DNA of 64,000 nucleotides from Halobaculum saliterrae (GTDB lineage Archaea > Halobacteriota > Halobacteria > Halobacteriales > Haloferacaceae). The position numbers and the translations under genes are program-made. Position 1 is the first letter of the stretch, and every line of letters begins with the position of its first letter. The notes beneath the pieces were generated by a model. It saw only the letters and a list, made by a program, of their open reading frames with translations. It was not told the DNA's origin and searched no databases. The stretch lies in contig NZ_WUUS01000003.1 in the NCBI RefSeq assembly GCF_009831625.1, positions 186,001 through 250,000 on the forward strand, in the 5' to 3' direction. This document shows positions 1 through 64,000 of the stretch, one piece after another.

Positions 1-89
1 TCGATGTCGACGCCGAAGTGCTCGGCCAGCGCCGAGGCGATGGCGCCGGCCTCCTCCTCGGTTGCAGCCGCGCCCACGTGGACTTTCAT
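1..89 (-). CDS. Unknown protein, N-terminal fragment (cut by window edge)
   Basis: Only the first 29 codons lie in the window. The frame opens with ATG at 89 and runs off the left edge, reading MKVHVGAAATEEEAGAIASA and on through a second alpha-helix-like stretch. The short beta strand followed by an acidic helix suggests a small alpha/beta fold, but I do not recognise the family. Just upstream on the minus strand a small palindrome, CGCAA-gaa-TTGCG (101-113), lies where a promoter element could be. The gene is divergent from the S9 peptidase. Confidence 0.6.
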   Translation of the reverse strand, partial: MKVHVGAAATEEEAGAIASALAEHFGVDI

Positions 90-227
90 ACGGTGGTGTG
101 CGCAAGAATTGCGGAAAGAGTTTTCCATGGACGGCGGCGCGAGTCGGCCGTCCGCGATCGCCTGTCAACCGTCTTTCCACACGGTCGATCTGGATAGACT
201 CAAGTCGACCGCGCCGAACGATCAGGC

Positions 228-2114
228 GTGAGCGACGATCACGACGATACCCTCCGGTCCCTCGCAGAGCTGCCGACGATGGCCCACCCCGCGCCGGCCC
301 CCGACGGCGACGAGGTGGCGCTGTACTACGACATCGACGGCCGCAACCAACTGTACCTCCTCGATCCCGACACCGGCGACCTCGAGCAGTGGTCCGACGG
401 GCAGGTCCCGAAGGACGCCCGCCACGGCTTCGCGTGGGACGCCGCCGGCGAGCGCGTCTTCTTCCACCTCGACGAGGCCGGCAACGAGCAAAACGACGTC
501 CACGCCATCGACCGCGACGGGAACGCCGAGCCGGTCGTCGAGATGGACGGGCAGGTTGCGCTCCAGTCGGTCGGCGACGACGGCGAGACGCTGCTGGTCG
601 GCTCGAACGCCGACGGCCAGATGAACGTCTACCGTCACGACCTCCCTTCGGGCGAGACGACGAAGCTCACCGACTACGATCGCGCCGTCTGGACGGCGGA
701 ACTGTCGCCCGAGGGTGACCGGTTCGCGTTCATGACCAACACCTCCGAGGACTACGACAACGCGGACGTGTTCGTCGCCGATATCGACGGCTCGAACGCC
801 CGGAACATCGAGGTCGGCGAGACCGGCGCGGAATCCGCCCCCGCGGACTGGCACCCAGACGGCGACGCGCTGCTCGTCTCGGACAACACGCCGGACAAGG
901 GGCGCTGTGGCGTCTACGACCTCCAGGCCGACGACGTGACGTGGTACGGCGACGGCGAGTACGAGGAGACGCCCGCGTTCTTCCTCCCGGACGGCGACCG
1001 GTTCCTCGCGACGCGCTCGCGTGACGCCGAGGCCGTTCCCGTCGTCTACGACGCCGAGACCGGCGAGGGTCGCGAACTCGACCTCCCCGGCGGCGTCGCG
1101 TCGCTGGCGGACGACACTCCCCTGGACGACGGCCGCGTGCTCGTCCAGCACACGACGCCGACGCGCCGCCCCGAACTGCTCGCCTACGACCTCGCGAGCG
1201 ACGAGTACGAGACCGTTCTGAATGCGGAGTACGGGCCGTTTTCACACGACGACTTCGCCGACGCGGAGTACTTCACGTTCGAGTCGGACGGCGTGCCCGA
1301 AACGCCCCAGCGTGCCGTCGACCACGACCCCTACGAGGAGTTGGAGATCGGCGCGATCCTCTACGACTCCGGCGAGCGACCGTCGCCGTTGGTCGTCAAT
1401 CCCCACGGCGGCCCGCGCGCCCGCGACACCCTCTCGTTCAGTTACCGCACGCAGTTCCTGCTCTCGCGCGGCTTCTCGGTCCTGCAGGTGAACTACCGCG
1501 GCTCCACCGGGCGCGGTCGCGAGTTCGTCGAGGAGCTGTACGACGACTGGGGCGGCGCCGAACAGGGCGACGTCGCCACCGCGGCCGAGCACGTCCTCGC
1601 GGAGTACGACTGGCTCGACGACGACCGCGTCGTCGTCTTCGGCGGCTCCTACGGCGGCTACTCCGCCTACTGGCAGCTCGTCCAGTTCCCCGACCTCTAC
1701 GACGCCGGGGTCGCGTGGGTCGGCGTCTCGGACCTGTTCGACATGGCCGAGAACACCATGCCGCACTTCCGCTCGGAGCTGATGGTGAAGTACCTCGGCG
1801 AACCCGACGAGAACGAGGCGCTGTACGAGGAGCGCTCTCCAGTCACCTACGCCGACAACCTCGACGCCCCACTGCTCATCGTTCACGGCGTCAACGACCG
1901 TCGGGTGCCCGTCTCGCAGGCGCGGATCTTCCGGGACGCGCTCGACGACGCGGGCTACGATGAGGGCGACGGCTACGAGTACGAGGAACTCGGCGAGGAG
2001 GGACACGGCTCCTCGGACATCGACGACAAGCTCAGGAGCCTCGAACTGCTCGACGACTTCTTCGAGCGACGCGTCGGCACCGTCGAGGCCGACGTGGCCG
2101 CGAGCGACGACTAG
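228..2114 (+). CDS. S9 family (prolyl oligopeptidase-type) serine peptidase
   Basis: Predicted cytoplasmic acyl-peptide hydrolase or oligopeptidase that cleaves short peptides. The first ~370 residues form WD40/TolB-like beta-propeller repeats (many DGDEVAL, SPEGDRFAF-type blades) that gate the active site. The C-terminal ~250 residues are an alpha/beta hydrolase. The triad is visible: Ser474 in GGSYGGY, Asp557 in HGVNDRR, His593 in EEGHGS. At 628 aa it has the normal family length. The start is GTG, and a weak TATA-like stretch lies near 192-199. There is no signal peptide. It converges with the downstream glycosyltransferase. Substrate specificity cannot be told from sequence. Confidence 0.93.
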   Translation: MSDDHDDTLRSLAELPTMAHPAPAPDGDEVALYYDIDGRNQLYLLDPDTGDLEQWSDGQVPKDARHGFAWDAAGERVFFHLDEAGNEQNDVHAIDRDGNAEPVVEMDGQVALQSVGDDGETLLVGSNADGQMNVYRHDLPSGETTKLTDYDRAVWTAELSPEGDRFAFMTNTSEDYDNADVFVADIDGSNARNIEVGETGAESAPADWHPDGDALLVSDNTPDKGRCGVYDLQADDVTWYGDGEYEETPAFFLPDGDRFLATRSRDAEAVPVVYDAETGEGRELDLPGGVASLADDTPLDDGRVLVQHTTPTRRPELLAYDLASDEYETVLNAEYGPFSHDDFADAEYFTFESDGVPETPQRAVDHDPYEELEIGAILYDSGERPSPLVVNPHGGPRARDTLSFSYRTQFLLSRGFSVLQVNYRGSTGRGREFVEELYDDWGGAEQGDVATAAEHVLAEYDWLDDDRVVVFGGSYGGYSAYWQLVQFPDLYDAGVAWVGVSDLFDMAENTMPHFRSELMVKYLGEPDENEALYEERSPVTYADNLDAPLLIVHGVNDRRVPVSQARIFRDALDDAGYDEGDGYEYEELGEEGHGSSDIDDKLRSLELLDDFFERRVGTVEADVAASDD

Positions 2115-2166
2115 CGACGACCGGGCGGCGTCGCCACCGAGCGGGGGGTGATCGGGCCGACGCTGA

Positions 2167-3360
2167 TCACTTCCCGCTCTTTTCGGTCACGCGGAACTCC
2201 TCGGGCGGGTTGAGCACGCCGGCGACCGTCCCCAGCGAATGCACCACGGTGACGACGGGTGCGAGCGGCACCGCGAGGGCCCACCCCGCCGTCTCGCGAC
2301 CGTAGTGCGCGACCCCGCGGAGGAACCAGAACGCCGTGAACGCCGCCAGCGTCAGCGACGCGGCGAGGAACAGGCCGCCGAACACCACCGAGACGCCGAC
2401 GATCGACAGCGGGATCGCCACCAGCGTCACCACCGGCGACAGCGCCCACGCGTAGTTTCGCAGACGAGTGAGCAGTCGGTAGCGGGCGGGCAGCATCTTC
2501 GCCGCCCGGAGGTTCCCCGCGGTCCACCGGCGGCGCTGCTGGGTGATCTCGTACAGCGACGGCGGCGCCTCGTTGCGCACGACCACCTCCGACAGTTCGA
2601 AGTCGAGGTCGAACCGCTCGGCCGCTCGCCAGACGAACGCGGTGTCCTCGACGAGCGTCTCGCGGTTCCACGTCACCGCGTCCTCGACCTCCCGTCGGAC
2701 GGCGATGCCCCCGCCCCACGCGAACAGCGGGATCGAGAGCCGCGCGAACGCCCGCTGCTCGACCTGGACGCCCATCCGGTACACGTCCGCGAGGTACGAG
2801 AGGACCGAGCCGGTGCGACGCGGCTCCTCGCGAAGCTGGACCACGTCGGCGTCCGGGAGTCCCTCGAACTCCGCCATGTGACTGTCCTCGTCGAGATAGA
2901 GGACGAACTCGCGGTCGCAGTCGACGTGTCTCCGCGCCCACTCCAGCGCGCGGCCCTTCCGGACGGCCTCGGCCTCGAACTCGTCGGGTACGACGTGGAC
3001 CGTCGCGCCCGGCACGTCGATGTCCGCCTCCGCGATGACGCGCACGTCGTCCAGTTCGTCGGGGAGCGACTCGACCGTCCGACGGACCACCTCCGCCGCG
3101 TCGATGGTCATGATCCGAACCTGTACGTCGTCTCCGCCGTGCACCGGGTCCGGCTCCTCGTACCCCGCGCCGACGGCGTACGTCAGGACGACCCACAGGA
3201 GCGCCGTCCCGGCGAACAGGATGGTTGTTCCCCACAGTGTCGCCGCCAGCAGCGACCGTGCGTCGACCGGCAGTCCCACCACGCCGGGAAACGCCAGCGC
3301 GGCGGCCGCCGCGAGCAGGCTCGCGACGGTCGCGATCAGGCCGACTCGTTCGAGGTTCAT
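2167..3360 (-). CDS. Membrane-bound family 2 glycosyltransferase
   Basis: Inverting GT-A glycosyltransferase that probably adds sugars to a lipid or polysaccharide at the inner face of the membrane. Two N-terminal membrane segments precede the catalytic domain, which shows LYLDEDSH (the DxD metal site), LVEDTAF (catalytic ED) and QQRRRW, the Q(Q/R)xRW acceptor motif of processive GT2 enzymes. Two or three hydrophobic segments close the protein. The frame stays open back to a TTG at 3393, but ATG at 3360 gives a protein beginning with the first membrane helix and is preferred. No other glycan gene lies beside it, so the product is unknown. Confidence 0.85.
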   Translation of the reverse strand: MNLERVGLIATVASLLAAAAALAFPGVVGLPVDARSLLAATLWGTTILFAGTALLWVVLTYAVGAGYEEPDPVHGGDDVQVRIMTIDAAEVVRRTVESLPDELDDVRVIAEADIDVPGATVHVVPDEFEAEAVRKGRALEWARRHVDCDREFVLYLDEDSHMAEFEGLPDADVVQLREEPRRTGSVLSYLADVYRMGVQVEQRAFARLSIPLFAWGGGIAVRREVEDAVTWNRETLVEDTAFVWRAAERFDLDFELSEVVVRNEAPPSLYEITQQRRRWTAGNLRAAKMLPARYRLLTRLRNYAWALSPVVTLVAIPLSIVGVSVVFGGLFLAASLTLAAFTAFWFLRGVAHYGRETAGWALAVPLAPVVTVVHSLGTVAGVLNPPEEFRVTEKSGK

Positions 3361-3663
3361 CGTGGTCGTCGCGAACGGCCTCGTCCCCTTCAACGGGGAC
3401 AGCGCTCAACGCGGATTGGTGGCGCTGGGACCGAATTAAGCCGCATTAATCGAGCGACTCGGCCGGGTCGACTCCGAACGCGATAGATCGATGCCCCGGT
3501 CGGCAGTAACACGTGCCGGGCGGCTCGCCCGCAAGCTCGCCGCCGTGGTATCGTCGCCTCACTCGCCCACTTCGTTCGCTCCCCCGCGCATCGCTACTCT
3601 ACCGGGCGGCTCGGCCCACAGACCTCTCCGCCGTGAGCCGAGGCCTCCCTTCGGTCGGCCTCG
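3361..3663. other. Intergenic region without a gene
   Basis: About 300 bp between the glycosyltransferase start and the end of the next minus-strand gene. It holds a likely minus-strand TATA element around 3432-3450 (two TTAAT stretches) and, at its right end, a hairpin listed separately. No coding frame here has a credible start or an acidic composition. Confidence 0.6.
3639..3663 (-). terminator. Hairpin abutting a stop codon (terminator-like repeat)
   Basis: Perfect 7-bp inverted repeat, CGAGGCC (3639-3645) and GGCCTCG (3657-3663), with an 11-nt loop. It directly follows the TAG of the minus-strand gene at 3664. An almost identical element (one loop base changed) lies at 26549-26573, 4 nt past another minus-strand stop. 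Its position suggests a transcript 3'-end or processing structure. There is no clear T tract. Confidence 0.5.
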
Positions 3664-3891
3664 CTAGTCGAACATCTTGTCGTCGAACTCCGGCACGTCG
3701 AACCCGCCCTCGCCGCCCCACCCGTCCATCACCCGGCTCTGATACAGCATCATCGCCACCTGCGGCACCGCCTGCGGCGGCACCGGCGAGGAGTCGTCGA
3801 ACGCCTCGTCGGCCCAGCCGTTGTACTCGTCGACGATGTCCATCGCGTCCTTGAAGCTGCGCAACATGAGCGCCTTGTAGCGATCTCTCAT
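3664..3891 (-). CDS. Small conserved-looking hypothetical protein (75 aa)
   Basis: Codes for 75 residues starting MRDRYKALMLRSFKDAMDIV and ending in an acidic DVPEFDDKMFD tail. It is soluble and mostly helical, with a glycine-tryptophan patch near residue 58 (MDGWGGEGG). Codon use and acidity match real haloarchaeal genes, and a hairpin sits at its 3' end. I do not recognise a function. It lies 31 bp upstream of the stop of fbp on the same strand, so it could be the last gene of the fba-fbp transcript. Confidence 0.65.
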   Translation of the reverse strand: MRDRYKALMLRSFKDAMDIVDEYNGWADEAFDDSSPVPPQAVPQVAMMLYQSRVMDGWGGEGGFDVPEFDDKMFD

Positions 3892-3922
3892 TGTCCGGCT
3901 TCCGGGCGCACGACGTGTGGGT

Positions 3923-4870
3923 CTATCGGTTCCGAACGCCGTCGAGCGCCGCTTCGAGGCGATCGATCAGCTCGGGGCTCCCCACGTGGACGGGCACGCG
4001 CTGGTGGATCCCGATCGCCTCGACGTCCAGCAGCGACCGCGCGCCGTCGGAGGAACGCCCGCCCGCGCCCTCAACGAGGTACGCGACGGGGTTCCCCTCG
4101 AACTGGAGGCGGAGCTTCCCGTCGGGCGCCGACTCGAGGGCGGGGTAGGCGAACACGCCGCCGTAGGAGAGCACCTGACTCACGTCCGCGATCATCGCGC
4201 CGCCGTAGCGCAGCTTCAGTTCGTCCTCGATCTCGTCGACGTACGCGGCGAAGTCGTCGGGCCAGTCGGGGACCCGTCCGCCGAAGCCGTACACCGTCGG
4301 GTCGTCCGGGAGCGCGATCCGACCCAGGTCCTCGCGGTCGCCCCCCTCGGTGACGAGGTATTCGTGGATGGCCGTCCCGTCGGGGGCGCCGACGCCCGCG
4401 ACCATCGTCGTGACCGGCCCGTACAGGACGAACCCCGCGGCGACGAGGTCCCGTCCCGAGGCGGGGAGCGGAGCGTCGTACGCCGCGACGATGGTGCCCA
4501 TCGGGTTGTTCGACTCCAGGTTCGAGGAGCCGTCGAGCGGGTCCACCGCGACGGACACGGCGCCGTCGCCGGTGTCGACGGTCGCCTCGCGCTCCTCGCT
4601 GGCGTAGGTGCCGACGCCGTCGACGTCGCCCAACCGTTCCTCCAGCAGCTCGTCGGCGTACACGTCGGCCGCCAGCACGTCCTCGCCGGAGGGGTTCTCG
4701 TCGTCGAGGTAGCGGCGCCGTCCCGGGAGTCCAGCGCGGATCTCCGGAGCCGCGGCGGCGGCGGCGTCCAGCACCGCCTCCGCGACGGCGACGGGCTCGT
4801 CGGCGGCGCCGACGCCGGTGTCCGAGTCGGCCCCGGAACCGTGACCGCTCCCGCTGTCGGGGTCGTCCAT
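3923..4870 (-). CDS. fbp: Fructose-1,6-bisphosphatase, class I
   Basis: Hydrolyses fructose 1,6-bisphosphate to fructose 6-phosphate, the irreversible step of gluconeogenesis. The class I signature DPLDGSSN (residues 110-117) supplies the metal-binding aspartates, and acidic residues in SEERE (91-95) precede it. The N-terminal ~25 residues are a Gly/Ser/Asp-rich extension typical of halophilic proteins. At 315 aa it matches the family. The ATG overlaps the TGA of the aldolase gene (ATGA), so translation is probably coupled. The pairing with fba strongly supports this role over inositol monophosphatase. Confidence 0.93.
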
Positions 4871-5685
4871 CAGTCGTCGGCGACGGCCGGGGTCGAGGTG
4901 TGTTCGAGCGCCTCCTCGACCGACGCCTCCTCGAAGATGACCGCCTCCAGCGCGTCGAGGATCTCCACGGGGTTCTCCCGCTGGAAGACGTTGCGGCCGA
5001 CGGCCAGCCCGTTCGCACCGCCCTCGATCGCGCTGGCGACCGTCTCGAGGAACGCGCGGTCGTCGGCCTTGGATCCGCCGGACATCACCACCTTCGCCGG
5101 GCCGGCCATCCGCGCGGCCTCGGCCATCGCCTCGGGCGAACCGGGGTACTTCACCTTCGCGATGTCGGCGCCGAGTTCGAGGCCGAGGCGCGTCGCGTAC
5201 GCGATCGTTCCCGGGCTGGTGTCGTTCTTCAGTCCCTGCCCGCGCGGGTACGACCACATGACGACACCCATGTCGTGCTCGCGGGCCGCCTCCTGTGCGT
5301 CGCGGAACTCCTCCGCCATCTCCACCTCGTTGTTCGAGCCGCCGTACAGCGTGAACCCGATCGCGTCCGCGCCCAGCTCGGCGGCGTACTCGACCGACCA
5401 GTTCACCGCCGAGTCGGGCTCGCCCATCCAGAGGTTGGACGTGCCGTTGAGCTTCGCCAACAGCGACACGTCGTCGTCGTAGCTCGGGTAGTACGCCTCC
5501 GCGACGCCCTTTCCGACCGCAAGGGCGGTCACCGCGTCGTGGGTCGCGAGATCGAACACCCGCTCCGGGTCGGCCGTCTCCGGATTCGGCTCGAAGTCCA
5601 CGGGCCCGTGCTCGATGCCGTGGTCGTACGCGAGAATGAGCGCCTTGCCGTCCCGGGTGATCGCCTCGTCCGCGTCGGGGATCAT
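4870..5685 (-). CDS. fba1: Fructose-bisphosphate aldolase, archaeal class I (DhnA type)
   Basis: Condenses or cleaves fructose 1,6-bisphosphate through a Schiff base. The 271-residue TIM barrel shows [14 protein letters not shown] at the first strand, AKVKYPG (Lys177/Lys179 region) for the Schiff-base lysine, and VVMSGGSK and [11 protein letters not shown] for the phosphate site. A paralogous haloarchaeal family makes a 2-amino-3,7-dideoxyheptulosonate precursor of aromatic amino acids; the 4-bp overlap with fbp and the lack of an aroB' neighbour argue for the glycolytic/gluconeogenic enzyme. ATG at 5685 lies about 30 bp from a TATA box, so the message is probably leaderless. Confidence 0.88.
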
Positions 5686-5710
5686 ATGTCTATTGTGGCA
5701 ACGCCATCGC

Positions 5711-5720
5711 GCATAAATCG
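5711..5720 (-). promoter_or_regulatory. TATA box of the fba-fbp operon
   Basis: On the minus strand the sequence CGATTTATGC lies 26-35 bp before the ATG of fba. This is the usual archaeal box A distance for a leaderless transcript. No Shine-Dalgarno sequence precedes the ATG. Confidence 0.6.
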
Positions 5721-5773
5721 AATGGTGTCGGTGGAATGATATTTACTCGACCGCGAGTAGCGCCTTCGATCGG

Positions 5774-6466
5774 TCAGTCGACGTGTTCGTCGGCAGCGTC
5801 GCGGAGTTCGGCCACCCGCGCGGCGTCGCGGCCGAGCGCCTCGGCGATCTCCTCGGGGTCGGCGACCGCGAGCGTTCGGGCGGAGGTGATGCCCGCCTCC
5901 GCGAGGTCGGCGGCGTCCTCCTCGCTCACTCCCTCCACGTCCCCGACCGGGGTCGGAGGGGAGCGCTCGCGCCACGCGGACTCCGCGGCGACGGGGTCGC
6001 CCGAGCCGTCGGTCTTCGTCCCCGAGGTGTCGCCGCCGGCGGACGCGGCGACCCACGCTCGTTCGGCGGCCGCGTCGTCGCCGCCCTCCTCCGCGACTTC
6101 GTCACCGGTGCCGTCGGACCCGTCCCGATCGGCGCCGTCTCGTTCCTCGTCCCCGTCCGGTCGGTCGGCGTCGTCGGCCTGCCAGTCGCCAGAGGACGCG
6201 GCGACCCACGCACGCTCCGCGTCGCCGAGCCCGCGGATCTGACTCGACCGGCGGGCGAGGTCATCCCCCTCCGACTCGAACGACCAGGCCAGCGAGTGCT
6301 CGCGCCGGATGCGTGCGGCGACGCCCGGGTTCACCCCGGCGTCGACCAGCATCCGGTAGGACACGGCCTTGTCTCGAACGTCGGCCGCCCCGAACGACGC
6401 GTCCGCGAGGACGGCCGCCGTCGCCGGCCCCACAAACTTCAGCTCCCTGACGTTCTCATCCCCCAC
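5774..6466 (-). CDS. Helix-hairpin-helix protein with repeated AERAWVAAS peptides
   Basis: Codes for 230 residues. Both ends look like helix-hairpin-helix modules (residues ~8-55, ELKFVGPATAAVLADASF, and ~176-225, GVSEEDAADLAEAGITSART), the fold used for non-specific DNA or protein contacts. The middle is a low-complexity acidic linker carrying a repeated peptide: DAERAWVAAS (82-91), AAERAWVAAS (133-142) and the weaker AAESAWRERS (160-169). The start is GTG, since the nearest ATG is out of frame. The architecture suggests a DNA-associated adaptor with several copies of a short docking motif, but the partner is unknown. Confidence 0.75.
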   Translation of the reverse strand: MGDENVRELKFVGPATAAVLADASFGAADVRDKAVSYRMLVDAGVNPGVAARIRREHSLAWSFESEGDDLARRSSQIRGLGDAERAWVAASSGDWQADDADRPDGDEERDGADRDGSDGTGDEVAEEGGDDAAAERAWVAASAGGDTSGTKTDGSGDPVAAESAWRERSPPTPVGDVEGVSEEDAADLAEAGITSARTLAVADPEEIAEALGRDAARVAELRDAADEHVD

Positions 6467-6614
6467 TCCTGTTCACCTGTGGGGTGCGTCGGACCCGGAC
6501 GGTTTAATCCTTCTGCGCGGGTTCTCACGGGCGGATAACTCCGGCGTCGCTCCGCCCCGCACCGATCGCTGCCGCTCCGCTAGGCTTACGGTCGCCGGCG
6601 GGACACCTCCGTCC

Positions 6615-7472
6615 ATGCGCGGACTCTCCGACATCCGGACGGTGGGCGTCGTCGGCGCGGGCACGATGGGCAACGGCATCGCACAGGTCGCCGCGACCGC
6701 CGGCTACGACGTGGTGATGCGGGACATCGAACGACGGTTCGTCGACAACGGACTGGAGGCGATCGACTCCTCGCTGTCCCGGCTCGACGCGAAGGACGAC
6801 CTCGACGAGTCGCCCGACGCTATCGAGGACCGTATCACGGGAACGACCGACATCGGCGACCTCGCGGACGCCGACCTCGTCGTCGAGGCGGCCCTGGAGG
6901 ACATGGAGGTGAAGCAGGACGTCTTCGAGGACCTGGAGGACGTGACCGACGACGATGTCGTGCTCGCGACGAACACCTCGACGCTGTCGATCACGACGAT
7001 CGCCTCCGCGATCGACCGCGAGGAGCTCGTCGTCGGCCTCCACTTCATGAACCCCGTCCCGATCATGACCGGCGTCGAGGTCGTCACTGGCGAGAAGACT
7101 GCCCCGGATGTGACGGACCTCGCACACGCGTTCGCCGAGGACCTCGGCAAGGAGACGTGGGAGAGCGACGACAAGCCCGGCTTCGTCACCAACCGGGTGC
7201 TGATGCCGTGGATCAACGAGGGGATCCGCGCGTACGACGAGGGTGTCGCCTCCAAGGAGGACATGGACAAGGGGATGAAGCTCGGCACGAACGTCCCGAT
7301 GGGCCCGCTCGAACTGGCCGACCATATCGGCCTCGACATCTGCCTCGACGCCAGCGAGACGCTCCACGAGGAGCTGGGCGATCGCTACAAGCCGGCGTAC
7401 CTCCTCAAGCGGAAGGTCGCCGCCGGCGACCTGGGCAAGAAGACCGGGAAGGGCTTCTACGAGTACGACTGA
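6615..7472 (+). CDS. hbd: 3-hydroxyacyl-CoA dehydrogenase (short, single-domain type)
   Basis: NAD-dependent oxidation of 3-hydroxyacyl-CoA in beta-oxidation, or the reverse in butanoate or PHA metabolism. The N-terminal Rossmann fold has GAGTMGNGIAQ (14-24). The catalytic histidine sits in GLHFMNPVP, followed by KPGFVTNRVLMPWINE at the start of the helical C-terminal domain and GKKTGKGFYEY at the end. The 285-residue length fits the hbd/paaH branch rather than the fused crotonase-dehydrogenases. The open frame extends upstream, but ATG 6615 starts exactly at the Rossmann domain. No other beta-oxidation gene is adjacent. Confidence 0.92.
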   Translation: MRGLSDIRTVGVVGAGTMGNGIAQVAATAGYDVVMRDIERRFVDNGLEAIDSSLSRLDAKDDLDESPDAIEDRITGTTDIGDLADADLVVEAALEDMEVKQDVFEDLEDVTDDDVVLATNTSTLSITTIASAIDREELVVGLHFMNPVPIMTGVEVVTGEKTAPDVTDLAHAFAEDLGKETWESDDKPGFVTNRVLMPWINEGIRAYDEGVASKEDMDKGMKLGTNVPMGPLELADHIGLDICLDASETLHEELGDRYKPAYLLKRKVAAGDLGKKTGKGFYEYD

Positions 7473-7531
7473 CGTCGGGACGCCTCCGTGCGATACGTTT
7501 TAGTCGATATCGTCTCGATACGGACTGAACT

Positions 7532-9274
7532 ATGACGCCGCCCGCGGCGTTGGCTGTCGCGCTCCTGTCGGCCGCGGCCCTCTCGCTGTGGACGGCCGGA
7601 GTCGCGTGGCGCCATCGCGACGCCCGCGGCGGTCGCCCGTTGACGCTGCTCATGCTCGCGTCGTCGTGGTTGGCGCTCACCACTCTCGGCGCCCTCACCG
7701 CGGACGGGTTCACGGAGTTGCTGCGGTGGCAACAGATCCGCTACGTCGGGTACGTCGCGATCCCGCCCGCCTGGCTGCTGTTCGCGCTCGAGTACGCGGG
7801 CCTGGAACGGTTCAGCAGTCGGCGCCTCCGGGTCGGGCTCGCGACCGTCGCCGGCACGGTGTTGATCACCGTCGCGACGATCCCGCTACACGACCTGTTC
7901 TACGTCGGCGGGTCCTACGCCGTGAGCGGCGGCGTTCCGAGCACCAACGTGGGGACCGGGCCCCTGTACTGGGCGACCATCTCGTACGCGTACGTGCTCA
8001 TGGGGACCGGGACGGCGCTCGTGATCCGACAGGCGTTGCGGACGCGACGGCTGTTCCGGCGGCAGGCGCTGCTGCTGGTCGGGTTCGCGATCGTCCCCTG
8101 GGCGGCCAACGCCGTCGCGGTGGCGGGGATCGTGACCACTCCGATCGACCCGACCGTGCTCGTGACCGCTCCGGCGGGGGCACTCGGCGCCGTCGGCCTG
8201 TACCGATCCCGGGTGCTCGACGCCGCACCCGTAGTCCGCGGGGAGGTGCTGGACCACCTCGACGACGGCGTACTCGTTCTCGACGAGGACGATCGCGTCA
8301 TCGACCACAACGCCACGATGGCGCCGTTCTTCCGGGAGACGCCCGCGGTCGGCCGACCGCTGGACGCCGTCGTTCCGGCGGCCATCGCCGACCATCTCGA
8401 CCGCGAGAACCGCGAGTCGACGGACGACGAACACGACTGTGGGACGGTCGATGTCGACCGCGACGGTGAGACGCGGACCTTCGACGTCCGTCGGTCGACG
8501 CTGACGGACACCGCGGGGGACGCGATCGCGTTCGTCTACCTCTTCAGGGACGTGACGGAACGACGCCGGCGGGAGGAGGCGCTTCGCCGACGCAACGAGG
8601 AGCTCGACCGGTTCGCCGGCGTCGTGAGCCACGACCTCAGAAACCCGCTGAACGTGGCGGGGGGGTTTCTGGACCTGGCTCGCGAGTCGGGCGAACCCGA
8701 GCAGTTCGACCGGGTCGAGCGGGCCCACGACCGAATGGACGCGATCATCGACGACCTGCTCGCGCTGGCGCGCACCGAGGACGACGTGGACCCCGTGCGC
8801 GTCCCGCTCGCCGAGGCCGCTCGAACGGCCTGGGAGCACGTGGACACCGCCGACGCGACGCTTCGCGTCTCGGTTCCGGACGGCCACGCCGTCGTGGCCG
8901 ACCGTGGCCGGCTCGCGAGGCTGTTCGAGAACCTCTTTCGAAACGCGATCGAACACGGCGGGTCGACGGTGACGGTCACCGTCGACGCCGGCGACGGCCG
9001 GTTCGCGATCGCCGACGACGGCCCCGGGGTGCCCGACGACATCGCCGCCGGCGCGTTCGAACCCGGCACGAGCGGCGCCGACGGTACGGGACTGGGGCTC
9101 GCCATCGTTCGCTCGGTCGCGGAGGCCCACGGCTGGACGGTGACGATCGACGGCGACGCGGCCGGCGCCCGGTTCGTCGTTCGTGGGGTGGAGACGGGTC
9201 GCGACGACACGTTCGGCGACGCTGCTCGGGCCGACGCCGATGAGCCGGCGGACACGACTATTCGGAACGACTAA
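7532..9274 (+). CDS. Sensor histidine kinase with 7TM N-terminus and PAS domain
   Basis: Membrane sensor kinase of 580 aa. Residues 1-225 form about seven hydrophobic segments (7TM sensor, family His_kinase_7TM). A PAS domain (~235-340, DGVLVLDEDDRVIDHN) and a short coiled coil (RRRREEALRRRNEEL) follow. The HisKA phosphoacceptor is His367 in SHDLRNPL. The ATPase domain has NLFRNAIEHG (N box), DDGPGVP (G1) and GTGLGLAIV (G2). The Asp/Glu-rich tail is probably disordered. No response regulator lies beside it, as is common in haloarchaea, so the output is unknown. A TATA-like GTTTTAGT at 7497-7504 predicts a leaderless message. Confidence 0.92.
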   Translation: MTPPAALAVALLSAAALSLWTAGVAWRHRDARGGRPLTLLMLASSWLALTTLGALTADGFTELLRWQQIRYVGYVAIPPAWLLFALEYAGLERFSSRRLRVGLATVAGTVLITVATIPLHDLFYVGGSYAVSGGVPSTNVGTGPLYWATISYAYVLMGTGTALVIRQALRTRRLFRRQALLLVGFAIVPWAANAVAVAGIVTTPIDPTVLVTAPAGALGAVGLYRSRVLDAAPVVRGEVLDHLDDGVLVLDEDDRVIDHNATMAPFFRETPAVGRPLDAVVPAAIADHLDRENRESTDDEHDCGTVDVDRDGETRTFDVRRSTLTDTAGDAIAFVYLFRDVTERRRREEALRRRNEELDRFAGVVSHDLRNPLNVAGGFLDLARESGEPEQFDRVERAHDRMDAIIDDLLALARTEDDVDPVRVPLAEAARTAWEHVDTADATLRVSVPDGHAVVADRGRLARLFENLFRNAIEHGGSTVTVTVDAGDGRFAIADDGPGVPDDIAAGAFEPGTSGADGTGLGLAIVRSVAEAHGWTVTIDGDAAGARFVVRGVETGRDDTFGDAARADADEPADTTIRND

Positions 9275-9299
9275 CCACCACCCCGCCCGTTCGGCGGGT

Positions 9300-10301
9300 A
9301 TGAAGGCCACCGCGACCGCCCACCCCATTCAGGGCCTCGTGAAGTACCACGGGATGCGCGACGCCGAGCGTCGCCTCCCGTACCACGACTCGATCAGCCT
9401 CTGTACGGCCCCGTCCCGGACGACGACGACCGTCGAGTGGGAGCCGGACGCGTCGCCGGACGACGACGAGTACCGGATCGACGGCGAGATCGTCGACGGC
9501 CGCGGCGCCGAGCGGATCGAGATGGTCGCCGATCACGTCCGCGAACTGGCCGACCTCGACGCGGGCGTCCGCGTCGAATCGGAGAACTCCTTCCCGTCGA
9601 ACGTCGGGTTCGGCTCCTCCTCCTCGGGATTCGCGGCGCTGGCGACGTCGCTCGTGGAGGCCGCCGGCCTCGACATGACCCGCCCCGAGATATCGACGGT
9701 CGCGCGCCGCGGCTCCTCGTCCGCCGCCCGCGCGGTCACCGGCGCCTACTCCGTGCTGTACGCCGGGATGAACGACGAGGACTGTCGCGCCGAGCGCCTC
9801 GACGTGGGCGTCGGTCCGGACGGCTTCGACCCCGAGGAGGACCTGCGCGTGGTGACGGCGCTCGTTCCCTCGTACAAGGAGACCGAGGAGGCCCACCGCG
9901 AGGCCGAGGCGAGCCACATGTTCGACGCGCGGATGGCCCACGTCCACGAGCAGCTGCAACAGATGCGCGACCGGCTCCGCGCGGGGGAGTTCTCGGGGAT
10001 CTTCGAGATCGCCGAGCACGACTCGCTGTCGCTGACGGCGACGACGATGACCGGCCCCGCGGGCTGGGTGTACTGGCAGCCCGAGACGATCGCCGTGTTC
10101 AACACCGTCCGAGAGCTCCGCGAGGAGGAGGGCGTCCCGGTGTACTTCTCGACGGACACCGGCGCGAGCGTCTACGTCAACACGCCCGCCGAACACGCCG
10201 AGCGCGTCGAGGAGCGGATCGCCGAGGTCGGCGTCGAGACCGACGTCTGGGAGGTCGGCGGTCCGGCACGCGTGCTCGGCGAGTCGAAGGCGCTGTTCTG
10301 A
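9300..10301 (+). CDS. mvaD: Phosphomevalonate decarboxylase (archaeal alternative mevalonate pathway)
   Basis: GHMP-kinase-fold enzyme of 333 aa. It begins KATATAHPIQGLVKYHGMRD, the mevalonate-diphosphate decarboxylase N-terminus, and contains SFPSNVGFGSSSSGFAALA, the phosphate-binding loop, then RRGSSSAARAVTGAYSV. In Haloferax volcanii the orthologue acts on mevalonate 5-phosphate, giving isopentenyl phosphate for a separate kinase on the way to archaeal lipids and carotenoids; I assign this specificity by lineage, not from a residue. ATG 9300 follows the kinase gene by 25 bp, so readthrough from it is possible. Confidence 0.88.
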   Translation: MKATATAHPIQGLVKYHGMRDAERRLPYHDSISLCTAPSRTTTTVEWEPDASPDDDEYRIDGEIVDGRGAERIEMVADHVRELADLDAGVRVESENSFPSNVGFGSSSSGFAALATSLVEAAGLDMTRPEISTVARRGSSSAARAVTGAYSVLYAGMNDEDCRAERLDVGVGPDGFDPEEDLRVVTALVPSYKETEEAHREAEASHMFDARMAHVHEQLQQMRDRLRAGEFSGIFEIAEHDSLSLTATTMTGPAGWVYWQPETIAVFNTVRELREEEGVPVYFSTDTGASVYVNTPAEHAERVEERIAEVGVETDVWEVGGPARVLGESKALF

Positions 10302-10602
10302 TTCGGGAACGCCGTTCCGATCGGAAACGTCGCGTCGGGACGCACGAGCGGGCGCGGGTCTGACTGACGCGGAGCCGTGACTACGCCCGTGGCTGACAGG
10401 CGGCGCGGCTGCGTCCCGGAGCGTCACCGACCGCCCGAACGCTCCGGATCCCGCGAGCAGTGCGCCGCACACCCGCTCGACGCTCGCGGATCGTCGTCAC
10501 GTCACGGGAGTGCTGGTCCCGGTTCAGTACTTGAACGTTCGGACGGCTCGACGGGCTACGGCGCCGTCACGCCCTTACCCGCGGCGGCCGTAGCCCACTC
10601 GA
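10302..10602. other. Intergenic region without a gene
   Basis: About 300 bp between mvaD and the NADH dehydrogenase gene. A short GGAAC/GTTCC hairpin follows the mvaD stop near 10308-10319, and a TATA-like CCCTTAC at about 10573-10579 fits the next start at 10603. Frames crossing it are basic and continue antisense or out of frame into the next gene, so I see no coding potential. Confidence 0.55.
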
Positions 10603-11745
10603 ATGCATGTCGTCGTTCTCGGCGCCGGCTACGCCGGCGTCGCCCTGACCCGAAGACTCGAATCCCGACTCCCGCGCGAGGTCGACATCACGCTCGTCAA
10701 CGAGAGCGCGGACCACGTGCTCGTCCACGAGACCCACCGCGCGATCCGCAGGCCGGCGGTCGCGGAAGCGATCACGGTTCCCCTCGAGGATCTGCTCGAC
10801 CGGGCGGAGCTGGTCGTCGACAGTGTGGTCGATGTCGACGCCGAAGCCGGCCGCGCCGAGTTGGCCGACGGCGACGTGATCGAGTGGGACTACGGCGCGG
10901 TGTGTCTCGGCTCGGAGACCGCGTACTACGGGATCGAGGGACTGCGTGAGCACGCGACGCCGTTGAAGTCGCTCGACGACGCCGCGTCGATCCGGGAGCG
11001 GTTCCTCGAGGTCGTCGACGACGGCGGCCGCGTCGTGGTCGGCGGCGCCGGCCTGTCGGGCGTGCAGGTCGCCGGCGAACTCGCCGCGCTGGCTCGCGAG
11101 GAGGGCGCCGAGGTGCCCGGGGACGTGGAGATCGCGCTGGTCGAGCAGTTGGACGAGGTCGCCCCGAACTTCCCCCCGAACTTCAGCCGGGCAGTCCGCG
11201 AGCAGCTGGAGGACCGCGGCGTCGACATCGAGACGGGAACCTCCGTCGGGCGGGTGTCCGAGGACCGGATCGCCACCGACGCCGGGGACCTCCGCTACGA
11301 CCAGCTCGTCTGGACCGGCGGCATCGCCGGCGACGAGGCGGTCGACGGCGACCGTCCGGTCGTCCGCGCCGACCTCCGCCTGACCGACCGCACGTTCGCG
11401 CTGGGCGACGCCGCCCGCGCCGTCGACGCCGACGGCGAGCCGGTCCCGGCCTCCGCATCCGCGGCCGTCCGGGAGGCGAAGACCGTCGCCGAGAACGTCG
11501 GCCGGCTGGTCGACTACGAACGCTCGGCCGATCCCGACGAGTTCTCGCCGCGGCTGACGACGTACCGCTTCGAGGTGCCCGGCTGGCTCGTCTCCATCGG
11601 CGACGGCGCCGTGGCCCAGTTGGGGCCGACCGTGATCACCGGCGCGGCCGCGAGGGCGTCGAAGGCGGGGGTCGGCGCCGGCTATCTCACGTCCGTCGGC
11701 GCCGTGCGCAACGCCGTCGAGCTTGTCGAAGAGGAACTTCTGTAG
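10603..11745 (+). CDS. ndh: Type II NADH dehydrogenase-like FAD oxidoreductase
   Basis: Single-subunit NADH:quinone oxidoreductase at the inner face of the membrane, without proton pumping. Two dinucleotide-binding folds are present: an FAD site at the extreme N-terminus (VVVLGAGYAGVALTRRLE) and an NAD site near 145-160 (RVVVGGAGLSGVQVAGELA). A conserved FAD contact, FALGDAARAVD, follows at ~268. The C-terminal ~45 residues are amphipathic (VITGAAARASKAGVGAGYL), as in membrane-anchored NDH-2. Length 380 aa is normal. Sulfide:quinone reductase is a less likely alternative because the paired redox cysteines are absent. Confidence 0.87.
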   Translation: MHVVVLGAGYAGVALTRRLESRLPREVDITLVNESADHVLVHETHRAIRRPAVAEAITVPLEDLLDRAELVVDSVVDVDAEAGRAELADGDVIEWDYGAVCLGSETAYYGIEGLREHATPLKSLDDAASIRERFLEVVDDGGRVVVGGAGLSGVQVAGELAALAREEGAEVPGDVEIALVEQLDEVAPNFPPNFSRAVREQLEDRGVDIETGTSVGRVSEDRIATDAGDLRYDQLVWTGGIAGDEAVDGDRPVVRADLRLTDRTFALGDAARAVDADGEPVPASASAAVREAKTVAENVGRLVDYERSADPDEFSPRLTTYRFEVPGWLVSIGDGAVAQLGPTVITGAAARASKAGVGAGYLTSVGAVRNAVELVEEELL

Positions 11746-11809
11746 CTATCACTTCGACGATCGTTCACCGGCTGTCCTTGTATACCTAGGATCGATGGAC
11801 TGAATATGC

Positions 11810-11824
11810 AGATAAGGCTTATCT
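11810..11824 (+). promoter_or_regulatory. Palindrome over the TATA box of the zinc-ribbon gene
   Basis: AGATAAG-G-CTTATCT is a perfect 7-bp inverted repeat with a 1-nt centre. Its right arm supplies the TATA-like CTTATC about 26-30 bp before the ATG at 11848. A palindrome that covers box A is a natural site for a repressor competing with TBP. Confidence 0.5.
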
Positions 11825-11847
11825 CGACTCGTGTCAACAGTTAGCAT

Positions 11848-11997
11848 ATGCCGACGATAGACATCGACCCGTACGACGCGTCGGAGGGCGTGTTCGAGTG
11901 CCTCGGCTGCGGCACGCGGACCCGAGCGGAGAGTCACCCGGGGACGTGTCCGGAGTGCGACGGCACCGTCCGGAACATCGCCATCAGCCGGGAGTGA
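11848..11997 (+). CDS. Mini zinc-ribbon protein (rubrerythrin/rubredoxin-like), 49 aa
   Basis: A 49-residue protein, MPTIDIDPYDASEGVFECLG and onward, with two CxxC knuckles: CLGC at 18-21 and CPEC at 34-37. The four cysteines could hold one zinc or iron. It resembles the short rubrerythrin-like zinc-ribbon proteins that are common in haloarchaea and lack any other domain. It has its own promoter with a palindrome. Its role is unknown; possible roles are nucleic-acid or protein binding, or redox or metal sensing. Confidence 0.82.
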   Translation: MPTIDIDPYDASEGVFECLGCGTRTRAESHPGTCPECDGTVRNIAISRE

Positions 11998-12081
11998 ATC
12001 GGGTCGACGGGAGCGGCACCGAGGCGGCCCCCGAACGCCGGGAGCGCGACGCTTAACCGGCTCGCGGCGCTATCCGCGTCG

Positions 12082-14919
12082 ATGAGTGAAACGTCGGGGG
12101 CGACGGGGATGGACGCCTTCGCGTCGCTCGGCGGCGAGGTTCGGGCGGCCCTCTCCGAGCGCGGCTTCACCACGCCGACGGCGCCCCAGCGACGGGCGAT
12201 CCCGCCGATAGCCGACGGCGACGACGCGCTCGTCATCGCCCCCACGGGGACCGGGAAGACGGAGACGGCGATGTTGCCGGTGTTCTCGGCGCTCGCGGAG
12301 ACCCGTCCGGAGGGACTGGGTGCGCTGTACGTGACGCCGCTGCGGGCGCTCAATCGCGACATGCGCGAGCGGCTGGAGTGGTGGGGCGAGTACCTCGACC
12401 TCGACGTGCAGGTCCGCCACGGCGACACCAGCGACTACCAGCGAAGCAAGCAGGCGAACGACCCGCCGGACGTGCTGGTGACGACGCCGGAGACGCTGCA
12501 GGCGATGCTGACCGGCGAGAAGCTCCGGGCGGCCCTCTCGGACGTGAACCACGTCGTCGTCGACGAGGTCCACGAGTTGGCGGCCTCGAAACGCGGCGCC
12601 CAGCTGACCGTCGGACTGGAGCGCGTCCGGCGCCTCGCCGGCGACTTCCAGCGCGTCGGCCTCTCCGCGACTGTCGGCGACCCCGAGGAGGTGGGGAAGT
12701 TCCTCACCGGCGACAGGGGCTGTGAGATAGTCGAGGTGGACGTGGGGAGCGAGGTCGAGTTCGACGTCGTCTCCCCCGAGGTGACCGCGGAGGACGAACG
12801 CCTCGCCGGGAAACTGGCGACCGACCCCGACATCGCCAGCCACGTCCGACTGATCCGCGACATCGTACGCGGGAACGAGTCGGTCCTGATCTTCGTCAAC
12901 ACCCGGCAGACAGCGGAGGCGCTGGGGTCGCGCTTCAAGACGCTCGGCGAGCCGATCGGCGTCCACCACGGGTCGCTCTCGAAGGACGCCCGCATCGAGG
13001 TCGAGGACGGGTTCAAGTCAGGCGAGATCGCGGGGCTCGTCTGCACCTCCTCGATGGAGCTAGGGATCGACGTGGGGCGGGTGGATCACGTCGTCCAGTA
13101 CAACTCCCCCCGCGAGGTCGCGCGCCTGCTCCAGCGCGTCGGCCGCGCGGGTCACCGACGCGACGAGGTGAGCCACGGCACCGTCGTCACGGACAGCCCC
13201 GACGACACGATGGAGGCGCTGGCGATCGCCCGGCGGGCCGTCGAGGGCGACGTGGAGGAGTCGGGCATCCACCACGGCAGCCTCGACACGCTCGCCAACC
13301 AGATCGTCGGCCTCCTGATGGACATGGGCGAGGTCGACGCCCGCGAGGCGTACGAGCTGATCACGCGGGCGTACCCCTTCCGCGACCTCCCCGAGGAGAC
13401 GTTCCGCGAGGTCGCCCGGGAGCTGTCGGGCAACCGCCTGCTGTGGATCGACGAGGAGCGCGACGTGCTGGAGACGTCGGGCGGCACGTGGCAGTACTAC
13501 TACCGGAACCTCTCGATGATCCCCGACGAGGAGACGTACGACGTGTACGACATCTCCTCTCGGCGACAGATCGGCACCCTCGACGAGCGGTTCGTCGTCA
13601 ACTTCGCCCAACCGGGCGAGGCGTTCATCCAGCGCGGGGAGCTGTGGCGCATCAACGACATCGACGAGGAGGAGTCGGAGGTGAACGTCACGCCCATCGA
13701 GGACCCCGCCGGCGAGGTGCCCTCCTGGACCGGGCAGGAGATCCCGGTCCCCCGCGCCGTCGCCGCGGAGGTGGGAGAGATGCGCGGCGTCGCCGAGCCA
13801 CAGTTCGCCGGCGGCGCCGACGCGGACGCGGTCGCCCGCGAGTTCGCCGGGCGGTACCCCGCGGAGGCCGAAACGATACAGGTGGGCCTCGACACGGTCG
13901 GAGGACACGTCGAGGCGGGCCACCCGATGCCGACGGACGACCGGATCGTCGTCGAGGGAAGGGGCCGTTCAATCGCCGTCAACGCCGCCTTCGGGCACGA
14001 GGTGAACCGCACGCTCGGGCGACTGCTCTCCGCGCTCATCGGCCAACGAACCGGTTCCTCGGTCGGAATGGAGGCCGATCCATATCGCGTCGAACTGGAG
14101 GTGCCCAACGGGGTCACTCCCGGCACCGTCATCGAGGTGCTGGAGGAGACCGACCCCGGACACGTCGAGGCGCTGCTGGAACTGGCGCTCAAGCACTCGG
14201 ACACGCTGAAGTTCACCCTCGCGCACGTCGCCGCGAAGTTCGGCGCCCTGAAGCGCTATCAGGGGAACGAGCGCTTCGGCGGCGACCGGCTCATGACGGC
14301 GCTGGAGGACACGCCGGTGTTCGACGAGGCGGTGCGGGAGGTGTTCCACACGGAACTCGCCGTCGAGGAGACGGCCGAGCTGCTGGACGCGATCCACGCC
14401 GGCGAGGTCGAGGTCGTCGCCGCCCGCGAGCGCACGCCGCTGGGGACCGCCGGGCGCTCGTCGGGCCGGGAGTTCCTCGTCCCCGAGAACGCCGACGCCT
14501 CCGTGATCGAGACGATCCGCGACCGGATCATGGACGACCACGTGATCCAGCTGTGCGTCCACTGCGGCGAGTGGAACCAGCGGACGAAGGTGCGGCGCGT
14601 CCGCGACAGCCCGGAGTGTCCGGAGTGCGGATCCACCCGCATCGCGGCGCTGAACCCGTGGGCCGACGAGGTCGTCCAGGCCGTGCAGGCGAGCGAGAAG
14701 GACGAGGAACAGCGTGAGCTCACCCGGAAGGCGAACCGCTCGGCGAACCTCGTCCAGGCGCACGGCAAACAGGCGGTGATCGCGCTGGCTGCTCGGGGGG
14801 TGGGGCCGCACAACGCCGCGCGGATCATCGGGAAGCTTCGGGAGGACGAGGACGACTTCTACCGCGACATCCTCAAGCAGGAGCGCCAGTACGCGCGGAC
14901 CAAGAGCTTCTGGGAGTAG
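12082..14919 (+). CDS. lhr: Lhr-family superfamily 2 ATP-dependent helicase
   Basis: DNA/RNA helicase of 945 aa, probably in replication-coupled repair. RecA domain 1 has the Q-motif region TPTAPQRRAIPP, Walker A APTGTGKTE (~54-62) and DEVH (~161-164). Domain 2 has SSMELGIDVGRV and QRVGRAGHR. The Lhr winged-helix and core C-terminal domain follows (~430-800). Near the C-terminus a zinc ribbon, CVHC then CPEC (~825-850), is followed by a basic tail. Two in-frame ATGs lie at the start (residues 1 and 10); the first is used. It stands alone with ~80 bp before it and a convergent neighbour after it. Confidence 0.92.
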   Translation: MSETSGATGMDAFASLGGEVRAALSERGFTTPTAPQRRAIPPIADGDDALVIAPTGTGKTETAMLPVFSALAETRPEGLGALYVTPLRALNRDMRERLEWWGEYLDLDVQVRHGDTSDYQRSKQANDPPDVLVTTPETLQAMLTGEKLRAALSDVNHVVVDEVHELAASKRGAQLTVGLERVRRLAGDFQRVGLSATVGDPEEVGKFLTGDRGCEIVEVDVGSEVEFDVVSPEVTAEDERLAGKLATDPDIASHVRLIRDIVRGNESVLIFVNTRQTAEALGSRFKTLGEPIGVHHGSLSKDARIEVEDGFKSGEIAGLVCTSSMELGIDVGRVDHVVQYNSPREVARLLQRVGRAGHRRDEVSHGTVVTDSPDDTMEALAIARRAVEGDVEESGIHHGSLDTLANQIVGLLMDMGEVDAREAYELITRAYPFRDLPEETFREVARELSGNRLLWIDEERDVLETSGGTWQYYYRNLSMIPDEETYDVYDISSRRQIGTLDERFVVNFAQPGEAFIQRGELWRINDIDEEESEVNVTPIEDPAGEVPSWTGQEIPVPRAVAAEVGEMRGVAEPQFAGGADADAVAREFAGRYPAEAETIQVGLDTVGGHVEAGHPMPTDDRIVVEGRGRSIAVNAAFGHEVNRTLGRLLSALIGQRTGSSVGMEADPYRVELEVPNGVTPGTVIEVLEETDPGHVEALLELALKHSDTLKFTLAHVAAKFGALKRYQGNERFGGDRLMTALEDTPVFDEAVREVFHTELAVEETAELLDAIHAGEVEVVAARERTPLGTAGRSSGREFLVPENADASVIETIRDRIMDDHVIQLCVHCGEWNQRTKVRRVRDSPECPECGSTRIAALNPWADEVVQAVQASEKDEEQRELTRKANRSANLVQAHGKQAVIALAARGVGPHNAARIIGKLREDEDDFYRDILKQERQYARTKSFWE

Positions 14920-14958
14920 CGCGGTCGCCGGGGATCGCCCTCGCCCGCCGCCCCCGGC

Positions 14959-15651
14959 CTATAACCGCTTGCTCCGCGAGGCGACCACGTCGAGCCCGGG
15001 GCTGTAGTGGTACACCGGGTCGGCGTCCGGTTCGGCGAAACCGTGCGACTTCAGGAGGGTGTTCGTCTGCACCTCGACCTCGGCGGGGGACAGCGTCCAC
15101 GGCTCGTGCTCCACGTCCGTGTAGCGGATCGACCCGTCCTGCGCCTCCGTGTAGAACCGATAGCGCTCGACGAGGAACTCGGCCATGGGGTCCTCGGGGG
15201 CGCGAAACGGCTCGCCCGTCGGTCGGTACGTCGCCTCGTAGCGCGCCGGGCGCGAACCGGGGTGGAGTCGGCGGCTTCGGAAGCGGACGCCGCCGCGCCC
15301 GTCCGACTGCAGAGAGATGCGGGCGTAGTAGTACGGGAGGTGGTGGAACACGCGTGCGCCGACGACGCTCGCGACGCCCTGTGCGTCGAGGCTGAAGAAG
15401 TAGACGCTCGGGACGCCGTCGCGGGTGACGTACGTCCGGACGTTCAACTCCGGGAGCCGGATACCGAACGCCTCCGGCGCCCCCCTCGGCCGGACGGCGA
15501 CGTTCGTGAACGGAACGACGGACAGCCACGCGGAGCCGTCGTAGGTGTCCGGTCGCAGCCCGTCCGGCAGGTGCGCGTCCATCACGTCCGGATCGACCGG
15601 CCAGTTCTCGAACAGGAGGTGTCGCCAGCCCATCTCCAGCGGGAGGACCAT
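14959..15651 (-). CDS. DUF2071 (YqjF-like) protein
   Basis: A 230-residue soluble protein of the DUF2071 family, which has an acetoacetate-decarboxylase-like beta barrel. It shows the family opening MGWRHLLFENWPVDPDVMDAH, then GSAWLSVVPFTN, ELNVRTYVT and GVPSVYFFSLDAQ, and ends with RYRFYTEA and the VEVQTNTL region. No enzymatic activity is established for this family. ATG at 15651 is chosen because the first conserved motif begins right after it. Its partner on the same strand is the 129-aa protein 44 bp upstream, so the two may be co-transcribed. Confidence 0.85.
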   Translation of the reverse strand: MVLPLEMGWRHLLFENWPVDPDVMDAHLPDGLRPDTYDGSAWLSVVPFTNVAVRPRGAPEAFGIRLPELNVRTYVTRDGVPSVYFFSLDAQGVASVVGARVFHHLPYYYARISLQSDGRGGVRFRSRRLHPGSRPARYEATYRPTGEPFRAPEDPMAEFLVERYRFYTEAQDGSIRYTDVEHEPWTLSPAEVEVQTNTLLKSHGFAEPDADPVYHYSPGLDVVASRSKRL

Positions 15652-15695
15652 ACCCGCTGCAGGGACCCGCTTCGGAAACGTCTTCGGACCGTCGA

Positions 15696-16085
15696 TCAGT
15701 CCTCGCCCTGCCACTCCTCGAGGGTCGCGGAGACGGCGCTGGCGAGGTGGTTGAAGTCCCGCAGTTCCATCCCGTCGCTGGTGACGAGCACGCCCTTGTC
15801 GCGCCCGTCGATGCGGACGGCGTAGCCGTTCTCGAACACCCGCAGTGTGTAGCGGTACCCGCCCAACTCCGTGCCGGAGTAGCCGTCGCTGGCCATCGAG
15901 AAGTCCTGCCGTTCGGTGCCGATGAACGCCATCAGGTCGGCGTCCTGTTCGAGGTCGTCGCGCAGGTACAGCTGCTCGTGGTCGGTGCGCGAGAAGTACG
16001 TCACCGAGCGCGCGTTGTCGCCGACGGTGGTCCGGCACGTCGAGACGAGTCGGTCCGCGGCCTCGTCGGGGAGCAGTTGTGACAT
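15696..16085 (-). CDS. Haloarchaeal conserved hypothetical protein (129 aa)
   Basis: Begins MSQLLPDEAADRLVSTCRTT and is soluble and acidic. The middle contains SVTYFSRTDHEQLYLRDDL and GGYRYTLRVFENGYAVRID, a beta-rich pattern resembling a small sensor or roadblock-like fold. The type is widespread in haloarchaea, often as several paralogues, with no assigned function. It lies directly upstream of the DUF2071 gene on the same strand. I cannot tell a role from sequence. Confidence 0.75.
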   Translation of the reverse strand: MSQLLPDEAADRLVSTCRTTVGDNARSVTYFSRTDHEQLYLRDDLEQDADLMAFIGTERQDFSMASDGYSGTELGGYRYTLRVFENGYAVRIDGRDKGVLVTSDGMELRDFNHLASAVSATLEEWQGED

Positions 16086-16241
16086 ACCTCCCGACTGCCG
16101 GCCGCGTCGGTAGTCGGTGTGGTAGCCGCCATCCTTGCCGGTTCCTCCACCCCTGATCACGCACCCCGGATGGCCACCCGATGTGGATCGCGGTACCGGA
16201 TCTCACACATCGTTTTCCTGATGACTCTCGTCGGGACCGAT

Positions 16242-16997
16242 ATGTCGACCGCCGACTCCGAGGCAGACGACGCCCCCACCGACGGACCGGATCCCTTCGG
16301 CCGGGCGATCCGCGACTTCGCGAACGACGAGCGGACGGAGCCATTGTGGTGTGTCGACGGCGACGAGCGCCTCGAACATCCGATCGAGCGGTTCTACTTC
16401 GCCGAGCGCGACGAGTCGGCGTACGAGACGCTCGACACCGACGGGCTGACGGCGCCGCTGCTCGACCTCGGCGCGGGAGCCGGACGCGACGCGCTCCGGT
16501 TTCAGGAGCGGTACGACGGCGAGGTGGTGGGGATGGAACCGTCCGACCACCTCGTCGCGACGATGCGCGAGCGCGGCGTCGCGTCGGCGGTTCGGGGCGA
16601 CATGTTCGCCCTGCGCGAGTCGTTCCAACGGGACCGCTTCCGGGCGGTGTACGCCCACGGCACCCAACTCGGACTGGCGCGACCGCCACACCGACTGCGC
16701 GAGTTCCTGTCCGACCTTGCCCACGTCACGACCGACGACGCCGTCGCCGTGCTCGACAACTACGACCCCGACGCAGACGGCGTCCGCGACCTCCTCGGAT
16801 GGCGGCCCGACCCCACGCCGGGCTTGGGCTACCGCGTGATGCACTTCGAGTACGAGGGCGACGTGGGCGACACGCTGCTCTTCCGACCGTTCGCGCCCGA
16901 CGTGCTCCGGGAGGCGTGCGTGGGCTCGGAGTGGTCGGTCGCCGAGGTGCGGTACACGAACGACCACCACTACGAGGCGGTGTTGCGGAAGCCCTGA
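16242..16997 (+). CDS. Class I SAM-dependent methyltransferase
   Basis: A Rossmann-fold methyltransferase of 251 aa with unknown substrate. Motif I is LLDLGAGAGRDALRF (~67-81), followed by an acidic motif II (EVVGMEPSD) and GDMFALRE. The downstream insert AHGTQLGLARPPHRLREFL replaces the usual motif IV. The C-terminal half ends with VRYTNDHHYEAVLRK. An in-frame ATG at 16221 would add seven residues; 16242 gives the usual acidic MSTADSEADD leader and is preferred. Neighbours give no hint of a substrate. Confidence 0.85.
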   Translation: MSTADSEADDAPTDGPDPFGRAIRDFANDERTEPLWCVDGDERLEHPIERFYFAERDESAYETLDTDGLTAPLLDLGAGAGRDALRFQERYDGEVVGMEPSDHLVATMRERGVASAVRGDMFALRESFQRDRFRAVYAHGTQLGLARPPHRLREFLSDLAHVTTDDAVAVLDNYDPDADGVRDLLGWRPDPTPGLGYRVMHFEYEGDVGDTLLFRPFAPDVLREACVGSEWSVAEVRYTNDHHYEAVLRKP

Positions 16998-17011
16998 CTC
17001 CCCGGTATCGC

Positions 17012-17398
17012 TCAGTCCCCGCCGTCGCCCTCGCCGGCGTCCCAGTCGTCGAGCGGCTCCCCGCCGAGGACGAAGTCGACTCCCTCGTGTTCCGTGAAGA
17101 CGACGTACACCGTTCGTTCCGGGACGCCGAACCGGTCGCCGAGTTCGTCGGTGAGACGGCGGGCGAGCGCGTGACGCTGCTCCACGGTCCGCCCGACCCG
17201 CACGTCAGCGTTCACGAGCGCGATCGGGTCGCCGGGGTCGGCACCGGCCAACTGCGGGTCGCTCTCGACGACCGACACGCCCACGTGGTCGGTTCCGGTG
17301 TCCATGACCTCGGCGTACGTCTCGGCGACCCAGTCGGCAAACGACGCGCGCTCGTCGTCGGTGACGGCGACGGAGAGATCGAATCGAAGGTGTGGCAC
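17012..17398 (-). CDS. Tautomerase-superfamily protein
   Basis: A 128-residue protein that begins GTG-Pro, giving the N-terminal proline of the 4-oxalocrotonate tautomerase/MIF family after methionine removal (MPHLRFDLSVAVTDDERASF). The pattern TVEQRHALARRLTDELGDRF, then VYVVFTEHE, fits the second half of the beta-alpha-beta fold. Its length suggests a fused two-unit form (cis-CaaD-like). The start is set by the proline requirement. The natural substrate is unknown. Confidence 0.78.
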   Translation of the reverse strand: MPHLRFDLSVAVTDDERASFADWVAETYAEVMDTGTDHVGVSVVESDPQLAGADPGDPIALVNADVRVGRTVEQRHALARRLTDELGDRFGVPERTVYVVFTEHEGVDFVLGGEPLDDWDAGEGDGGD

Positions 17399-17487
17399 GA
17401 GTGAACGATCCCCGTCCGTCTGATAACCGTGTCGGCGTGCGCGGTCGCTTCAGGTCTGTCGCGTCCGCCTCGGGTCGGCTATACGCC

Positions 17488-18498
17488 TCAGGTCGACCGC
17501 TCCGCGACGAGGGCCCCGCTCGCGTCGCGCAGGGTCACCGTCTCGCCGTCGTTGTTCAGCGTCGGTCGACTCCGCCCCCAGTACAGGTCGGTCTCGGTGT
17601 CCTCACCGCTGCCCACGTGGAGCGTGAGGGTGGCGCCCGCCGCGATCGTCGTCCCCTCCGGGAACTCGTAGGTGAAGCCCGCCTCGTCCGACAGCGTCCA
17701 TCCCGCGAGGTCGACCGCCTCGTCGCCGCGGTTCGTGAGCACGACGTACTCGTCGTTGAGGTTCTCTCCGTCGGCGCCCTCGGCGTCGGCGTGGATCCGC
17801 GAGACGACGACGCCGTCGCCGGTCCGCGTGGCGGTCACCGTCGCGGTGGCGGTCGTCTCGTCCTCGCCCGGCGGCGCCGGCGTGCCGTCGCGGCAGGACC
17901 ACAGTCCTCGTCCCGCCTGCATCGCTCGCTCCTCCGCGGCGTAGAACGTGTCGCCGCGCTCGAACGAGGAGTCGTACACGCGGGCGAGGCCCCGGTCGAT
18001 CAGCGCGTAGTTGAACGAGCCGCCGTCGTCGTGAACGTACACGAGCAGTCGGTCGTAGTACCCGCGGCGGGGCTCGTTCGCGTCGAACGCGAGCGTCACC
18101 TCCTGGCCGAGGAGTCGGTTCCTCGCGTACGCGCTGGCGCGGTCGCCGTACTCGCGCAGACACGACCGGCCGGCGTCCGTGTCCGGAACGCCCTCGAACT
18201 CGTCCGGGGAGTTCTCGCCGTACACCTCCGGCGTGTCGACGCCGAGGAGGCGGGCGGTGTCCGTCGTCCCGTTCTCGTACTCGAACCGGAACGTGTCGCC
18301 GTCGACGATCTCGACGACCGTCACGCGAGGTCCGTCAGCCGGCGGGGCGGCGGTTACCGGCGTTCCGCCCGAACCGGGGGGAGCCGTCTCCGTGGCGTCG
18401 GCGGTCGCGGCCGTCGACGGGCCGGCCGGCTCGGCGGCACAGCCCGCGACCACGAGCAGGATGCAACACGCGAGCGCGGCGAGACCGCGGGTGGGCAT
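17488..18498 (-). CDS. Secreted thermonuclease-like lipoprotein with lamin-tail domain
   Basis: A 336-aa predicted cell-surface nuclease. The signal peptide ends in a lipobox, LVVAGC, with Cys20 as the likely lipid anchor. A Thr/Ala/Pro linker follows. The staphylococcal nuclease (SNase) domain, ~55-205, has VVEIVDGDTFRF, ARLLGVDTPE and RRGYYDRLLVYVH with its catalytic arginine. A lamin-tail beta sandwich (~230-336) follows, with NDEYVVLTNRGDEAVDLAGW and its final DAS tail. Such pairs are often used to digest extracellular DNA for phosphate or nucleosides. It is monocistronic, with convergent and same-strand neighbours more than 80 bp away. Confidence 0.9.
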   Translation of the reverse strand: MPTRGLAALACCILLVVAGCAAEPAGPSTAATADATETAPPGSGGTPVTAAPPADGPRVTVVEIVDGDTFRFEYENGTTDTARLLGVDTPEVYGENSPDEFEGVPDTDAGRSCLREYGDRASAYARNRLLGQEVTLAFDANEPRRGYYDRLLVYVHDDGGSFNYALIDRGLARVYDSSFERGDTFYAAEERAMQAGRGLWSCRDGTPAPPGEDETTATATVTATRTGDGVVVSRIHADAEGADGENLNDEYVVLTNRGDEAVDLAGWTLSDEAGFTYEFPEGTTIAAGATLTLHVGSGEDTETDLYWGRSRPTLNNDGETVTLRDASGALVAERST

Positions 18499-18586
18499 AC
18501 CCGACACGTGGGGTGGCACGTCGAAAGGCGTTCTGGAGCGGCCGAGAGGATCCGGCGGGATGAGCGCGAACCGGCCGCGTACCGGC

Positions 18587-19153
18587 CTACCGAGCGCGCT
18601 CGTAGACGACGAAGTCGAAGTCGTCGCGCCCGTCGCGCTCGACCTCGCGCCACTCGTCGGGGTCGAACTCGGGAAACGTGGTGTCGCCCTCGTACGCGCC
18701 GTGGACCTCCGTCAACACCAGTTCGTCCGCCAGCGAGAGGAACTGCTCGTAGACGGCGCCGCCCCCGGCGACGTAGACCGTGTCGACGCCCCGCTCGGCG
18801 GCGTCGCCGCGGGCGGCCGCGAGCGCCTCCTCGATGGACTCGGCGACGATCACCTCGTCGGGGAGGTCCGGGCTCGACCGCGAGAGAACGACGTTCGTTC
18901 TGTTCGGGAGCGGCCCGCCGATGTCGCTCGCGATCGACTCGTACGTCCGGCGTCCCATGATCACCGGGTGGCCGGTCGTGGTCTCCTTGAAGTGACGCAT
19001 GTCGGCCGGGAAGTGCCACGGCATCCCGCCGTCGGCGCCGATGACGCCGTTGGCGGCGACGGCGGCGACGAGCGAGACGCGGGCTCTCGTGTTCCCGTCG
19101 CTATCGCCGTCAGCGTCGCCGTCGCTCCGCGGGGACGTGTCGCCGTCGTGCAT
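18587..19153 (-). CDS. folA: Dihydrofolate reductase
   Basis: Reduces dihydrofolate to tetrahydrofolate with NADPH. The conserved ANGVIGADGGMPWHFPADMR stretch carries the catalytic acid (Asp after PA) and Trp. GHPVIMGRRTYESI and the NADPH motif VAGGGAVYEQFL follow. About 22 acidic residues precede the fold (HDGDTSPRSDGDADGDSDGN), a halophilic extension. The ATG shares one base with the TGA of the upstream thymidylate synthase gene, so the two are coupled. This replenishes the dihydrofolate made by ThyA, an arrangement known in Haloferax (hts/hdr). Confidence 0.93.
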   Translation of the reverse strand: MHDGDTSPRSDGDADGDSDGNTRARVSLVAAVAANGVIGADGGMPWHFPADMRHFKETTTGHPVIMGRRTYESIASDIGGPLPNRTNVVLSRSSPDLPDEVIVAESIEEALAAARGDAAERGVDTVYVAGGGAVYEQFLSLADELVLTEVHGAYEGDTTFPEFDPDEWREVERDGRDDFDFVVYERAR

Positions 19154-20181
19154 CACTCGGCGACCGCGAACTCGATGCCCGGCGCGGGATCGTAGTCGAG
19201 GAGTTCGATGTCGTCGAACGTCAGCTCGTCGAGGGGCTTGTCCGCGACGCGCAGCGTCGGCTTCTCGCGCGGTTCGCGGCCCAACTGCCGCAGCAGGCCC
19301 GGCACGTGGTCCTTCTTCTCGTCGCCGTCGGCCTCCGCCGGCGCGGCGTCCTCGACCCAGTCGGCCAGTTCGCGATACTCATCGCTCGACTCAGCGGCGG
19401 CGACGCGCTCCGCGAACTCCTCCCGGTTCTGTCCGTACCAGTCGCCGCGCTCGCCGGTGCCGCAGTAGACGTGGGCGTCGACGACGCTGTGGGCGAACGT
19501 TCCGGGCTCGAAGCCCGTGCGCTGGGCGACGGCGGTCAGCAGGATCGAGTAGGCGGCGATGTTGAACGGGATCCCGAGCGCCAGATCGCCCGAGCGCTGC
19601 GTGAGATGGAGGTTCAGCCGGTCCCCCTGGACGTTGAACACGAACGTGTAGTGACACGGCGGGAGCGTCGAGACGGTCGCGTTCGCGGGGTGCCACGCGT
19701 TCACGACGATCCGCCGGGAGTTCGGGTTCTCCCGGAGGGTGTCGAGGACGTACGCGAGCTGGTCGAAGGTTCGCTCGTCGTCGTTCATCCACCGGTGGGT
19801 CTCGTCGGGCCACGTCTCGCCCTCCAGCCCCTCCTCGGGAACGGGGTAGCGTCGCCAGAACCGACCGTAGGCGGTGTCGAGGCGCCCCTCCTCGTCGGCC
19901 CACGCGTCCCAGATCCCGGTCTTCTCGCTGAGGTCGCGAACGTGCTCCTCGCCCGAGAGATACCAGAGCAGTTCGTGGATCAGCGAGTTCCAACGGAAGC
20001 CCGACAGGTCCTTCGTCGTGAGCAGGGGGAAGCCGTCCGCGAGGTCGGCCTCGTAGTGCGCCGAGAAGGACGAGAGCGTGTCGACGCCGGTCCGGTTCGG
20101 CTTGTAGGCGCCGTCCCGGAGCACGTCCTCCACGGTCGAGAGGTACTGCTGCATACGCGAGAAGGGCGGGGCGTCCGTCAT
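19153..20181 (-). CDS. thyA: Thymidylate synthase (ThyA type)
   Basis: Methylates dUMP to dTMP with 5,10-methylene-THF. The 342-residue protein has the folate/dUMP signature with catalytic Cys176 in LPPCHYTF, the RSGDLALGIPFNIA motif, and DAHVYCG. FPLLTTKDLSGFRWNSLIHE is the N-terminal conserved block. An insert rich in charged residues (~275-310, APAEADGDEKKD) is a haloarchaeal feature. ATG 20181 is used; ATG 20154 (MQQYL) is a possible shorter start. It is the first gene of an operon with folA. Confidence 0.93.
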   Translation of the reverse strand: MTDAPPFSRMQQYLSTVEDVLRDGAYKPNRTGVDTLSSFSAHYEADLADGFPLLTTKDLSGFRWNSLIHELLWYLSGEEHVRDLSEKTGIWDAWADEEGRLDTAYGRFWRRYPVPEEGLEGETWPDETHRWMNDDERTFDQLAYVLDTLRENPNSRRIVVNAWHPANATVSTLPPCHYTFVFNVQGDRLNLHLTQRSGDLALGIPFNIAAYSILLTAVAQRTGFEPGTFAHSVVDAHVYCGTGERGDWYGQNREEFAERVAAAESSDEYRELADWVEDAAPAEADGDEKKDHVPGLLRQLGREPREKPTLRVADKPLDELTFDDIELLDYDPAPGIEFAVAE

Positions 20182-20256
20182 AGACCTACCGAACCCGGAC
20201 CCGACCGGTCGGCCGCGACGGGAACCCCCAAGGCCCGTGGCTCCCAATCCGACTCC

Positions 20257-20880
20257 ATGATCCACAACCTCGCCGCCGGCGTGGAGGCGTTCACGAGCAA
20301 CGCGTTCCTCGTCTCCGGTCCCGCGAGCGCTGACACGCCCGCGCGAGCCGACGACGACGCGGGCCGCCGCGTCCTCGTCGACACCGGCTCGAACTTCGAC
20401 GTCATCCCGCTCGTTCGCGAGCGCGTCGACGACCTCGACGCGGTCGTCCTCACCCACACCCACCACGACCACGTCGGCAACGTCGAGGCCGTGTGCGACG
20501 CCTTCGGCGTCGAGACGTGGGGCTTCGACACGAGTCAGGCCTCGGTCGACAACGAGATCTCCGACGGCGAGACGGTCGAACTGGGCCTCGGCAGCTACGA
20601 GGCGCTGCACACGCCCGGCCACAAGAACGACCACCTCTGCCTGTACGAGGAGGACGCGGGCGTACTGTTCGCGGGCGACCTGATCTTCCAGAACGGCGGC
20701 TTCGGGCGGACGGACCTGGAGGAGGGCGACCGCGACGCGTTGGTCCGCAGTATCGACCGCGTTCGCGACCGCGTCGACGGCGACGGCCTCCGGGAGCTCC
20801 ACGTCGGCCACGGGCCGAGCGTGCTTGACTCGCCGTTCGATCACGTGGAACTCGCCGGGCGAGCGGCGCGAACGCGGTAG
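20257..20880 (+). CDS. Metallo-beta-lactamase-fold hydrolase (glyoxalase II-like)
   Basis: A 207-aa zinc hydrolase. The binuclear metal motif THTHHDHVG (~68-76) is intact, and the remaining ligands appear as HTPGH, GDLIF (bridging Asp) and VGHGPS. The small size, without a C-terminal glyoxalase domain, fits general thioester or lactone hydrolases. It diverges from thyA across ~75 bp. The substrate is unknown. Confidence 0.86.
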   Translation: MIHNLAAGVEAFTSNAFLVSGPASADTPARADDDAGRRVLVDTGSNFDVIPLVRERVDDLDAVVLTHTHHDHVGNVEAVCDAFGVETWGFDTSQASVDNEISDGETVELGLGSYEALHTPGHKNDHLCLYEEDAGVLFAGDLIFQNGGFGRTDLEEGDRDALVRSIDRVRDRVDGDGLRELHVGHGPSVLDSPFDHVELAGRAARTR

Positions 20881-20958
20881 CGGGGCGGCGACAGCGACGG
20901 AAAGGTCCGGCATAGCGCAGCCGTCGCCGGCCCGCGCCGCCGACTGGTACGTCGCGCG

Positions 20959-21798
20959 CTACCGATCCTGCGCCGCCGCCAGCAACTCGTCGTACGCCGC
21001 CGAGTACGCCGACGCGACGACGTCGGGGTCGTCCCGTTCCTCGCCGGTCAGCGGGCGAAGGTCGCGTGTCGAGAGCGGATCGAGCATCCCGGTCACGCGG
21101 TCGACGTGGACCTCCAGCGTCCCCTCGTCGCGGTCGCCGGTCGCGGTCTCGCGCGCGAGCGCCCAACGGTCGCCGTCGTACACGCGACATCGGCCGGGGT
21201 CGACGACCGCGACCGCGTCGAACCCGACCTCGCGAAGCGGCATCGCCACGTCGCCGTACGACTCCACGAGCGCCACCCCAGACCCCCCGGCAGCCCGAAC
21301 GTCCTCCGCGAGACGATCGAGCGCGGGCAGGTGGAGCTCGCGCATCGCTTCGTTGAACGCCCGCACCGAGTCGACGCGGCGGGCCTCCACCAGCGGGAGG
21401 TCGTCGCGGAGCGCGTCGGGGATCTCGGTCGTTCCGTTCACCACCCACTCGTCGCCGTCGGTCGTCCGGACGCGGTCGACGAGAAACGTCCGGTCGGACT
21501 CGCCGAGCAGCCCGGTCTCGCCCGGCGTCGGCCCCCAGAGGCGGTGGATCGGGTTCCGTCGCTCGTGGGTCGCGTCGCCGCCGGCCGCCCGGAGCAGTCG
21601 GTCGATGTCCTTCCCGTAGAGCCGGCCGTCGCCCGCCGCTCGGCGCACGTCGTCGTGGTCGAACCAGCGGTCGTTGCCGGCGCGGGGCTTGAACACGGTG
21701 GGTCGCGAGCCGTCGGCGCGGAGTCGCGCGGCCAGCCCGACCGCGAACGTCGTCTTCCCCGCATCGACAGGGTCGCCCCCGGCGACGAGGAGCTTCAC
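20959..21798 (-). CDS. P-loop ATPase/GTPase, haloarchaeal type
   Basis: A 279-aa protein with a deviant Walker A at its extreme N-terminus, GGDPVDAGKTTFAVGLA (7-23), typical of SIMIBI-class NTPases (MinD, dethiobiotin synthetase and relatives). KPRAGNDRWFDHDD and GVALVESYGDVAMPL could be the Walker B and switch regions. It resembles dethiobiotin/cobyrinate synthetase-like predicted ATPases, but no biotin or cobalamin genes are present. The start is GTG, overlapping the DUF5827 stop by 4 bp (GTGA), so the two are translated as a pair. Confidence 0.75.
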   Translation of the reverse strand: MKLLVAGGDPVDAGKTTFAVGLAARLRADGSRPTVFKPRAGNDRWFDHDDVRRAAGDGRLYGKDIDRLLRAAGGDATHERRNPIHRLWGPTPGETGLLGESDRTFLVDRVRTTDGDEWVVNGTTEIPDALRDDLPLVEARRVDSVRAFNEAMRELHLPALDRLAEDVRAAGGSGVALVESYGDVAMPLREVGFDAVAVVDPGRCRVYDGDRWALARETATGDRDEGTLEVHVDRVTGMLDPLSTRDLRPLTGEERDDPDVVASAYSAAYDELLAAAQDR

Positions 21799-22157
21799 GC
21801 TCCGTCCGCGGGCGCGTCGTCCGGGTGCCCGGGGCCGTCAGCGTCGGCCGAGTCGCTGTCGGCCGAGTCGCCGGCGCCGTCGAGGTCCTCCGGGCGTCGC
21901 AGGCCGTAGTAGCCGGGCTCGTCGTCCCCGCGCGGCTCCGCGACCACGAGCTCCTCCGAGTTCATCATGATCCACGGGATCGCCCAGTCGAGCAACACTC
22001 CCTCCGTTCCCTCGTCGATCTCGGCGTCCGGCTCCAGCCCCTGCAGGAGCCGCGCGGTCTCGTAGACGGTGTACATCCGGTCCGGCTCGAACAGCTCCGC
22101 GGGGGTGTAGAAGTCACACGGGTACAGTCCGGGGAACTCCGATTTCTCGATCGGCAT
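21795..22157 (-). CDS. DUF5827 family protein
   Basis: A 120-residue haloarchaeal protein opening MPIEKSEFPGLYPCDFYTPA and containing ELFEPDRMYTVYETARLLQG and VLLDWAIPWIMMNSEELVVA. A disordered acidic tail rich in Asp, Ser and Gly fills the last 35 residues. The family has no known function. Translational overlap with the following P-loop ATPase suggests the two proteins act together, perhaps as NTPase and regulator. Confidence 0.82.
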   Translation of the reverse strand: MPIEKSEFPGLYPCDFYTPAELFEPDRMYTVYETARLLQGLEPDAEIDEGTEGVLLDWAIPWIMMNSEELVVAEPRGDDEPGYYGLRRPEDLDGAGDSADSDSADADGPGHPDDAPADGA

Positions 22158-22258
22158 ACGGGTCCGTAGTTCGCGGCCTCGGTAAAGCGCGACGGGTCCG
22201 GAACGGCCGCCAACGGCCACGATGGCGAACGGTCGCGAACGGTGGCGATCGTCTGCGG

Positions 22259-22720
22259 TTACGTCGGGAGGTCCGCCTCGGTTCCGCACTCGGGGCAGAC
22301 GAACTCCATGCCGTCGTCCCCCGGAACCGCCGCGAGCGCGTCGTGTCCACAGTCGCGGCACTCGGTCGGGACGCGCACCTCCGTCGAGTCGGCCGGCGCG
22401 CCGAGCGCGAGCGCCTCGACGGGCTCCTCGCCATCGTTGCTTCCGGTCTGGTACTCGCCGGGCGCGAACCGGATCGCCTCGCCCGCGCCGACCTCGACGG
22501 CGTCGTCCTCGGTCTCGAACGTCGCGGTCCCCGAGAGGATCACGAACACCTCCTCCTGGTCGAGATGGGCGTGCAGCCCGCCGGAGAACCCCTCGCCCGG
22601 ATCGAGCCGGTAGTGGTTGATCGCCATGTCCTCGGTGCCGAGCGCGTCGGTGAGGGGCCGCATCTCCACGTCCCTGCCGAAGCCGCCGGTCTCGACCTCG
22701 TCGATGTCGATGTGTTCCAT
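22259..22720 (-). CDS. Cupin-domain protein with C-terminal zinc ribbon
   Basis: A 153-aa protein in two parts. Residues ~30-110 form a cupin barrel with the metal motif GLHAHLDQEEVFVILSG (His-X-His-X4-Glu) and GEAIRFAPGEYQTG. Residues ~117-153 form a zinc ribbon with CRDCGHDAL and CPECG. The fusion is unusual: the ribbon could bind a partner protein or sense metal. No catalytic role can be assigned. It is probably monocistronic. Confidence 0.83.
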   Translation of the reverse strand: MEHIDIDEVETGGFGRDVEMRPLTDALGTEDMAINHYRLDPGEGFSGGLHAHLDQEEVFVILSGTATFETEDDAVEVGAGEAIRFAPGEYQTGSNDGEEPVEALALGAPADSTEVRVPTECRDCGHDALAAVPGDDGMEFVCPECGTEADLPT

Positions 22721-22800
22721 CGATCGGCGCCTCGGTCGGTGGCGACATGAATCGTCTGGTGGCGGAACCCCCGCGGTGCGGTCCGTTCGCGACCGCGGCG

Positions 22801-23502
22801 CTACCTCGAGTGCTCGGCCGCCAACGACTCGTGTATCGATTCGATCTCCGGGGTCCCGGCGTCGACGGTGCCGCCGTGATAGCAGTGGGTCGTTCGCACC
22901 GCCGTCTCCAACTCCGCGAGCCGTCCGACCGACCGGGTCGCCTCGGCCATGTCGGGCGTGAAGTGCTCCGCGGGACCGACCAACTCGCCGTTCTCGCCGC
23001 GGAGCGCGTCGGCCGCGAGCAGCACTTCGGCCTCGGGGAGGTGGAACGCCAGATGACCGGGCGCGTGGCCGGGCGTGAACACCGCCCGCATCGGCCCGGC
23101 CTTCGTCCGGAACGTCACGCCGTCCTGTAGCTCCACGTCGATCGGAACCGGCTCGTAGCGGTCGCCGTCGGGGTCGCTCTTGATCGGGAACTCCCGGCCG
23201 TCGACGTACGGCGCCGCCGCCTCGTGTGCGTACACGACGGGGTCGTCCGCGCGCTCACACGCCGACGCGAGACAGCCTGCGTGGTCGCCGTCGTGGTGCG
23301 TGAGGACGACCGCACGAACGTCCGCCAGGTCGAGGCCGTGCTCCGCCAGCGCCGACGCCAACTGGTCGGTCTGCCCCGGAAGCCCGACGTCGACGAGCAG
23401 CGGCCCCCGCGGCGTCTCGACGGCCACGGGGTGGAACGCGGCCGTTCCCTCCTCCCGCTCCATCGTCAACTCCAGCGCGTACACGCCATCTGCGAGTTCC
23501 AT
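22801..23502 (-). CDS. Metallo-beta-lactamase-fold hydrolase
   Basis: A 233-residue hydrolase with the motif THHDGDHAG (~68-76), in which the first His-X-His reads HHD-GDH, and further ligands in FTPGHAPGHLAFHL, AADAL (bridging Asp) and THCYHGG. It is larger than the 20.3-kb paralogue and probably acts on a different ester or thioester. The start ATG gives MELADGVYALELTM, the usual first strand. The substrate is unknown. Confidence 0.86.
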   Translation of the reverse strand: MELADGVYALELTMEREEGTAAFHPVAVETPRGPLLVDVGLPGQTDQLASALAEHGLDLADVRAVVLTHHDGDHAGCLASACERADDPVVYAHEAAAPYVDGREFPIKSDPDGDRYEPVPIDVELQDGVTFRTKAGPMRAVFTPGHAPGHLAFHLPEAEVLLAADALRGENGELVGPAEHFTPDMAEATRSVGRLAELETAVRTTHCYHGGTVDAGTPEIESIHESLAAEHSR

Positions 23503-23680
23503 GGGGTCCGTGTGGGTCGCGAGCGCCCTAACTGTGGGTGTCGGGGAACCCCGTCCGCGAACGTCGCGTGCGTTCTGGACCGGCGTGACGGGTCGCCCGG
23601 CGCCGCGGCTGTCGGACGGGGCGTCGAAAGAAATCGGGTGTTACGCTCGGGTCCCTCCGGACCCGTTCGTCGGCGCCGGC

Positions 23681-24283
23681 TTACTCGAAGAGTTCGACGG
23701 CCTGTTCGTAGCGCGTCGAGGGCTCGTCCCAGTCGACGACTTCGAAGAACGCGCTGACGAAGTCGCCGCGGGCGGGGCCGTAGTCGTAGTAGTAGGAGTG
23801 CTCCCACACGTCCAGCGCGAGGATCGGGTGGCCGCCCCAGATCGCGCCCTGGTCGTGCTTGTCGACCACGACGTTGCGGAGTTGGTTCGAGAACGTGTCG
23901 TACACGAGCAGCGCCCAGCCGCTGGCGTTGCCGGCGGCCGCCTCGAACTCGCCCTTCCACGCCTCGTAGGAGCCGAAGTCCTCGGCGATGCGGTCGGCGA
24001 GCGCGCCCGACGGCTCGTCGCCGCCCTCGGGGCTCATGTTCTGCCAGAACAGGTCGTGCAGGATGTGTCCCGACGAGTTGTGCGTGACATTGCGAATCGC
24101 GCCCGGCGAGGAGCCGAACTCGCCGTTCTCGCGATTCTCTTCGAGGGTCTCCTCAGCCGAGTTCCAGCCGTTGACGTAGCCCTGGTGATGGGTGTCGTGA
24201 TGCCACGTCAGCACCTGCTCGGAAATGTGCGGTTCGAGTGCGTCGTAGTCGTACGGCAGCGGATCGAGTTCGTAGTCGCTCAT
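23681..24283 (-). CDS. sod: Superoxide dismutase, Fe/Mn family
   Basis: Converts superoxide to hydrogen peroxide and oxygen in the cytoplasm. The four metal ligands are in LTWHHDTHHQGYVNG (His), SGHILHDLFWQNM (His) and ALDVWEHSYYYDYG (Asp and His). The GGHPILALDVWEH region is the family signature. The 200-aa length and acidic surface are typical of haloarchaeal Mn enzymes. The N-terminal SDYELDPLPYDYDALEPHIS matches the family start. It is monocistronic, with 85 bp to the next gene. Confidence 0.95.
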   Translation of the reverse strand: MSDYELDPLPYDYDALEPHISEQVLTWHHDTHHQGYVNGWNSAEETLEENRENGEFGSSPGAIRNVTHNSSGHILHDLFWQNMSPEGGDEPSGALADRIAEDFGSYEAWKGEFEAAAGNASGWALLVYDTFSNQLRNVVVDKHDQGAIWGGHPILALDVWEHSYYYDYGPARGDFVSAFFEVVDWDEPSTRYEQAVELFE

Positions 24284-24368
24284 GTGCGTTCCACCGTACG
24301 GCCCTCCGGCAAAAGAGCGTTCCCTGAATCCGCTTTACGTAGCCATACCGACAGGACGCGCGAGCCGC

Positions 24369-25148
24369 CTATAGCACGTACGGGCCGCGCTGGCGGATCG
24401 GCTCGTCGTGGGGCTCGCCGGCGACACAGACCACGCGGAACCGGCCGCCGTCGCTGTCCCTCCCGGAATCCGGATCGTCGTCGGGAGCGAACTCGACCGA
24501 TCGGCCGCCCTCGACCGGGAGTACGTCGCCCGCCCCAATCCGGTCTCCGTCGGCGGTTCCGGCGCCCGCGACGCCGAAGGCGAAGCCGGCCCAGCCGTCG
24601 GGGACCGTCCACGTCCACGAGTCGTCGATCCGGGCGTCGAGATACTCCATCGACGTGTGGAGTTCCAGCGGGGAGCCGTCGCCGACGACGGTCGTCACGG
24701 TCGCGCCGTCCTCGGTCGCGGTCGGGAGGTCCGCGGCCGCGGCGTCCGCGTAGTCGGCCTCGACCTCCTTGCGATCGCGTGGGAGGTTCACCCACAGCTG
24801 GAGCCCGTTGCAGGCGGCCCCGTCGGCGGGGAACTCCGAGTGGCGGATGCCGCCGCCGGTCGTGATCCGCATCGCGTCGCCCTCCCGGGCGGTGTGTGAC
24901 ACGCCTAGGGAGTCCTCGTGTTCCATCCCCCCGTCGAGCATGTACGAGACGATCTCGAACCCGCGGTGGGGATGCATGGGGAACCCCGTGTCGGGGTCGA
25001 TGTAGAACCGCTCGAACAGGACGAACGGGTCGCGGTGGGACGGGTGTGTCTCCGTGGGGAACGCGCGCGTCGAGTTCACGCCCGTTCCGTGGCGAACCTG
25101 TCCGCCGGCGATCGGCCCGGCGCGGTTGGATCCGTCGGAGTCGGTCAT
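24369..25148 (-). CDS. Pirin-family protein
   Basis: A 259-aa bicupin. The N-terminal pirin cupin shows FYIDPDTGFPMHPHRGFEIV, the metal-binding His-X-His, followed by GGGIRHSEFP with the next ligand. The second barrel (WTWTVPDGWAGFAFGVAGAG) lacks obvious ligands, as in other pirins. Some pirins have quercetinase activity and others are transcription cofactors; the role here is unknown. It lies directly upstream of sod in transcription order, 85 bp away, so a stress-related transcript is possible. Confidence 0.88.
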   Translation of the reverse strand: MTDSDGSNRAGPIAGGQVRHGTGVNSTRAFPTETHPSHRDPFVLFERFYIDPDTGFPMHPHRGFEIVSYMLDGGMEHEDSLGVSHTAREGDAMRITTGGGIRHSEFPADGAACNGLQLWVNLPRDRKEVEADYADAAAADLPTATEDGATVTTVVGDGSPLELHTSMEYLDARIDDSWTWTVPDGWAGFAFGVAGAGTADGDRIGAGDVLPVEGGRSVEFAPDDDPDSGRDSDGGRFRVVCVAGEPHDEPIRQRGPYVL

Positions 25149-25265
25149 CGACTTGTCGCCTCCATGGCGACACCGAGTCGACCGACGGGGATAACGCCCG
25201 CGTCGCCGGAAGCTCGCCGCCGACCGGCGCCGACGGACGCGGTGAGAACGAGCGGCGGCCGACCG

Positions 25266-26414
25266 TCAGATCCGCGGCTCAGTGTCGGCGGCGTCCTCCA
25301 GCGAGCGGTTGTGCAAGGCGTCGCCGCTGGCGGCGTCGAACAGGTGGACCGCGTCCGACGGGAACCGCGCGACGACGGACTCGCCGGCGTCGATGCGGCG
25401 CATGCCGCCGACTGTCGCGACGAACGTGTCCCTCGAGTCGGCCTCGAAGCCCAGATAGACGGCGTTCTCGTTGCCCATCGGCTCGACGACGTCGACCACC
25501 GTGTCGAACTCGTCGTCGTCGCTCGCGGGGCCGTCGGCGGTGACCTCGATGTCCTCCGGACGGACGCCGAGGGTCACGCCGTCGGCGCCCTCGACAGCCT
25601 CGCGCATGTCGGCCGTCAGCGGGTACTCGAAGCGGTCCGTGACCAGCCGGTCGCCCTCCACGGTCGCATCGAAGAAGTTCATCGCCGGCTCGCCGATGAA
25701 CCCCGCGACGAAGTGGTTCGCCGGACGGTGGTAACACTCCAGCGGCGTCCCGACCTGCTGGAGCTCGCCGCCGTCGAGGATCGCGATCCGGTCGCCCATC
25801 GTCATCGCCTCCGTCTGGTCGTGCGTGACGTAGACGGTCGTCGTGCCGAGGTCCTCCTGGATGCGCTGCAGCTCCGTGCGCATCTGCGAGCGGAGCTTGG
25901 CGTCGAGGTTCGACAGCGGCTCGTCCATCAGGAACACCTCGGGCTCGCGAACGATCGCCCGCCCGAGCGCCACGCGCTGCTGTTGCCCGCCGGACAGCTC
26001 CGACGGCTTGCGGTCGAGCAGTTCCGGGATGTCGAGCAGGTCGGCCGCGTTCTCGACGCGCTCGTCGATCTCGGCGTCCGCCATGTCCGTGGACTCCTCC
26101 AGCCCGAAGGACATGTTCTCCCGGGTGGTCATGTGCGGGTACAGCGCGTACGACTGGAACACCATCGCGATGTCCCGGTCCTGCGGCTTCTGGCCCACGA
26201 TGGACCGGCCGCCGAGGCGGATGTCCCCGTCGGTGACCGTCTCCAGCCCGGCGACCATCCGCAGCGTCGTCGACTTCCCGCAGCCCGACGGCCCGACGAG
26301 GACGAGGAAGTCCCCGTCCTCGATGTCGACCGTCACGTCGTCGACGGCGACGATGTCGGAGCCGTCGTCGTCAGTGAACACCTTCCGTACGTCGTCGAGT
26401 TCGAGTCGTGCCAT
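25266..26414 (-). CDS. Sugar ABC transporter ATP-binding protein (MalK/UgpC type)
   Basis: Energises sugar import as a cytoplasmic dimer. The NBD (~1-240) has Walker A GPSGCGKST, signature LSGGQQQRVALGRA, Walker B VFLMDEPLSNLD and the switch YVTHDQTEAM. The C-terminal ~140 residues (TLGVRPEDIEV onward) form the MalK-type OB-fold regulatory domain. It is the last gene of the importer operon, but 163 bp separate it from the permease, with two hairpins in the gap. The frame opens further upstream; ATG 26414 is where homology begins. The substrate is unknown. Confidence 0.92.
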   Translation of the reverse strand: MARLELDDVRKVFTDDDGSDIVAVDDVTVDIEDGDFLVLVGPSGCGKSTTLRMVAGLETVTDGDIRLGGRSIVGQKPQDRDIAMVFQSYALYPHMTTRENMSFGLEESTDMADAEIDERVENAADLLDIPELLDRKPSELSGGQQQRVALGRAIVREPEVFLMDEPLSNLDAKLRSQMRTELQRIQEDLGTTTVYVTHDQTEAMTMGDRIAILDGGELQQVGTPLECYHRPANHFVAGFIGEPAMNFFDATVEGDRLVTDRFEYPLTADMREAVEGADGVTLGVRPEDIEVTADGPASDDDEFDTVVDVVEPMGNENAVYLGFEADSRDTFVATVGGMRRIDAGESVVARFPSDAVHLFDAASGDALHNRSLEDAADTEPRI

Positions 26415-26477
26415 GGTCAGAGTCCCCCGTGTGACCCGCGGGCGCGGGTCGGTCGTGATCGGTCGTGATCGGTCGAT

Positions 26478-26497
26478 CCGACGGCACACGCCGTCGG
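26478..26497 (-). terminator. Strong hairpin between permease and ATPase genes
   Basis: A perfect 8-bp inverted repeat, CCGACGGC (26478-26485) and GCCGTCGG (26490-26497), with a 4-nt loop, lies inside the operon. It may act as a partial terminator or RNase barrier that sets ATPase levels. Just beside it the 10-bp unit GGTCGTGATC occurs twice in tandem (26451-26470), followed by a partial third copy. Confidence 0.45.
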
Positions 26498-26548
26498 TGT
26501 TGCGGTCGGCTCGCCGTGTGCGCTCGCGACTCGCGCCGGTCGCGTATC

Positions 26549-26573
26549 CGAGGCCTCCCTGCGGTCGGCCTCG
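26549..26573 (-). terminator. Hairpin after the permease stop (copy of the 3639 element)
   Basis: CGAGGCC (26549-26555) and GGCCTCG (26567-26573) flank an 11-nt loop that differs by one base from the element at 3639-3663. It begins 4 nt after the TGA of the permease gene. Two unrelated genes thus share the same 3' structure. Confidence 0.5.
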
Positions 26574-26577
26574 CACT

Positions 26578-27540
26578 TCACGTGGCCACCCCCTCGGCGA
26601 ACTCCTCGCCGAACATGATGTACACGATGAGCGTCGGCAGCGCGGCGATGAACGCCCCGGCCATCCGGAGCGCGAAGTCCTGTCCCTCCATCGACTCCCC
26701 GAGGCCGGCGAGGATGAGCACGACCGGGGCGGCCGGGCTCGACTCGGTGGACACGAGGATGAGCGCGAACAGGAGGTCGTTCCAGATCTGCGTGAACTGG
26801 TAGATGAGCACGACCGCGAACATCGGCGTCGAGATCGGGAAGACGATCCGGCGGTACACCCGGCGGAACGTCGCGCCGTCGAGTCGTGCCGCCTCGATCA
26901 TCTCCTCGCTCACGTTCCGGTAGTACGACCGGAACAGCACCATGCAGATCGGGATGCCGTACGCGACGTGGGTGATCGTCAGCTCGACCAGCCCGGTGTA
27001 CGCCTCCGGCACGCCCAGCACCCACAGCGGCGTGAGCAGTTCCTGCAGCGGCATCGCGCCCCAGAACTGCGAGAGGGGCACGAGCACCGCCTGATACGGG
27101 ATGAAGATCCCGGCGACGAGCATGGTCAACACCGGCGCCTTGTACCGAGCTCGCCAGTCGGCCTGCGTCAGGCCGTAGGCGGCGAAGCTCCCGAGCAGGG
27201 CCGAGAGGATGGTCGCGGGCACCGCGTACAGCGCGCTGTTGACCATGCCGCGTCCCAGTGCCGCCATCGCGGTCTGCCACTTCTCCAGCGTGAAGAACTG
27301 CGGCGGCGGCGGCGCGAACGGGAGCGTCGAGCTGATCCCCTCGGGGTTCGTCTTGAACGCGGTGACCAGTCCCGACTCGATGGGCGTCAGGAAGAAGACG
27401 GTCATCGTCAGGATCGTGGCGTACAGCGCGACGCGGTAGCCGTCGAGCCCCGCGAGGTCGTCACGGAGCCGATCGGCGAGGCCGTCGGTTCCGCCGGCCG
27501 AGTCCGTCGGATCGGATTCGTCGTGTCGTGCGTCGCTCAT
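26578..27540 (-). CDS. Sugar ABC transporter permease (MalG type)
   Basis: Inner-membrane channel subunit of 320 aa with an N-terminal acidic extension and about six membrane segments. The EAA loop that docks to the ATPase reads EEMIEAARLDGATFRRVYRR, the binding-protein-dependent transport signature. It overlaps the upstream permease by 4 bp (ATGA). It belongs to the CUT1 family, so di- or oligosaccharides, or simple sugars in archaea, are plausible substrates. Confidence 0.92.
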   Translation of the reverse strand: MSDARHDESDPTDSAGGTDGLADRLRDDLAGLDGYRVALYATILTMTVFFLTPIESGLVTAFKTNPEGISSTLPFAPPPPQFFTLEKWQTAMAALGRGMVNSALYAVPATILSALLGSFAAYGLTQADWRARYKAPVLTMLVAGIFIPYQAVLVPLSQFWGAMPLQELLTPLWVLGVPEAYTGLVELTITHVAYGIPICMVLFRSYYRNVSEEMIEAARLDGATFRRVYRRIVFPISTPMFAVVLIYQFTQIWNDLLFALILVSTESSPAAPVVLILAGLGESMEGQDFALRMAGAFIAALPTLIVYIMFGEEFAEGVAT

Positions 27541-28610
27541 AGGTTCCCCTGCTTGTACTCGTAGTAGAGGTACGGGCCGATGATCGACAGCGCCATCAGG
27601 AACAGGATGATCGCGATCGCCGACGCGTACGCCCAGTTGTTCGTGCTGTACGCCTCACGCACCATCTTGGTCGCGAGGATGTCCGCCCCGTTGGGCGGTC
27701 GGTAGCCGCTGACCAGCGAGTACAGGAAGTCGAACGCCTTCAGCGCGAACACCATCAGGACGATGGCGGCGCTGATCGTCGACCCCTTGAGCTGCGGGAG
27801 GATGACCCGCCAGTACATCTTCAGCGTCGACGCGCCGTCGACGCGGGCGGCCTCGTAGTGCTCGGTCGGGATGGCCCGCAGTCCCGCGAGGTACACGACC
27901 ATCGTGTACCCGGAGAACTGCCACACGAGCGCGAACACCACGGCCCACAGGACGATCGAGGAGTTCCCGATCCAGCTGATCGGGCCGATCCCGACCGTGC
28001 CGAGGACGATGTTGACGACGCCGTTGTTGTAGTTGTACATCCACAGCCAGAACTGCGCGGTCACGACGAACGAGAGGCTCATCGGCAGCAGATAGATCGT
28101 CCGGAACGTGTTCTCGAACCGGATGTTCCGGTCGATGAGGATGGCGAGCAACAGCCCGAAGCCCAGGGCGACGGCGGTGAAGGCGACGACCAACAGGAAC
28201 GTGTTGACCGTCGCGTCGATGACCGCCGAGTCGTTGATCGCCCGGACGTACATCTCGAAGTCGAGGTCCGAGTAGTCCGGGCCGATGAACCCCTGATAGT
28301 CGGTCAGCGAGATGACGAAGTTCCACGCGATGGCGCCGTAGACGAACAGCCCGACGAGCAGGAACGGCGGCAGCCAGAACGGTGCCGACTCGGTGAAGTC
28401 GTCGCCGAAGCGGTCGTTGAGTCGGTCGACGAACCCGTCGCTGCCGGCGGTGGTCCCGCCGTCAGTCACGACCGCGCCGTCGTCGAGGGCGGGGTCGTCG
28501 CCGTTCGCCTCGGTGCCGTCCTCGCCGCCGTGGCCCGCGTCGCCACTCGTCCGGGTCGCGCGGGCGACGCGCCGGAGTCGTTGTCGAACGCTCGAAAGAA
28601 TGTCGCGCAT
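27537..28610 (-). CDS. Sugar ABC transporter permease (MalF type)
   Basis: A 357-aa inner-membrane subunit. A basic N-terminus (MRDILSSVRQRLRRV) is followed by a long acidic stretch (to ~75) before the first membrane segment, WLPPFLLVGLFVYG. About six membrane segments and the EAA loop, EHYEAARVDGASTLKMYWRV, follow. It starts 10 bp after the binding-protein gene and overlaps the next permease by 4 bp. The acidic N-terminal extension could be an extra regulatory or docking tail. Confidence 0.92.
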   Translation of the reverse strand: MRDILSSVRQRLRRVARATRTSGDAGHGGEDGTEANGDDPALDDGAVVTDGGTTAGSDGFVDRLNDRFGDDFTESAPFWLPPFLLVGLFVYGAIAWNFVISLTDYQGFIGPDYSDLDFEMYVRAINDSAVIDATVNTFLLVVAFTAVALGFGLLLAILIDRNIRFENTFRTIYLLPMSLSFVVTAQFWLWMYNYNNGVVNIVLGTVGIGPISWIGNSSIVLWAVVFALVWQFSGYTMVVYLAGLRAIPTEHYEAARVDGASTLKMYWRVILPQLKGSTISAAIVLMVFALKAFDFLYSLVSGYRPPNGADILATKMVREAYSTNNWAYASAIAIILFLMALSIIGPYLYYEYKQGNL

Positions 28611-28620
28611 GGGGACGCGG

Positions 28621-29910
28621 TCAGTTGGAGACGGCGTCGACGAAGCCCTGCGTGGCGGCGTCGACGTTGTACGGCCCGGAGAACTCGCTGGAGATCACGT
28701 CGTTCAGCGAGGACCGCTGGTCGGCCGTGATGCCCAGACCGTGCTGGATGTTCGGCGGGCGCTCGTCCGCGTCCGCGAAGTCCTCTGCGGTCTCCTGCAG
28801 GTACGGCCCGAACTCGGACATGTCGACGTCCGTCCGGGTCGGGATCGAGCCCTTGTACTGGTTGAACGCGACCTGCGCGGCCTCGCCGCCGACGAACTCC
28901 AGCCACGTTCGCGTGCTCTCGGGACTCGGGTTGTTCGACGGGTAGAGGAACGAGTCGAAGTGGAGGGTGTACATGCCCTCGGTGCCGGGGAACGTCTTGA
29001 AGCCCCAGTCCTCCCCGTACTCGAAGTCCTCCGCGTTTCGGTACGCGCCCGCCGCCCAGTTACCCTGGTGGATGAACGCGGCCTCGCCCTCGATGATGTT
29101 CTGGTTCGACTCCGTCAGCCCGATCGAGGCGGCGTCGTCGTTGATGTAGTTCTCGAGGATCGTCGCGAGCGACTCGAAGGCGCTCCGGACGGCGTCCTCC
29201 GAGGGGTTGCCCTCGACGAAGTTCATGTACTCGTCGTAGCCGGCCGAGCCCAGCAGCGTGACGCCGAACAGCTGCGTCGTCGTCCACGTGCCGCTCGCGC
29301 CGTGGGTCATCGGGATCTTGTCCGTCTCGCTGGCGACCGTCTCCAGCGCGTCGACGAGCGCCGAGACGCTGTTCAGCGAGTCGGGGTCGACGCCCGCCTC
29401 CTCGACGACCGAGGTGTTGTAGAACAGGCAGTTCAGGCGGTGCGAGCCCAGCGGGACGGCGCGGAACGCGCCGTTGTACTGGTGCAGGTCGACGGCCTCC
29501 TGCACGTGACTGTCGGTGAAGCCCGTCTCCTCCCAGAGGTCGGAGATGTCGCCGAGCACGCCCTCGTAGCGGGCGAGGTTGGGGCCCGGCCAGTTCGCGA
29601 ACGAGCTCGGCGGGTTGTCGTTCTGCAGCCGGTTGGCGACGACCGCGTCGAGGTTCTGGTTGCCGCCCCCGCCGATGGGGTTCATGTCCAGTTCCGTGTC
29701 CGGATACTCCTCGTTGAACGCCTCCTCGAGCGCCTCGGCGGCCGTCGCGCCGTCGCCGCCGGTCCACCCGTGGAGCACCTCGACGGGGCCGCCGCCCCCG
29801 CCGCCGCCGCCCATACCGGAACAGCCCGCCAGTCCGGCCATGCCGGCCGCCCCGAGGGCGCCCGCGCTCTTCAGTACGTCTCGTCGGTTGAGTTCCGTGT
29901 CCTTCATCAT
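28621..29910 (-). CDS. Sugar ABC transporter substrate-binding lipoprotein
   Basis: A 429-aa surface solute-binding protein of the extracellular family 1 (SBP_bac_1). Its Tat signal LNRRDVLKSAGA and lipobox GLAGC (Cys30) show export folded and lipid-anchored. A Gly-rich linker (GMGGGGGGGG) holds it off the membrane. The fold shows EVLHGWTGGDGATAAEALEE near the start and YNTSVVEEAGVDPDSL. ATG 29910 is followed by a second ATG at 29907; GGAGG at 29915-29919 (minus strand) is better spaced for the second. It is the first gene of the importer operon and its product sets the substrate, which I cannot identify. Confidence 0.92.
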   Translation of the reverse strand: MMKDTELNRRDVLKSAGALGAAGMAGLAGCSGMGGGGGGGGPVEVLHGWTGGDGATAAEALEEAFNEEYPDTELDMNPIGGGGNQNLDAVVANRLQNDNPPSSFANWPGPNLARYEGVLGDISDLWEETGFTDSHVQEAVDLHQYNGAFRAVPLGSHRLNCLFYNTSVVEEAGVDPDSLNSVSALVDALETVASETDKIPMTHGASGTWTTTQLFGVTLLGSAGYDEYMNFVEGNPSEDAVRSAFESLATILENYINDDAASIGLTESNQNIIEGEAAFIHQGNWAAGAYRNAEDFEYGEDWGFKTFPGTEGMYTLHFDSFLYPSNNPSPESTRTWLEFVGGEAAQVAFNQYKGSIPTRTDVDMSEFGPYLQETAEDFADADERPPNIQHGLGITADQRSSLNDVISSEFSGPYNVDAATQGFVDAVSN

Positions 29911-29950
29911 CGTTCCTCCGTGCGTGGAGTCACCTCACGATACCCATAGC

Positions 29951-29979
29951 GAGTACTTAAGACTTGTCGATATTTACTC
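29951..29979 (-). promoter_or_regulatory. Promoter of the sugar importer with inverted repeat
   Basis: The minus-strand TATA-like GAGTAAATA (29971-29979) lies ~60 bp before the start codon, giving a leader of ~35 nt, and a Shine-Dalgarno GGAGG is present, unlike most genes here. GAGTA (29951-29955) and TACTC (29975-29979) form an inverted repeat with a 19-nt spacer around box A and the region just downstream. It could be the site of a sugar-responsive repressor. Confidence 0.5.
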
Positions 29980-29998
29980 CGCTATGAATGAACGTCTG

Positions 29999-30016
29999 GT
30001 ACAACTGTCGTTGTAC
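29999..30016. promoter_or_regulatory. GTACAAC palindrome upstream of the importer promoter
   Basis: GTACAAC-tgtc-GTTGTAC is a perfect 7-bp inverted repeat with a 4-nt centre, about 20 bp upstream of the importer's box A and 50 bp beyond the helicase stop. It could be an activator or repressor site for the operon, or a hairpin ending the helicase transcript. Both roles are inferred from position. Confidence 0.4.
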
Positions 30017-30067
30017 AGTCTGAACCCCGGCGATTCGGGCCGAACGGGGGTCGCCCGCGAGGCGGCG

Positions 30068-32476
30068 TCAGCCCCCCTCGGTGGCTCCCTCGTCCGCCCT
30101 CGCCTCGACGGCCGAACCGGGGACCGGCTCGTCGGTTCCGGCGAGGGCGTTCAGCAGGACGACCGCCTCCGGCTTCGAGAGCGGTTCGTTCGCGTTGCCG
30201 CAGTGGGGCGACTGGACGCACGCGGGACAGCCGTCGGCGCAGTCGCAGCCGGCGATCAGCCGGGCCGTGCGCGCGAGCAGGCGGTCGGCGTCGCGGTACG
30301 ACTCGCGCGTCAGGCCCACGCCGCCGGGGTGACCGTCGTAGATGAACACGGTCGACTGCTCGGTGTGCGGGTGAAACGGGGTCGAGACGCCGCCGATGTC
30401 CGCGCGGTCACACAGGAGGTCGAGCGGCATGAGCGAGATGGAGCCGTGCTCGGCGGCGTGGATGCCGCCGTTGAAGCCCGCGTCGCCCCGTCCGGCCTCG
30501 GCCGCCAGCTTCCGCATCTCCCCCTCCACGTCCGCCGGGACCGTGTAGTACAGCGCCCGCGTCCGCAGCGTCGTCTCCGGGAGGTCCAGCGCCTCCGATC
30601 CGATCGTCTCGCCCGTGGTGCCGTCCTTGCGCTCGAACCCCGTGATCTGCTCGGTGACGGTCACGTCGGCGAACCGGATCTCGGTGTCATCGCGCGCGTC
30701 GAGCGGTCGCGACCGCAGGTCTTCGTTGACGGTCACGTCCTTGTCGGTCAGCACCCGGGTGTAGTAGTCCGCCCACGTCGGTCGCAGGCGGGCCACGTCG
30801 CGGTCGAGGTCCAGCTCGTCCACCTCGTACGTCTGGCCCTGGTGGTGGTAGACCGCGCCCGGATGCGCGTCGCGCAGGGCGTCCGCGAACGACAGCGACG
30901 CGATCACGTCGTCGTTGCGAGCGTCCATGAGGTCGACCTCGCGGTCGTCGATCGTCCGGAGGCTCATCGAGTGCTGGGCGCTCCCCGGGCCGTCGTACGT
31001 CCAGCGAACGCCGCGGGAGGTGTCCATCCGTTCGAGCGTGCCGTCCTCCTCCAGCGACTCGACCACCGAGGCGAAGCCGTCGCCGAAGTGGGACTCGTCC
31101 TCGGGGCGGAGCCAGTTCTCGTCGGCCGCGCTGGCGACGTGCCCCGGCTGCAACTCGCCGTTCTCGGGGTCCACCATCGCGCGCTCGGGGTCGCCCTCGA
31201 ACAGGTCGTCCGGGTTCGCCATGAGGTACTGATCGAGTTGGTCCTCGCCGCCGACCATGACGACGAGCGCGTCGTCGGTGCCCCGGCCGGCGCGACCCGC
31301 CTGCTGGAACGCCGACATCCGGGTGCCGGGGTAGCCGTCGAGGATCACCGCGTCGAGGCCGCCCACGTCGACGCCGAGTTCGAGCGCGTTGGTCGACCAC
31401 ACGCCGGCCACGTCCCCCGAGTGGAGTCCGGCCTCGATCTCTCGGCGGCGATCGTCCGTCAGGCTCGCCTGGTACGCCTCGATCCGTCCCGCGATCCCGT
31501 GTTCACCGCGCTGTCGAAGTTCCTTCGCGGAGTCGCTCGCGTACCGCTCGGCGGTCTGGCGCGCCCGCGTGAACACGAGCGTCTGGTACCCCTCCTGTAC
31601 GAGGTCACAGAAGATCCGCTTCGTCTCGGTGTGGCTCGACCGTCGCCGCCCGGACTGCTGGTCGGCCTGCCGGCCCTCGTACTCCGGCGGGTTCCACAGC
31701 AGCCAGTGGCGCGGCCCGCGAGCGGAGGCGTCCTCGTCGACGAGCGTGAAGGTCGACTCGGGCCGGGCCGTCACGCGCGCGGCGTGCTCGACGGGGTTGC
31801 CGATGGTCGCCGAACAGCAGACGAACTGCGGGTCGGCTCCGTACCGCTCGCAGATCCGGTTCAGCCGGCGCAGCACGAGCGAAACGTGGCTCCCGAAGAC
31901 GCCGCGATAGCCGTGCACCTCGTCGATGACGACCGTCTCCAGCGACCCGAAGAACCACTCCCAGTGCTTGTACGCCCACGGGAGCAGCCCGTAGTGGAGC
32001 ATGTCGGGGTTCGAGAGGAGCACGGTCGGCTGGCGGTCACGCACGTCGCGCTTCTCCGACTTCGACAGGCGGCCGGTGTACTGGTCGACGGAGACGCGGG
32101 AGCCGAAGCCGAGTCCGTGTGCCAGATCCGAGAGGGTCTCCGCCTGATCGGCGATGAGCGCGTTCTGCGGCGCGAGATACAGCGTCCGGCCGCCGTGGTC
32201 CATCGCGCGCTCGAAGGCGGGGACGGTGTACGCGAGCGACTTGCCGCTGGCGGTGCGCGTCGCGAGCACCACGTCGTCGCCGTCGCGAACCGCCTCGACG
32301 GCGCGCGCCTGATGCTCGTACAGCGACTCGATCCCCTCGTCGGCGAGCGCGCTCGCGAGCCGCGGCTCCAGGTCCACGTCGGCGAGGGACGCCTCGCGAC
32401 CGGGAAGGGTCCGCCGGTCGGCGATCTGTCCCTCGTAGTAGGGCCGAGAGCGGAGCCACTCGACGGTGTCGTCCAC
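30068..32476 (-). CDS. mrfA: MrfA/Hrq1-type superfamily 2 helicase with DUF1998 domain
   Basis: A 3'-5' DNA helicase of 802 aa related to bacterial MrfA (YprA) and eukaryotic Hrq1, which act in repair of crosslinked or alkylated DNA. Walker A reads ATRTASGKS, Walker B VIDEVHGYRG, motif III CSATIGN and motif VI QQAGRAGRG. The C-terminal DUF1998 part carries the four-cysteine metal site in CDCADGCPACVQSPHCGN (744-761). The TGF-like VEHAARVTARPE insert is unremarkable. It lies 71 bp downstream of an Mrr-like gene on the same strand, with alkyl-repair genes divergently next door. Confidence 0.9.
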   Translation of the reverse strand: MDDTVEWLRSRPYYEGQIADRRTLPGREASLADVDLEPRLASALADEGIESLYEHQARAVEAVRDGDDVVLATRTASGKSLAYTVPAFERAMDHGGRTLYLAPQNALIADQAETLSDLAHGLGFGSRVSVDQYTGRLSKSEKRDVRDRQPTVLLSNPDMLHYGLLPWAYKHWEWFFGSLETVVIDEVHGYRGVFGSHVSLVLRRLNRICERYGADPQFVCCSATIGNPVEHAARVTARPESTFTLVDEDASARGPRHWLLWNPPEYEGRQADQQSGRRRSSHTETKRIFCDLVQEGYQTLVFTRARQTAERYASDSAKELRQRGEHGIAGRIEAYQASLTDDRRREIEAGLHSGDVAGVWSTNALELGVDVGGLDAVILDGYPGTRMSAFQQAGRAGRGTDDALVVMVGGEDQLDQYLMANPDDLFEGDPERAMVDPENGELQPGHVASAADENWLRPEDESHFGDGFASVVESLEEDGTLERMDTSRGVRWTYDGPGSAQHSMSLRTIDDREVDLMDARNDDVIASLSFADALRDAHPGAVYHHQGQTYEVDELDLDRDVARLRPTWADYYTRVLTDKDVTVNEDLRSRPLDARDDTEIRFADVTVTEQITGFERKDGTTGETIGSEALDLPETTLRTRALYYTVPADVEGEMRKLAAEAGRGDAGFNGGIHAAEHGSISLMPLDLLCDRADIGGVSTPFHPHTEQSTVFIYDGHPGGVGLTRESYRDADRLLARTARLIAGCDCADGCPACVQSPHCGNANEPLSKPEAVVLLNALAGTDEPVPGSAVEARADEGATEGG

Positions 32477-32547
32477 GGTGATCGTGCGTGGGGACTGGCG
32501 TGCTTACCGGTTGCGGTCGATCCGCGGTTCGGCAGCGGTCGCTCGGG

Positions 32548-32967
32548 TCACTCGTGCTCGCGGTCGTCGCCGTCCGCCGCCGGAAGCGTGACGTCGGCGT
32601 CGCGGGCCAGCGAGACGAGCCCGACGCCGTCGTACACGTCGACCGGCCCGGCGCGAGCGCGTCGGGTCGCGTCCGGGTCGACCTCGTCGACCGTCGCGAG
32701 CACCGCAAAGGTGAGGTCCCGCTCGTCCGCGAACGCCGCGAACTCGTCCACGTCGGCGGCGGTCACGGGCTCGCGGCGGAGGCTGACGACGGCCCGTTCG
32801 GGCGGGCCCTCCGGCCGGTCGCGGGTGAGCGACACCTCGACGGTTCCGTCGGGGGTCGCGGGGGAGGCGGCCGCCTCGAACTCCGGCCAGATCCCTCCCA
32901 ACCGCTCGGCAAAGGCGGCGAACTTCCCGTCCGGAAGCGCGGCGAGCCTGTCGGCCGGATGGCGCAT
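32548..32967 (-). CDS. Mrr-like (restriction endonuclease-fold) protein, probably catalytically degenerate
   Basis: A 139-aa protein that I do not recognise from any named family. Its second half, EPVTAADVDEFAAFADERDL, then TFAVLATVDEVDP, ATRRARAGPVDVYDGVGLVSL, has the order of elements of the Mrr_cat fold (post-catalytic helix, GIFVTTS-like strand, final LIDGxxL strand and helix). The catalytic D...ExK (usually QCK) appears as ERAVVSLRR, without acid or lysine in place. ATG 32967 is preferred over 33003 because a TATA-like GGTTTTTGACC lies ~27 bp before it. It is co-directional with mrfA, as expected for a helicase partner. Confidence 0.6.
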   Translation of the reverse strand: MRHPADRLAALPDGKFAAFAERLGGIWPEFEAAASPATPDGTVEVSLTRDRPEGPPERAVVSLRREPVTAADVDEFAAFADERDLTFAVLATVDEVDPDATRRARAGPVDVYDGVGLVSLARDADVTLPAADGDDREHE

Positions 32968-33086
32968 ACGTCGCGGTACGACCGCCTCGGTCAAAAACCG
33001 CATCGGTCCCGTCCGACGCCGACGATCCGCCGGTGGTCGTGCCCGATCGCCGCCGGGTTGAATACGGCTCCCCCGTCACGGCCGGT

Positions 33087-33599
33087 ATGGACCCGACGGC
33101 GAAGCGAGCGGCCTACGACGACCCGGTGACGCTCGCGGTTCCCGGCGGGCGGCTCACGCTCGACGCGTCGTCCGTCGACGCCGCGGCCGACGAGATCCGG
33201 CGGCAGGCGCGCGAGTACCGCGAAGGAAGCCGGACCGCCTTCGATCTCTCCGTCCGATATCCCGACGGCTTCACCGGCCGGGTGATGGGCGCGATGGCGA
33301 CGATCCCGTACGGCGAGACGCGGACCTACGGCGACATCGCCGAGGACCTCGACAGCGCGCCCCAGTCGGTCGGCGCCGCCTGCGGCCGCAACCCGGTCCC
33401 ACTGATCGTCCCGTGTCACCGCGTCGTCGCCGCCGAGGGGCTCGGCGGCTTCTCGGCGGAGGGCGGGCCCGAACTCAAGCGACGGCTGCTCGAACACGAG
33501 CGCAGCGACTCCGTGCAGGTCACGCTCGACGAGGCCGGCGGCGACCGCGACGGGACCGAGGGCAGCGGTCCCGACGAGGACTGCGGAGAGAACCGATGA
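33087..33599 (+). CDS. ogt: Methylated-DNA--protein-cysteine methyltransferase
   Basis: Suicide repair enzyme that removes alkyl groups from O6-alkylguanine onto Cys110 in VPCHRVV. The DNA-binding helix-turn-helix is IPYGETRTYGDIAE, followed by AVGRNPV-like GAACGRNPVPLIVPCHRV. The N-terminal ~55 residues form the usual small domain, and a disordered acidic tail follows. Length 170 aa. Its TGA overlaps the ATG of the DUF123 gene (ATGA), so both are made together. Confidence 0.93.
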   Translation: MDPTAKRAAYDDPVTLAVPGGRLTLDASSVDAAADEIRRQAREYREGSRTAFDLSVRYPDGFTGRVMGAMATIPYGETRTYGDIAEDLDSAPQSVGAACGRNPVPLIVPCHRVVAAEGLGGFSAEGGPELKRRLLEHERSDSVQVTLDEAGGDRDGTEGSGPDEDCGENR

Positions 33600-34069
33600 G
33601 CGACGCGGGCACCTACACGCTGGTGTTCGCGGTTCCGGAGCCGATCGTCGTCGAGGTGGGCGCGCTCGACGTCCACAAGGTCCCGGCGGGCGGGTACGCC
33701 TACACAGGCAGCGCGCTCGGCTCCGGCGGGTTCTCGCGGATCGATCGCCACCGTCGGGTCGCCGCCGGCGAGCACGACGTCCGTCACTGGCACGTCGACT
33801 ACCTGGGCGGCCACCGAGACGTGTCGCTGTCGACCGTCGAGCGCCTCGGCGGCGGCCGCGACGAGGAGTGCCGCATCGCGCGGACGCTCGCGGCGGCGGC
33901 CGCCGACGGCGACCCGGTCGACGGATTCGGCGCCTCCGACTGCGACTGCACGTCCCACCTCGCGCGGTTCGACGGGGTCGCCGCCGCGGAGGCGGCGGTG
34001 TCGACGGCGTACGACGAGATCCGAGGGGACGACGGGGCTCGGGAGTCGTGCGAACCGAACGCGCGCTGA
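33596..34069 (+). CDS. DUF123 (GIY-YIG-like) nuclease-related protein
   Basis: A 157-residue member of the DUF123/COG1833 family, distantly related to GIY-YIG endonucleases and often fused to EndoIII in archaea. It shows TYTLVFAVPE, VPAGGYAYTGSALGSGGFSR (the GIY-YIG-like core), RHWHVDYL and a cysteine cluster, ASDCDCTSHL. The family is Cys/His-rich and may be a nuclease. The overlap with ogt suggests a DNA-repair role. Activity is unproven. Confidence 0.85.
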   Translation: MSDAGTYTLVFAVPEPIVVEVGALDVHKVPAGGYAYTGSALGSGGFSRIDRHRRVAAGEHDVRHWHVDYLGGHRDVSLSTVERLGGGRDEECRIARTLAAAAADGDPVDGFGASDCDCTSHLARFDGVAAAEAAVSTAYDEIRGDDGARESCEPNAR

Positions 34070-34105
34070 CGGAGCGCTTTTGGGCGCGGCCCCGAACCCG
34101 GCGGT

Positions 34106-35317
34106 ATGTTCCCGCCGCTCGCGTACCTGCAGTGGATCGAGGGGCGTCCGGCCGCCGCCGAGCACGACCTCGGCTCCAGCGATCTCCGGCGGCCGCCCGA
34201 CGGCGACCCCGACGACCCCGTACCGCCCCGACTCCGCGGGCGCTCCGCGCCGAGCGACGGCCGATCGCTGCGCGAGGACGTCGCCGACGAGTACGGCGTC
34301 GGCGAGGCCAACGTGCTGCTCACCGCCGGCGCGACCCACGGCGGCTTCCTCGCGTGCGCCGCGGCCGCGGCACTCGCCCGGGAGCACCACGACGATGCGC
34401 CCCGCGACGACGGCCAGACCCCCGCCGACGCCGTCGGGGGCAACGGACCACGGCCGTGTGCGCTGGTCGAGATGCCCGGCTACGAGCCGTTGGTCGAGAC
34501 GCCGCGCGGCGTCGGCACCCGAGTCGCGCGCTTCCGCCGGCCCGGTCCCGAACACGGCCTCGACCCCGAACGTGTCGCGACGGCCGCTCGCGACCTCGCG
34601 GGACCGCTCGCACACGTCACGGTGACGAATCGGCACAACCCGACGGGCGCCCTGGTCGACCGCGCGACCCTCGCGGCGACGGCCGAGGTCGCGGCCGACC
34701 ACGGCGGTTACCTGCTCGTCGACGAGGTGTACGCGCCGTACACGGGCGGGACTGGCGGCAACGATGCGATCGTTGGCGGCGACGTACGCGGCAGTGACGA
34801 CGCCCCCGGCGACGCCTTCGGCGGGCCGACGGGCGCCGGGTTGCCGGCGACAGTCACCGTCGGGTCGCTCACGAAGTTCCACGGACTGGGCGGGCTCCGC
34901 GTCGGCTGGATAACCGGCCCCGAGGCGTTCATCGAGCGCGCGCGGCTGGTGGAGCACCACGTTCCCGCGCTCGCCGCGCCGAGCGTCGCGCTCGCGCGGC
35001 GCCTGTTCGCCGACCTCGACGACCTCGTCGCCGACGCCCGCGACCACTGCCGCCGGAACCACGAGCTGCTCGCCGGGTTCCTCGCGGACCGCGACGACCT
35101 CGGCGGGTCCGTCGAGCCCGGGTCGCCCTTCGCGTATCTGGAACACGAACGCGCCGACGGCGACGCGGTGAGCGAGGCCGCGTGGGACGCCGGCGTCCTC
35201 GTCGTCCCCGGCCGGTTCTTCGGGATGCGCGAGGGGGTCCGCGTCTCGCTGGGCCGGGCGCCCGACGACTGCGAGGCGGCGCTCGAGGCGTTCGGACGGG
35301 TGCTCGACGGGTTGTAG
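34106..35317 (+). CDS. PLP-dependent aminotransferase, class I/II
   Basis: A 403-aa fold-type I enzyme. The cofactor lysine is Lys257 in SLTKFHGLGGLRVGW. Phosphate-binding GATHGG, the NRHNPTG motif (Asn that contacts PLP) and VDEVYAPY (Asp) are all present. Its C-terminal domain ends with FGMREGVRVSLGRAP. Loop insertions rich in Asp and Gly (~95-115 and ~225-245) are unlike bacterial homologues. The substrate is unknown; the set of 60-130-residue loop changes does not fit AspC or HisC closely. It follows the DUF123 gene by 36 bp. Confidence 0.87.
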   Translation: MFPPLAYLQWIEGRPAAAEHDLGSSDLRRPPDGDPDDPVPPRLRGRSAPSDGRSLREDVADEYGVGEANVLLTAGATHGGFLACAAAAALAREHHDDAPRDDGQTPADAVGGNGPRPCALVEMPGYEPLVETPRGVGTRVARFRRPGPEHGLDPERVATAARDLAGPLAHVTVTNRHNPTGALVDRATLAATAEVAADHGGYLLVDEVYAPYTGGTGGNDAIVGGDVRGSDDAPGDAFGGPTGAGLPATVTVGSLTKFHGLGGLRVGWITGPEAFIERARLVEHHVPALAAPSVALARRLFADLDDLVADARDHCRRNHELLAGFLADRDDLGGSVEPGSPFAYLEHERADGDAVSEAAWDAGVLVVPGRFFGMREGVRVSLGRAPDDCEAALEAFGRVLDGL

Positions 35318-35371
35318 CCCGCGACGACGACCGGTGTGAGGGTCGGCTCCTCGGCTTCCCTTCCGCATCGT

Positions 35372-35392
35372 CATGCGAACGTCTGACGCATG
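35372..35392 (+). promoter_or_regulatory. Inverted repeat beside the TATA of the HalOD1 gene
   Basis: CATGCG (35372-35377) and CGCATG (35387-35392) are 6-bp arms with a 9-nt spacer just upstream of TTTTTGTAC, a TATA-like element. A second palindrome, GGTGGAC-a-GTCCACC (35455-35469), lies in the predicted ~85-nt leader. Both could be regulatory for the single-domain HalOD1 gene. Confidence 0.4.
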
Positions 35393-35511
35393 TTTTTGTA
35401 CACACAAGTCAACGAATTGTCTCAACGGGATCGTCCGGGGCGGATCCGGGGCACGGTGGACAGTCCACCCGCCACGCATCCCTCGCAGGCGATCCCGACC
35501 ACGACCCCACA

Positions 35512-35841
35512 ATGAGACGGACACCACTGCTCGAGGACGCGCGAACCGATGCCACCGGGGCGACCGACCCGACGCCCGCCGACGAACCCTCTGCCGACGC
35601 GATCGTGGACGACTCCCCCATCTCGGCGGTCGTCGGTGCAGTCGCGGCGGTGGACGACGTCGACCCGCTGAAACTGAACGCGACCCTTCAGCGGGCTGTC
35701 GACGCCGACGCGCTCGCGTCGCTCGCGCGCCACGACGGGACCGACTGGCGGCTGGAGTTCCCCGTCGGCGACCACGAGGTCGCAGTCGAGGGCGACGGCA
35801 CGGTCGTCGTCGACGGCCGCGTCTTCCCGAACCGATTCTGA
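35512..35841 (+). CDS. HalOD1 output-domain protein
   Basis: A 109-aa protein made of one HalOD1 domain (haloarchaeal output domain 1), found alone or at the end of haloarchaeal signalling proteins. It shows SPISAVVGAVAAVDDVDPLK and LNATLQRAVDADALASL, then the beta strands WRLEFPVGDHEVAVEGDG and VDGRVF. An acidic N-terminal leader (~30 aa) precedes it. No catalytic residues are expected. It probably acts as a binding or output module. It has a leader with two palindromes. Confidence 0.83.
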   Translation: MRRTPLLEDARTDATGATDPTPADEPSADAIVDDSPISAVVGAVAAVDDVDPLKLNATLQRAVDADALASLARHDGTDWRLEFPVGDHEVAVEGDGTVVVDGRVFPNRF

Positions 35842-35899
35842 GCGAGTCGCGGTGTCCCGTCGACGCCGTGAGCCGCCGTACTCCGTGGGGGATCCCCTC

Positions 35900-36100
35900 T
35901 CACTCCGCCGTTTCCTCGTCGTCGCCGCGGTATTCGCGCCCGAACGAGTAACCCGCGACCATCGCGAGCACCGCGAACAGCCCGAGGAGGAACCCCACGG
36001 CGCGGTCCGCGAACGGGACGCCGTCGAGCGCCCCCGTGACGTACAGCGCGGCGAGGACGGTGAGAAAGCCGAACAGCGGGAGGGCGATGCGTCGGTTCAT
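35900..36100 (-). CDS. Small membrane protein with two TM helices (66 aa)
   Basis: Reads MNRRIALPLFGFLTVLAALY, a first membrane segment, then a short loop and a second segment, AVGFLLGLFAVLAMVAGYSF, with a charged tail GREYRGDDEETAE. The positive-inside rule puts both ends inside. No family is recognised. It is downstream of the HalOD1 gene on the opposite strand and 76 bp from the end of the FAD/FeS gene. Confidence 0.65.
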   Translation of the reverse strand: MNRRIALPLFGFLTVLAALYVTGALDGVPFADRAVGFLLGLFAVLAMVAGYSFGREYRGDDEETAE

Positions 36101-36176
36101 ACCGTCGGCTTGGGTCGACCCCTGATAACGGTATCGCGGCGACGGCCCGACTCGGGCGCGTCACCCCGGCCGGGAC

Positions 36177-39100
36177 TCAGCGGAGCGCCTCGGCCACCTT
36201 CTCGACGGGGTGCGGCGGATCGCCGTCGGCGCCGTCGCGCTCCGCGAGTTGCGTCCGGCACGAGGCGCCCGGCGCGGTGACCGTCTCGCCGGGGCTGTCG
36301 TCGACCTGGTCGAACAGGATCGACGCGATCGATTCGCTCATCGAGTGGTGTTCCGCCTCGTAGCCGAAGCTGCCGGCCATCCCGCAACACGTGGAGTCCA
36401 GCGGGTCGACCTCGTAGCCGGCGCGACGGAGCACGCCGACCGCGTGGTGGTCCTTCTTCGTCGCCTTCTGATGGCAGTGCCCGTGGTACGTGAGCGACCC
36501 GGAGCCGTCGAGCTCCATCCCCTCGTCGAGACGGAAGGCGTCGACGTACTCCAGCACGCCGTAGCTGTTGGCGGCGACCGTCTCGGCGGCCGCCGAGTCG
36601 TGGAGGTCGAGCAGATCCGACTGGAGCATCACCGCCTCGCTTGGTTCGACGACGACCACGTCGCGCCCGTCCGCGATGCGGGGCGCGAGGTCCTCGACCG
36701 CCGCGGCGGTTCGCTCTCGGGCCGCGTCGAGGAAGCCCATGCTGTGTGCCGGCCGGCCGGTGTCCTCCACGTCCGCGAGTTCGACGCGCACGCCCGCCGC
36801 CTCCAACATCCGGACCGCCGCCTTCCCGGCGTCGGGGTGGTTGTAGTTGGTGTACGTGTCGGGAACGAGCACGGCGACGCGCTCTGCCTCGGCCTCGGCG
36901 ACCGCGGGACCGCCGCGGTCGTCGTACCACTCGCGCAGCGTCGTCCGATGGAACCGTGGGAGGTCGCGCTCGGCGGCGATGCCGAGCAGTTTCTCCCCGA
37001 GGAACCCCGAACCGGGGAGCCTCGTCGCCCAGTTCGACACGGGCGCGAGCGCCGAGCCGACCCGCGAGACGAGGTTGACGTTCGCGAACAGCCGGTCGCG
37101 GAGGCTCGCTCCCTCGCGCTCGTGACGCTCGTGCACGACCTCCGCCTTCAGCTTCGCCATGTCGACGCCGCTGGGGCAGTTCCGCTTGCAGCCCTTGCAG
37201 CCGACGCACAGGTCCATCACCTCGCTCGTGAACTCCTCGGAGAACGGGTCCGCGGGCAGGTCGCCCGACATCGCCCCCCTGAGGAGGTTCGCCCGGCCGC
37301 GAGTGCTCTGGATCTCCTCGTCGGCCGCGCGGAAGGTGGGACACATCACGCCGCCGGTCGTCGACTGCTCGCCGCGACAGCCGCCGCAGCCGTGACACAG
37401 CTCCGCCATCCCCTGGAAGCCGTTCTCGTTGTCCCAGTTCAATTCCGGCTCGAAGCCGGCGTCGAAGGCGTACTCCGGGTCGAACCGGAGGTGCTCGGTG
37501 AGGCTGTGGTCGCCGCAGACGTTTCCGGGGTTCAACAGCCAGTCGGGGTCGAACGCGGTCTTGAGGTCCCGGAAGGTCGACCAGAGGTCGTCGCCGTACA
37601 GCTTCCGGTTCCACTGAGTTCTGGCGCGGCCGTCCCCGTGCTCCCCGGAGACGCTGCCGCCGTACTTCACGACGAGATCCGAGGCGCCGTCGGCGATGCG
37701 CTCGAACTGGTCGAGGCCGTCGACGGTCTTCGTGTCGACGAGCGGTCGGATGTGGAGCACCCCGGGACCGGCGTGGGCGTAGAAGGACGCGAACGTCCCG
37801 ACCTCCTCCAGCAGCGCCTGGAAGTCGGCGGCGTACTCCGCGAGGTGCTCCGGCGGCACCGCGCAGTCCTCGATGAACGAGATGTGCTTGGCGTCGGAGG
37901 TCCGGCTGAGGAGGATCGGCATCCCCGCCTTGCGCATCTTCCAGAACGTCGCGCGCCGCTCGGGGTCGTGCGCCTCCAGCGCGTGCGTGGCGAACACCTC
38001 GTCGCCCGCGTCGACGCCGTCGGCAGTTGCGGCGACTTCGGTGTCGCTTCCGGGACAGCGATCGGCGACCAGATCGGCGACCTTCTGTCGCCCCTCTTCG
38101 TCGCTCTCGGCGTAGAACTCCACGAGCAGCGTCGAGTCGGTACCCTCGGGCAACAGCCCGACCACGTCGCCGAACTCCGCCGTCTCGCGGGCGAGGTCGA
38201 GGAAGGTGTCGTCCATCACCTCGACGGCGGCGGGGTCGTGTTCGAGGATCCGGGCCACGTCCGCCATCGCGTCGAGCAGCGAGTCGTAGGTGAGCATCGC
38301 GACCGCCTTCGTCTCGGGCACGTCGACCAGCGAGACGGTCGCCTCGGTGACGATCCCGAGCGTCCCCTCGCTCCCACACATGAGCCGCGCGAGGTTCACC
38401 GTCCCCGCCTCGCCGGTGCCGCCGCCGGCCTCCGGCGCGTCGCCGGCCCACTCGCCCCGCGCCTCCTCGACGAGCACGTCGAGGTTGTACCCGGAGACGT
38501 TGCGCTTCATGTCCGGGTAGCGCGCGGTCACCTCGTCGCCCTCCTCGTCGATGACCCGGACGAGTTCCGCGTAGATCCGTTCGAGCAGTTCCCCCTCGGG
38601 GTCGGCCTCCTCGCGCATCGTCGCCACCTCGACCTCGCCGAACGTCTCGACGGACCCGTCCGCGAGGACGACCTCGCAGGACTCGACGTACGCGTCGGCC
38701 TTGCCGTACTTCAGCGAGTGCGACCCGGTGGAGTTGTTGCCGATCGCCCCGCCGATCGCGGACTTGTCGCGCCACGCCGGGTCCGGCGCGAACTTCAGAC
38801 CGTGGGGGCCCGCGGCCTCGTTGAGCTCCTCGACGATGCAGCCGGCGTCGACGGTCGCCTCGCGCGCGCCGGGGTCGAGGTCGCGGATCCCGTCCATGTA
38901 CCGCGTGAAGTCGAGGACGACCGCCTCGTTCACTGTCTGCCCCGCCAGCGACGTGCCGCCCCCGCGCGGGAGCACGGGGATCTCCCGCTCCGCGCAGTAC
39001 TCCATCACCGCGGCGACGTCGTCGGTGGAGCGCGGAAGGACCACGCCGATGGGCGTCTGTTGATACGCCGACGCGTCGGTCGCGTACAGCTGTCGGGAGT

Positions 39101-39245
39101 AGGTGTCGAAGCGAACGTCGCCCTCGACGAGGCCCTCCAGGTCGGCGACGAGCCCGGGTCGGGCCACGTCCTCGGAGGCGTAGTCGTAGTCCGCGTCGCT
39201 CAGGTCCGGCCCGCCGTCGGGCGGGGACGGGAGATCGGAAGACAT
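36177..39245 (-). CDS. FAD-linked oxidase/Fe-S protein, GlcD-GlcF (D-lactate/glycolate dehydrogenase) fusion
   Basis: A 1022-aa membrane-associated dehydrogenase for D-lactate or glycolate. Residues ~60-530 form the GlcD part: PCMH FAD domain with LPRGGGTSLAGQ and AIGNNSTGSHSLKYG, then the FAD-oxidase C domain ending YGGSVSGEHGDGRART. From ~630 the Fe-S part begins: CHGCGGC with a later C and P, and CVGCKGCKRNCPSGVDM, giving two 4Fe-4S clusters. Two CCG domains end the protein (HGHCHQKATKK; CCGMAGSFGYE). The ATG is ~30 bp from a TATA box. It is divergent from lutC-lutB. Confidence 0.9.
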   Translation of the reverse strand: MSSDLPSPPDGGPDLSDADYDYASEDVARPGLVADLEGLVEGDVRFDTYSRQLYATDASAYQQTPIGVVLPRSTDDVAAVMEYCAEREIPVLPRGGGTSLAGQTVNEAVVLDFTRYMDGIRDLDPGAREATVDAGCIVEELNEAAGPHGLKFAPDPAWRDKSAIGGAIGNNSTGSHSLKYGKADAYVESCEVVLADGSVETFGEVEVATMREEADPEGELLERIYAELVRVIDEEGDEVTARYPDMKRNVSGYNLDVLVEEARGEWAGDAPEAGGGTGEAGTVNLARLMCGSEGTLGIVTEATVSLVDVPETKAVAMLTYDSLLDAMADVARILEHDPAAVEVMDDTFLDLARETAEFGDVVGLLPEGTDSTLLVEFYAESDEEGRQKVADLVADRCPGSDTEVAATADGVDAGDEVFATHALEAHDPERRATFWKMRKAGMPILLSRTSDAKHISFIEDCAVPPEHLAEYAADFQALLEEVGTFASFYAHAGPGVLHIRPLVDTKTVDGLDQFERIADGASDLVVKYGGSVSGEHGDGRARTQWNRKLYGDDLWSTFRDLKTAFDPDWLLNPGNVCGDHSLTEHLRFDPEYAFDAGFEPELNWDNENGFQGMAELCHGCGGCRGEQSTTGGVMCPTFRAADEEIQSTRGRANLLRGAMSGDLPADPFSEEFTSEVMDLCVGCKGCKRNCPSGVDMAKLKAEVVHERHEREGASLRDRLFANVNLVSRVGSALAPVSNWATRLPGSGFLGEKLLGIAAERDLPRFHRTTLREWYDDRGGPAVAEAEAERVAVLVPDTYTNYNHPDAGKAAVRMLEAAGVRVELADVEDTGRPAHSMGFLDAARERTAAAVEDLAPRIADGRDVVVVEPSEAVMLQSDLLDLHDSAAAETVAANSYGVLEYVDAFRLDEGMELDGSGSLTYHGHCHQKATKKDHHAVGVLRRAGYEVDPLDSTCCGMAGSFGYEAEHHSMSESIASILFDQVDDSPGETVTAPGASCRTQLAERDGADGDPPHPVEKVAEALR

Positions 39246-39272
39246 CGGATGGACGAAGGTGTGCGTGGGAGT

Positions 39273-39280
39273 CACATAAG
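39273..39280 (-). promoter_or_regulatory. TATA box of the GlcD-GlcF gene
   Basis: The minus-strand CTTATGTG lies 28-35 bp before the ATG at 39245, with no Shine-Dalgarno in between, so the transcript is probably leaderless. The operator-like direct repeats begin ~55 bp further upstream. Confidence 0.55.
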
Positions 39281-39334
39281 CCCGCGGGGAAGCGATCGGC
39301 GCGCGGCGCGGTGGTCGCGGCGGCGACCGTCCGT

Positions 39335-39364
39335 CCGCGGACAGTTCGACCGCGGACAGTTCGA
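39335..39364. repeat. Tandem 15-bp direct repeat between divergent oxidase and lut genes
   Basis: CCGCGGACAGTTCGA occurs twice head to tail (39335-39349 and 39350-39364), with no base between copies. It lies midway in the 180-bp divergent region, about 55 bp from the oxidase TATA box and 62 bp before lutC. Two identical, abutting sites fit a transcription factor controlling both directions. Confidence 0.6.
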
Positions 39365-39425
39365 TCTCGCTCGCTCGGTCCGTGCCAACGCAACACACAA
39401 GCACCGGCGTTCACAACGCCCTGCT

Positions 39426-39992
39426 ATGACCGCAGACACACTCTCGACGTTCGTCGACGCCGTCGAGCGCCACCACGCGAGCGTCCACCGCGTCGCGCCC
39501 GACGAGGCCACGTCGACGATCGCAGATCTCGTCGACGCGCCCGCCGTGGGCGTTCCGCTCCCGGACGCGTGGGGGATCGACCTCCCCGACACGGTCGGCA
39601 CGGACCCGACTCCGGCCGATCTCGACGCGGCGGCGACGGGCGTCACGGCGGGATCGCTCGCCGTCGCCGACTACGGGACCGTCGTGCTGGAGTCGGACGC
39701 CGCGGGAAGCGAGGCGGTCTCGCTGTTCCCCGAGCGCCACGTCGTGGTGGTGCGTACCGAGGACGTGGTGCCCGGGATGCGCGAGGCGATCGGCCGGCTG
39801 GGGGACCGCCTGCGCGACGGTGCGAGCGCGGTGCTCGCGACCGGCCCCTCCGCGACCGCCGACATGGGCGAACTGGTGATCGGCGCGCACGGCCCGCGCG
39901 AGGTGGACGTCGTTCTGGTGGAGTCGGCGGGGGGTGGCGAGTCCGTCGCCGGCGACGGCGACCCCGCGACGGGGGGTGCGACCGATGAGTAA
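39426..39992 (+). CDS. lutC: LUD-domain protein LutC-like
   Basis: A 188-aa LUD (lactate utilisation) domain protein. It contains GVTAGSLAVADYGTVVLESD, a LutC-type NagB/RpiA fold strand set, then VSLFPERHVVVVRTEDVVPG and GPSATADMGELVIGAHGPRE near the end, the conserved SxTADIE-like motif. LutC is the small third subunit of the LutABC L-lactate oxidation complex of Bacillus. It overlaps the LutB-like gene by 8 bp. Its substrate is taken from the family. Confidence 0.87.
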   Translation: MTADTLSTFVDAVERHHASVHRVAPDEATSTIADLVDAPAVGVPLPDAWGIDLPDTVGTDPTPADLDAAATGVTAGSLAVADYGTVVLESDAAGSEAVSLFPERHVVVVRTEDVVPGMREAIGRLGDRLRDGASAVLATGPSATADMGELVIGAHGPREVDVVLVESAGGGESVAGDGDPATGGATDE

Positions 39993-42225
39993 GTCCGACT
40001 CCCGCGCCGAGACGGCCGCACGGATCCGCCACCTGCTCGACACCGAGGGCGACGCCGTCGCCGAGAACACCCGCGGGTTCAACCGCGGGCGGTACGAGTC
40101 GACCGGGGAGCTCGGGGACTACGAGTCGCTGAAGTCGGAGGCCCGGGCGATCAAGGAGGACGCCATCGAGCGGCTCCCCGAGCTGATCGACGACCTCCGC
40201 GAGTCGGTAGAGGCGCGCGGCGGTCACCTGTACGTCGCCGACGACGCCGCGGACGCCAACGAGTACGTCCGGGAGGTGGTCGACGGCGGCAACGTCGTCA
40301 AGAGCAAGTCGATGACGACCGAGGAGCTGGACCTGAACGAGGCGCTGGAGGCCGACGGCGCCCGCGTCACCGAGACGGACCTCGGGGAGTGGGTGATCCA
40401 GTTGGCGGAGGAGGACCCGAGCCACATCATCGGCCCCGCGATCCACAAGTCCCGCGAGGGGATCGCGGAGCTGTTCAACGAGCGGTTCGACCCCGAGGAA
40501 CCGCTCGAGACGGCCGAGGAGCTCACCGCGTTCGCCCGCGAGAAACTGCTCGAAGACGTTCGCGAGGCGGACGTGGGCGTCACGGGCGCGAACTTCCTGA
40601 CCGCCGACTCCGGGACGATGGCGCTCGTGACCAGCGAGGGCAACGCCCGCAAAACCGCGGTCGTCCCCGACACCCACGTCGCCGTCTCCGGCGTGGAGAA
40701 GGTGATCCCGACGATCGAGGACCTCGCGCCGTTCGTCGAGCTGATCGCCCGATCCGGGACGGGGCAGGACATCACCTCGTACGTGTCGCTGTTCACGCCG
40801 CCGGTGGCGTCGCCGCCGGTCGACTTCTCGGATCCGGACTCCGCGGTGGCCGATCCCGGAAGGGTCGCCGGCGACGGCGCGACCGAGCCCCACCCGGACC
40901 GGGAGTTCCACCTCGTGCTCGTCGACAACGGCCGGCTCGACATGCGCGAGGACGACGACCTCCGCGAGACGCTGTACTGCATCCGCTGTGGCGCGTGTTC
41001 GAACTCCTGCGGCAACTTCCAGTCCGTCGGCGGCCACGCCTTCGGCGGGGAGACGTACTCCGGCGGCATCGCGACCGGCTGGGAGGCCGGCATCGAGGGA
41101 CTCGACACGGCCGCCGAGTTCAACGACCTCTGCACGGGCTGTTCGCGCTGTGTTCCGGCATGTCCCGTGGAGATCGACATCCCGTGGATCAACACCGTCG
41201 TCCGCGACCGCATCAACCGCTCCGGCGACCCGGGAGACCTCGACTTCCTCGTCGACGGGTTGACGCCCGACGAGGAGCCCGCGGGACTCGACCCCACGAA
41301 GCGCCTGTTCGGGAACTTCGAGACGCTGGCGAGGCTGGGGAGCGCGACGGCGCCGCTGTCGAACTGGGGGGCGGGCCTCGGCCCGGTCCGCGCGGCGATG
41401 GATCGCTGGCTCGGGATCGCCCCCGAGCGCGACCTGCCGACGTTCGAGCGCGAGACGCTCGTCGACTGGTTCGCGGCGCGGGGCGGCCCCCGCGTGAGCG
41501 AGTCGATGGCGCGCCGGGAGGCCGTCGTCTACCCCGACGTGTACACGAACCACGTCGCCGTCGACCGCGGGAGGGCCGCCGTCAGAACGCTCGAAGCGCT
41601 CGGCGTTCGGGTACGCGTTCCCGAGTCCGCGGCGGCCGCGAGCGGGCGCGCGCCGCTGTCGCAGGGGATGGTCGAGACGGCCCGCGAGAAGGCCGAGCGC
41701 TGTCGCGACGCGCTCCTGCCGGAGATCGACGCCGGCCGCGACGTGGTCGTGATCGAACCAAGCGACCTGGCGGCGTTCGAGCGCGAGTACGAGCGCCTCC
41801 TCCCCGCTGACGACGCCGAACGGGTCGCCGACGGGTGCTACGAGGTGCTGGAGTACGTGTTCGGCCTGCTGGAGAACGGCGCGGACCCCGGGGGGCTGGC
41901 GGCGGGCGACGGCGAGCCCGTGGCGTACCACGCTCACTGCCAGCAGCGGACGCTGGATCTGGAGGCACACACGGTCGCCGTGCTGGAGCGGCTCGGCTAC
42001 GAGGTGACGACCTCAGAGACGGAGTGTTGCGGCATGGCGGGGAGCTTCGGCTACAAGTCCCAGTACTACGAGCTGTCGATGGACGTGGGCGAGCCGCTCG
42101 TCGAGCAGTTCGGCGACGCCGACCGCGTGCTCGCCTCCGGCACCTCCTGCGGCGAACAACTGGACGCCCTGCTCGGGTCGCCCGCCGAGCACCCGATCGA
42201 GGCGATCGCGCCCGCCGACGGGTAG
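39985..42225 (+). CDS. lutB: LutB-LutA fusion: LUD domain, two 4Fe-4S clusters and CCG domain
   Basis: A 746-residue protein. Residues ~20-310 form the LUD domain, with VKSKSMTTEELDLNEAL, GANFLTADSGTMALVTSEGN and DLAPFVELIARSGTGQDI. Residues ~330-410 have two ferredoxin-type motifs, CIRCGACSNSC and CTGCSRCVPACPVEID. After ~420 the sequence resembles a LutA/GlcF CCG unit, with HAHCQQRTL and ECCGMAGSFGYKSQYY. In Bacillus LutA and LutB are separate proteins; here one chain carries both. The overlap with lutC and the divergent GlcD-GlcF gene place it in lactate or glycolate oxidation. Confidence 0.88.
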   Translation: MSKSDSRAETAARIRHLLDTEGDAVAENTRGFNRGRYESTGELGDYESLKSEARAIKEDAIERLPELIDDLRESVEARGGHLYVADDAADANEYVREVVDGGNVVKSKSMTTEELDLNEALEADGARVTETDLGEWVIQLAEEDPSHIIGPAIHKSREGIAELFNERFDPEEPLETAEELTAFAREKLLEDVREADVGVTGANFLTADSGTMALVTSEGNARKTAVVPDTHVAVSGVEKVIPTIEDLAPFVELIARSGTGQDITSYVSLFTPPVASPPVDFSDPDSAVADPGRVAGDGATEPHPDREFHLVLVDNGRLDMREDDDLRETLYCIRCGACSNSCGNFQSVGGHAFGGETYSGGIATGWEAGIEGLDTAAEFNDLCTGCSRCVPACPVEIDIPWINTVVRDRINRSGDPGDLDFLVDGLTPDEEPAGLDPTKRLFGNFETLARLGSATAPLSNWGAGLGPVRAAMDRWLGIAPERDLPTFERETLVDWFAARGGPRVSESMARREAVVYPDVYTNHVAVDRGRAAVRTLEALGVRVRVPESAAAASGRAPLSQGMVETAREKAERCRDALLPEIDAGRDVVVIEPSDLAAFEREYERLLPADDAERVADGCYEVLEYVFGLLENGADPGGLAAGDGEPVAYHAHCQQRTLDLEAHTVAVLERLGYEVTTSETECCGMAGSFGYKSQYYELSMDVGEPLVEQFGDADRVLASGTSCGEQLDALLGSPAEHPIEAIAPADG

Positions 42226-42266
42226 TCGTCGGACCGGGTCGGGCCGGTATCGCGGGCGACGTCCGT

Positions 42267-42339
42267 CCCACCGTCCATGGGGGCCAGTTCTCGCCATCCA
42301 CGGGGCCTCAGCCCCACCGTCCACCGGGCGTGAGTTCTC
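42267..42339 (+). repeat. Imperfect direct repeat upstream of the PRC-barrel gene
   Basis: CCCACCGTCCA-N-GGG-type units ending in AGTTCTC occur at 42267-42292 and 42313-42339, with a related GCCATCCACGGGGCC between them. They lie 50-130 bp before the TATA box at 42391-42400. They may be upstream regulatory sites or only GC-rich slippage. No frame here codes. Confidence 0.35.
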
Positions 42340-42390
42340 TCCCGTCGGAGGCGTCCGCCCTGTGTCTGACGTGTGTAACCCCGCGAGGAA

Positions 42391-42400
42391 CGATTTTAAG
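42391..42400 (+). promoter_or_regulatory. TATA box of the PRC-barrel operon
   Basis: CGATTTTAAG lies 25-34 bp before the ATG at 42425, with no Shine-Dalgarno, so a leaderless transcript is likely. The next gene follows without any gap and should share this promoter. Confidence 0.6.
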
Positions 42401-42424
42401 ACCCGCCCCACCGATTCCCGGGAC

Positions 42425-42718
42425 ATGAACGCAGACGCGGCGCCGCAGGAGATCACGTCTCTCGTGGGGAGGGAGGTCTACTCCAACAACGGCGTGTTCG
42501 TGGGGGAAGTCGAGGACGTCCGCCTCGACCTGGACGCGCAGGCGGTCACCGGACTCGCGCTGGTACAGCTCAGCGACGAACTGTTCGCGAGCCGGGTCGA
42601 GTCCGGGAAGGGCGTGATGATCCCGTATCGCTGGGTGCGCGCCGTCGGCGACGTGATCCTCATCAACGACACCATCGAGCGCCTCAAGGACGAGACGAGC
42701 GAGGAGGCGGTCGCGTAG
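42425..42718 (+). CDS. PRC-barrel domain protein
   Basis: A 97-aa protein with one PRC-barrel: ITSLVGREVYSNNGVFVGEV, DVRLDLDAQAVTGLAL, GVMIPYRWVRAVGDVILIND. PRC-barrels bind RNA processing factors, photosynthetic reaction centres or CdvB in archaeal cell division (CdvA and relatives). In haloarchaea single-domain PRC proteins (CdpB type) are linked to the FtsZ division machinery; that role is possible here but rests on family only. It has its own leaderless promoter and directly abuts the KaiC-like gene. Confidence 0.85.
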   Translation: MNADAAPQEITSLVGREVYSNNGVFVGEVEDVRLDLDAQAVTGLALVQLSDELFASRVESGKGVMIPYRWVRAVGDVILINDTIERLKDETSEEAVA

Positions 42719-43318
42719 GTGCACGCCACCGGGATCGACGCGCTCGACCGACGCCTCGGCGGCGGGGTCCCCGTCGGGTCGCTGACCGCGTTGGTCGCCC
42801 CGGTGGGATCGAGCGCCGAGCTCCTCCTCGAGGCGGCCGCCGATCCGAGCGACACCCTCGTCGTCTCGCTGAACCGTCCAGCCTCGGCGGTCGCCGAGCG
42901 CTATCCCGACGGGGCGGCAGTGGTCGAGCGCGACCCGGCGTCGCTGGCGGCGGCTCCCGCGGAGACGTTCGCCGCGCTGCCGGACGGCGGGACGCTCGTC
43001 GTGACCCCGACGCTCGGGCTCGAGGAGTTGGCGCCGGACGACCTCCGTCGGATACTCGAGGCGGCCGAGACCGCCGTCGGCGACGCCGACGCCGCGGGCT
43101 TCCTCCACTGTCCGGAGCCGGCGACCGACCCGGCCGGCCGGACGCGAGCGCTCGCTCGGGTCGACGGCGTCTGGGTGCTGGACGTGCGGACGACCACGCT
43201 GTCGATCGAGAACCGACTGTACGTCACGAAGGTCCGCGGAGGCACCGCGCTCGATGAACCCCTGAAGCTGAAACTCACCGACGGCGTCTCCGTCGACACG
43301 AGCAGGGACATCGCCTGA
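42719..43318 (+). CDS. KaiC/RadA-like ATPase-fold protein without a P-loop
   Basis: A 199-aa protein starting GTG right after the TAG of the PRC gene. The first part, GIDALDRRLGGGVPVGSLTA, matches the KaiC/RadA strand and loop before the P-loop, yet where GxxGxGK(S/T) should stand there is APVGSSAEL: no lysine and no Ser/Thr at the usual place. A strand with hydrophobics then Asp (WVLDVRTTTL) remains. It looks like a RecA-fold pseudo-ATPase that binds a partner but not ATP. Zero-gap coupling to the PRC-barrel gene suggests they form a complex. Confidence 0.75.
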   Translation: MHATGIDALDRRLGGGVPVGSLTALVAPVGSSAELLLEAAADPSDTLVVSLNRPASAVAERYPDGAAVVERDPASLAAAPAETFAALPDGGTLVVTPTLGLEELAPDDLRRILEAAETAVGDADAAGFLHCPEPATDPAGRTRALARVDGVWVLDVRTTTLSIENRLYVTKVRGGTALDEPLKLKLTDGVSVDTSRDIA

Positions 43319-43778
43319 GCGGTGATCGACCGCGCTCGCTCGCCACGGCGACGGCGCTGTCGGCAGGGTCCGTCGAGAACGCGGGGGACCGCGACACGGT
43401 GCCGCGGTGGTCGGGTCCACGATACCGGTGAGTCGCCCGTACTGTGATCGATCGGCTGTGCGGTGGTTCCGACCCGGCTACCTGTTCGCCGGGCGGGCTG
43501 TGCTGCGGGGTCGGACCCGCGGGTCCGGTTTTCGGCCGGTCGTCGCCGTCACGCTCGAACCGTTCGTGTGTCCTCGTTCGATGGCGACCACCTCTCATGT
43601 GGTACTATGTGACACACCGTATAAATCACTTCTGCCGCCACCGGCGACGGCGGGATCGATCGCCGACGGACCGTCGATGGACCACTGGCGTGTAGTCGAT
43701 CGACTGAACGATGTCCGAGGGACGGCGGGGACGGCGAGAACGGTGGCGGCTCGAACTGTCTGCGGTCGGGTCGGGTCG
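43319..43778. other. Gene-poor interval with an orphan promoter
   Basis: A 460-bp region between convergent genes without a convincing coding frame. The frame 43275-43598 on the minus strand is Arg-rich and not acidic, unlike real genes here. The region holds a strong TATA-like element at 43618-43627 with repeats beside it and several short palindromes (such as AGTCGATCGACT near 43695) that could be part of a structured RNA. Confidence 0.5.
43597..43627. promoter_or_regulatory. TATA box with adjoining direct repeat and palindrome, no assigned gene
   Basis: CGTATAAATC (43618-43627) matches the archaeal box A on either strand. Next to it are a 10-bp imperfect tandem repeat (ATGTGGTACT / ATGTGACACA, 43597-43616) and the palindrome TGTG-a-CACA (43608-43616). 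If it reads rightward the transcript would start near 43650; if leftward near 43595, three bases from an ATG at 43598. The direction is unresolved. Confidence 0.45.
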
Positions 43779-45245
43779 CTACGTGCCGTTGGACGACTCG
43801 CTCGATCCGGACCCGCTCTCGACCCCCATCGCGTCGAACAGCTTCTTCCGGACTGCCTCCTCCGAGAGCGCGAGCAGCGTGTCGCGGTTCGACTCGGTCG
43901 TCTCGATCCCCGTGAACAGTCCGAGGGGGATCTCGGCGGTGCCCTGTTTCGCGTGGCCGACCGCCTCGCCGACGTCGGAGAAGCCGTCGCGAAGGACGTT
44001 TCCGATGTTGATCCGGATGTCCTTCGAGCGCGCCGCCAGGGTGATGGTGTCGTCGACGATACCGAAGACGGCGGAGGTGGTGATCCCCTCGAGGTTGAGC
44101 AACTGCTGGGCCGCCTGCGCGAGCGCCTCCCGGTCGCGGACGAAGCCGGCGTTGGAGATGAGATGGCTGCCGTGGACCTCGCGGTTCTGGATCGCCTCCG
44201 CGAGCACGTCCAGCGTCTCGGGGCTCATGCTCGGGGACTCGACGTCCTCGAGGGTGTCGTGGTTGGCGAACGGATGGAGGTACGCCGCGGCCGTCAGGTC
44301 CGCGGGCGTGGTGTCGCGCTTGAAGTCGACCGTCTCCGCGCGGATGCCGTACAACAGCGCGGTCGCGACCGTCTCGTTCGGCGAGAGGTCGAACTCCTGG
44401 AGGTACTTCGTGAGGATCGTCGAGGTCGCCGAGACGTTCTTGCGGATGTCGGTGAACGCGGCGTCGATGACCGCCTCGGGTTCGTCGTGGTCGATGTACA
44501 CGTCCACGTCGGCGTCGATCTCCTTGCCGCCGGTTTCCGCGTAGTCGACGAGCGCGAGCGCGCCGTACTCCGAGAGCGGCTGTGCCTCGTCGCGTGCGAG
44601 GAGGTCGATCCCGAGCGTGTTGACGAACGCACGGTTCTCCTGGTGGCCGATCTCGCCGTCGTAGAGGATGTCCGCCTCGACGCCGTACTCGGCGGCGATC
44701 GCCGCGAGCGCGACCGCGGCGGCGATGGAGTCGGGGTCCGGGTTGTCGTGAGCCAGCACCGCGAGCGTCCCGGTGGTCCCGCGGAGGATGTCCGCGAGCT
44801 GTCTGGCCTTGTACTCCAGTTCGCCGGACTCGAGCGACCGGAGCGCGGAGTCGGCGATGACGGTCGAGGGGTTGATCACGACGTCCGCGCCGAGGTCGGC
44901 GAGTTCGTCCTCACTGACGGGGTCGGACGCGCGGACGACGACGTACTGGTCGCCGCCGCGGTCGCGGATGGCCCGCACGGCGTCCTTGTTGGCGTCGACG
45001 TCCGACGAGAGGATGAGGATCACGTCGCGGTCGGCGACCGCCTCGACGACGTCGTCCTCGGAGATGTCCTGCTGCTGGGCGTTCAGGTCCTGATCGCGCA
45101 GGGCCTCGACGCGGGCCTCGTCCTTGTCGAGGATCAGCACGTCCTTCTCCTCGAGGGTCAACGCGTCGGCGACCGCGTGGCCGACGCTCCCGCAGCCGAG
45201 AATGGCGTACGTCGACATCGACGAGACGGTGACGCCGGTACTCAT
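43779..45245 (-). CDS. TrkA-N/DHH/DHHA1 fusion phosphoesterase
   Basis: A 488-aa cytoplasmic protein. Residues ~1-140 form a TrkA-N (RCK) Rossmann domain, AILGCGSVGHAVADAL and DVLILDKDEARVEALRDQDL. Residues ~165-330 are a DHH phosphoesterase with AHDNPDPDSIAAA, LVDYAET and YIDHDEPE in place of the family's metal motifs. The C-terminal ~150 form DHHA1. The DHH and DHHA1 order fits RecJ-like or c-di-AMP/pAp phosphodiesterases (GdpP/NrnA). ATG 45245 follows a TATA box (CGCTTAAGT, 45271-45279). Haloarchaea with DacZ need a c-di-AMP phosphodiesterase; this is a candidate. Confidence 0.88.
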   Translation of the reverse strand: MSTGVTVSSMSTYAILGCGSVGHAVADALTLEEKDVLILDKDEARVEALRDQDLNAQQQDISEDDVVEAVADRDVILILSSDVDANKDAVRAIRDRGGDQYVVVRASDPVSEDELADLGADVVINPSTVIADSALRSLESGELEYKARQLADILRGTTGTLAVLAHDNPDPDSIAAAVALAAIAAEYGVEADILYDGEIGHQENRAFVNTLGIDLLARDEAQPLSEYGALALVDYAETGGKEIDADVDVYIDHDEPEAVIDAAFTDIRKNVSATSTILTKYLQEFDLSPNETVATALLYGIRAETVDFKRDTTPADLTAAAYLHPFANHDTLEDVESPSMSPETLDVLAEAIQNREVHGSHLISNAGFVRDREALAQAAQQLLNLEGITTSAVFGIVDDTITLAARSKDIRINIGNVLRDGFSDVGEAVGHAKQGTAEIPLGLFTGIETTESNRDTLLALSEEAVRKKLFDAMGVESGSGSSESSNGT

Positions 45246-45353
45246 GTGGAGCGAAATCCGGACGGACGACACTTAAGCGGTGATGTTCGCCTCTCCGCCG
45301 CCGTCGGTGAAACGGAAGGCCTTTTAGCGTACCCTCGCATTCGTGAGACGCAA

Positions 45354-45427
45354 GGGCTTGTAGCTCAGTCAGGGAGAGCGACGGACTCTTAATCCGTCGG
45401 TCGGGGGTTCAACTCCCTCCAAGCCCG
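45354..45427 (+). tRNA. tRNA-Lys (CTT)
   Basis: The 74-nt cloverleaf starts with GGGCTTG, which pairs with CAAGCCC at the 3' end, and G is the discriminator. The D arm has GCTCAGTC and the anticodon stem ACGGA/TCCGT carries the loop CTCTTAA, anticodon CTT (reads AAG, Lys). The T arm contains GGTTCAACTCC. CCA is not encoded. A TATA-like CCTTTTAGC at ~45320 lies 27-34 bp upstream. A partial copy of the 3' end lies 145 bp downstream. Confidence 0.96.
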
Positions 45428-45585
45428 CTTTTCGAGGCGCACTGTGACGAGAACGGTGAGCGGAGCGAACCGTTCGAGGAACCGCGCCGACTCTCGGTCG
45501 TCCGAGAGAGTTGAGGCAGGGAGTCGCGCGCAGCGAACGGAGCGAGCGAGCACGTCCGACCGTGGTCCAAGTCCCTCCAAGCCCG
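45428..45585 (+). repeat. Post-tRNA-Lys repeat cassette ending in a copy of the tRNA 3' end
   Basis: After tRNA-Lys come ~145 bp of repeat-rich, non-coding DNA with GAGGCAGGGAGT (45513-45524) and GCGAACGGAGCGAG (45533-45546), then TCCCTCCAAGCCCG (45572-45585), identical to the last 14 nt of the tRNA. The same two internal words follow tRNA-Leu at 53.9-54.0 kb. It looks like an integration scar or a mobile tRNA-associated element, but no integrase or other gene lies inside. Confidence 0.65.
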
Positions 45586-45622
45586 GACTCTCGCGACGCG
45601 AAGGCCGGCGGAACTCGTTCGA

Positions 45623-45636
45623 CGGTCATTTGACCG
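45623..45636 (+). promoter_or_regulatory. CGGTCA-TT-TGACCG palindrome at the MFS promoter
   Basis: A perfect 6-bp inverted repeat with a 2-nt centre. Its centre (TCATTTGA) sits 25-31 bp before the GTG start at 45656, where box A should be. A regulator bound here would block TBP, suggesting repression of the exporter. Confidence 0.5.
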
Positions 45637-45655
45637 CCGACGCGAAGCCGGAAAC

Positions 45656-46912
45656 GTGACCGACTCCTCCGCCTCGCGTCTGCAGTTCTGGACGCTGTAT
45701 CTCTCGCGGTTCGCCGGCGGCTTCGGGAGCATCGCGCTCATCATCGTCCTCCCGAAGATCGCGACCGACCTCGGCATCGACGGCGTCGCGTTCGGGCTCC
45801 TGTACACCGCATACACGCTCGCACAGACCGCCGCGGTCGTCCCACTCGCGTGGGCCGGCGACCGCTACGACAAGCGGATCGTCCTTCTCGGCACCCTCGC
45901 GATCGGGGTCGCGACCTACGGCGCGTTCAGCGTCGTCACCGACAACGCGGGGCTGCTCGCCGTCCGAGGAATGCAGGGGATCGTCTTCACCGGGATGGGG
46001 CTCATGACGCTGGGGCTCGTCGGCCAACTCGCGACCAAGGGAACCCGTGCGAGCCGGATCGGGCGGGCCAACGCCGCCTCGTTCGCGGCGTCGATCCTCG
46101 GCGGACTCTCGGCGGGCGGACTCTACGACTACTTCGACGGCTCGCGGGAGCTGTTCCTCATCATCACCGGACTGTACGTGATCACCTTCCTCTCGACGGC
46201 GCTGTTGCTCTCGGCCGACGAGACCCGAGTCGAGGGGTTCCCGTTCGCCGACCTCGCGCTCAACCGCCGGATCCTCACGCTGACTTCCTTCCGGGCGCAG
46301 TACTCGGTCGCGGTCACGCTCGTCCGTAACTGGATCCCCGTGTTCGCCGGCTACGCCGCCGCCAGCGGCGGACTGGCGATGCCCGCGTTCGCGGTCTCCG
46401 TGATCACGGTCTCCGAGAAGTTCACGAACATGCTGCTGCAGCCGTACACCGGCCGCCTCTCGGACGCCAGGGGGCGCGCGCTGTTCGTCTTCGTCGGCGG
46501 CGGCGCCTACGGCGTCGTCGCGGTGCTGGTCCCGTTCACGCCGGCCCTCGGCGAGGCGCTCGGACTGCCGTCGGCGCTGCCGTATCTCGGCGCCGTCTCC
46601 GCCGCGTTCCTGCCGCTGCTGCTGTTGAACGCGGGGCTCGGGATCGCCGACAGCTTCCGCGAACCCGCGAGCATGGCGCTGTTTGCCGACGAGGGGAGCG
46701 ACGGCGACGGGGTGGCCTCCAGCTTCGGGATCCGGGAACTCGTGTGGCGTCCCGGGTCGGTGATCGGGCCGGTCGCGGCCGGGTGGCTGATGGGTTCCGT
46801 CGGGATGGAGTGGGTGTTCTTCGTCGGTGGCGGGTTCGCGGTACTCGGGGCGCTCACGTTCCTCGGCGTGCTCAGGCGGTACCACGGGACGAGCGCCCTC
46901 GCCGAGTGGTAG
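45656..46912 (+). CDS. Major facilitator superfamily transporter
   Basis: A 418-aa membrane protein with about 12 predicted segments in two halves. The loop between segments 2 and 3 shows GDRYDKRIVLLG, the MFS motif A (GDRxxRR), and the second half has the matching GRLSDARGRALF. The N-terminal stretch FWTLYLSRFAGGFGSIALII contains the usual Arg in segment 1. It resembles drug or small-molecule efflux proteins; no substrate can be given. The start is GTG. A palindrome over the promoter suggests regulated expression. Confidence 0.9.
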   Translation: MTDSSASRLQFWTLYLSRFAGGFGSIALIIVLPKIATDLGIDGVAFGLLYTAYTLAQTAAVVPLAWAGDRYDKRIVLLGTLAIGVATYGAFSVVTDNAGLLAVRGMQGIVFTGMGLMTLGLVGQLATKGTRASRIGRANAASFAASILGGLSAGGLYDYFDGSRELFLIITGLYVITFLSTALLLSADETRVEGFPFADLALNRRILTLTSFRAQYSVAVTLVRNWIPVFAGYAAASGGLAMPAFAVSVITVSEKFTNMLLQPYTGRLSDARGRALFVFVGGGAYGVVAVLVPFTPALGEALGLPSALPYLGAVSAAFLPLLLLNAGLGIADSFREPASMALFADEGSDGDGVASSFGIRELVWRPGSVIGPVAAGWLMGSVGMEWVFFVGGGFAVLGALTFLGVLRRYHGTSALAEW

Positions 46913-46957
46913 CCGGGCCACCCGCGACACGGTCCCGATCGGTGCTGTCCGCGTCGA

Positions 46958-47464
46958 CTACGCGATCGGGTCGCCCGTCTCGTCGACCGGCGTCTTCACG
47001 ACGAGCACCGGCCGCTCGCTCGCACGCACGACGCGCTCGGTGACGCTCCCGACGAGCATGCGGTACTCGTCGGGGCGTCGCTGGCTCCCGGCGACGACGA
47101 GGTCGGCGTCGATCTCGTCGGCGACCTCCAGAATGGTCTCCTCGGGCGTTCCGTGGCGGAGGTACGTCTCCGCGGTGACGCCGGCGTCGGCGGCGCGGTC
47201 GCGAACCTCCGCGAGCGTCTCCTCGCCGAGGTCCTCGAACCCGTACTCGGGACCCTCGTGGCCGTCGACGTACTCGTCGCCGGGGTACGTCGTGATGGCC
47301 TCCTCGTCGACGACGAACAGCGCGTGCAGCGTCGCCCCCCGATCGACCGCGATGTCGAGGTCGTCGAGCAGCCGGGCACGGTCGGCCGCCAATTCCAGCG
47401 CGTGCTCGGTGGCGTTGATCGACGCGACGCCGCCGTTCGTCGCCAGGAGAATGTCCTCGTACAT
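46958..47464 (-). CDS. Universal stress protein (UspA family)
   Basis: A 168-aa single-domain UspA fold. It has the first strand MYEDILLATNGG, the ATP-binding-type GSQRRPDEYRMLVGSVTERV and the final strand RPVLVVKTPV. The usual G2xG9xGS/T loop reads GSQRRPDEYRMLVGS, which fits ATP binding with an insertion. The extra acidic segment around 70-90 (TYPGDEYVDGHEGPEYGF) is a haloarchaeal feature. ATG 47464 lies ~30 bp from a TATA-like CACTTTTTC (47491-47500), so it is leaderless. The function may be growth or stress survival. Confidence 0.92.
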   Translation of the reverse strand: MYEDILLATNGGVASINATEHALELAADRARLLDDLDIAVDRGATLHALFVVDEEAITTYPGDEYVDGHEGPEYGFEDLGEETLAEVRDRAADAGVTAETYLRHGTPEETILEVADEIDADLVVAGSQRRPDEYRMLVGSVTERVVRASERPVLVVKTPVDETGDPIA

Positions 47465-47540
47465 GTCAGTTTGATGTTGGCATTCGGGGGAGAAAAAGTG
47501 TCCGCCGGTTCCCCGTCGCCGGGGTCCAGCGACGATCGTC

Positions 47541-47603
47541 GTTACAGCCGGGAGGCGGTCGGTTACAGTCGGGACACGGTCGGCTACAGCCGCTCGGCGG
47601 TCG
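47541..47603 (-). repeat. Three tandem 21-bp units, each with an in-frame stop
   Basis: Read on the minus strand, 47603-47583, 47582-47562 and 47561-47541 are three copies of a 21-bp unit. They translate as ATAERL-stop, PTVSRL-stop and PTASRL-stop, in one frame. The first is the real end of the aminotransferase gene (TAG at 47584); the next two end in TAA. The copies differ at a few bases. The duplication leaves the protein unchanged but adds two safety stops. Confidence 0.75.
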
Positions 47604-48786
47604 CCTCGACGCCCGCGCCCACGTCCACGTCGGCACCGTGCTCCGACAGCGTCTGCCCGAGCGCGGCCACGAGCAGCGAGACGTTCGCCGGGCGAGCCGA
47701 GTGGCCCATGCAGCCGATCCGGAAGATCTCCCCCTCGAGATCGCCGAGCCCGGAGGCGATCTCCAGGTCGTACCCGTCCAGCAGGTCCGCGATGACCGCA
47801 CCGTCGTCGACTCCCGCTGGAACGCGAACGGCGTTGAGACTCGGCAGCCAGTACTCGTCGGCGGCGTTCATCTCCAGCCCCATCGCCTCGACGCCGGCCT
47901 TCAGAGCGCCCGCCGTCTCGCGGTGACGCGCCCAGCGCGACTCGATGCCCTCGTCGGCGACGAGACGAAGCGCCTCTCGCAGCGCGTACACGTTCGTGAC
48001 CGGCGCGGTGTGGTGATACGCGCGTTCCTCGCCCCAGTACCCCTCCAGCAGCGAGAGGTCGAGGTACCACGAGCGGGTCGGCTCCTCCCGCGAGAGGACC
48101 TTGTCCATCGCGCGGTCGTTGAGGGTGAGCGGCGACGCGCCGGGCGGGCACGAGAGACATTTCTGGGGCCCGGAGTACGCGGCGTCGATGTCCCAGTCGT
48201 CGACCTTCAGGGGAACGCCCCCCAGCGACGTGACGCAGTCGGCGATCACGTACGCGTCGTGGTCGTGTGCGATGCTCGTCAGTTCCGGCACGTCGGGCTG
48301 GCGGACGCCGGTCGATGTCTCCGCGTGGACGAAGCCGAACACGTCGGGCTGGTGCTCGTCGAACGCCGCCTGTACGTCGACCGGGTCGAGCGGCTCGCCC
48401 CACGGCGCGTCGACCTCGACCACGTCGCCGCCGGCGCGTCGCGCCATCTCGGCCATCCGGCCGCCGAAGTAGCCGTTCGTCGGCACGAGCATCGTCTCGC
48501 CCGGCTCGACGAGGTTGCCGATGGCGGCCTCCATCGACGCCGACCCGGTGCCGGAGACGGGGATCGTCCACTTGTTGTCGGTGCGGAAGGCGTACCGGAG
48601 CAGCTCCTGCGTGTCGTCCATGATGTCGATGAACGACGGGTCGAGATGCCCGACGAGCGGCGTGCTCATCGCGCGGAGGACCCGCGGATGTACGTCGCTC
48701 GGACCGGGGCCCATCAGCGTCCGCGTGGGCGGCGTGAGTTCGCCGACCTCCGGGGCCTCCGTGGCGTCGAGTTCCGGCTGTTGCAT
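47584..48786 (-). CDS. PLP-dependent aminotransferase, alanine-glyoxylate type
   Basis: A 400-aa fold-type I enzyme of the class V/serine-pyruvate transaminase branch. LMGPGPSDVHPRVLRAM is the family opening; SGTGSASMEAAIGN holds the phosphate; DCVTSLGGVPLKVDDW carries the PLP-ring Asp; SGPQKCLSCPPG gives the Schiff-base lysine. It could interconvert alanine or serine and glyoxylate. Its last codons are repeated twice beyond the stop. ATG 48786 gives a short acidic leader (MQQPELDATEAPEVG). Confidence 0.9.
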   Translation of the reverse strand: MQQPELDATEAPEVGELTPPTRTLMGPGPSDVHPRVLRAMSTPLVGHLDPSFIDIMDDTQELLRYAFRTDNKWTIPVSGTGSASMEAAIGNLVEPGETMLVPTNGYFGGRMAEMARRAGGDVVEVDAPWGEPLDPVDVQAAFDEHQPDVFGFVHAETSTGVRQPDVPELTSIAHDHDAYVIADCVTSLGGVPLKVDDWDIDAAYSGPQKCLSCPPGASPLTLNDRAMDKVLSREEPTRSWYLDLSLLEGYWGEERAYHHTAPVTNVYALREALRLVADEGIESRWARHRETAGALKAGVEAMGLEMNAADEYWLPSLNAVRVPAGVDDGAVIADLLDGYDLEIASGLGDLEGEIFRIGCMGHSARPANVSLLVAALGQTLSEHGADVDVGAGVEATAERL

Positions 48787-48932
48787 GCTCGGAGGGTCCG
48801 CCGGCGCGGGCAAAGGTTACTCGGTTCGTATCCCTCGCGGACGGCGGGGACCGAACCGACGGCCCGCCGGCCGGCGGGTGCCGGCCGTCCGCGGAGACAA
48901 CGCTTAGGAACGGTCGCCGGAAACGACTCCCC

Positions 48933-49814
48933 ATGACAACAGACGACGCCACGGACGCCGACGCGGCCGGCGCCGATCCCCGGGCGTGGTTCGCCGTCGG
49001 CGACGACGAGTCGCCGACCGACCGCGTCCGGAACGGGACCGCTGACGCGCCGGCGGACTGGCCCACGCTTGCGGTCGAGTCCGGCTTCGCCGACGACGAG
49101 GATGACTACTACGCCGCGCTGCGAGAGGCGACGCTCGCGGCGACCCGCGCGGAGGTGAACGAACGGGAGCGCGCCGACGACCGCCAGTTGCTCCACGCGG
49201 TTCGCGCGATGGACGACGCCGAACGCGTCGCGAACGAGCTCGCGGAACGCGTCTCCGAGTGGGCGGGGACGCTGTTCCCCGATGCGGGAACCGGTGTCGA
49301 GGGGTGCCGTGAGCTGGCCGAACGCGACCCCGACGGCCCGGCCGAGGAGCGGGTCGTCTCGCTCGCGACCCGCGTCGCGGAGCTCGACCGCGAGGCCGAC
49401 GAGCTGGAGGCGTTCATCGAGTCCCGCGCGCCGGTCGCCGCGCCGAACCTCGCGGCGATGGCGGGACCGGTGCTCGCCGCTCGGCTGATCTCGCTCGCGG
49501 GCGGGCTGGAGACGCTGGCGAAGAAGCCCTCCGGCACGTTGCAGGTGCTCGGCGCCGAGGACGCACTGTTCGCGCACCTCCGGGGTCACGGCTCCTCGCC
49601 GAAACACGGCGTCATCTACACCCACGAGTACGTCCGCGGGACGCGGCCCGAGGACCGCGGCTCCGCCTCGCGGGCGCTCGCCGGGAAACTGACCATCGGC
49701 GCGCGCATCGACCACTACTCCGGCGACTACCGCCCCGAGTTGGAGGCGGAGTTGGACGAGCGAATGCGGACCATCCGTGCCCGTGCCGGGGACGACGGCG
49801 GTGATCCGGAATGA
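48933..49814 (+). CDS. Nop5/Nop56/58-like C/D-box RNP protein
   Basis: Scaffold of archaeal box C/D RNPs that guide 2'-O-methylation of rRNA and tRNA. A 293-aa protein; its central coiled coil (~115-165) and the NOP domain are recognisable by MAGPVLAARLISLAGGLETL and KKPSGTLQVLGAEDALFAH, and KHGVIYTHEYV. The N-terminal part is unusually acidic and differs from the classical Nop5 N-terminus. It lacks the long Lys-rich tail of methanogen Nop5, as expected for halophiles. It overlaps the fibrillarin gene by 4 bp (ATGA). Confidence 0.9.
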   Translation: MTTDDATDADAAGADPRAWFAVGDDESPTDRVRNGTADAPADWPTLAVESGFADDEDDYYAALREATLAATRAEVNERERADDRQLLHAVRAMDDAERVANELAERVSEWAGTLFPDAGTGVEGCRELAERDPDGPAEERVVSLATRVAELDREADELEAFIESRAPVAAPNLAAMAGPVLAARLISLAGGLETLAKKPSGTLQVLGAEDALFAHLRGHGSSPKHGVIYTHEYVRGTRPEDRGSASRALAGKLTIGARIDHYSGDYRPELEAELDERMRTIRARAGDDGGDPE

Positions 49815-50455
49815 CTGGGACCGACGCGTCGCTCCCGGACGGCGTTGAGCGACGCGAGCTCGACGGCGACGATCGACTCTGTACGCGCGGACCGCCGGAG
49901 TACGGCGAGCCGACGGACGGCGAGTGGCGCGCGTGGGACGCCCGCCGGTCGAAGCTCGGCGGGATGCTCGAACTCGGCATGGACACGGGGCTGTCCGGGG
50001 GCGAGACGGTGCTGTATCTCGGCGCCGCGAACGGCACCACCGTCAGCCACGTCGCGGACTTCGCCGGGCCGACCTACGCCGTGGAGTTCTCGCCGCGCCC
50101 GGTGCGCGACCTGCTCGACGCCTGCGAGCCGCGGTCGAACCTCTTCCCGCTGCTCAAGGACGCTCGACGGCCCGAGACGTACGCGCACGTCGTCGAGGCC
50201 GGCTGCGACGTGCTCGTGCAGGACGTCGCGACCCGCGGACAGGCCGACGTGGCGGTCGAGAACCGACGGTTCCTCGCCGACGACGGCCGACTGCTGCTGG
50301 CGGTGAAAGCGCGCTCGGAGGACGTGGCTGCCGCTCCCGACGCCGTGTTCGACGACGTGCTCGCGGACCTGGAGTCGACCTACGAGGTGCTGGAGACTCG
50401 ACCGCTCGACCGCTTCCACGAGGACCACCTCGGGGTCGTCGCGACGCCGCGATAG
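49811..50455 (+). CDS. flpA: Fibrillarin, box C/D RNP 2'-O-methyltransferase
   Basis: The catalytic subunit that transfers methyl from SAM to rRNA and tRNA ribose 2'-OH. The 214-aa protein shows the SAM-binding VLYLGAANGTTVSHVAD, YAVEFSPRPVRDLLD, and the catalytic Asp region VLVQDVATRGQAD. Fibrillarin tetrad residues KLGGMLELG lie at residues ~52-60. The usual eukaryotic GAR domain is absent. Fourteen disordered N-terminal residues are acidic. It is coupled to nop5; guide C/D sRNAs are not visible in this window. Confidence 0.93.
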   Translation: MTGTDASLPDGVERRELDGDDRLCTRGPPEYGEPTDGEWRAWDARRSKLGGMLELGMDTGLSGGETVLYLGAANGTTVSHVADFAGPTYAVEFSPRPVRDLLDACEPRSNLFPLLKDARRPETYAHVVEAGCDVLVQDVATRGQADVAVENRRFLADDGRLLLAVKARSEDVAAAPDAVFDDVLADLESTYEVLETRPLDRFHEDHLGVVATPR

Positions 50456-50697
50456 CGCCGCCGCTGGACGGGTTCACCGTTCCCCGTTCCCCGTTCCGCT
50501 TCGAACGGTGCCATCGATCGCTCGGCCGCGCGTCGGCGCGGCTACGCGGACTACACGTCCGGTTCGCCTCCCGACCGGACGCCCGCACGTCCGGTGAGTT
50601 GTGGTGCCGTCATCCGGTTTGAACGTACGCCTCAGCGCGCCCGCTCACGGGAGGAGTCACGTCGGGACGACGCCACGTTCGGGGGCCGGTTTCCCGA

Positions 50698-50707
50698 GAT
50701 ATATACC
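50698..50707 (+). promoter_or_regulatory. TATA box of the glutamate-cysteine ligase gene
   Basis: GATATATACC lies 24-33 bp before the ATG at 50731, the clearest box A in the window. No Shine-Dalgarno follows it, so the message is leaderless. Confidence 0.7.
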
Positions 50708-50730
50708 ACCGCACGCCGAAGCCGTCGGCG

Positions 50731-51879
50731 ATGGACACGGGTTCGGCGTCGGCGTTCGAGCGGATGGGTACGCTTGGAGTCGAGGAGGAGTTCTACGTCG
50801 TCGACGGCGACGGGCGGCCGACCTCCGGAAGCGATCAGCTCGTGTACGGCGACCGCGAGCCCCCCGAGCCGCTGAGTGGACGCATCGATCACGAGCTGTT
50901 CAAGTCCGTCGTCGAGACGCAGACTCCCTTGATCGAGAACCCGGGCTCCGTGCGCGAGCACGTGAGCGCGGCGCGGGAGGCCCTCGTCGACCACGCCGAG
51001 TCCTACGACCTCCAGATCGCCGGCGCGGGGCTCCACCCGGCGGCGGCCTGGCGGGAACTCGACCACGCGGAGAAGCCTCGCTACCGCTCACAGCTGGACC
51101 GGATCCAGTATCCCCAACACCGCAACACGACCGCCGGGCTCCACGTCCACGTCGGCGTCGACGACGCGGACAAGGCGACGTGGATCGCCAATCGAGTCCG
51201 CTGGTTCCTCCCGCCGCTGTTGGCGCTGTCGGCGAACTCCCCGTTCTGGAACGGCTTCGATACCGGCCTCGCGTCCGCCCGGGCGAAGGTGTTCGAGAAC
51301 CTCCCGAACACGGGGATGCCCGGCCACTTCTCCGACTTCGCGGCGTACGACGCCTTCGAGCGGCGCATGGTCGAGCACGGCTCGATCGAGGACCGCGGCG
51401 AGCTCTGGTTCGACGTGCGCCCGCACACCGGCCACGGCACCGTCGAGGTTCGTACGCCGGACGGACAGTCGGACCCCGACGTGGTCTGTGCGTTCGTGGA
51501 GTACGTCCACGCGCTCGTCGTCGACCTCGCGGAGCGCTACGAGGACGAGGCAGACCCGACCGCCGGCGACGCCGGGGTGAGTGGCTCGGGAGGCGCCGGG
51601 AGCCACGGTCACGCCGGCGGGCTCCGTCGCGAACTGCTCGACGAGAACAAGTGGCGCGCGATGCGCCACGGTCGCGACGCCGACTTCGTCGGCCGCGACG
51701 GCGCCTCGGTGGTCGACCTCCCGACGGTCGTCGACCGCGAGTGCGACCGGCTCGGCGTCGAGGGGTTGCGGTTCCTGTTCGAGCGCGAGTCGGGCGCGTC
51801 GCGACAGCGCCGGATCCGCGAGGAGCGGGGCATCGACGCGCTGTGCCGCGATCTCCTGATCGACGAGCACGACGTCTAG
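50731..51879 (+). CDS. gshA: Glutamate--cysteine ligase (GCS2 type)
   Basis: ATP-dependent joining of glutamate and cysteine into gamma-glutamylcysteine, the main low-molecular-weight thiol of haloarchaea, which lack glutathione. The 382-aa protein has [12 protein letters not shown] at its active site entry, [15 protein letters not shown] (GCS2 core) and [19 protein letters not shown] Gly/Ser/His-rich loop (~280-296) and a basic [14 protein letters not shown] end are halophilic features. It stands alone behind a strong leaderless promoter. GshA activity has been shown in Haloferax. Confidence 0.92.
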
Positions 51880-51958
51880 TCGGCCGGATCCGTACAGCTC
51901 GACCGCCCGGAGTCGGTGTCGGCGACGGGGTTTTCCCTGCGGAGTTCTGACCGCCGAG

Positions 51959-52495
51959 ATGGGACACATGGCTACCGACGAGGCCCCCGATGACGGCGGC
52001 GAGACGGACGGCGCCGACGACGAGGACGCCCCCCGCGAGGAGCTGCGCGAGGCCGCACAGCGGCTCGAGTCGAGCGCGGCCGACGTCGCCGACGGCTTCG
52101 ACGAGCGCATCGTCGACCTGTTGGCGTGGCTGCTGGACACCGAGACGCGGGCGCGGATCTACGTGCACCTCCGCGAGCACCCCGGCTCCACGAGCGAGGA
52201 GGTCGCCGACGGGACCGGGCTGTACCCGAGCACCGTGCGCGAGGCGCTCGCGGAGCTCCACGACGAGGAGACGGTCAGCCGAACGAAGCGGGAGTCCGCC
52301 GGCGCCGGCAACAACCCGTACGAGTACGAGGCGATCGAGCCGGCCGCGCTCGTCGAGGGCGCGATCGGGCAGGTACAGGACCAACTGAACGCCGTGTTCA
52401 CCCTCGACTCCCGACTGACGGGCGACGGCGAGCCCGTGGGAGAGACGGACGAGCCGGTCCGTATCTCAGTCGAGACCGAACGGGACGAGGACTAA
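51959..52495 (+). CDS. Winged-helix transcriptional regulator
   Basis: A 178-aa protein with an acidic N-terminal arm (~1-60), then a winged helix: ETRARIYVHLREHPGSTSEE, VADGTGLYPSTVREALAELH (recognition helix) and the wing DEETVSRTKRES. The C-terminal part may dimerise (GAIGQVQDQLNAVFTLD). It resembles ArsR/PadR-like regulators. Two in-frame starts exist, 51959 and 51968; the first gives better spacing from a TATA-like GTTTTCC. No adjacent target is clear; the coaD gene starts 36 bp after it. Confidence 0.82.
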   Translation: MGHMATDEAPDDGGETDGADDEDAPREELREAAQRLESSAADVADGFDERIVDLLAWLLDTETRARIYVHLREHPGSTSEEVADGTGLYPSTVREALAELHDEETVSRTKRESAGAGNNPYEYEAIEPAALVEGAIGQVQDQLNAVFTLDSRLTGDGEPVGETDEPVRISVETERDED

Positions 52496-52498
52496 CGT

Positions 52499-52508
52499 CG
52501 CATTTAGG
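52499..52508 (+). promoter_or_regulatory. TATA box of coaD
   Basis: CGCATTTAGG lies 24-33 bp before the ATG at 52532. It lies directly after the regulator's stop and supports a separate, leaderless start for coaD. Confidence 0.6.
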
Positions 52509-52531
52509 TGTCGGCGCGTCCACCGCCGGAT

Positions 52532-53032
52532 ATGAACGTCGCGCTGGGCGGGACATTCGACCCGGTTCACGACGGCCACCACGCGCTGTTCGAGCGCGCG
52601 TTCGAGCTCGGGGACCTCACCGTCGGGCTCACCGCCGACGAGTTGGCCCCGAAGACACGCCACACCGACCGGTACGTTCGCCCGTTCGCCGAGCGCAAGC
52701 GCGACCTCGACGACGAGCTCGCGCCGATCGCCGCCGAACACGGTCGCGACTACGAGATCCGCGAGCTGACGAAGCCGACGGGGATCGCCGTCGAGCCGGG
52801 GTTCGACGCGCTGATCGTCTCCCCGGAGACGCAGTCGGGCGGGGAGCGGGTCAACGAGATCCGGGAGCAGAAGGGCCTGCCCAGCCTTCGGATCGAGGTC
52901 GTCGAACACGTGCCCGCCGAGGACGGCGACCGGATCTCGTCGACGCGGATCGTCCGCGGCGAGATCGACCGTCACGGCAACCTCACGCCCGACCGCGAGG
53001 GTCGCGGGACCGAGCCGCCGGACGCGGAGTGA
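52532..53032 (+). CDS. coaD: Phosphopantetheine adenylyltransferase, archaeal type
   Basis: Transfers AMP from ATP to 4'-phosphopantetheine, giving dephospho-CoA. The nucleotidyltransferase fold is shown by ALGGTFDPVHDGHHALF, the (H/T)xGH motif, and by ISSTRIVRGEID, the ISSTR (ISxSx) motif. The archaeal form is distinct from bacterial CoaD and is 166 aa. Acidic tail TEPPDAE. It overlaps nothing; its neighbours do not take part in CoA synthesis. Confidence 0.93.
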   Translation: MNVALGGTFDPVHDGHHALFERAFELGDLTVGLTADELAPKTRHTDRYVRPFAERKRDLDDELAPIAAEHGRDYEIRELTKPTGIAVEPGFDALIVSPETQSGGERVNEIREQKGLPSLRIEVVEHVPAEDGDRISSTRIVRGEIDRHGNLTPDREGRGTEPPDAE

Positions 53033-53039
53033 CGGGGCG

Positions 53040-53267
53040 ATGGTCGGGTTCGACGCCGCGATCGACTGGCTGGCCCGGCGATCGCGGCCGGCGCAGCTGA
53101 TCCTCGTCGGCGTCGTCGCGCTCCTGCTGGGCTATCAGGCGATCCGGCTGGCCGGCCGGGACCCGAGCAGCGAACTCGCGTACGTCGGCGGCGCGCTGTT
53201 CCTCCTGGGGCAACTGGTCGGGTTCACCGGGCTGGCCCTGCTCGCGTATCGGCTGCTCACGGAGTAA
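53040..53267 (+). CDS. Small membrane protein with two TM helices (75 aa)
   Basis: It opens MVGFDAAIDWLARRSRPAQL, then a first membrane segment, ILVGVVALLLGYQAIRLAG, and a second, ALFLLGQLVGFTGLALLAYR. Starts 7 bp after the coaD stop, so it is likely co-transcribed. I do not recognise a family. Confidence 0.7.
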   Translation: MVGFDAAIDWLARRSRPAQLILVGVVALLLGYQAIRLAGRDPSSELAYVGGALFLLGQLVGFTGLALLAYRLLTE

Positions 53268-53351
53268 CGGTCGAACCCGGGTTCGGACCCGGACAACTCC
53301 CACGCCATCGTCGCCGACTGCATCGCCTCCGTCGGCGCTCGCATCGCGGCC

Positions 53352-53660
53352 TCACCACGACGGCGGCCGGAACCCGGCGTCCTCGAGGACGTCCTTCCAG
53401 TGTTGCTGGACCGAGAGGCGAGTCACATCCATCGCCTCGGCGACCGCGGTCTGGGGGCGCTCGTCGCCGGCGATGAGCGCGCCGGCGTACAGCGCGGCCG
53501 CGGCCATCGCGGGCTTCGACCGGTCGTCCTCGGGGACCCCGGAGAGGAACATGTCGGTCGCGTTCGAGCGGGCCTCCGCGGACAGCTCCAGCGACTCGGC
53601 GGCCCGGTGGAGCCGCGAGAGCCACTCCTCGTTCTCCACCTCGTCGCTGGCGCGGTACAT
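53352..53660 (-). CDS. TFB-like protein with one cyclin repeat
   Basis: A 102-aa protein that resembles a single cyclin-like repeat of transcription factor B. It reads WLSRLHRAAESLELSAEARS, NATDMFLSGVPEDD, KPAMAAAALYAGALIAGDER and ends with a helix-turn-helix, TAVAEAMDVTRLSVQQHW. Full TFB has an N-terminal zinc ribbon, a B-finger and two repeats; this protein has none of these except one repeat. It may bind BRE-like DNA or TBP and compete with full TFBs. Its promoter and the tRNA-Leu promoter are divergent, 86 bp apart. Confidence 0.8.
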   Translation of the reverse strand: MYRASDEVENEEWLSRLHRAAESLELSAEARSNATDMFLSGVPEDDRSKPAMAAAALYAGALIAGDERPQTAVAEAMDVTRLSVQQHWKDVLEDAGFRPPSW

Positions 53661-53746
53661 CGACGTGTCGTTGGGAGCGGGCGGTGATAAATCGTGTCGC
53701 CTCGGTCCGACAGCTACTTACCGCGATTCGGGATACTGTGTGGCGA

Positions 53747-53831
53747 GCGCGGGTAGCCAAGCCAGGCCAACGGCGCAGCGCTTAGGACGCTGTCCTGTAG
53801 AGGTCCGCCGGTTCGAATCCGGTCCCGCGCA
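53747..53831 (+). tRNA. tRNA-Leu (TAG)
   Basis: The 85-nt gene begins GCGCGGG, paired with CCCGCGC at the 3' end, and A is the discriminator. The anticodon stem CAGCG/CGCTG carries the loop CTTAGGA, anticodon TAG (reads CTA, Leu). It has a long class II variable arm (TCCTGTAGAGGT). The T arm is GGTTCGAATCC. CCA is not encoded. A TATA-like CTACTTA lies ~30 bp upstream. A copy of the last 22 nt is found 90 bp downstream. Confidence 0.96.
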
Positions 53832-54265
53832 GTGAGGAGCGAAGCGACGAACGAGCAGGCCGGATTCGGAGCAGCGAACGGAGCGAGGCGGAGTGAGCGG
53901 GGTTCGAATCCGGTCCCGCGCATTCTCCGGCCCGACCGAACGGGAGAGCCGTGAGAATCGACACCGAGCGGATTCGAGGCAGGGAGTGGAGCGAACGGAG
54001 TGAGCGTCACCGCCAGTGAACGGGGAGCGGAGCGACCCGTGAGCGAAGGGCGAGGCGCTCGCGTTGTTCACGCCTCGATGGACGAACGAGACGGGGAATC
54101 ACCGCTCGCTCACACCCACCGGGACGGCTGACTCACGCCGGGACTGACAGCGCCACGTGCGAAGTCGGACCGACGGATCGGTCGAGGCGAGCGCGGGCAT
54201 CGACCCCCTGTAAGCGCGTTCATAACGAATTGGCACGACGTGGGAGCACCGAGGGAGTCCAACCA
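53832..54265 (+). repeat. Post-tRNA-Leu repeat-rich region with copy of the tRNA 3' end
   Basis: About 430 bp without a gene. GCGAACGGAGCGAG (53874-53887) precedes GGTTCGAATCCGGTCCCGCG plus CA (53901-53922), which is identical to the last 22 nt of tRNA-Leu. Then follow GAGGCAGGGAGT (53976-53987) and GGAGCGAACGGAGTGAGCG (53988-54006). The same words follow tRNA-Lys at 45.5 kb. The rest up to 54265 has no recognised feature apart from a likely TATA-like CATAACGAATT near 54220. Confidence 0.65.
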
Positions 54266-55459
54266 ATGCACACACAGCGACGGGCGACGGTTCGACCGTT
54301 CCGTCCCGAGGACTGGGGGGCCTTCCTCGACCTCTACGAGGCGGTGTGGGGAACCCGTAAGAGCGAGGAGTGGTTCGCCTGGCGATTCGGCGCGAACCCG
54401 TACGTCGAGGGGATCCCGATGGTCGTCGCCGAGGCCGACGGGGAACTCGTGGGCGCGGAGCCGTGCCTCGCCGTTCCCCTCCGCGCCGGCGACGCGTCGG
54501 CGCTGGCGTTCCAGCCGGCCGACTGGATGGTCCACCCCGACCACCGCCGTCGCGGGCTGTTCACCGAGATGACCGAACGGCTGCTCGATCGGTACGAAGA
54601 CGGGCCGCCGGACTGCTACTACAACTTCCCCTCGGCGGCGATCCTGCCCGGACTCCGGTCGTTCGACTGGTACGAGGTGGGTACCCTTTCGACGCACTGC
54701 CGGGTGCAGGACCTCTCCCGGCTCGCGGCTGCGCGGTCGACAGAGAAGCCACGGTGGAAGGCGGCGGCCGAACTCGGACACCTCGCCGCACCGGTGGTCC
54801 GCGGCCTCACATCGCTGAGCGGCGGGGCCACCGACCCACCCGGGGAGTGGACCGTGGATCAGCACAGGACGACGCCGACGGAGACGCTCGTCGATCTATA
54901 CCGGTCCGGCGTTCCGGAGACGATCCACGTCCGTCGCGACCCCCGCTGGTACCGCTGGCGGCTCGCGAATCCACGGTGGGACCCGACGACGTACGTCGTC
55001 AACGACGAGCACGGCACACCGGTCGCCGCGCTCGTCGCGGTCGCCCACGGCGGCCGTGGCGAGTCCGATACCACCGGACCGCGGAAGGTCTCGGTGCTCG
55101 ATGTGGTCCCGGCCGACGGATCGGCGCCGACGGCGAGCTACGAGGCGCTGTTGTCGGCCGTCGTCGCGGACGCCGACGACGCGGACGTACTGAAGTGCGC
55201 GGGCGCGTCGCTCCCGCGGTCGGTGCTGCGGCGATACGGCTTCAGGTCGGACGACGAGTTCCCGCTGTCGATGGTCTCGACGCCGACCCGGTTGGTCGTT
55301 CGGCCGACAGTCGTCGACAGCGAGGAGAACGCCGACGCGCAGTCCGAGACCGGGGATCGGGTCGAGCCGGGCGGGAGCGAGCGCTGGCGGCTGGGAACCG
55401 TCGACCTCACCGCTCCCGAGAGCTGGAGCGTCCAGCTTACCGGGCAGGACATCGCGTAG
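54266..55459 (+). CDS. GNAT-family N-acetyltransferase
   Basis: A 397-aa protein with an N-terminal GNAT fold: ATVRPFRPEDWGAFLDLYEA, LAFQPADWMVHPDHRRRGLF (motif A, acetyl-CoA binding Q/RxxGx) and YNFPSAAILPGLRSFDWYEV. The second half (~170-397) has no clear motif and ends in an acidic, likely disordered tail. Similar large haloarchaeal GNATs occur near surface-polysaccharide genes, but there is none here. The acceptor is unknown. ATG 54266 matches the fold start; the frame extends further without support. Confidence 0.8.
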   Translation: MHTQRRATVRPFRPEDWGAFLDLYEAVWGTRKSEEWFAWRFGANPYVEGIPMVVAEADGELVGAEPCLAVPLRAGDASALAFQPADWMVHPDHRRRGLFTEMTERLLDRYEDGPPDCYYNFPSAAILPGLRSFDWYEVGTLSTHCRVQDLSRLAAARSTEKPRWKAAAELGHLAAPVVRGLTSLSGGATDPPGEWTVDQHRTTPTETLVDLYRSGVPETIHVRRDPRWYRWRLANPRWDPTTYVVNDEHGTPVAALVAVAHGGRGESDTTGPRKVSVLDVVPADGSAPTASYEALLSAVVADADDADVLKCAGASLPRSVLRRYGFRSDDEFPLSMVSTPTRLVVRPTVVDSEENADAQSETGDRVEPGGSERWRLGTVDLTAPESWSVQLTGQDIA

Positions 55460-55575
55460 ACCTGGTGCCAGCGGGAAGCAGCCGACATCGCGTTTGCCGC
55501 GGCACCGACCCGAACGCAAGACGGCCGCATGACGGTGCCGAAACCGATATCAACGCGCCCCGAAACGTTACGACA

Positions 55576-56388
55576 ATGACTTCATCGGCCGACCTCCTCG
55601 CCGATCTCGCCGCGGATGTCGATGGGGTGTTCCTCTTCTCCCCGACCGGATCGACGTACGAGGACTACCGCGAGGTCGACGGCGAGTCGGTCGTCGTCGT
55701 CGCCCCGGAGAACGACCACGACGCCGATCGCTACGTGGAGCTCCCGCTGGAGTTCGACAACGTCCGCGACCGGATCCGCTTCGGCGTCGAGGGCGCGATG
55801 GACCACGGCTTCTGTGCGGACGGCGACGTGCTCGCGTGTGCGGTCGGCGTGTTCGGCGACCCGATCGACGCCGTGATCCGCACACCCGTCACGGAGTCGA
55901 TGCACTCGGGGATCTACGATCTCTTCGCCAACTCCCGCGCGGATCCCTCGGTCGTGCGCGACGTGTTCGACGTGGCGATCGAACTCGGAAAGAAGGGCCA
56001 GAAGGGCAAACCCGTGGGCGCGCTGTTCGTCGTCGGCGACGCGGGCAAGGTGATGAACAAGTCGCGTCCGCTGAGTTACAACCCCTTCGAGAAGAGCCAC
56101 GTCCACGTCGGCGACCCCATCGTGAACGTGATGCTCAAGGAGTTCTCCCGCCTCGACGGCGCGTTCGTCATCAGCGACTCGGGGAAGATCGTCTCGGCGT
56201 ACCGCTACCTCGAGCCGGGCGCCGAGGGCGTCGACATCCCGAAGGGGCTGGGCGCGCGCCACATGGCCGGCGGCGCAATCACCCGCGACACGAACGCCAT
56301 CGCGATCGTGCTCTCGGAGTCGGACGGCCTCGTCCGTGCGTTCAAGCGCGGACAGCTCATCCTCGAACTGGATCCGGAGGAGTACTGA
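55576..56388 (+). CDS. dacZ: Diadenylate cyclase DacZ (c-di-AMP synthase)
   Basis: Makes cyclic di-AMP from two ATP. The 270-aa protein has an N-terminal archaeal domain (~1-110) and a DAC domain (~120-260). Its catalytic motifs are LDGAFVI (D194-G195-A196) and, in place of the RHR of bacterial DisA, GARHMAG (R228-H229-M230). DacZ is essential in Haloferax volcanii, where c-di-AMP levels affect osmotic balance. It is followed 3 bp later by an MscS channel gene, so the two are very probably one operon. Confidence 0.93.
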   Translation: MTSSADLLADLAADVDGVFLFSPTGSTYEDYREVDGESVVVVAPENDHDADRYVELPLEFDNVRDRIRFGVEGAMDHGFCADGDVLACAVGVFGDPIDAVIRTPVTESMHSGIYDLFANSRADPSVVRDVFDVAIELGKKGQKGKPVGALFVVGDAGKVMNKSRPLSYNPFEKSHVHVGDPIVNVMLKEFSRLDGAFVISDSGKIVSAYRYLEPGAEGVDIPKGLGARHMAGGAITRDTNAIAIVLSESDGLVRAFKRGQLILELDPEEY

Positions 56389-56391
56389 CGC

Positions 56392-57261
56392 ATGATCGAC
56401 GCGAGTCCCACCGTCACCGTCGAGTCCGTGCTGTCGGCGGCGGTACGTGCCGGCCCGGGCACATCGCCGCCGCTCCAGTCCGCGGGCGAGGCGGTTCGGT
56501 CCGCGTTGCTGAGCCTTCCGGCGCGGCTGTGGCTGGCGCTCGGTGTGGTCGTGCTCGCCGCGTTCCTCGGCTACCTCGTCGTTCGCGTGAACCGCCGGAT
56601 CCTCGTCGGCGCGGGCGTGCCCGAGACGATCGAGGGGACGGCCTTCGAGCGAACCGCCCGCGAGTTCGGCACCTCGACGGTCTCGCTCGTCGCGAACCTC
56701 TCGGGGTACTTCATCTTCATCCTCGGGCTCATCGTCGCACTGACGATCGCTCGGGTGGAGTACATCGCCGCCTTCTGGAACCGAACCGCGGGCTTCCTTC
56801 CGTCGCTGTTTCTCGCCGTCCTCGTGCTCATCGTCGGCCTCGTCGTCGGCGACAAGGTCGAACTGTTGATCGACGAGCGGCTGCGCGGCGTGAAGCTCCC
56901 GCAGGCCGGGATCGTTCCCGCGGTCGCCAAGTGGTCGGTGGTGTTCATCGCGGTGCTCATCGCGCTCGGCCAGATCGGCGTCGACACCGCCGCGCTGGTC
57001 GTCCTCCTGGGCACGTACGGGTTCGCGCTCGTGCTGTTCGGAGGCCTCGCGTTCCGCGACCTGCTCGCGTCGGGGGCGGCCGGCTTCTACCTCCTGCTCG
57101 AACAGCCGTACAGCATCGGCGACCGCGTCCGCATCGGCGACACCGACGGCGTCGTTCAGGAGGTGAACGTGTTCGTCACGCACGTGGAAAGCGACGGCGC
57201 GGAGTACGTCGTGCCGAACCGACAGGCGTTCACCGAGGGCGTCGTCCGCGTTCGGGAGTAG
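56392..57261 (+). CDS. mscS: MscS-family mechanosensitive channel
   Basis: A 289-aa membrane protein with about five hydrophobic segments. The pore-lining third segment of MscS is followed by the family signature FGGLAFRDLLASGAAGFYLL, then the beta domain GDRVRIGDTDGVVQEVN and VPNRQAFTEGVV. The C-terminal alpha-beta domain of E. coli MscS is missing, as in short archaeal forms. It opens 3 bp after dacZ, so both are translated from one mRNA. The channel would release solutes on hypo-osmotic shock. Confidence 0.9.
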   Translation: MIDASPTVTVESVLSAAVRAGPGTSPPLQSAGEAVRSALLSLPARLWLALGVVVLAAFLGYLVVRVNRRILVGAGVPETIEGTAFERTAREFGTSTVSLVANLSGYFIFILGLIVALTIARVEYIAAFWNRTAGFLPSLFLAVLVLIVGLVVGDKVELLIDERLRGVKLPQAGIVPAVAKWSVVFIAVLIALGQIGVDTAALVVLLGTYGFALVLFGGLAFRDLLASGAAGFYLLLEQPYSIGDRVRIGDTDGVVQEVNVFVTHVESDGAEYVVPNRQAFTEGVVRVRE

Positions 57262-57276
57262 CGGACCCGCTCGCGC

Positions 57277-57891
57277 TCAGTTCGTGTTCTCGTCGCCGTC
57301 GCTCGCCTCCCCCTCGACCGGCTCCGCCGGCACGCCGGCGACGGTCTCCCCCGGGGGAACGTCGTCGGCGACGAGGGAGTTCGCCGCGACCTGGGCGTCC
57401 TCGCCGATGTGGACGCCCGGAAGCACCGTCACCTTCGCGCCGAGCATCGCCCGGTCGCCGACGACCACGTCGCCGAGGCGGTACTCGTCCTGCAGGAACT
57501 CGTGACACAACAGCACCGAGTCGTAGCCGACGATGGCGTCGTCTCCCAGCGTGATCCGCTCGGGCCAGAACACGTCCGGCGTCGCCTCCAGCCCCCACGA
57601 GACGCCCTCGCCGACGGTGGCCCCGAGGCGCCGGAGGAGCCAGTTCTTCAGCCGGAGGCTCGGGGAGATCCGGATCAGCCAGACGACGAGGTAGTTCGCC
57701 GCGACCGTCAGCGGCGACTTCGCGTCGGTCCAGTGCCGCAGGGAGTTGCGCCCGCCGGGGGTCTCGTGACGCTCCACACGGTCGTACCTGGCCGGCCGAG
57801 CCGCGCCGTCGTCCGCGGTCCCGGCGGCGTCGTGGCCGGCGTCGGCGTCGCCGCCGGCCGTCGCGGGGTCGCTGGCGTCGTCGGTGCTCAC
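57277..57891 (-). CDS. Hexapeptide-repeat acyltransferase
   Basis: A 204-aa left-handed beta-helix protein. About 45 acidic and disordered N-terminal residues precede VVWLIRISPSLRLKNWLLRRL. The hexapeptide repeats run from ATVGEGVSWGLEATPDVF through TLGDDAIVGYDSVLLCHEFL to the typical GVHIGEDAQVAANSLVADDV. It resembles acetyltransferases of the LbH family that modify sugars or lipids. The substrate is unknown. The start is GTG. It converges on the mscS gene with 15 bp between stops. Confidence 0.82.
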   Translation of the reverse strand: MSTDDASDPATAGGDADAGHDAAGTADDGAARPARYDRVERHETPGGRNSLRHWTDAKSPLTVAANYLVVWLIRISPSLRLKNWLLRRLGATVGEGVSWGLEATPDVFWPERITLGDDAIVGYDSVLLCHEFLQDEYRLGDVVVGDRAMLGAKVTVLPGVHIGEDAQVAANSLVADDVPPGETVAGVPAEPVEGEASDGDENTN

Positions 57892-58013
57892 GTGTGGACG
57901 TGGCCGCCGGGCGTTATCAATCTCGTGCGTCCGTCGCCGACGCGGGGGCCGATCCCCGAGTTCGACCACGGTCCCGGTTCCGGAGCCGACTCGGATAGCG
58001 AGGCGATCCCCCG

Positions 58014-58658
58014 CTATGCCGTCGACCGACGACGGTACGCGACGTACGAGTACAGCGTCGTGTACGCGGCGACCGACAGCGCGCCGCCGAGCACGATCGG
58101 GGACAGCAGCCTCGGAACCGCCACCGCGACCAGCGTGAGCGCGCCGAGCGCACGGAACGCCCACGCGCCGCGGCGGTGCGTCTCGCGCCAGACGTCCTCG
58201 TTCGAGAGCGTCCACCGCGTCCGGATGCCGACGGTCCAGTTCGGCTCGGCGCGGGCGAGCAGTTCGCCGAGGGCGAGGAACACCCCAGCCAGCGGGAGCG
58301 CGATGGCGGCGTTGAACGGGAACGAGACGCCGAGGTTCCACGCCAGCACCGCGCCGTGGACGCACGCGAGGAACGCCGCGAGGACGACGACGAACCACTC
58401 GTAGGGGCCCCGGAACGACTCGACCTCCTCGTGGCGGGGATCGAACCGCGGCGCGACGTACAACAGGGCGACCACTCCCGCGGTGATCGCGGGGAGGAGG
58501 AGCGCGCCGAGGAGTCGCGGCATCGTGTCGTCGGGCCGTCCCGCCGCGTTCCAGTGGGTCGCCACCCGCTCGGGGAGCGACGGGAGCGCGAGGGCGCTGG
58601 CGAGGACCGTGGCGAGCACGACGGCGGCTGCGAGTGCTCGCCGGCGGAGGTATCGCAT
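58014..58658 (-). CDS. SdpI/DUF1648-like membrane protein
   Basis: A 214-aa membrane protein with about six segments. The N-terminal DUF1648 part shows LPSLPERVATHWNAAGRPDD, the family motif, and the C-terminal part has NWTVGIRTRWTLSNEDVWRE, THRRGAWAF, the SdpI signature. Bacillus SdpI gives immunity to the SDP toxin by binding the repressor SdpR. No SdpR-like gene lies beside it. ATG 58658 lies ~28 bp from GTTTTTGTAG. A role in signal or toxin resistance is possible. Confidence 0.85.
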   Translation of the reverse strand: MRYLRRRALAAAVVLATVLASALALPSLPERVATHWNAAGRPDDTMPRLLGALLLPAITAGVVALLYVAPRFDPRHEEVESFRGPYEWFVVVLAAFLACVHGAVLAWNLGVSFPFNAAIALPLAGVFLALGELLARAEPNWTVGIRTRWTLSNEDVWRETHRRGAWAFRALGALTLVAVAVPRLLSPIVLGGALSVAAYTTLYSYVAYRRRSTA

Positions 58659-58720
58659 GGGTACAGATGAACGTGACAACTACAAAAACATTCCTGCGCC
58701 CGGGATCAGTTCGGAGCGGG

Positions 58721-60007
58721 CTACTCGTCGCGCAGTCGCGCCATGTGGTCGATCCGCGACTGCACCAGGGTCGCCGTCCCGATGTCGTGGCGCACGTGGA
58801 ACCCCTCGCCGACCGTCGACAGCGCGTCCTCGGCGTCGGTCTCGGCCGCGGCGATGGAGTCGCCCCGTCCGACGACCGCGAACGAGCGCGACGTGGTCGT
58901 GAACAGTCCGTCCTCGCGCTGGTCGACGCTGGCGTAGAACAGCAACGCGTCGCCGACGCTGTCCTCGTTCACCTCGATCCGAGCGCCTGCGTCCGGTTCG
59001 ACCGGGTAGCCGGCGGGCACTGCGTACTTGCAGACGGTGGCGTCGCCGGAGAACGACAGCTCCGGAAGCGACTCGCCGTCGCGGGCGGCCGTCAACACGT
59101 CGAGGAACGGGGTCTCGAGCACCGGGAGCGTGTTCATCGCCTCCGGGTCGCCGAACCGCGCGTTGAACTCGACGACCTTCGGCCCCTCCGCGGTGAGCAT
59201 GAACTGCCCGTAGAGGACGCCCTTGTACTCGGGGAGCGCGTCGACGACCGACTCGACGATGTCGACGGCCGCCTCGTAGTCGGCGTCGGTCATGAACGGG
59301 AGCGTCAGGTCCGTGTCGGAGTAGCTGCCCATTCCGCCGGTGTTCGGACCCTCGTCGCCCTCGTAGGCGCGCTTGTGATCCTGGATCGCGGGCGTGGTTC
59401 GGACCTCGCCGTTCGCGACGAACGCCTGCACCGTGAACTCCTCGCCGACGAGGCGCTCCTCGATCACCCACTCGTCCCACTCGGCGTCGAGAACGTAGTC
59501 GACCGCGGCCTCCGTCGTCAGCTGGTCGCCCGTCACCCGGACGCCCTTCCCGCCGGTGAGTCCCACGGGTTTGACCGCCACGTCGCCGTCGTACGCCTCG
59601 ACGTACTCGGCGGCCGCCTCCGCCGAATCGAACGTCTCGAAGTCCGGATTCCCCGGGACGTCGTTGTCGGACATGAACCGCCGCTGGAACGCCTTGTCCG
59701 TCTCGATTCTGGCCTCCTCTGCGCGCGGGCCGAAGGTGTACACGCCCGCGTCGTCGAGGGCGTCGGCGACGCCGGCCTCCAGCGCGGACTCCGGACCGAT
59801 GACCGCGAGATCCGCGCCGACCCGCCCGGCGTAGTCGACGACGGCGTCGGCGTCGCGCTCGCCGATCTGCTCGAACCCGTCCGCGAGCGACGCGATCCCG
59901 GGGTTACGATTGCTCGCACAGGCGTACAGCGAGGCGTCGTCGGCGACCGCGCGGGCGATGGCGTGTTCGCGTCCGCCGCCCCCGACGAGGAGCACTGTCT
60001 CGGACAT
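58721..60007 (-). CDS. purD: Phosphoribosylamine--glycine ligase
   Basis: Second step of purine synthesis: ATP-dependent joining of phosphoribosylamine and glycine. The 428-aa ATP-grasp protein starts with VLLVGGGGREHAIARAVA (N-domain), and shows VAVKPVGLTGGKGVRVTG (P-loop-like grasp), GEEFTVQAFVANG, GPNTGGMGSYSDTD and VEFNARFGDPEAM. These are all PurD signatures. No other pur gene is near. It diverges from the YyaL gene with 144 bp between starts. Confidence 0.95.
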   Translation of the reverse strand: MSETVLLVGGGGREHAIARAVADDASLYACASNRNPGIASLADGFEQIGERDADAVVDYAGRVGADLAVIGPESALEAGVADALDDAGVYTFGPRAEEARIETDKAFQRRFMSDNDVPGNPDFETFDSAEAAAEYVEAYDGDVAVKPVGLTGGKGVRVTGDQLTTEAAVDYVLDAEWDEWVIEERLVGEEFTVQAFVANGEVRTTPAIQDHKRAYEGDEGPNTGGMGSYSDTDLTLPFMTDADYEAAVDIVESVVDALPEYKGVLYGQFMLTAEGPKVVEFNARFGDPEAMNTLPVLETPFLDVLTAARDGESLPELSFSGDATVCKYAVPAGYPVEPDAGARIEVNEDSVGDALLFYASVDQREDGLFTTTSRSFAVVGRGDSIAAAETDAEDALSTVGEGFHVRHDIGTATLVQSRIDHMARLRDE

Positions 60008-60118
60008 GGTCGATGCGATACTGCACGGGCGTGTAAGCCTTACTCTCTTATCGACAGTCGATACCCACGTTCGTGGATTCCCGCCCGCCGAACGCGGGAC
60101 CGCCGACCCGTAGCCGGC

Positions 60119-60128
60119 CCGCTTATCC
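60119..60128 (+). promoter_or_regulatory. TATA box of the YyaL-type gene
   Basis: CCGCTTATCC lies 24-33 bp before the ATG at 60152. A matching TATA-like element for purD lies nearby on the other strand (GTAAGGCTTAC, near 60035), giving a compact divergent promoter. Confidence 0.5.
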
Positions 60129-60151
60129 GTCCTGCGACCGATCGACCGCCA

Positions 60152-62332
60152 ATGAGCGATCCGACGGCGCGGAACAGGCTGGAGGAGGAGGCCAGCCCGT
60201 ACCTGCGCCAACACGCGGACAACCCGGTCCACTGGCAGCCGTGGGACGACGACGCGCTCGCTGCGGCCCGCGAGCGCGACGTGCCGGTCTTCCTGTCGGT
60301 GGGCTACTCGGCGTGTCACTGGTGTCACGTGATGGAGGAGGAGTCGTTCGAGGACGAAGCCGTCGCGGAGGTACTCAACGACGGGTTCGTCCCCGTGAAG
60401 GTCGACCGCGAGGAGCGTCCCGACCTGGACCGGGTGTACCAGACGGTGAACCAGCTCGTGAACGGCCGCGGCGGCTGGCCGCTCTCCGTGTGGCTCACGC
60501 CCGAGGGGAAGCCGTTCTACGTGGGGACGTACTTCCCGCGTGACGGTCGCGACGGGATGCCCGGCTTCCTCGAGGTGTGCCGCAACATCGCGGACTCCTG
60601 GAGCGACCCGGACCAGCGCGCGGACATGGAATCCCGCGCCGACCAGTGGACCGCCGCCGCCCGCGACGAACTGGAGTCGACCGGCGAGGGCGACGCGGAC
60701 GCCCACGAGGCGGGGGAGAGAGCCGACGACGGGGGCCCGGACGCGGACGTGCTCTCGGACGCGGTCACCGCCGCCCTCCGCGGCGCCGACCGCGAGCACG
60801 GCGGCTTCGGTCGACAGGGACCGAAGTTCCCGCAGACGGGACGCCTCGATCTCCTCATGCAGGCGTACGCCCGAAGCGGGCGCGAGGAACCCTTGAACGT
60901 CGCCGTCGAGACGCTCGACGCGATGGCCGAGGGCGGGCTGTACGACCAAGTCGGCGGCGGGTTCCACCGCTACTGCACCGACCGCGAGTGGGTCGTCCCC
61001 CACTTCGAGAAGATGCTGTACGACAACGCCGAGCTCGCTCGCGTCTACCTCGACGCCCACCGCCTGCTCGACCGACCCGAGTACGCGACCGTCGCTCGGG
61101 AGACGCTCGCGTTCCTCGACCGGGAGCTGTCCCACCCCGACGGCGGCTTCTACGGCACCCTCGACGCCGACTCCGGCGAGGGCGAGGGCGAGTTCTACGT
61201 CTGGACGCCCGAATCCGTCTCCGAGGCCCTCGAGGCCGCCGATCACGAGTTCGAGGCCGACGACGCGGAGCTGGTGTGCGACCGGTTCGGCGTCGAGTCG
61301 GGCGGCAACTTCGAGGGCGGGACGACCGTCCTCACTCGTGCGACTGCCGTCGACGATCTCGCCGAGGCGTACGAGCTGTCCGTCGAGACGGTCCGCGAGC
61401 GGCTGATGCGCGCGCGGACGGCGCTGTTCGACCACCGCGAGTCGACCCGCGAGCGTCCCCCGCGCGACGAGAAGGTGCTCGCGGGGTGGAACGGGCTCGC
61501 GATCTCGGCGTTCGCCGCCGCCGGCCACACGCTCGACCCGCAGTTGGCGGATCGCGGCGCCGACGCGCTCGGGTTCGTGCGCGAGCACCTCTGGGACGGC
61601 GACCGGCTCAGCCGGCGCTACATCGAACGCGAGGGCGACGCCGTCGGCGAGGGCGAGGTGAAGGGGAGCGGCTACCTCGAGGACTACGCGTACCTCGGGC
61701 GGGCGGCCCTCGACCTGTACGGCGTCACCGGCGACGTCGACCACCTCGGGTTCGCGCTGGACCTCGGACGGACCGTCGTCGAGGCGTTCTACGACGCCGA
61801 CGACGCGACGATCTACTCGACGCCGAACGACGGCGAGGACCTGGTCGTTCGCCCGCAGGAGCCGACCGACGCCTCGACCCCCTCCAGCCTCGGCGTCGCG
61901 ACGCGGCTCCTGCTCGATCTCGACCTGTTCGCGCCCGACGAGGACTTCGCCGCCGTCGCGCGGGACGCGCTTGCGACCCACGCGGACGACGTGACGGCCT
62001 CACCGCTGGAGCACGTCACGCTGGCGCTTTCGGCCGCACGCGACCGGAGCGGTCCCTTCGAACTCACGCTCGCGTGCGACGAGGTGCCCGCCGAGTGGCG
62101 GGACACGCTCGCGAGTCGCTACCTTCCGGGCGTCGTGATCGCCCCGCGCCCGCCGACCCCGGAGGGCGTCGCCGACTGGGTCGACGACCTCGGGCTGGCG
62201 GACGTGCCGCCGATCTGGCGCGGGCGCGACGCTCGCGACGGCGCCCCGACGGCGTACGCGTGCCGGGACTTCACCTGCTCGCCGCCGAACCGCGACCTCC
62301 GCTCGGCGCTGGAGTGGGCCGCCGGGGACTGA
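60152..62332 (+). CDS. Thioredoxin-domain protein of the YyaL/SSP411 family
   Basis: A 726-aa cytoplasmic protein. Residues ~1-160 are a thioredoxin-like domain with an unusual CHWC (C55-H56-W57-C58) in GYSACHWCHVM. The rest, from ~200, is an (alpha/alpha)6-barrel resembling N-acylglucosamine epimerase and cellobiose epimerase: GGFGRQGPKFPQ, VGGGFHRYCTDREWVVPHFE, KMLYDNAELAR, GAFYGTLDADSGEGEGEFY. An insert at ~180-205 is acidic. The family is highly conserved, but its activity is unknown. Confidence 0.9.
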   Translation: MSDPTARNRLEEEASPYLRQHADNPVHWQPWDDDALAAARERDVPVFLSVGYSACHWCHVMEEESFEDEAVAEVLNDGFVPVKVDREERPDLDRVYQTVNQLVNGRGGWPLSVWLTPEGKPFYVGTYFPRDGRDGMPGFLEVCRNIADSWSDPDQRADMESRADQWTAAARDELESTGEGDADAHEAGERADDGGPDADVLSDAVTAALRGADREHGGFGRQGPKFPQTGRLDLLMQAYARSGREEPLNVAVETLDAMAEGGLYDQVGGGFHRYCTDREWVVPHFEKMLYDNAELARVYLDAHRLLDRPEYATVARETLAFLDRELSHPDGGFYGTLDADSGEGEGEFYVWTPESVSEALEAADHEFEADDAELVCDRFGVESGGNFEGGTTVLTRATAVDDLAEAYELSVETVRERLMRARTALFDHRESTRERPPRDEKVLAGWNGLAISAFAAAGHTLDPQLADRGADALGFVREHLWDGDRLSRRYIEREGDAVGEGEVKGSGYLEDYAYLGRAALDLYGVTGDVDHLGFALDLGRTVVEAFYDADDATIYSTPNDGEDLVVRPQEPTDASTPSSLGVATRLLLDLDLFAPDEDFAAVARDALATHADDVTASPLEHVTLALSAARDRSGPFELTLACDEVPAEWRDTLASRYLPGVVIAPRPPTPEGVADWVDDLGLADVPPIWRGRDARDGAPTAYACRDFTCSPPNRDLRSALEWAAGD

Positions 62333-62458
62333 CCGCCCGGCGGTCGATGAGGGCACGGAGCGCCGCCGGCGCCCACGCCGAAGCCGGTCCCGTTCACGTC
62401 GGGGTCGGCGCCGTCCGCGGAGCGTAACCGCTTTGCCCGGCGGCGGCGACCCGGAGGT

Positions 62459-62914
62459 ATGACCACGGTCTGTCTCGTCGGCGACCCCGAGACCGACCTG
62501 CGCTACGAGCTGCTCTCGCGGGAGACGGCGCGGGAGGCGCTCGCGACGTACGACCTCCGGTCCCCCTTCGAGAACTCGATCGCGCTCGACACCGTCAGCC
62601 TCGGCGCCGCGGTGTCGCTGTGCAACGATCTCAACTGGTATCTCGTCCGCTTCGTCGACGAGGTGCTGATACGGGAGCCGTCGATCACTCGCGACGAGTG
62701 GCTCTCCCGGGAACTGGCGACCGCCGTCCGCAACGACGCCGTCCGTCGCGAGGAGACCGACCGGTTCCTGAAGCTGTACGGGCTTGAGGACGGCCGGCTC
62801 GTCGAGCCCATGTACCTCGCGCGCAACGACGGCGCCGAGCTTCCGGAGTACGACCTCCGCGACGTGGACGGGACGGTCGGCGTCCGCGTCACGCCCGAGG
62901 AGTTCGACGACTGA
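62459..62914 (+). CDS. DUF5804 family haloarchaeal protein
   Basis: A 151-aa protein. It reads MTTVCLVGDPETDLRYELLS, then FENSIALDTVSLGAAVSLCN and DLNWYLVRFVDEVLIREPSI; the ending RNDGAELPEYDLRDVDGTVG and VRVTPEEFDD is acidic. The family is restricted to haloarchaea with no known role. A GGAGG lies just one base before the ATG, too close to serve as a Shine-Dalgarno. It runs convergent to the cysteine synthase gene. Confidence 0.8.
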   Translation: MTTVCLVGDPETDLRYELLSRETAREALATYDLRSPFENSIALDTVSLGAAVSLCNDLNWYLVRFVDEVLIREPSITRDEWLSRELATAVRNDAVRREETDRFLKLYGLEDGRLVEPMYLARNDGAELPEYDLRDVDGTVGVRVTPEEFDD

Positions 62915-62949
62915 GCGGATGTCCGGGCGCGGGCGATCCGCCGTCGCCC

Positions 62950-63921
62950 TCAGTCGTACAGCCCGGTGGACATGTAGCGCTCGCCGGAGTCCCAGTACAC
63001 GGTGAGCACCAGCGGGTCGTCGCCGGCGACGCCGACGCGGTCGTCAGACCTCGGTTCCCATCCCTCGATCGCCACGTCGCGGTAGCCGGGGTCCTCGCCG
63101 GCGGCGAACGCCGCGGCCACGTCGCGGGCGCGGAGGTTCGAGCCCCCCGAGGACTGCCCGACGAGGATCCCCTCCTCGCGTGCGAGCCGTCGACACTCGG
63201 CCTCCGCCTCGTCGACCCCGACGGTGAGCACGCCGTCGAGGAGGTCCGTGTCGAGGTTCGGGCTCACGAAGCCGGGGCCCATCCCCTGAAACGAGTCGGC
63301 CGTGGGCTCCTCGCCCGACAGCACCGCGGAGTCCTCGGGCTCGACGGCGACCACGTCCATCTCGGGGAACGTCTCGCGCAGGCGGCGCCCGATGCCGGTG
63401 ATAGTTCCGCCGGTGCCGACGCCGGCGACCAACGCGTCCGGCTCGCGTCCGTCCAGTTGATCGAGGATCTCGACGCCGGTCGTCTCGTAGTGGGCCCCGG
63501 GGTTCGCGCCGTTCTCGAACTGGCGGAGCTGGACCATCCCCTCGGCCTCCAACTCGTCCGCGCGGGCCTTCGCGGCGTCGATGCCGCCGTCGACGAGCTC
63601 CAGATCGGCGCCATAGGCGGCCATGATCCGCCTGCGCTCCTGGCTCTTGGAGGCCGGCATCACGACGGTCACGTCGTACCCCTTCGCGGCGCCGGCCATC
63701 GCCAGCCCGATCCCGGTGTTGCCGGAGGTCGGCTCCACGAGCGCGTCGCCCGGTTCGAGCGTGCCGTCCGCCTCGGCGCGCTCGATCATCCGCGTCGCCG
63801 GGCGGTCCTTCGCGGAGCCGCCGGGGTTGCGCGACTCCAGCTTCGCCGCCACGGTCGCGCCCGGCGGCGAGTCGACCCGGACCAGGGGCGAGCCGATGGT
63901 GTCGAGTACCGAATCGTCCAT
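62950..63921 (-). CDS. cysK: Cysteine synthase-type PLP enzyme (OASS/CBS family)
   Basis: A 323-aa fold-type II enzyme that makes cysteine from O-acetyl- or O-phosphoserine, or acts in transsulfuration. The Schiff-base lysine is Lys38 in NPGGSAKDRPAT. The Asn loop EPTSGNTGIGLAMAGAA and the phosphate loop GVGTGGTITGIG are intact, and GQSSGGSN follows. It has no C-terminal CBS domain. The exact sulfur donor and acceptor cannot be told. The ATG lies ~25 bp from GCATTTACG on the minus strand, so the message is probably leaderless. Confidence 0.9.
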   Translation of the reverse strand: MDDSVLDTIGSPLVRVDSPPGATVAAKLESRNPGGSAKDRPATRMIERAEADGTLEPGDALVEPTSGNTGIGLAMAGAAKGYDVTVVMPASKSQERRRIMAAYGADLELVDGGIDAAKARADELEAEGMVQLRQFENGANPGAHYETTGVEILDQLDGREPDALVAGVGTGGTITGIGRRLRETFPEMDVVAVEPEDSAVLSGEEPTADSFQGMGPGFVSPNLDTDLLDGVLTVGVDEAEAECRRLAREEGILVGQSSGGSNLRARDVAAAFAAGEDPGYRDVAIEGWEPRSDDRVGVAGDDPLVLTVYWDSGERYMSTGLYD

Positions 63922-64000
63922 GCTCGCGGTACTGGCGTGACGCGTAAATGCTCCCGAGTCAGCGGCAAGCCCTCGGGCGGTCCTCGCGCACGAGCGCACG

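Follow-up and report, generated by a model that had tools for sequence, protein, structure and literature searches.

Gene content of the locus

The DNA analyzed here (the window) is a 64,000-nucleotide stretch of Halobaculum saliterrae, assembly GCF_009831625.1, covering positions 186,001 to 250,000 of contig NZ_WUUS01000003.1 on the forward strand. Within it, four genes form two divergent pairs. On the minus strand, positions 30068 to 32476 encode an 802-amino-acid SF2 helicase of the MrfA/YprA type that begins with a GTG codon and in which the DEAD (PF00270), Helicase_C (PF00271), and MZB (PF09369, MrfA zinc binding, E = 3e-21) domains were all recognized above cut-off. On the same strand, positions 32548 to 32967 encode a 139-amino-acid degenerate Mrr_cat protein (PF04471) with a predicted PD-(D/E)xK fold, referred to below as the Mrr-like protein. 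The second pair, on the plus strand, consists of a 170-amino-acid O6-alkylguanine-DNA alkyltransferase (MGMT/Ogt; 33087 to 33599; DNA_binding_1, PF01035, E = 2.5e-26; TIGR00589), with the PCHR active-site motif intact in the sequence IVPCHRVV, and a 157-amino-acid DUF123 protein (33596 to 34069; PF01986, E = 2e-28), whose first 4 bases are shared with the 3' end of the MGMT gene. We take DUF123 to correspond to COG1833. COG1833 has been placed in the GIY-YIG superfamily (PMC1564403). The first-pass annotation had described the same two divergent pairs and the same four gene identities, and the strands, coordinates, Pfam matches, and PCHR motif all bear it out. Gene order was identical in Halobaculum gomorrense, the closest named relative compared.

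Next to DUF123 lies a gene for a PLP aminotransferase (34106 to 35317, plus strand; PF00155), which belongs to a wider syntenic block and adjoins DUF123 in many relatives. Farther along the window, a FAD-linked oxidase/Fe-S fusion (36177 to 39404, minus strand) shows conserved synteny with the MrfA block throughout the family and diverges from a LUD-domain/Fe-S protein (39934 to 42225, plus strand); this pair resembles lactate-utilization genes.

The Mrr-like protein: a maintained gene with a predicted nuclease fold

The Mrr-like protein matched PF04471 with an E value of 8.5e-7 and a score of 29.5 bits against a gathering cut-off of 21, which was also passed by further family members tested. 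For several orthologues, the next Pfam match was to an inactive-REase family, PF22722, below its cut-off. Orthologues were present in all 11 Halobaculum genomes at 64 to 100% identity. The dN/dS ratio of the gene was approximately 0.33, in the range of MGMT (0.30), DUF123 (0.40), and the aminotransferase (0.31); that of MrfA was lower, at 0.14. Because it evolves like these three neighbors, the 139-amino-acid reading frame is, by its substitution pattern, a maintained gene under purifying selection and not a chance occurrence.

Structure prediction, which had been proposed as a check of the nuclease-like assignment, upheld it. AlphaFold2, run on the family alignment, gave a model with a pLDDT of 87 in the order helix-helix-bbb-helix-b-helix-b-helix, which contains the alpha-beta-beta-beta-alpha-beta core of the PD-(D/E)xK fold. 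A Foldseek search of the PDB with this model returned EcoT38I, AspBHI, MspJI, and EndoMS with E values from 8e-6 to 4e-4, and VIA-align gave Z scores of 8.5 to 10 against AF1548, MspJI, AspBHI, EcoT38I, and EndoMS. RNA polymerase Rpb5 chains were also among the fold matches, and we read them as a shared fold only. A search of PDB sequences with the 139-amino-acid protein yielded nothing significant, AspBHI appearing with an E value of 0.6.

Relatives of the Mrr-like protein

Among 170 family genomes scanned, the short form was found only in Halobaculum, with no other clear short-form orthologue, and a longer version with an extra C-terminal part in one genome of the sister genus, G225. Searches with the G225 C-terminal part and with a two-domain alignment uncovered further two-domain relatives in genomes G214, G050, and G377, plus a frameshifted copy in G029. 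Members of this two-domain family, a degenerate Mrr_cat domain followed by the C-terminal part, were located at L045:562-1278, L173:4553-5416 (minus strand), L160:1066-1836, L206 (approximately 7440 to 8150), and L207 (approximately 7349 to 8017). Several other, weak matches to the C-terminal domain were discarded on inspection as antisense or unrelated. When the G225 two-domain protein was folded with AlphaFold2 without an alignment, its C-terminal half was poorly modeled. In the tree, Halobaculum and G225 were joined with support of 100/99, and the whole group including the two-domain proteins with support of 91/83, some rows being long branches. By these searches and this tree, the 139-amino-acid protein belongs, as a truncated form, to a two-domain family that is patchily distributed among haloarchaea.

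The genomic settings of the two-domain genes differ. In G214, the gene lies at approximately 262 kb and MrfA at approximately 60 kb of the same contig, some 200 kb apart, and the neighbors of the two-domain gene are a divergent DUF123 gene, SRPBCC-like and DUF393-like genes, and an aminotransferase gene. The only MrfA relative in G050 is 36% identical and sits on another contig. No MrfA match was obtained in G377 or G029 at E ≤ 1e-60, a threshold that would miss a highly diverged MrfA, and the G029 genome is only 95% complete.

History of the neighborhood

MrfA matches were found in 58 of 60 family genomes. Of 41 loci examined by tblastn, 24 have DUF123 upstream of MrfA in divergent orientation, and at many of these the aminotransferase and the FAD/Fe-S oxidoreductase follow farther out. 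MGMT adjacency was restricted to three genera (Halobaculum, genus g6, and G213), and an Mrr-like gene beside MrfA to two (Halobaculum and G225). The first-pass annotation had proposed an alkylation-repair cluster; however, the DUF123-MrfA arrangement is widely shared, MGMT adjacency is limited to three genera and that of the Mrr-like gene to two, so the four genes do not constitute one ancestral unit. The synteny pattern indicates that the set was probably built up by gene insertion into a preexisting arrangement.

In each of the 11 Halobaculum genomes, and likewise in G225, the Mrr-like gene has the same orientation as MrfA and lies within approximately 1 kb of it. It is immediately adjacent to MrfA in 7 of the 11; in the other four (loci L072, L073, L074, and L076), an SRPBCC-like gene stands between them. 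An SRPBCC-like gene also precedes MrfA in two genomes that have no Mrr-like gene. The proposed conservation of the neighborhood therefore holds within Halobaculum, but across the family MrfA occurs mostly without the Mrr-like gene. In several other genera (L091, L094, and L099), a DUF393-like gene was seen close to the corresponding position.

Conserved elements upstream of MrfA and of the Mrr-like gene

Most of 42 haloarchaeal MrfA upstream regions carry an element of the type RCCRNAACCGKTARGC, 36 to 40 nucleotides before the GTG start and at near-constant spacing, whatever gene lies upstream. In H. saliterrae it reads GACCGCAACCGGTAAGC and occupies positions 32502 to 32518 on the minus strand. 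It scored at least 11 of 14 in 36 of the 42 regions; in shuffles, the corresponding number averaged 1.07 and reached 5 at most. The scoring consensus was derived from the same 42 sequences, which makes the constant spacing the better evidence. The element is promoter-like and would provide MrfA with a conserved promoter of its own. It is unlike a T-rich TATA box. When it was sought across its own genome as the mark of a shared regulon, MrfA was the only full match; the others had two mismatches and were not above control frequency.

Upstream of the Mrr-like gene, the sequence contains a T-rich, TATA-like stretch at positions 32990 to 32998 (minus strand), approximately 28 nucleotides before the start, and a T-run at about the same distance was found in the 10 other Halobaculum genomes listed. 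The Mrr-like gene thus seems to have its own promoter as well.

Comparison with MrfAB and with YprA-family defense systems

Mitomycin damage in Bacillus is acted on by MrfA, a 3'-5' helicase, together with the DEDDh exonuclease MrfB (PMC11194089, PMC12458937). The domain set of MrfA, MZB included, is present in the Halobaculum helicase, and an MrfB-type RNase_H_2 exonuclease domain is encoded in the same genome at C3:282170, approximately 64 kb from MrfA. The system differs from that of Bacillus subtilis in that the exonuclease gene is unlinked, no MrfB-type DEDDh exonuclease gene being found beside MrfA at the Halobaculum locus, and the protein that does lie beside the helicase is unrelated to MrfB. 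Because the genome already encodes an MrfB-type domain at another site, the Mrr-like protein is not needed in that role, and we rejected the idea that it substitutes for a missing MrfB.

Helicases of the YprA family in DISARM, ARMADA, Druantia, TALON, and BRIGADE carry active or inactivated nuclease partners, and inactivated PD-(D/E)xK domains accompany related helicases of the family, while the "YprA only" branch has no conserved context (PMC12458937). The Halobaculum locus shares with these defense systems the helicase family, in or beside which inactivated nuclease domains recur, but no defense genes were recognized at the locus. PADLOC matched the helicase to defense helicases in general and gave no match for the Mrr-like, MGMT, or DUF123 proteins. 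The flanking genes examined have metabolic and transport functions, with no companion methylase, second helicase, or nuclease among them. An anti-phage island was dismissed on the PADLOC result.

Candidate partners of the Mrr-like protein

The first-pass annotation had cast the Mrr-like protein as a DNA-sensing subunit that loads MrfA. In such a scheme, the Halobaculum pseudo-nuclease would bind damaged DNA and recruit the helicase, and its constant orientation and proximity to MrfA in Halobaculum and G225, the purifying selection on its gene, and the inactivated nuclease domains that accompany some YprA-family helicases (PMC12458937) would all fit. Four observations speak against it: MrfA lacks an Mrr-like gene almost everywhere else in the family, so that the expected co-occurrence across haloarchaea was not found; the two-domain relatives either lie a long way from MrfA or belong to genomes in which only a distant MrfA relative, or none, was detected; another gene, SRPBCC-like, intervenes in 4 of the 11 Halobaculum genomes; and the two genes have separate conserved upstream elements. 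Separate promoters do not preclude interaction between the encoded proteins. On balance, we consider a sensing or loading role unlikely, and distribution, synteny, and the separate promoter-like elements led us to abandon an obligate MrfA partner as the leading reading. By analogy, a functional link confined to the Halobaculum lineage is possible, because some other YprA-family helicases are accompanied by inactivated nuclease domains and because the gene stays within approximately 1 kb of MrfA in the same orientation, adjacent in most of the genus. In its specific form, in which a truncated Mrr pseudo-nuclease was recruited in Halobaculum as a lineage-specific DNA-binding accessory of MrfA, we would give this proposal a low probability.

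Alternatively, the Mrr-like protein might work with DUF123 and not with MrfA. The G214 locus, where a two-domain gene diverges from DUF123 alongside aminotransferase and SRPBCC genes with MrfA far off, would be explained in this way, as would the divergent placement of the Mrr-like gene near DUF123 and MGMT in Halobaculum and G225. That DUF123 has a far wider distribution than the Mrr-like gene, and is not found beside the two-domain relatives in G377, G050, and G029, makes such a partnership very improbable.

Loss of the catalytic residues

The Mrr active site reportedly has a "novel configuration," a description attributed to Bujnicki and Rychlewski in 2001. The motif used here, D...QxK, was read from an alignment of haloarchaeal Mrr proteins, the intact members of which show D-[AGR]-G-[IV]-D followed by Q-A-K-R. 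These catalytic residues were sought in the aligned 139-amino-acid family and were absent. The position of the catalytic Asp is occupied by an invariant Glu (E44) in the Halobaculum family and G225. The Gln position holds Ser, Arg, or Ala among the orthologues, and the Lys position holds Arg, Thr, Cys, or Ser in Halobaculum and His in G225; the Arg just after the Lys position is invariant in both. The protein thus resembles the Mrr-type restriction endonuclease domain of PF04471 in its profile score and predicted PD-(D/E)xK core, but differs in the replacement of the D...QxK residues and in standing alone at 139 amino acids. The alignment agrees with the earlier suggestion that the catalytic residues had been lost, with the amendment that the proper motif is D...QxK and not D...ExK. 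Because two catalytic positions, Gln and Lys, vary freely among orthologues, the alignment points to a noncutting pseudo-nuclease.

Some PD-(D/E)xK enzymes tolerate replacement of the Lys, and cleavage through a rearranged site built from Glu44 and a nearby Arg or other residue would be in keeping with the invariance of both residues and with the D and HxR found in some two-domain relatives, but a catalytic site would not be expected to vary as freely as the Gln and Lys positions do, which leaves this option with little likelihood.

In a separate group of degenerate Mrr_cat proteins (L012, L113, L115, L117, L125, and L152), the domain is joined to a hydrophobic segment of transmembrane appearance and an additional C-terminal part. 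Such proteins also lack D...QxK and match the profile of the 139-amino-acid family with E values down to 1.5e-9, but they differ in their length of approximately 345 amino acids, in having a membrane anchor as judged from sequence, and in forming a separate clade in the tree.

Discussion

The locus encodes a pseudo-nuclease whose fold family is known, set in a conserved neighborhood. The explanation that we favor, and hold to be probable, is that a lineage-specific, truncated Mrr pseudo-nuclease was inserted into an older MrfA/DUF123 neighborhood and acts independently of MrfA. What we observed directly is the gene content, the predicted fold, the residue loss, the phyletic and synteny pattern, and the conserved upstream elements. 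The old haloarchaeal neighborhood would have had the order oxidoreductase, aminotransferase, DUF123, MrfA. If the differences among genera are read as gains, MGMT was inserted there, and so, in Halobaculum and one species of the sister genus, was an Mrr-derived pseudo-nuclease gene. MrfA, presumably transcribed from its own conserved promoter, would most likely work as in Bacillus, unwinding damaged DNA in the 3'-5' direction with an MrfB-type exonuclease encoded elsewhere, and MGMT would directly reverse O6-alkylguanine. The 139-amino-acid protein, predicted to keep the PD-(D/E)xK fold without the catalytic Gln and Lys, probably has a nonenzymatic role in DNA binding or protein contact; it would be expressed from its own promoter and would act independently of MrfA.

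Gene adjacency within a single genus gives little ground for identifying a repair partner. The analysis also defines a small family of haloarchaeal proteins with inactivated Mrr domains, with two domains in its wider form and truncated in Halobaculum, of which we found no published description. The haloarchaeal mrfA upstream element, together with the unlinked MrfB-type gene, offers a starting point for asking whether haloarchaea have an MrfAB pathway at all.
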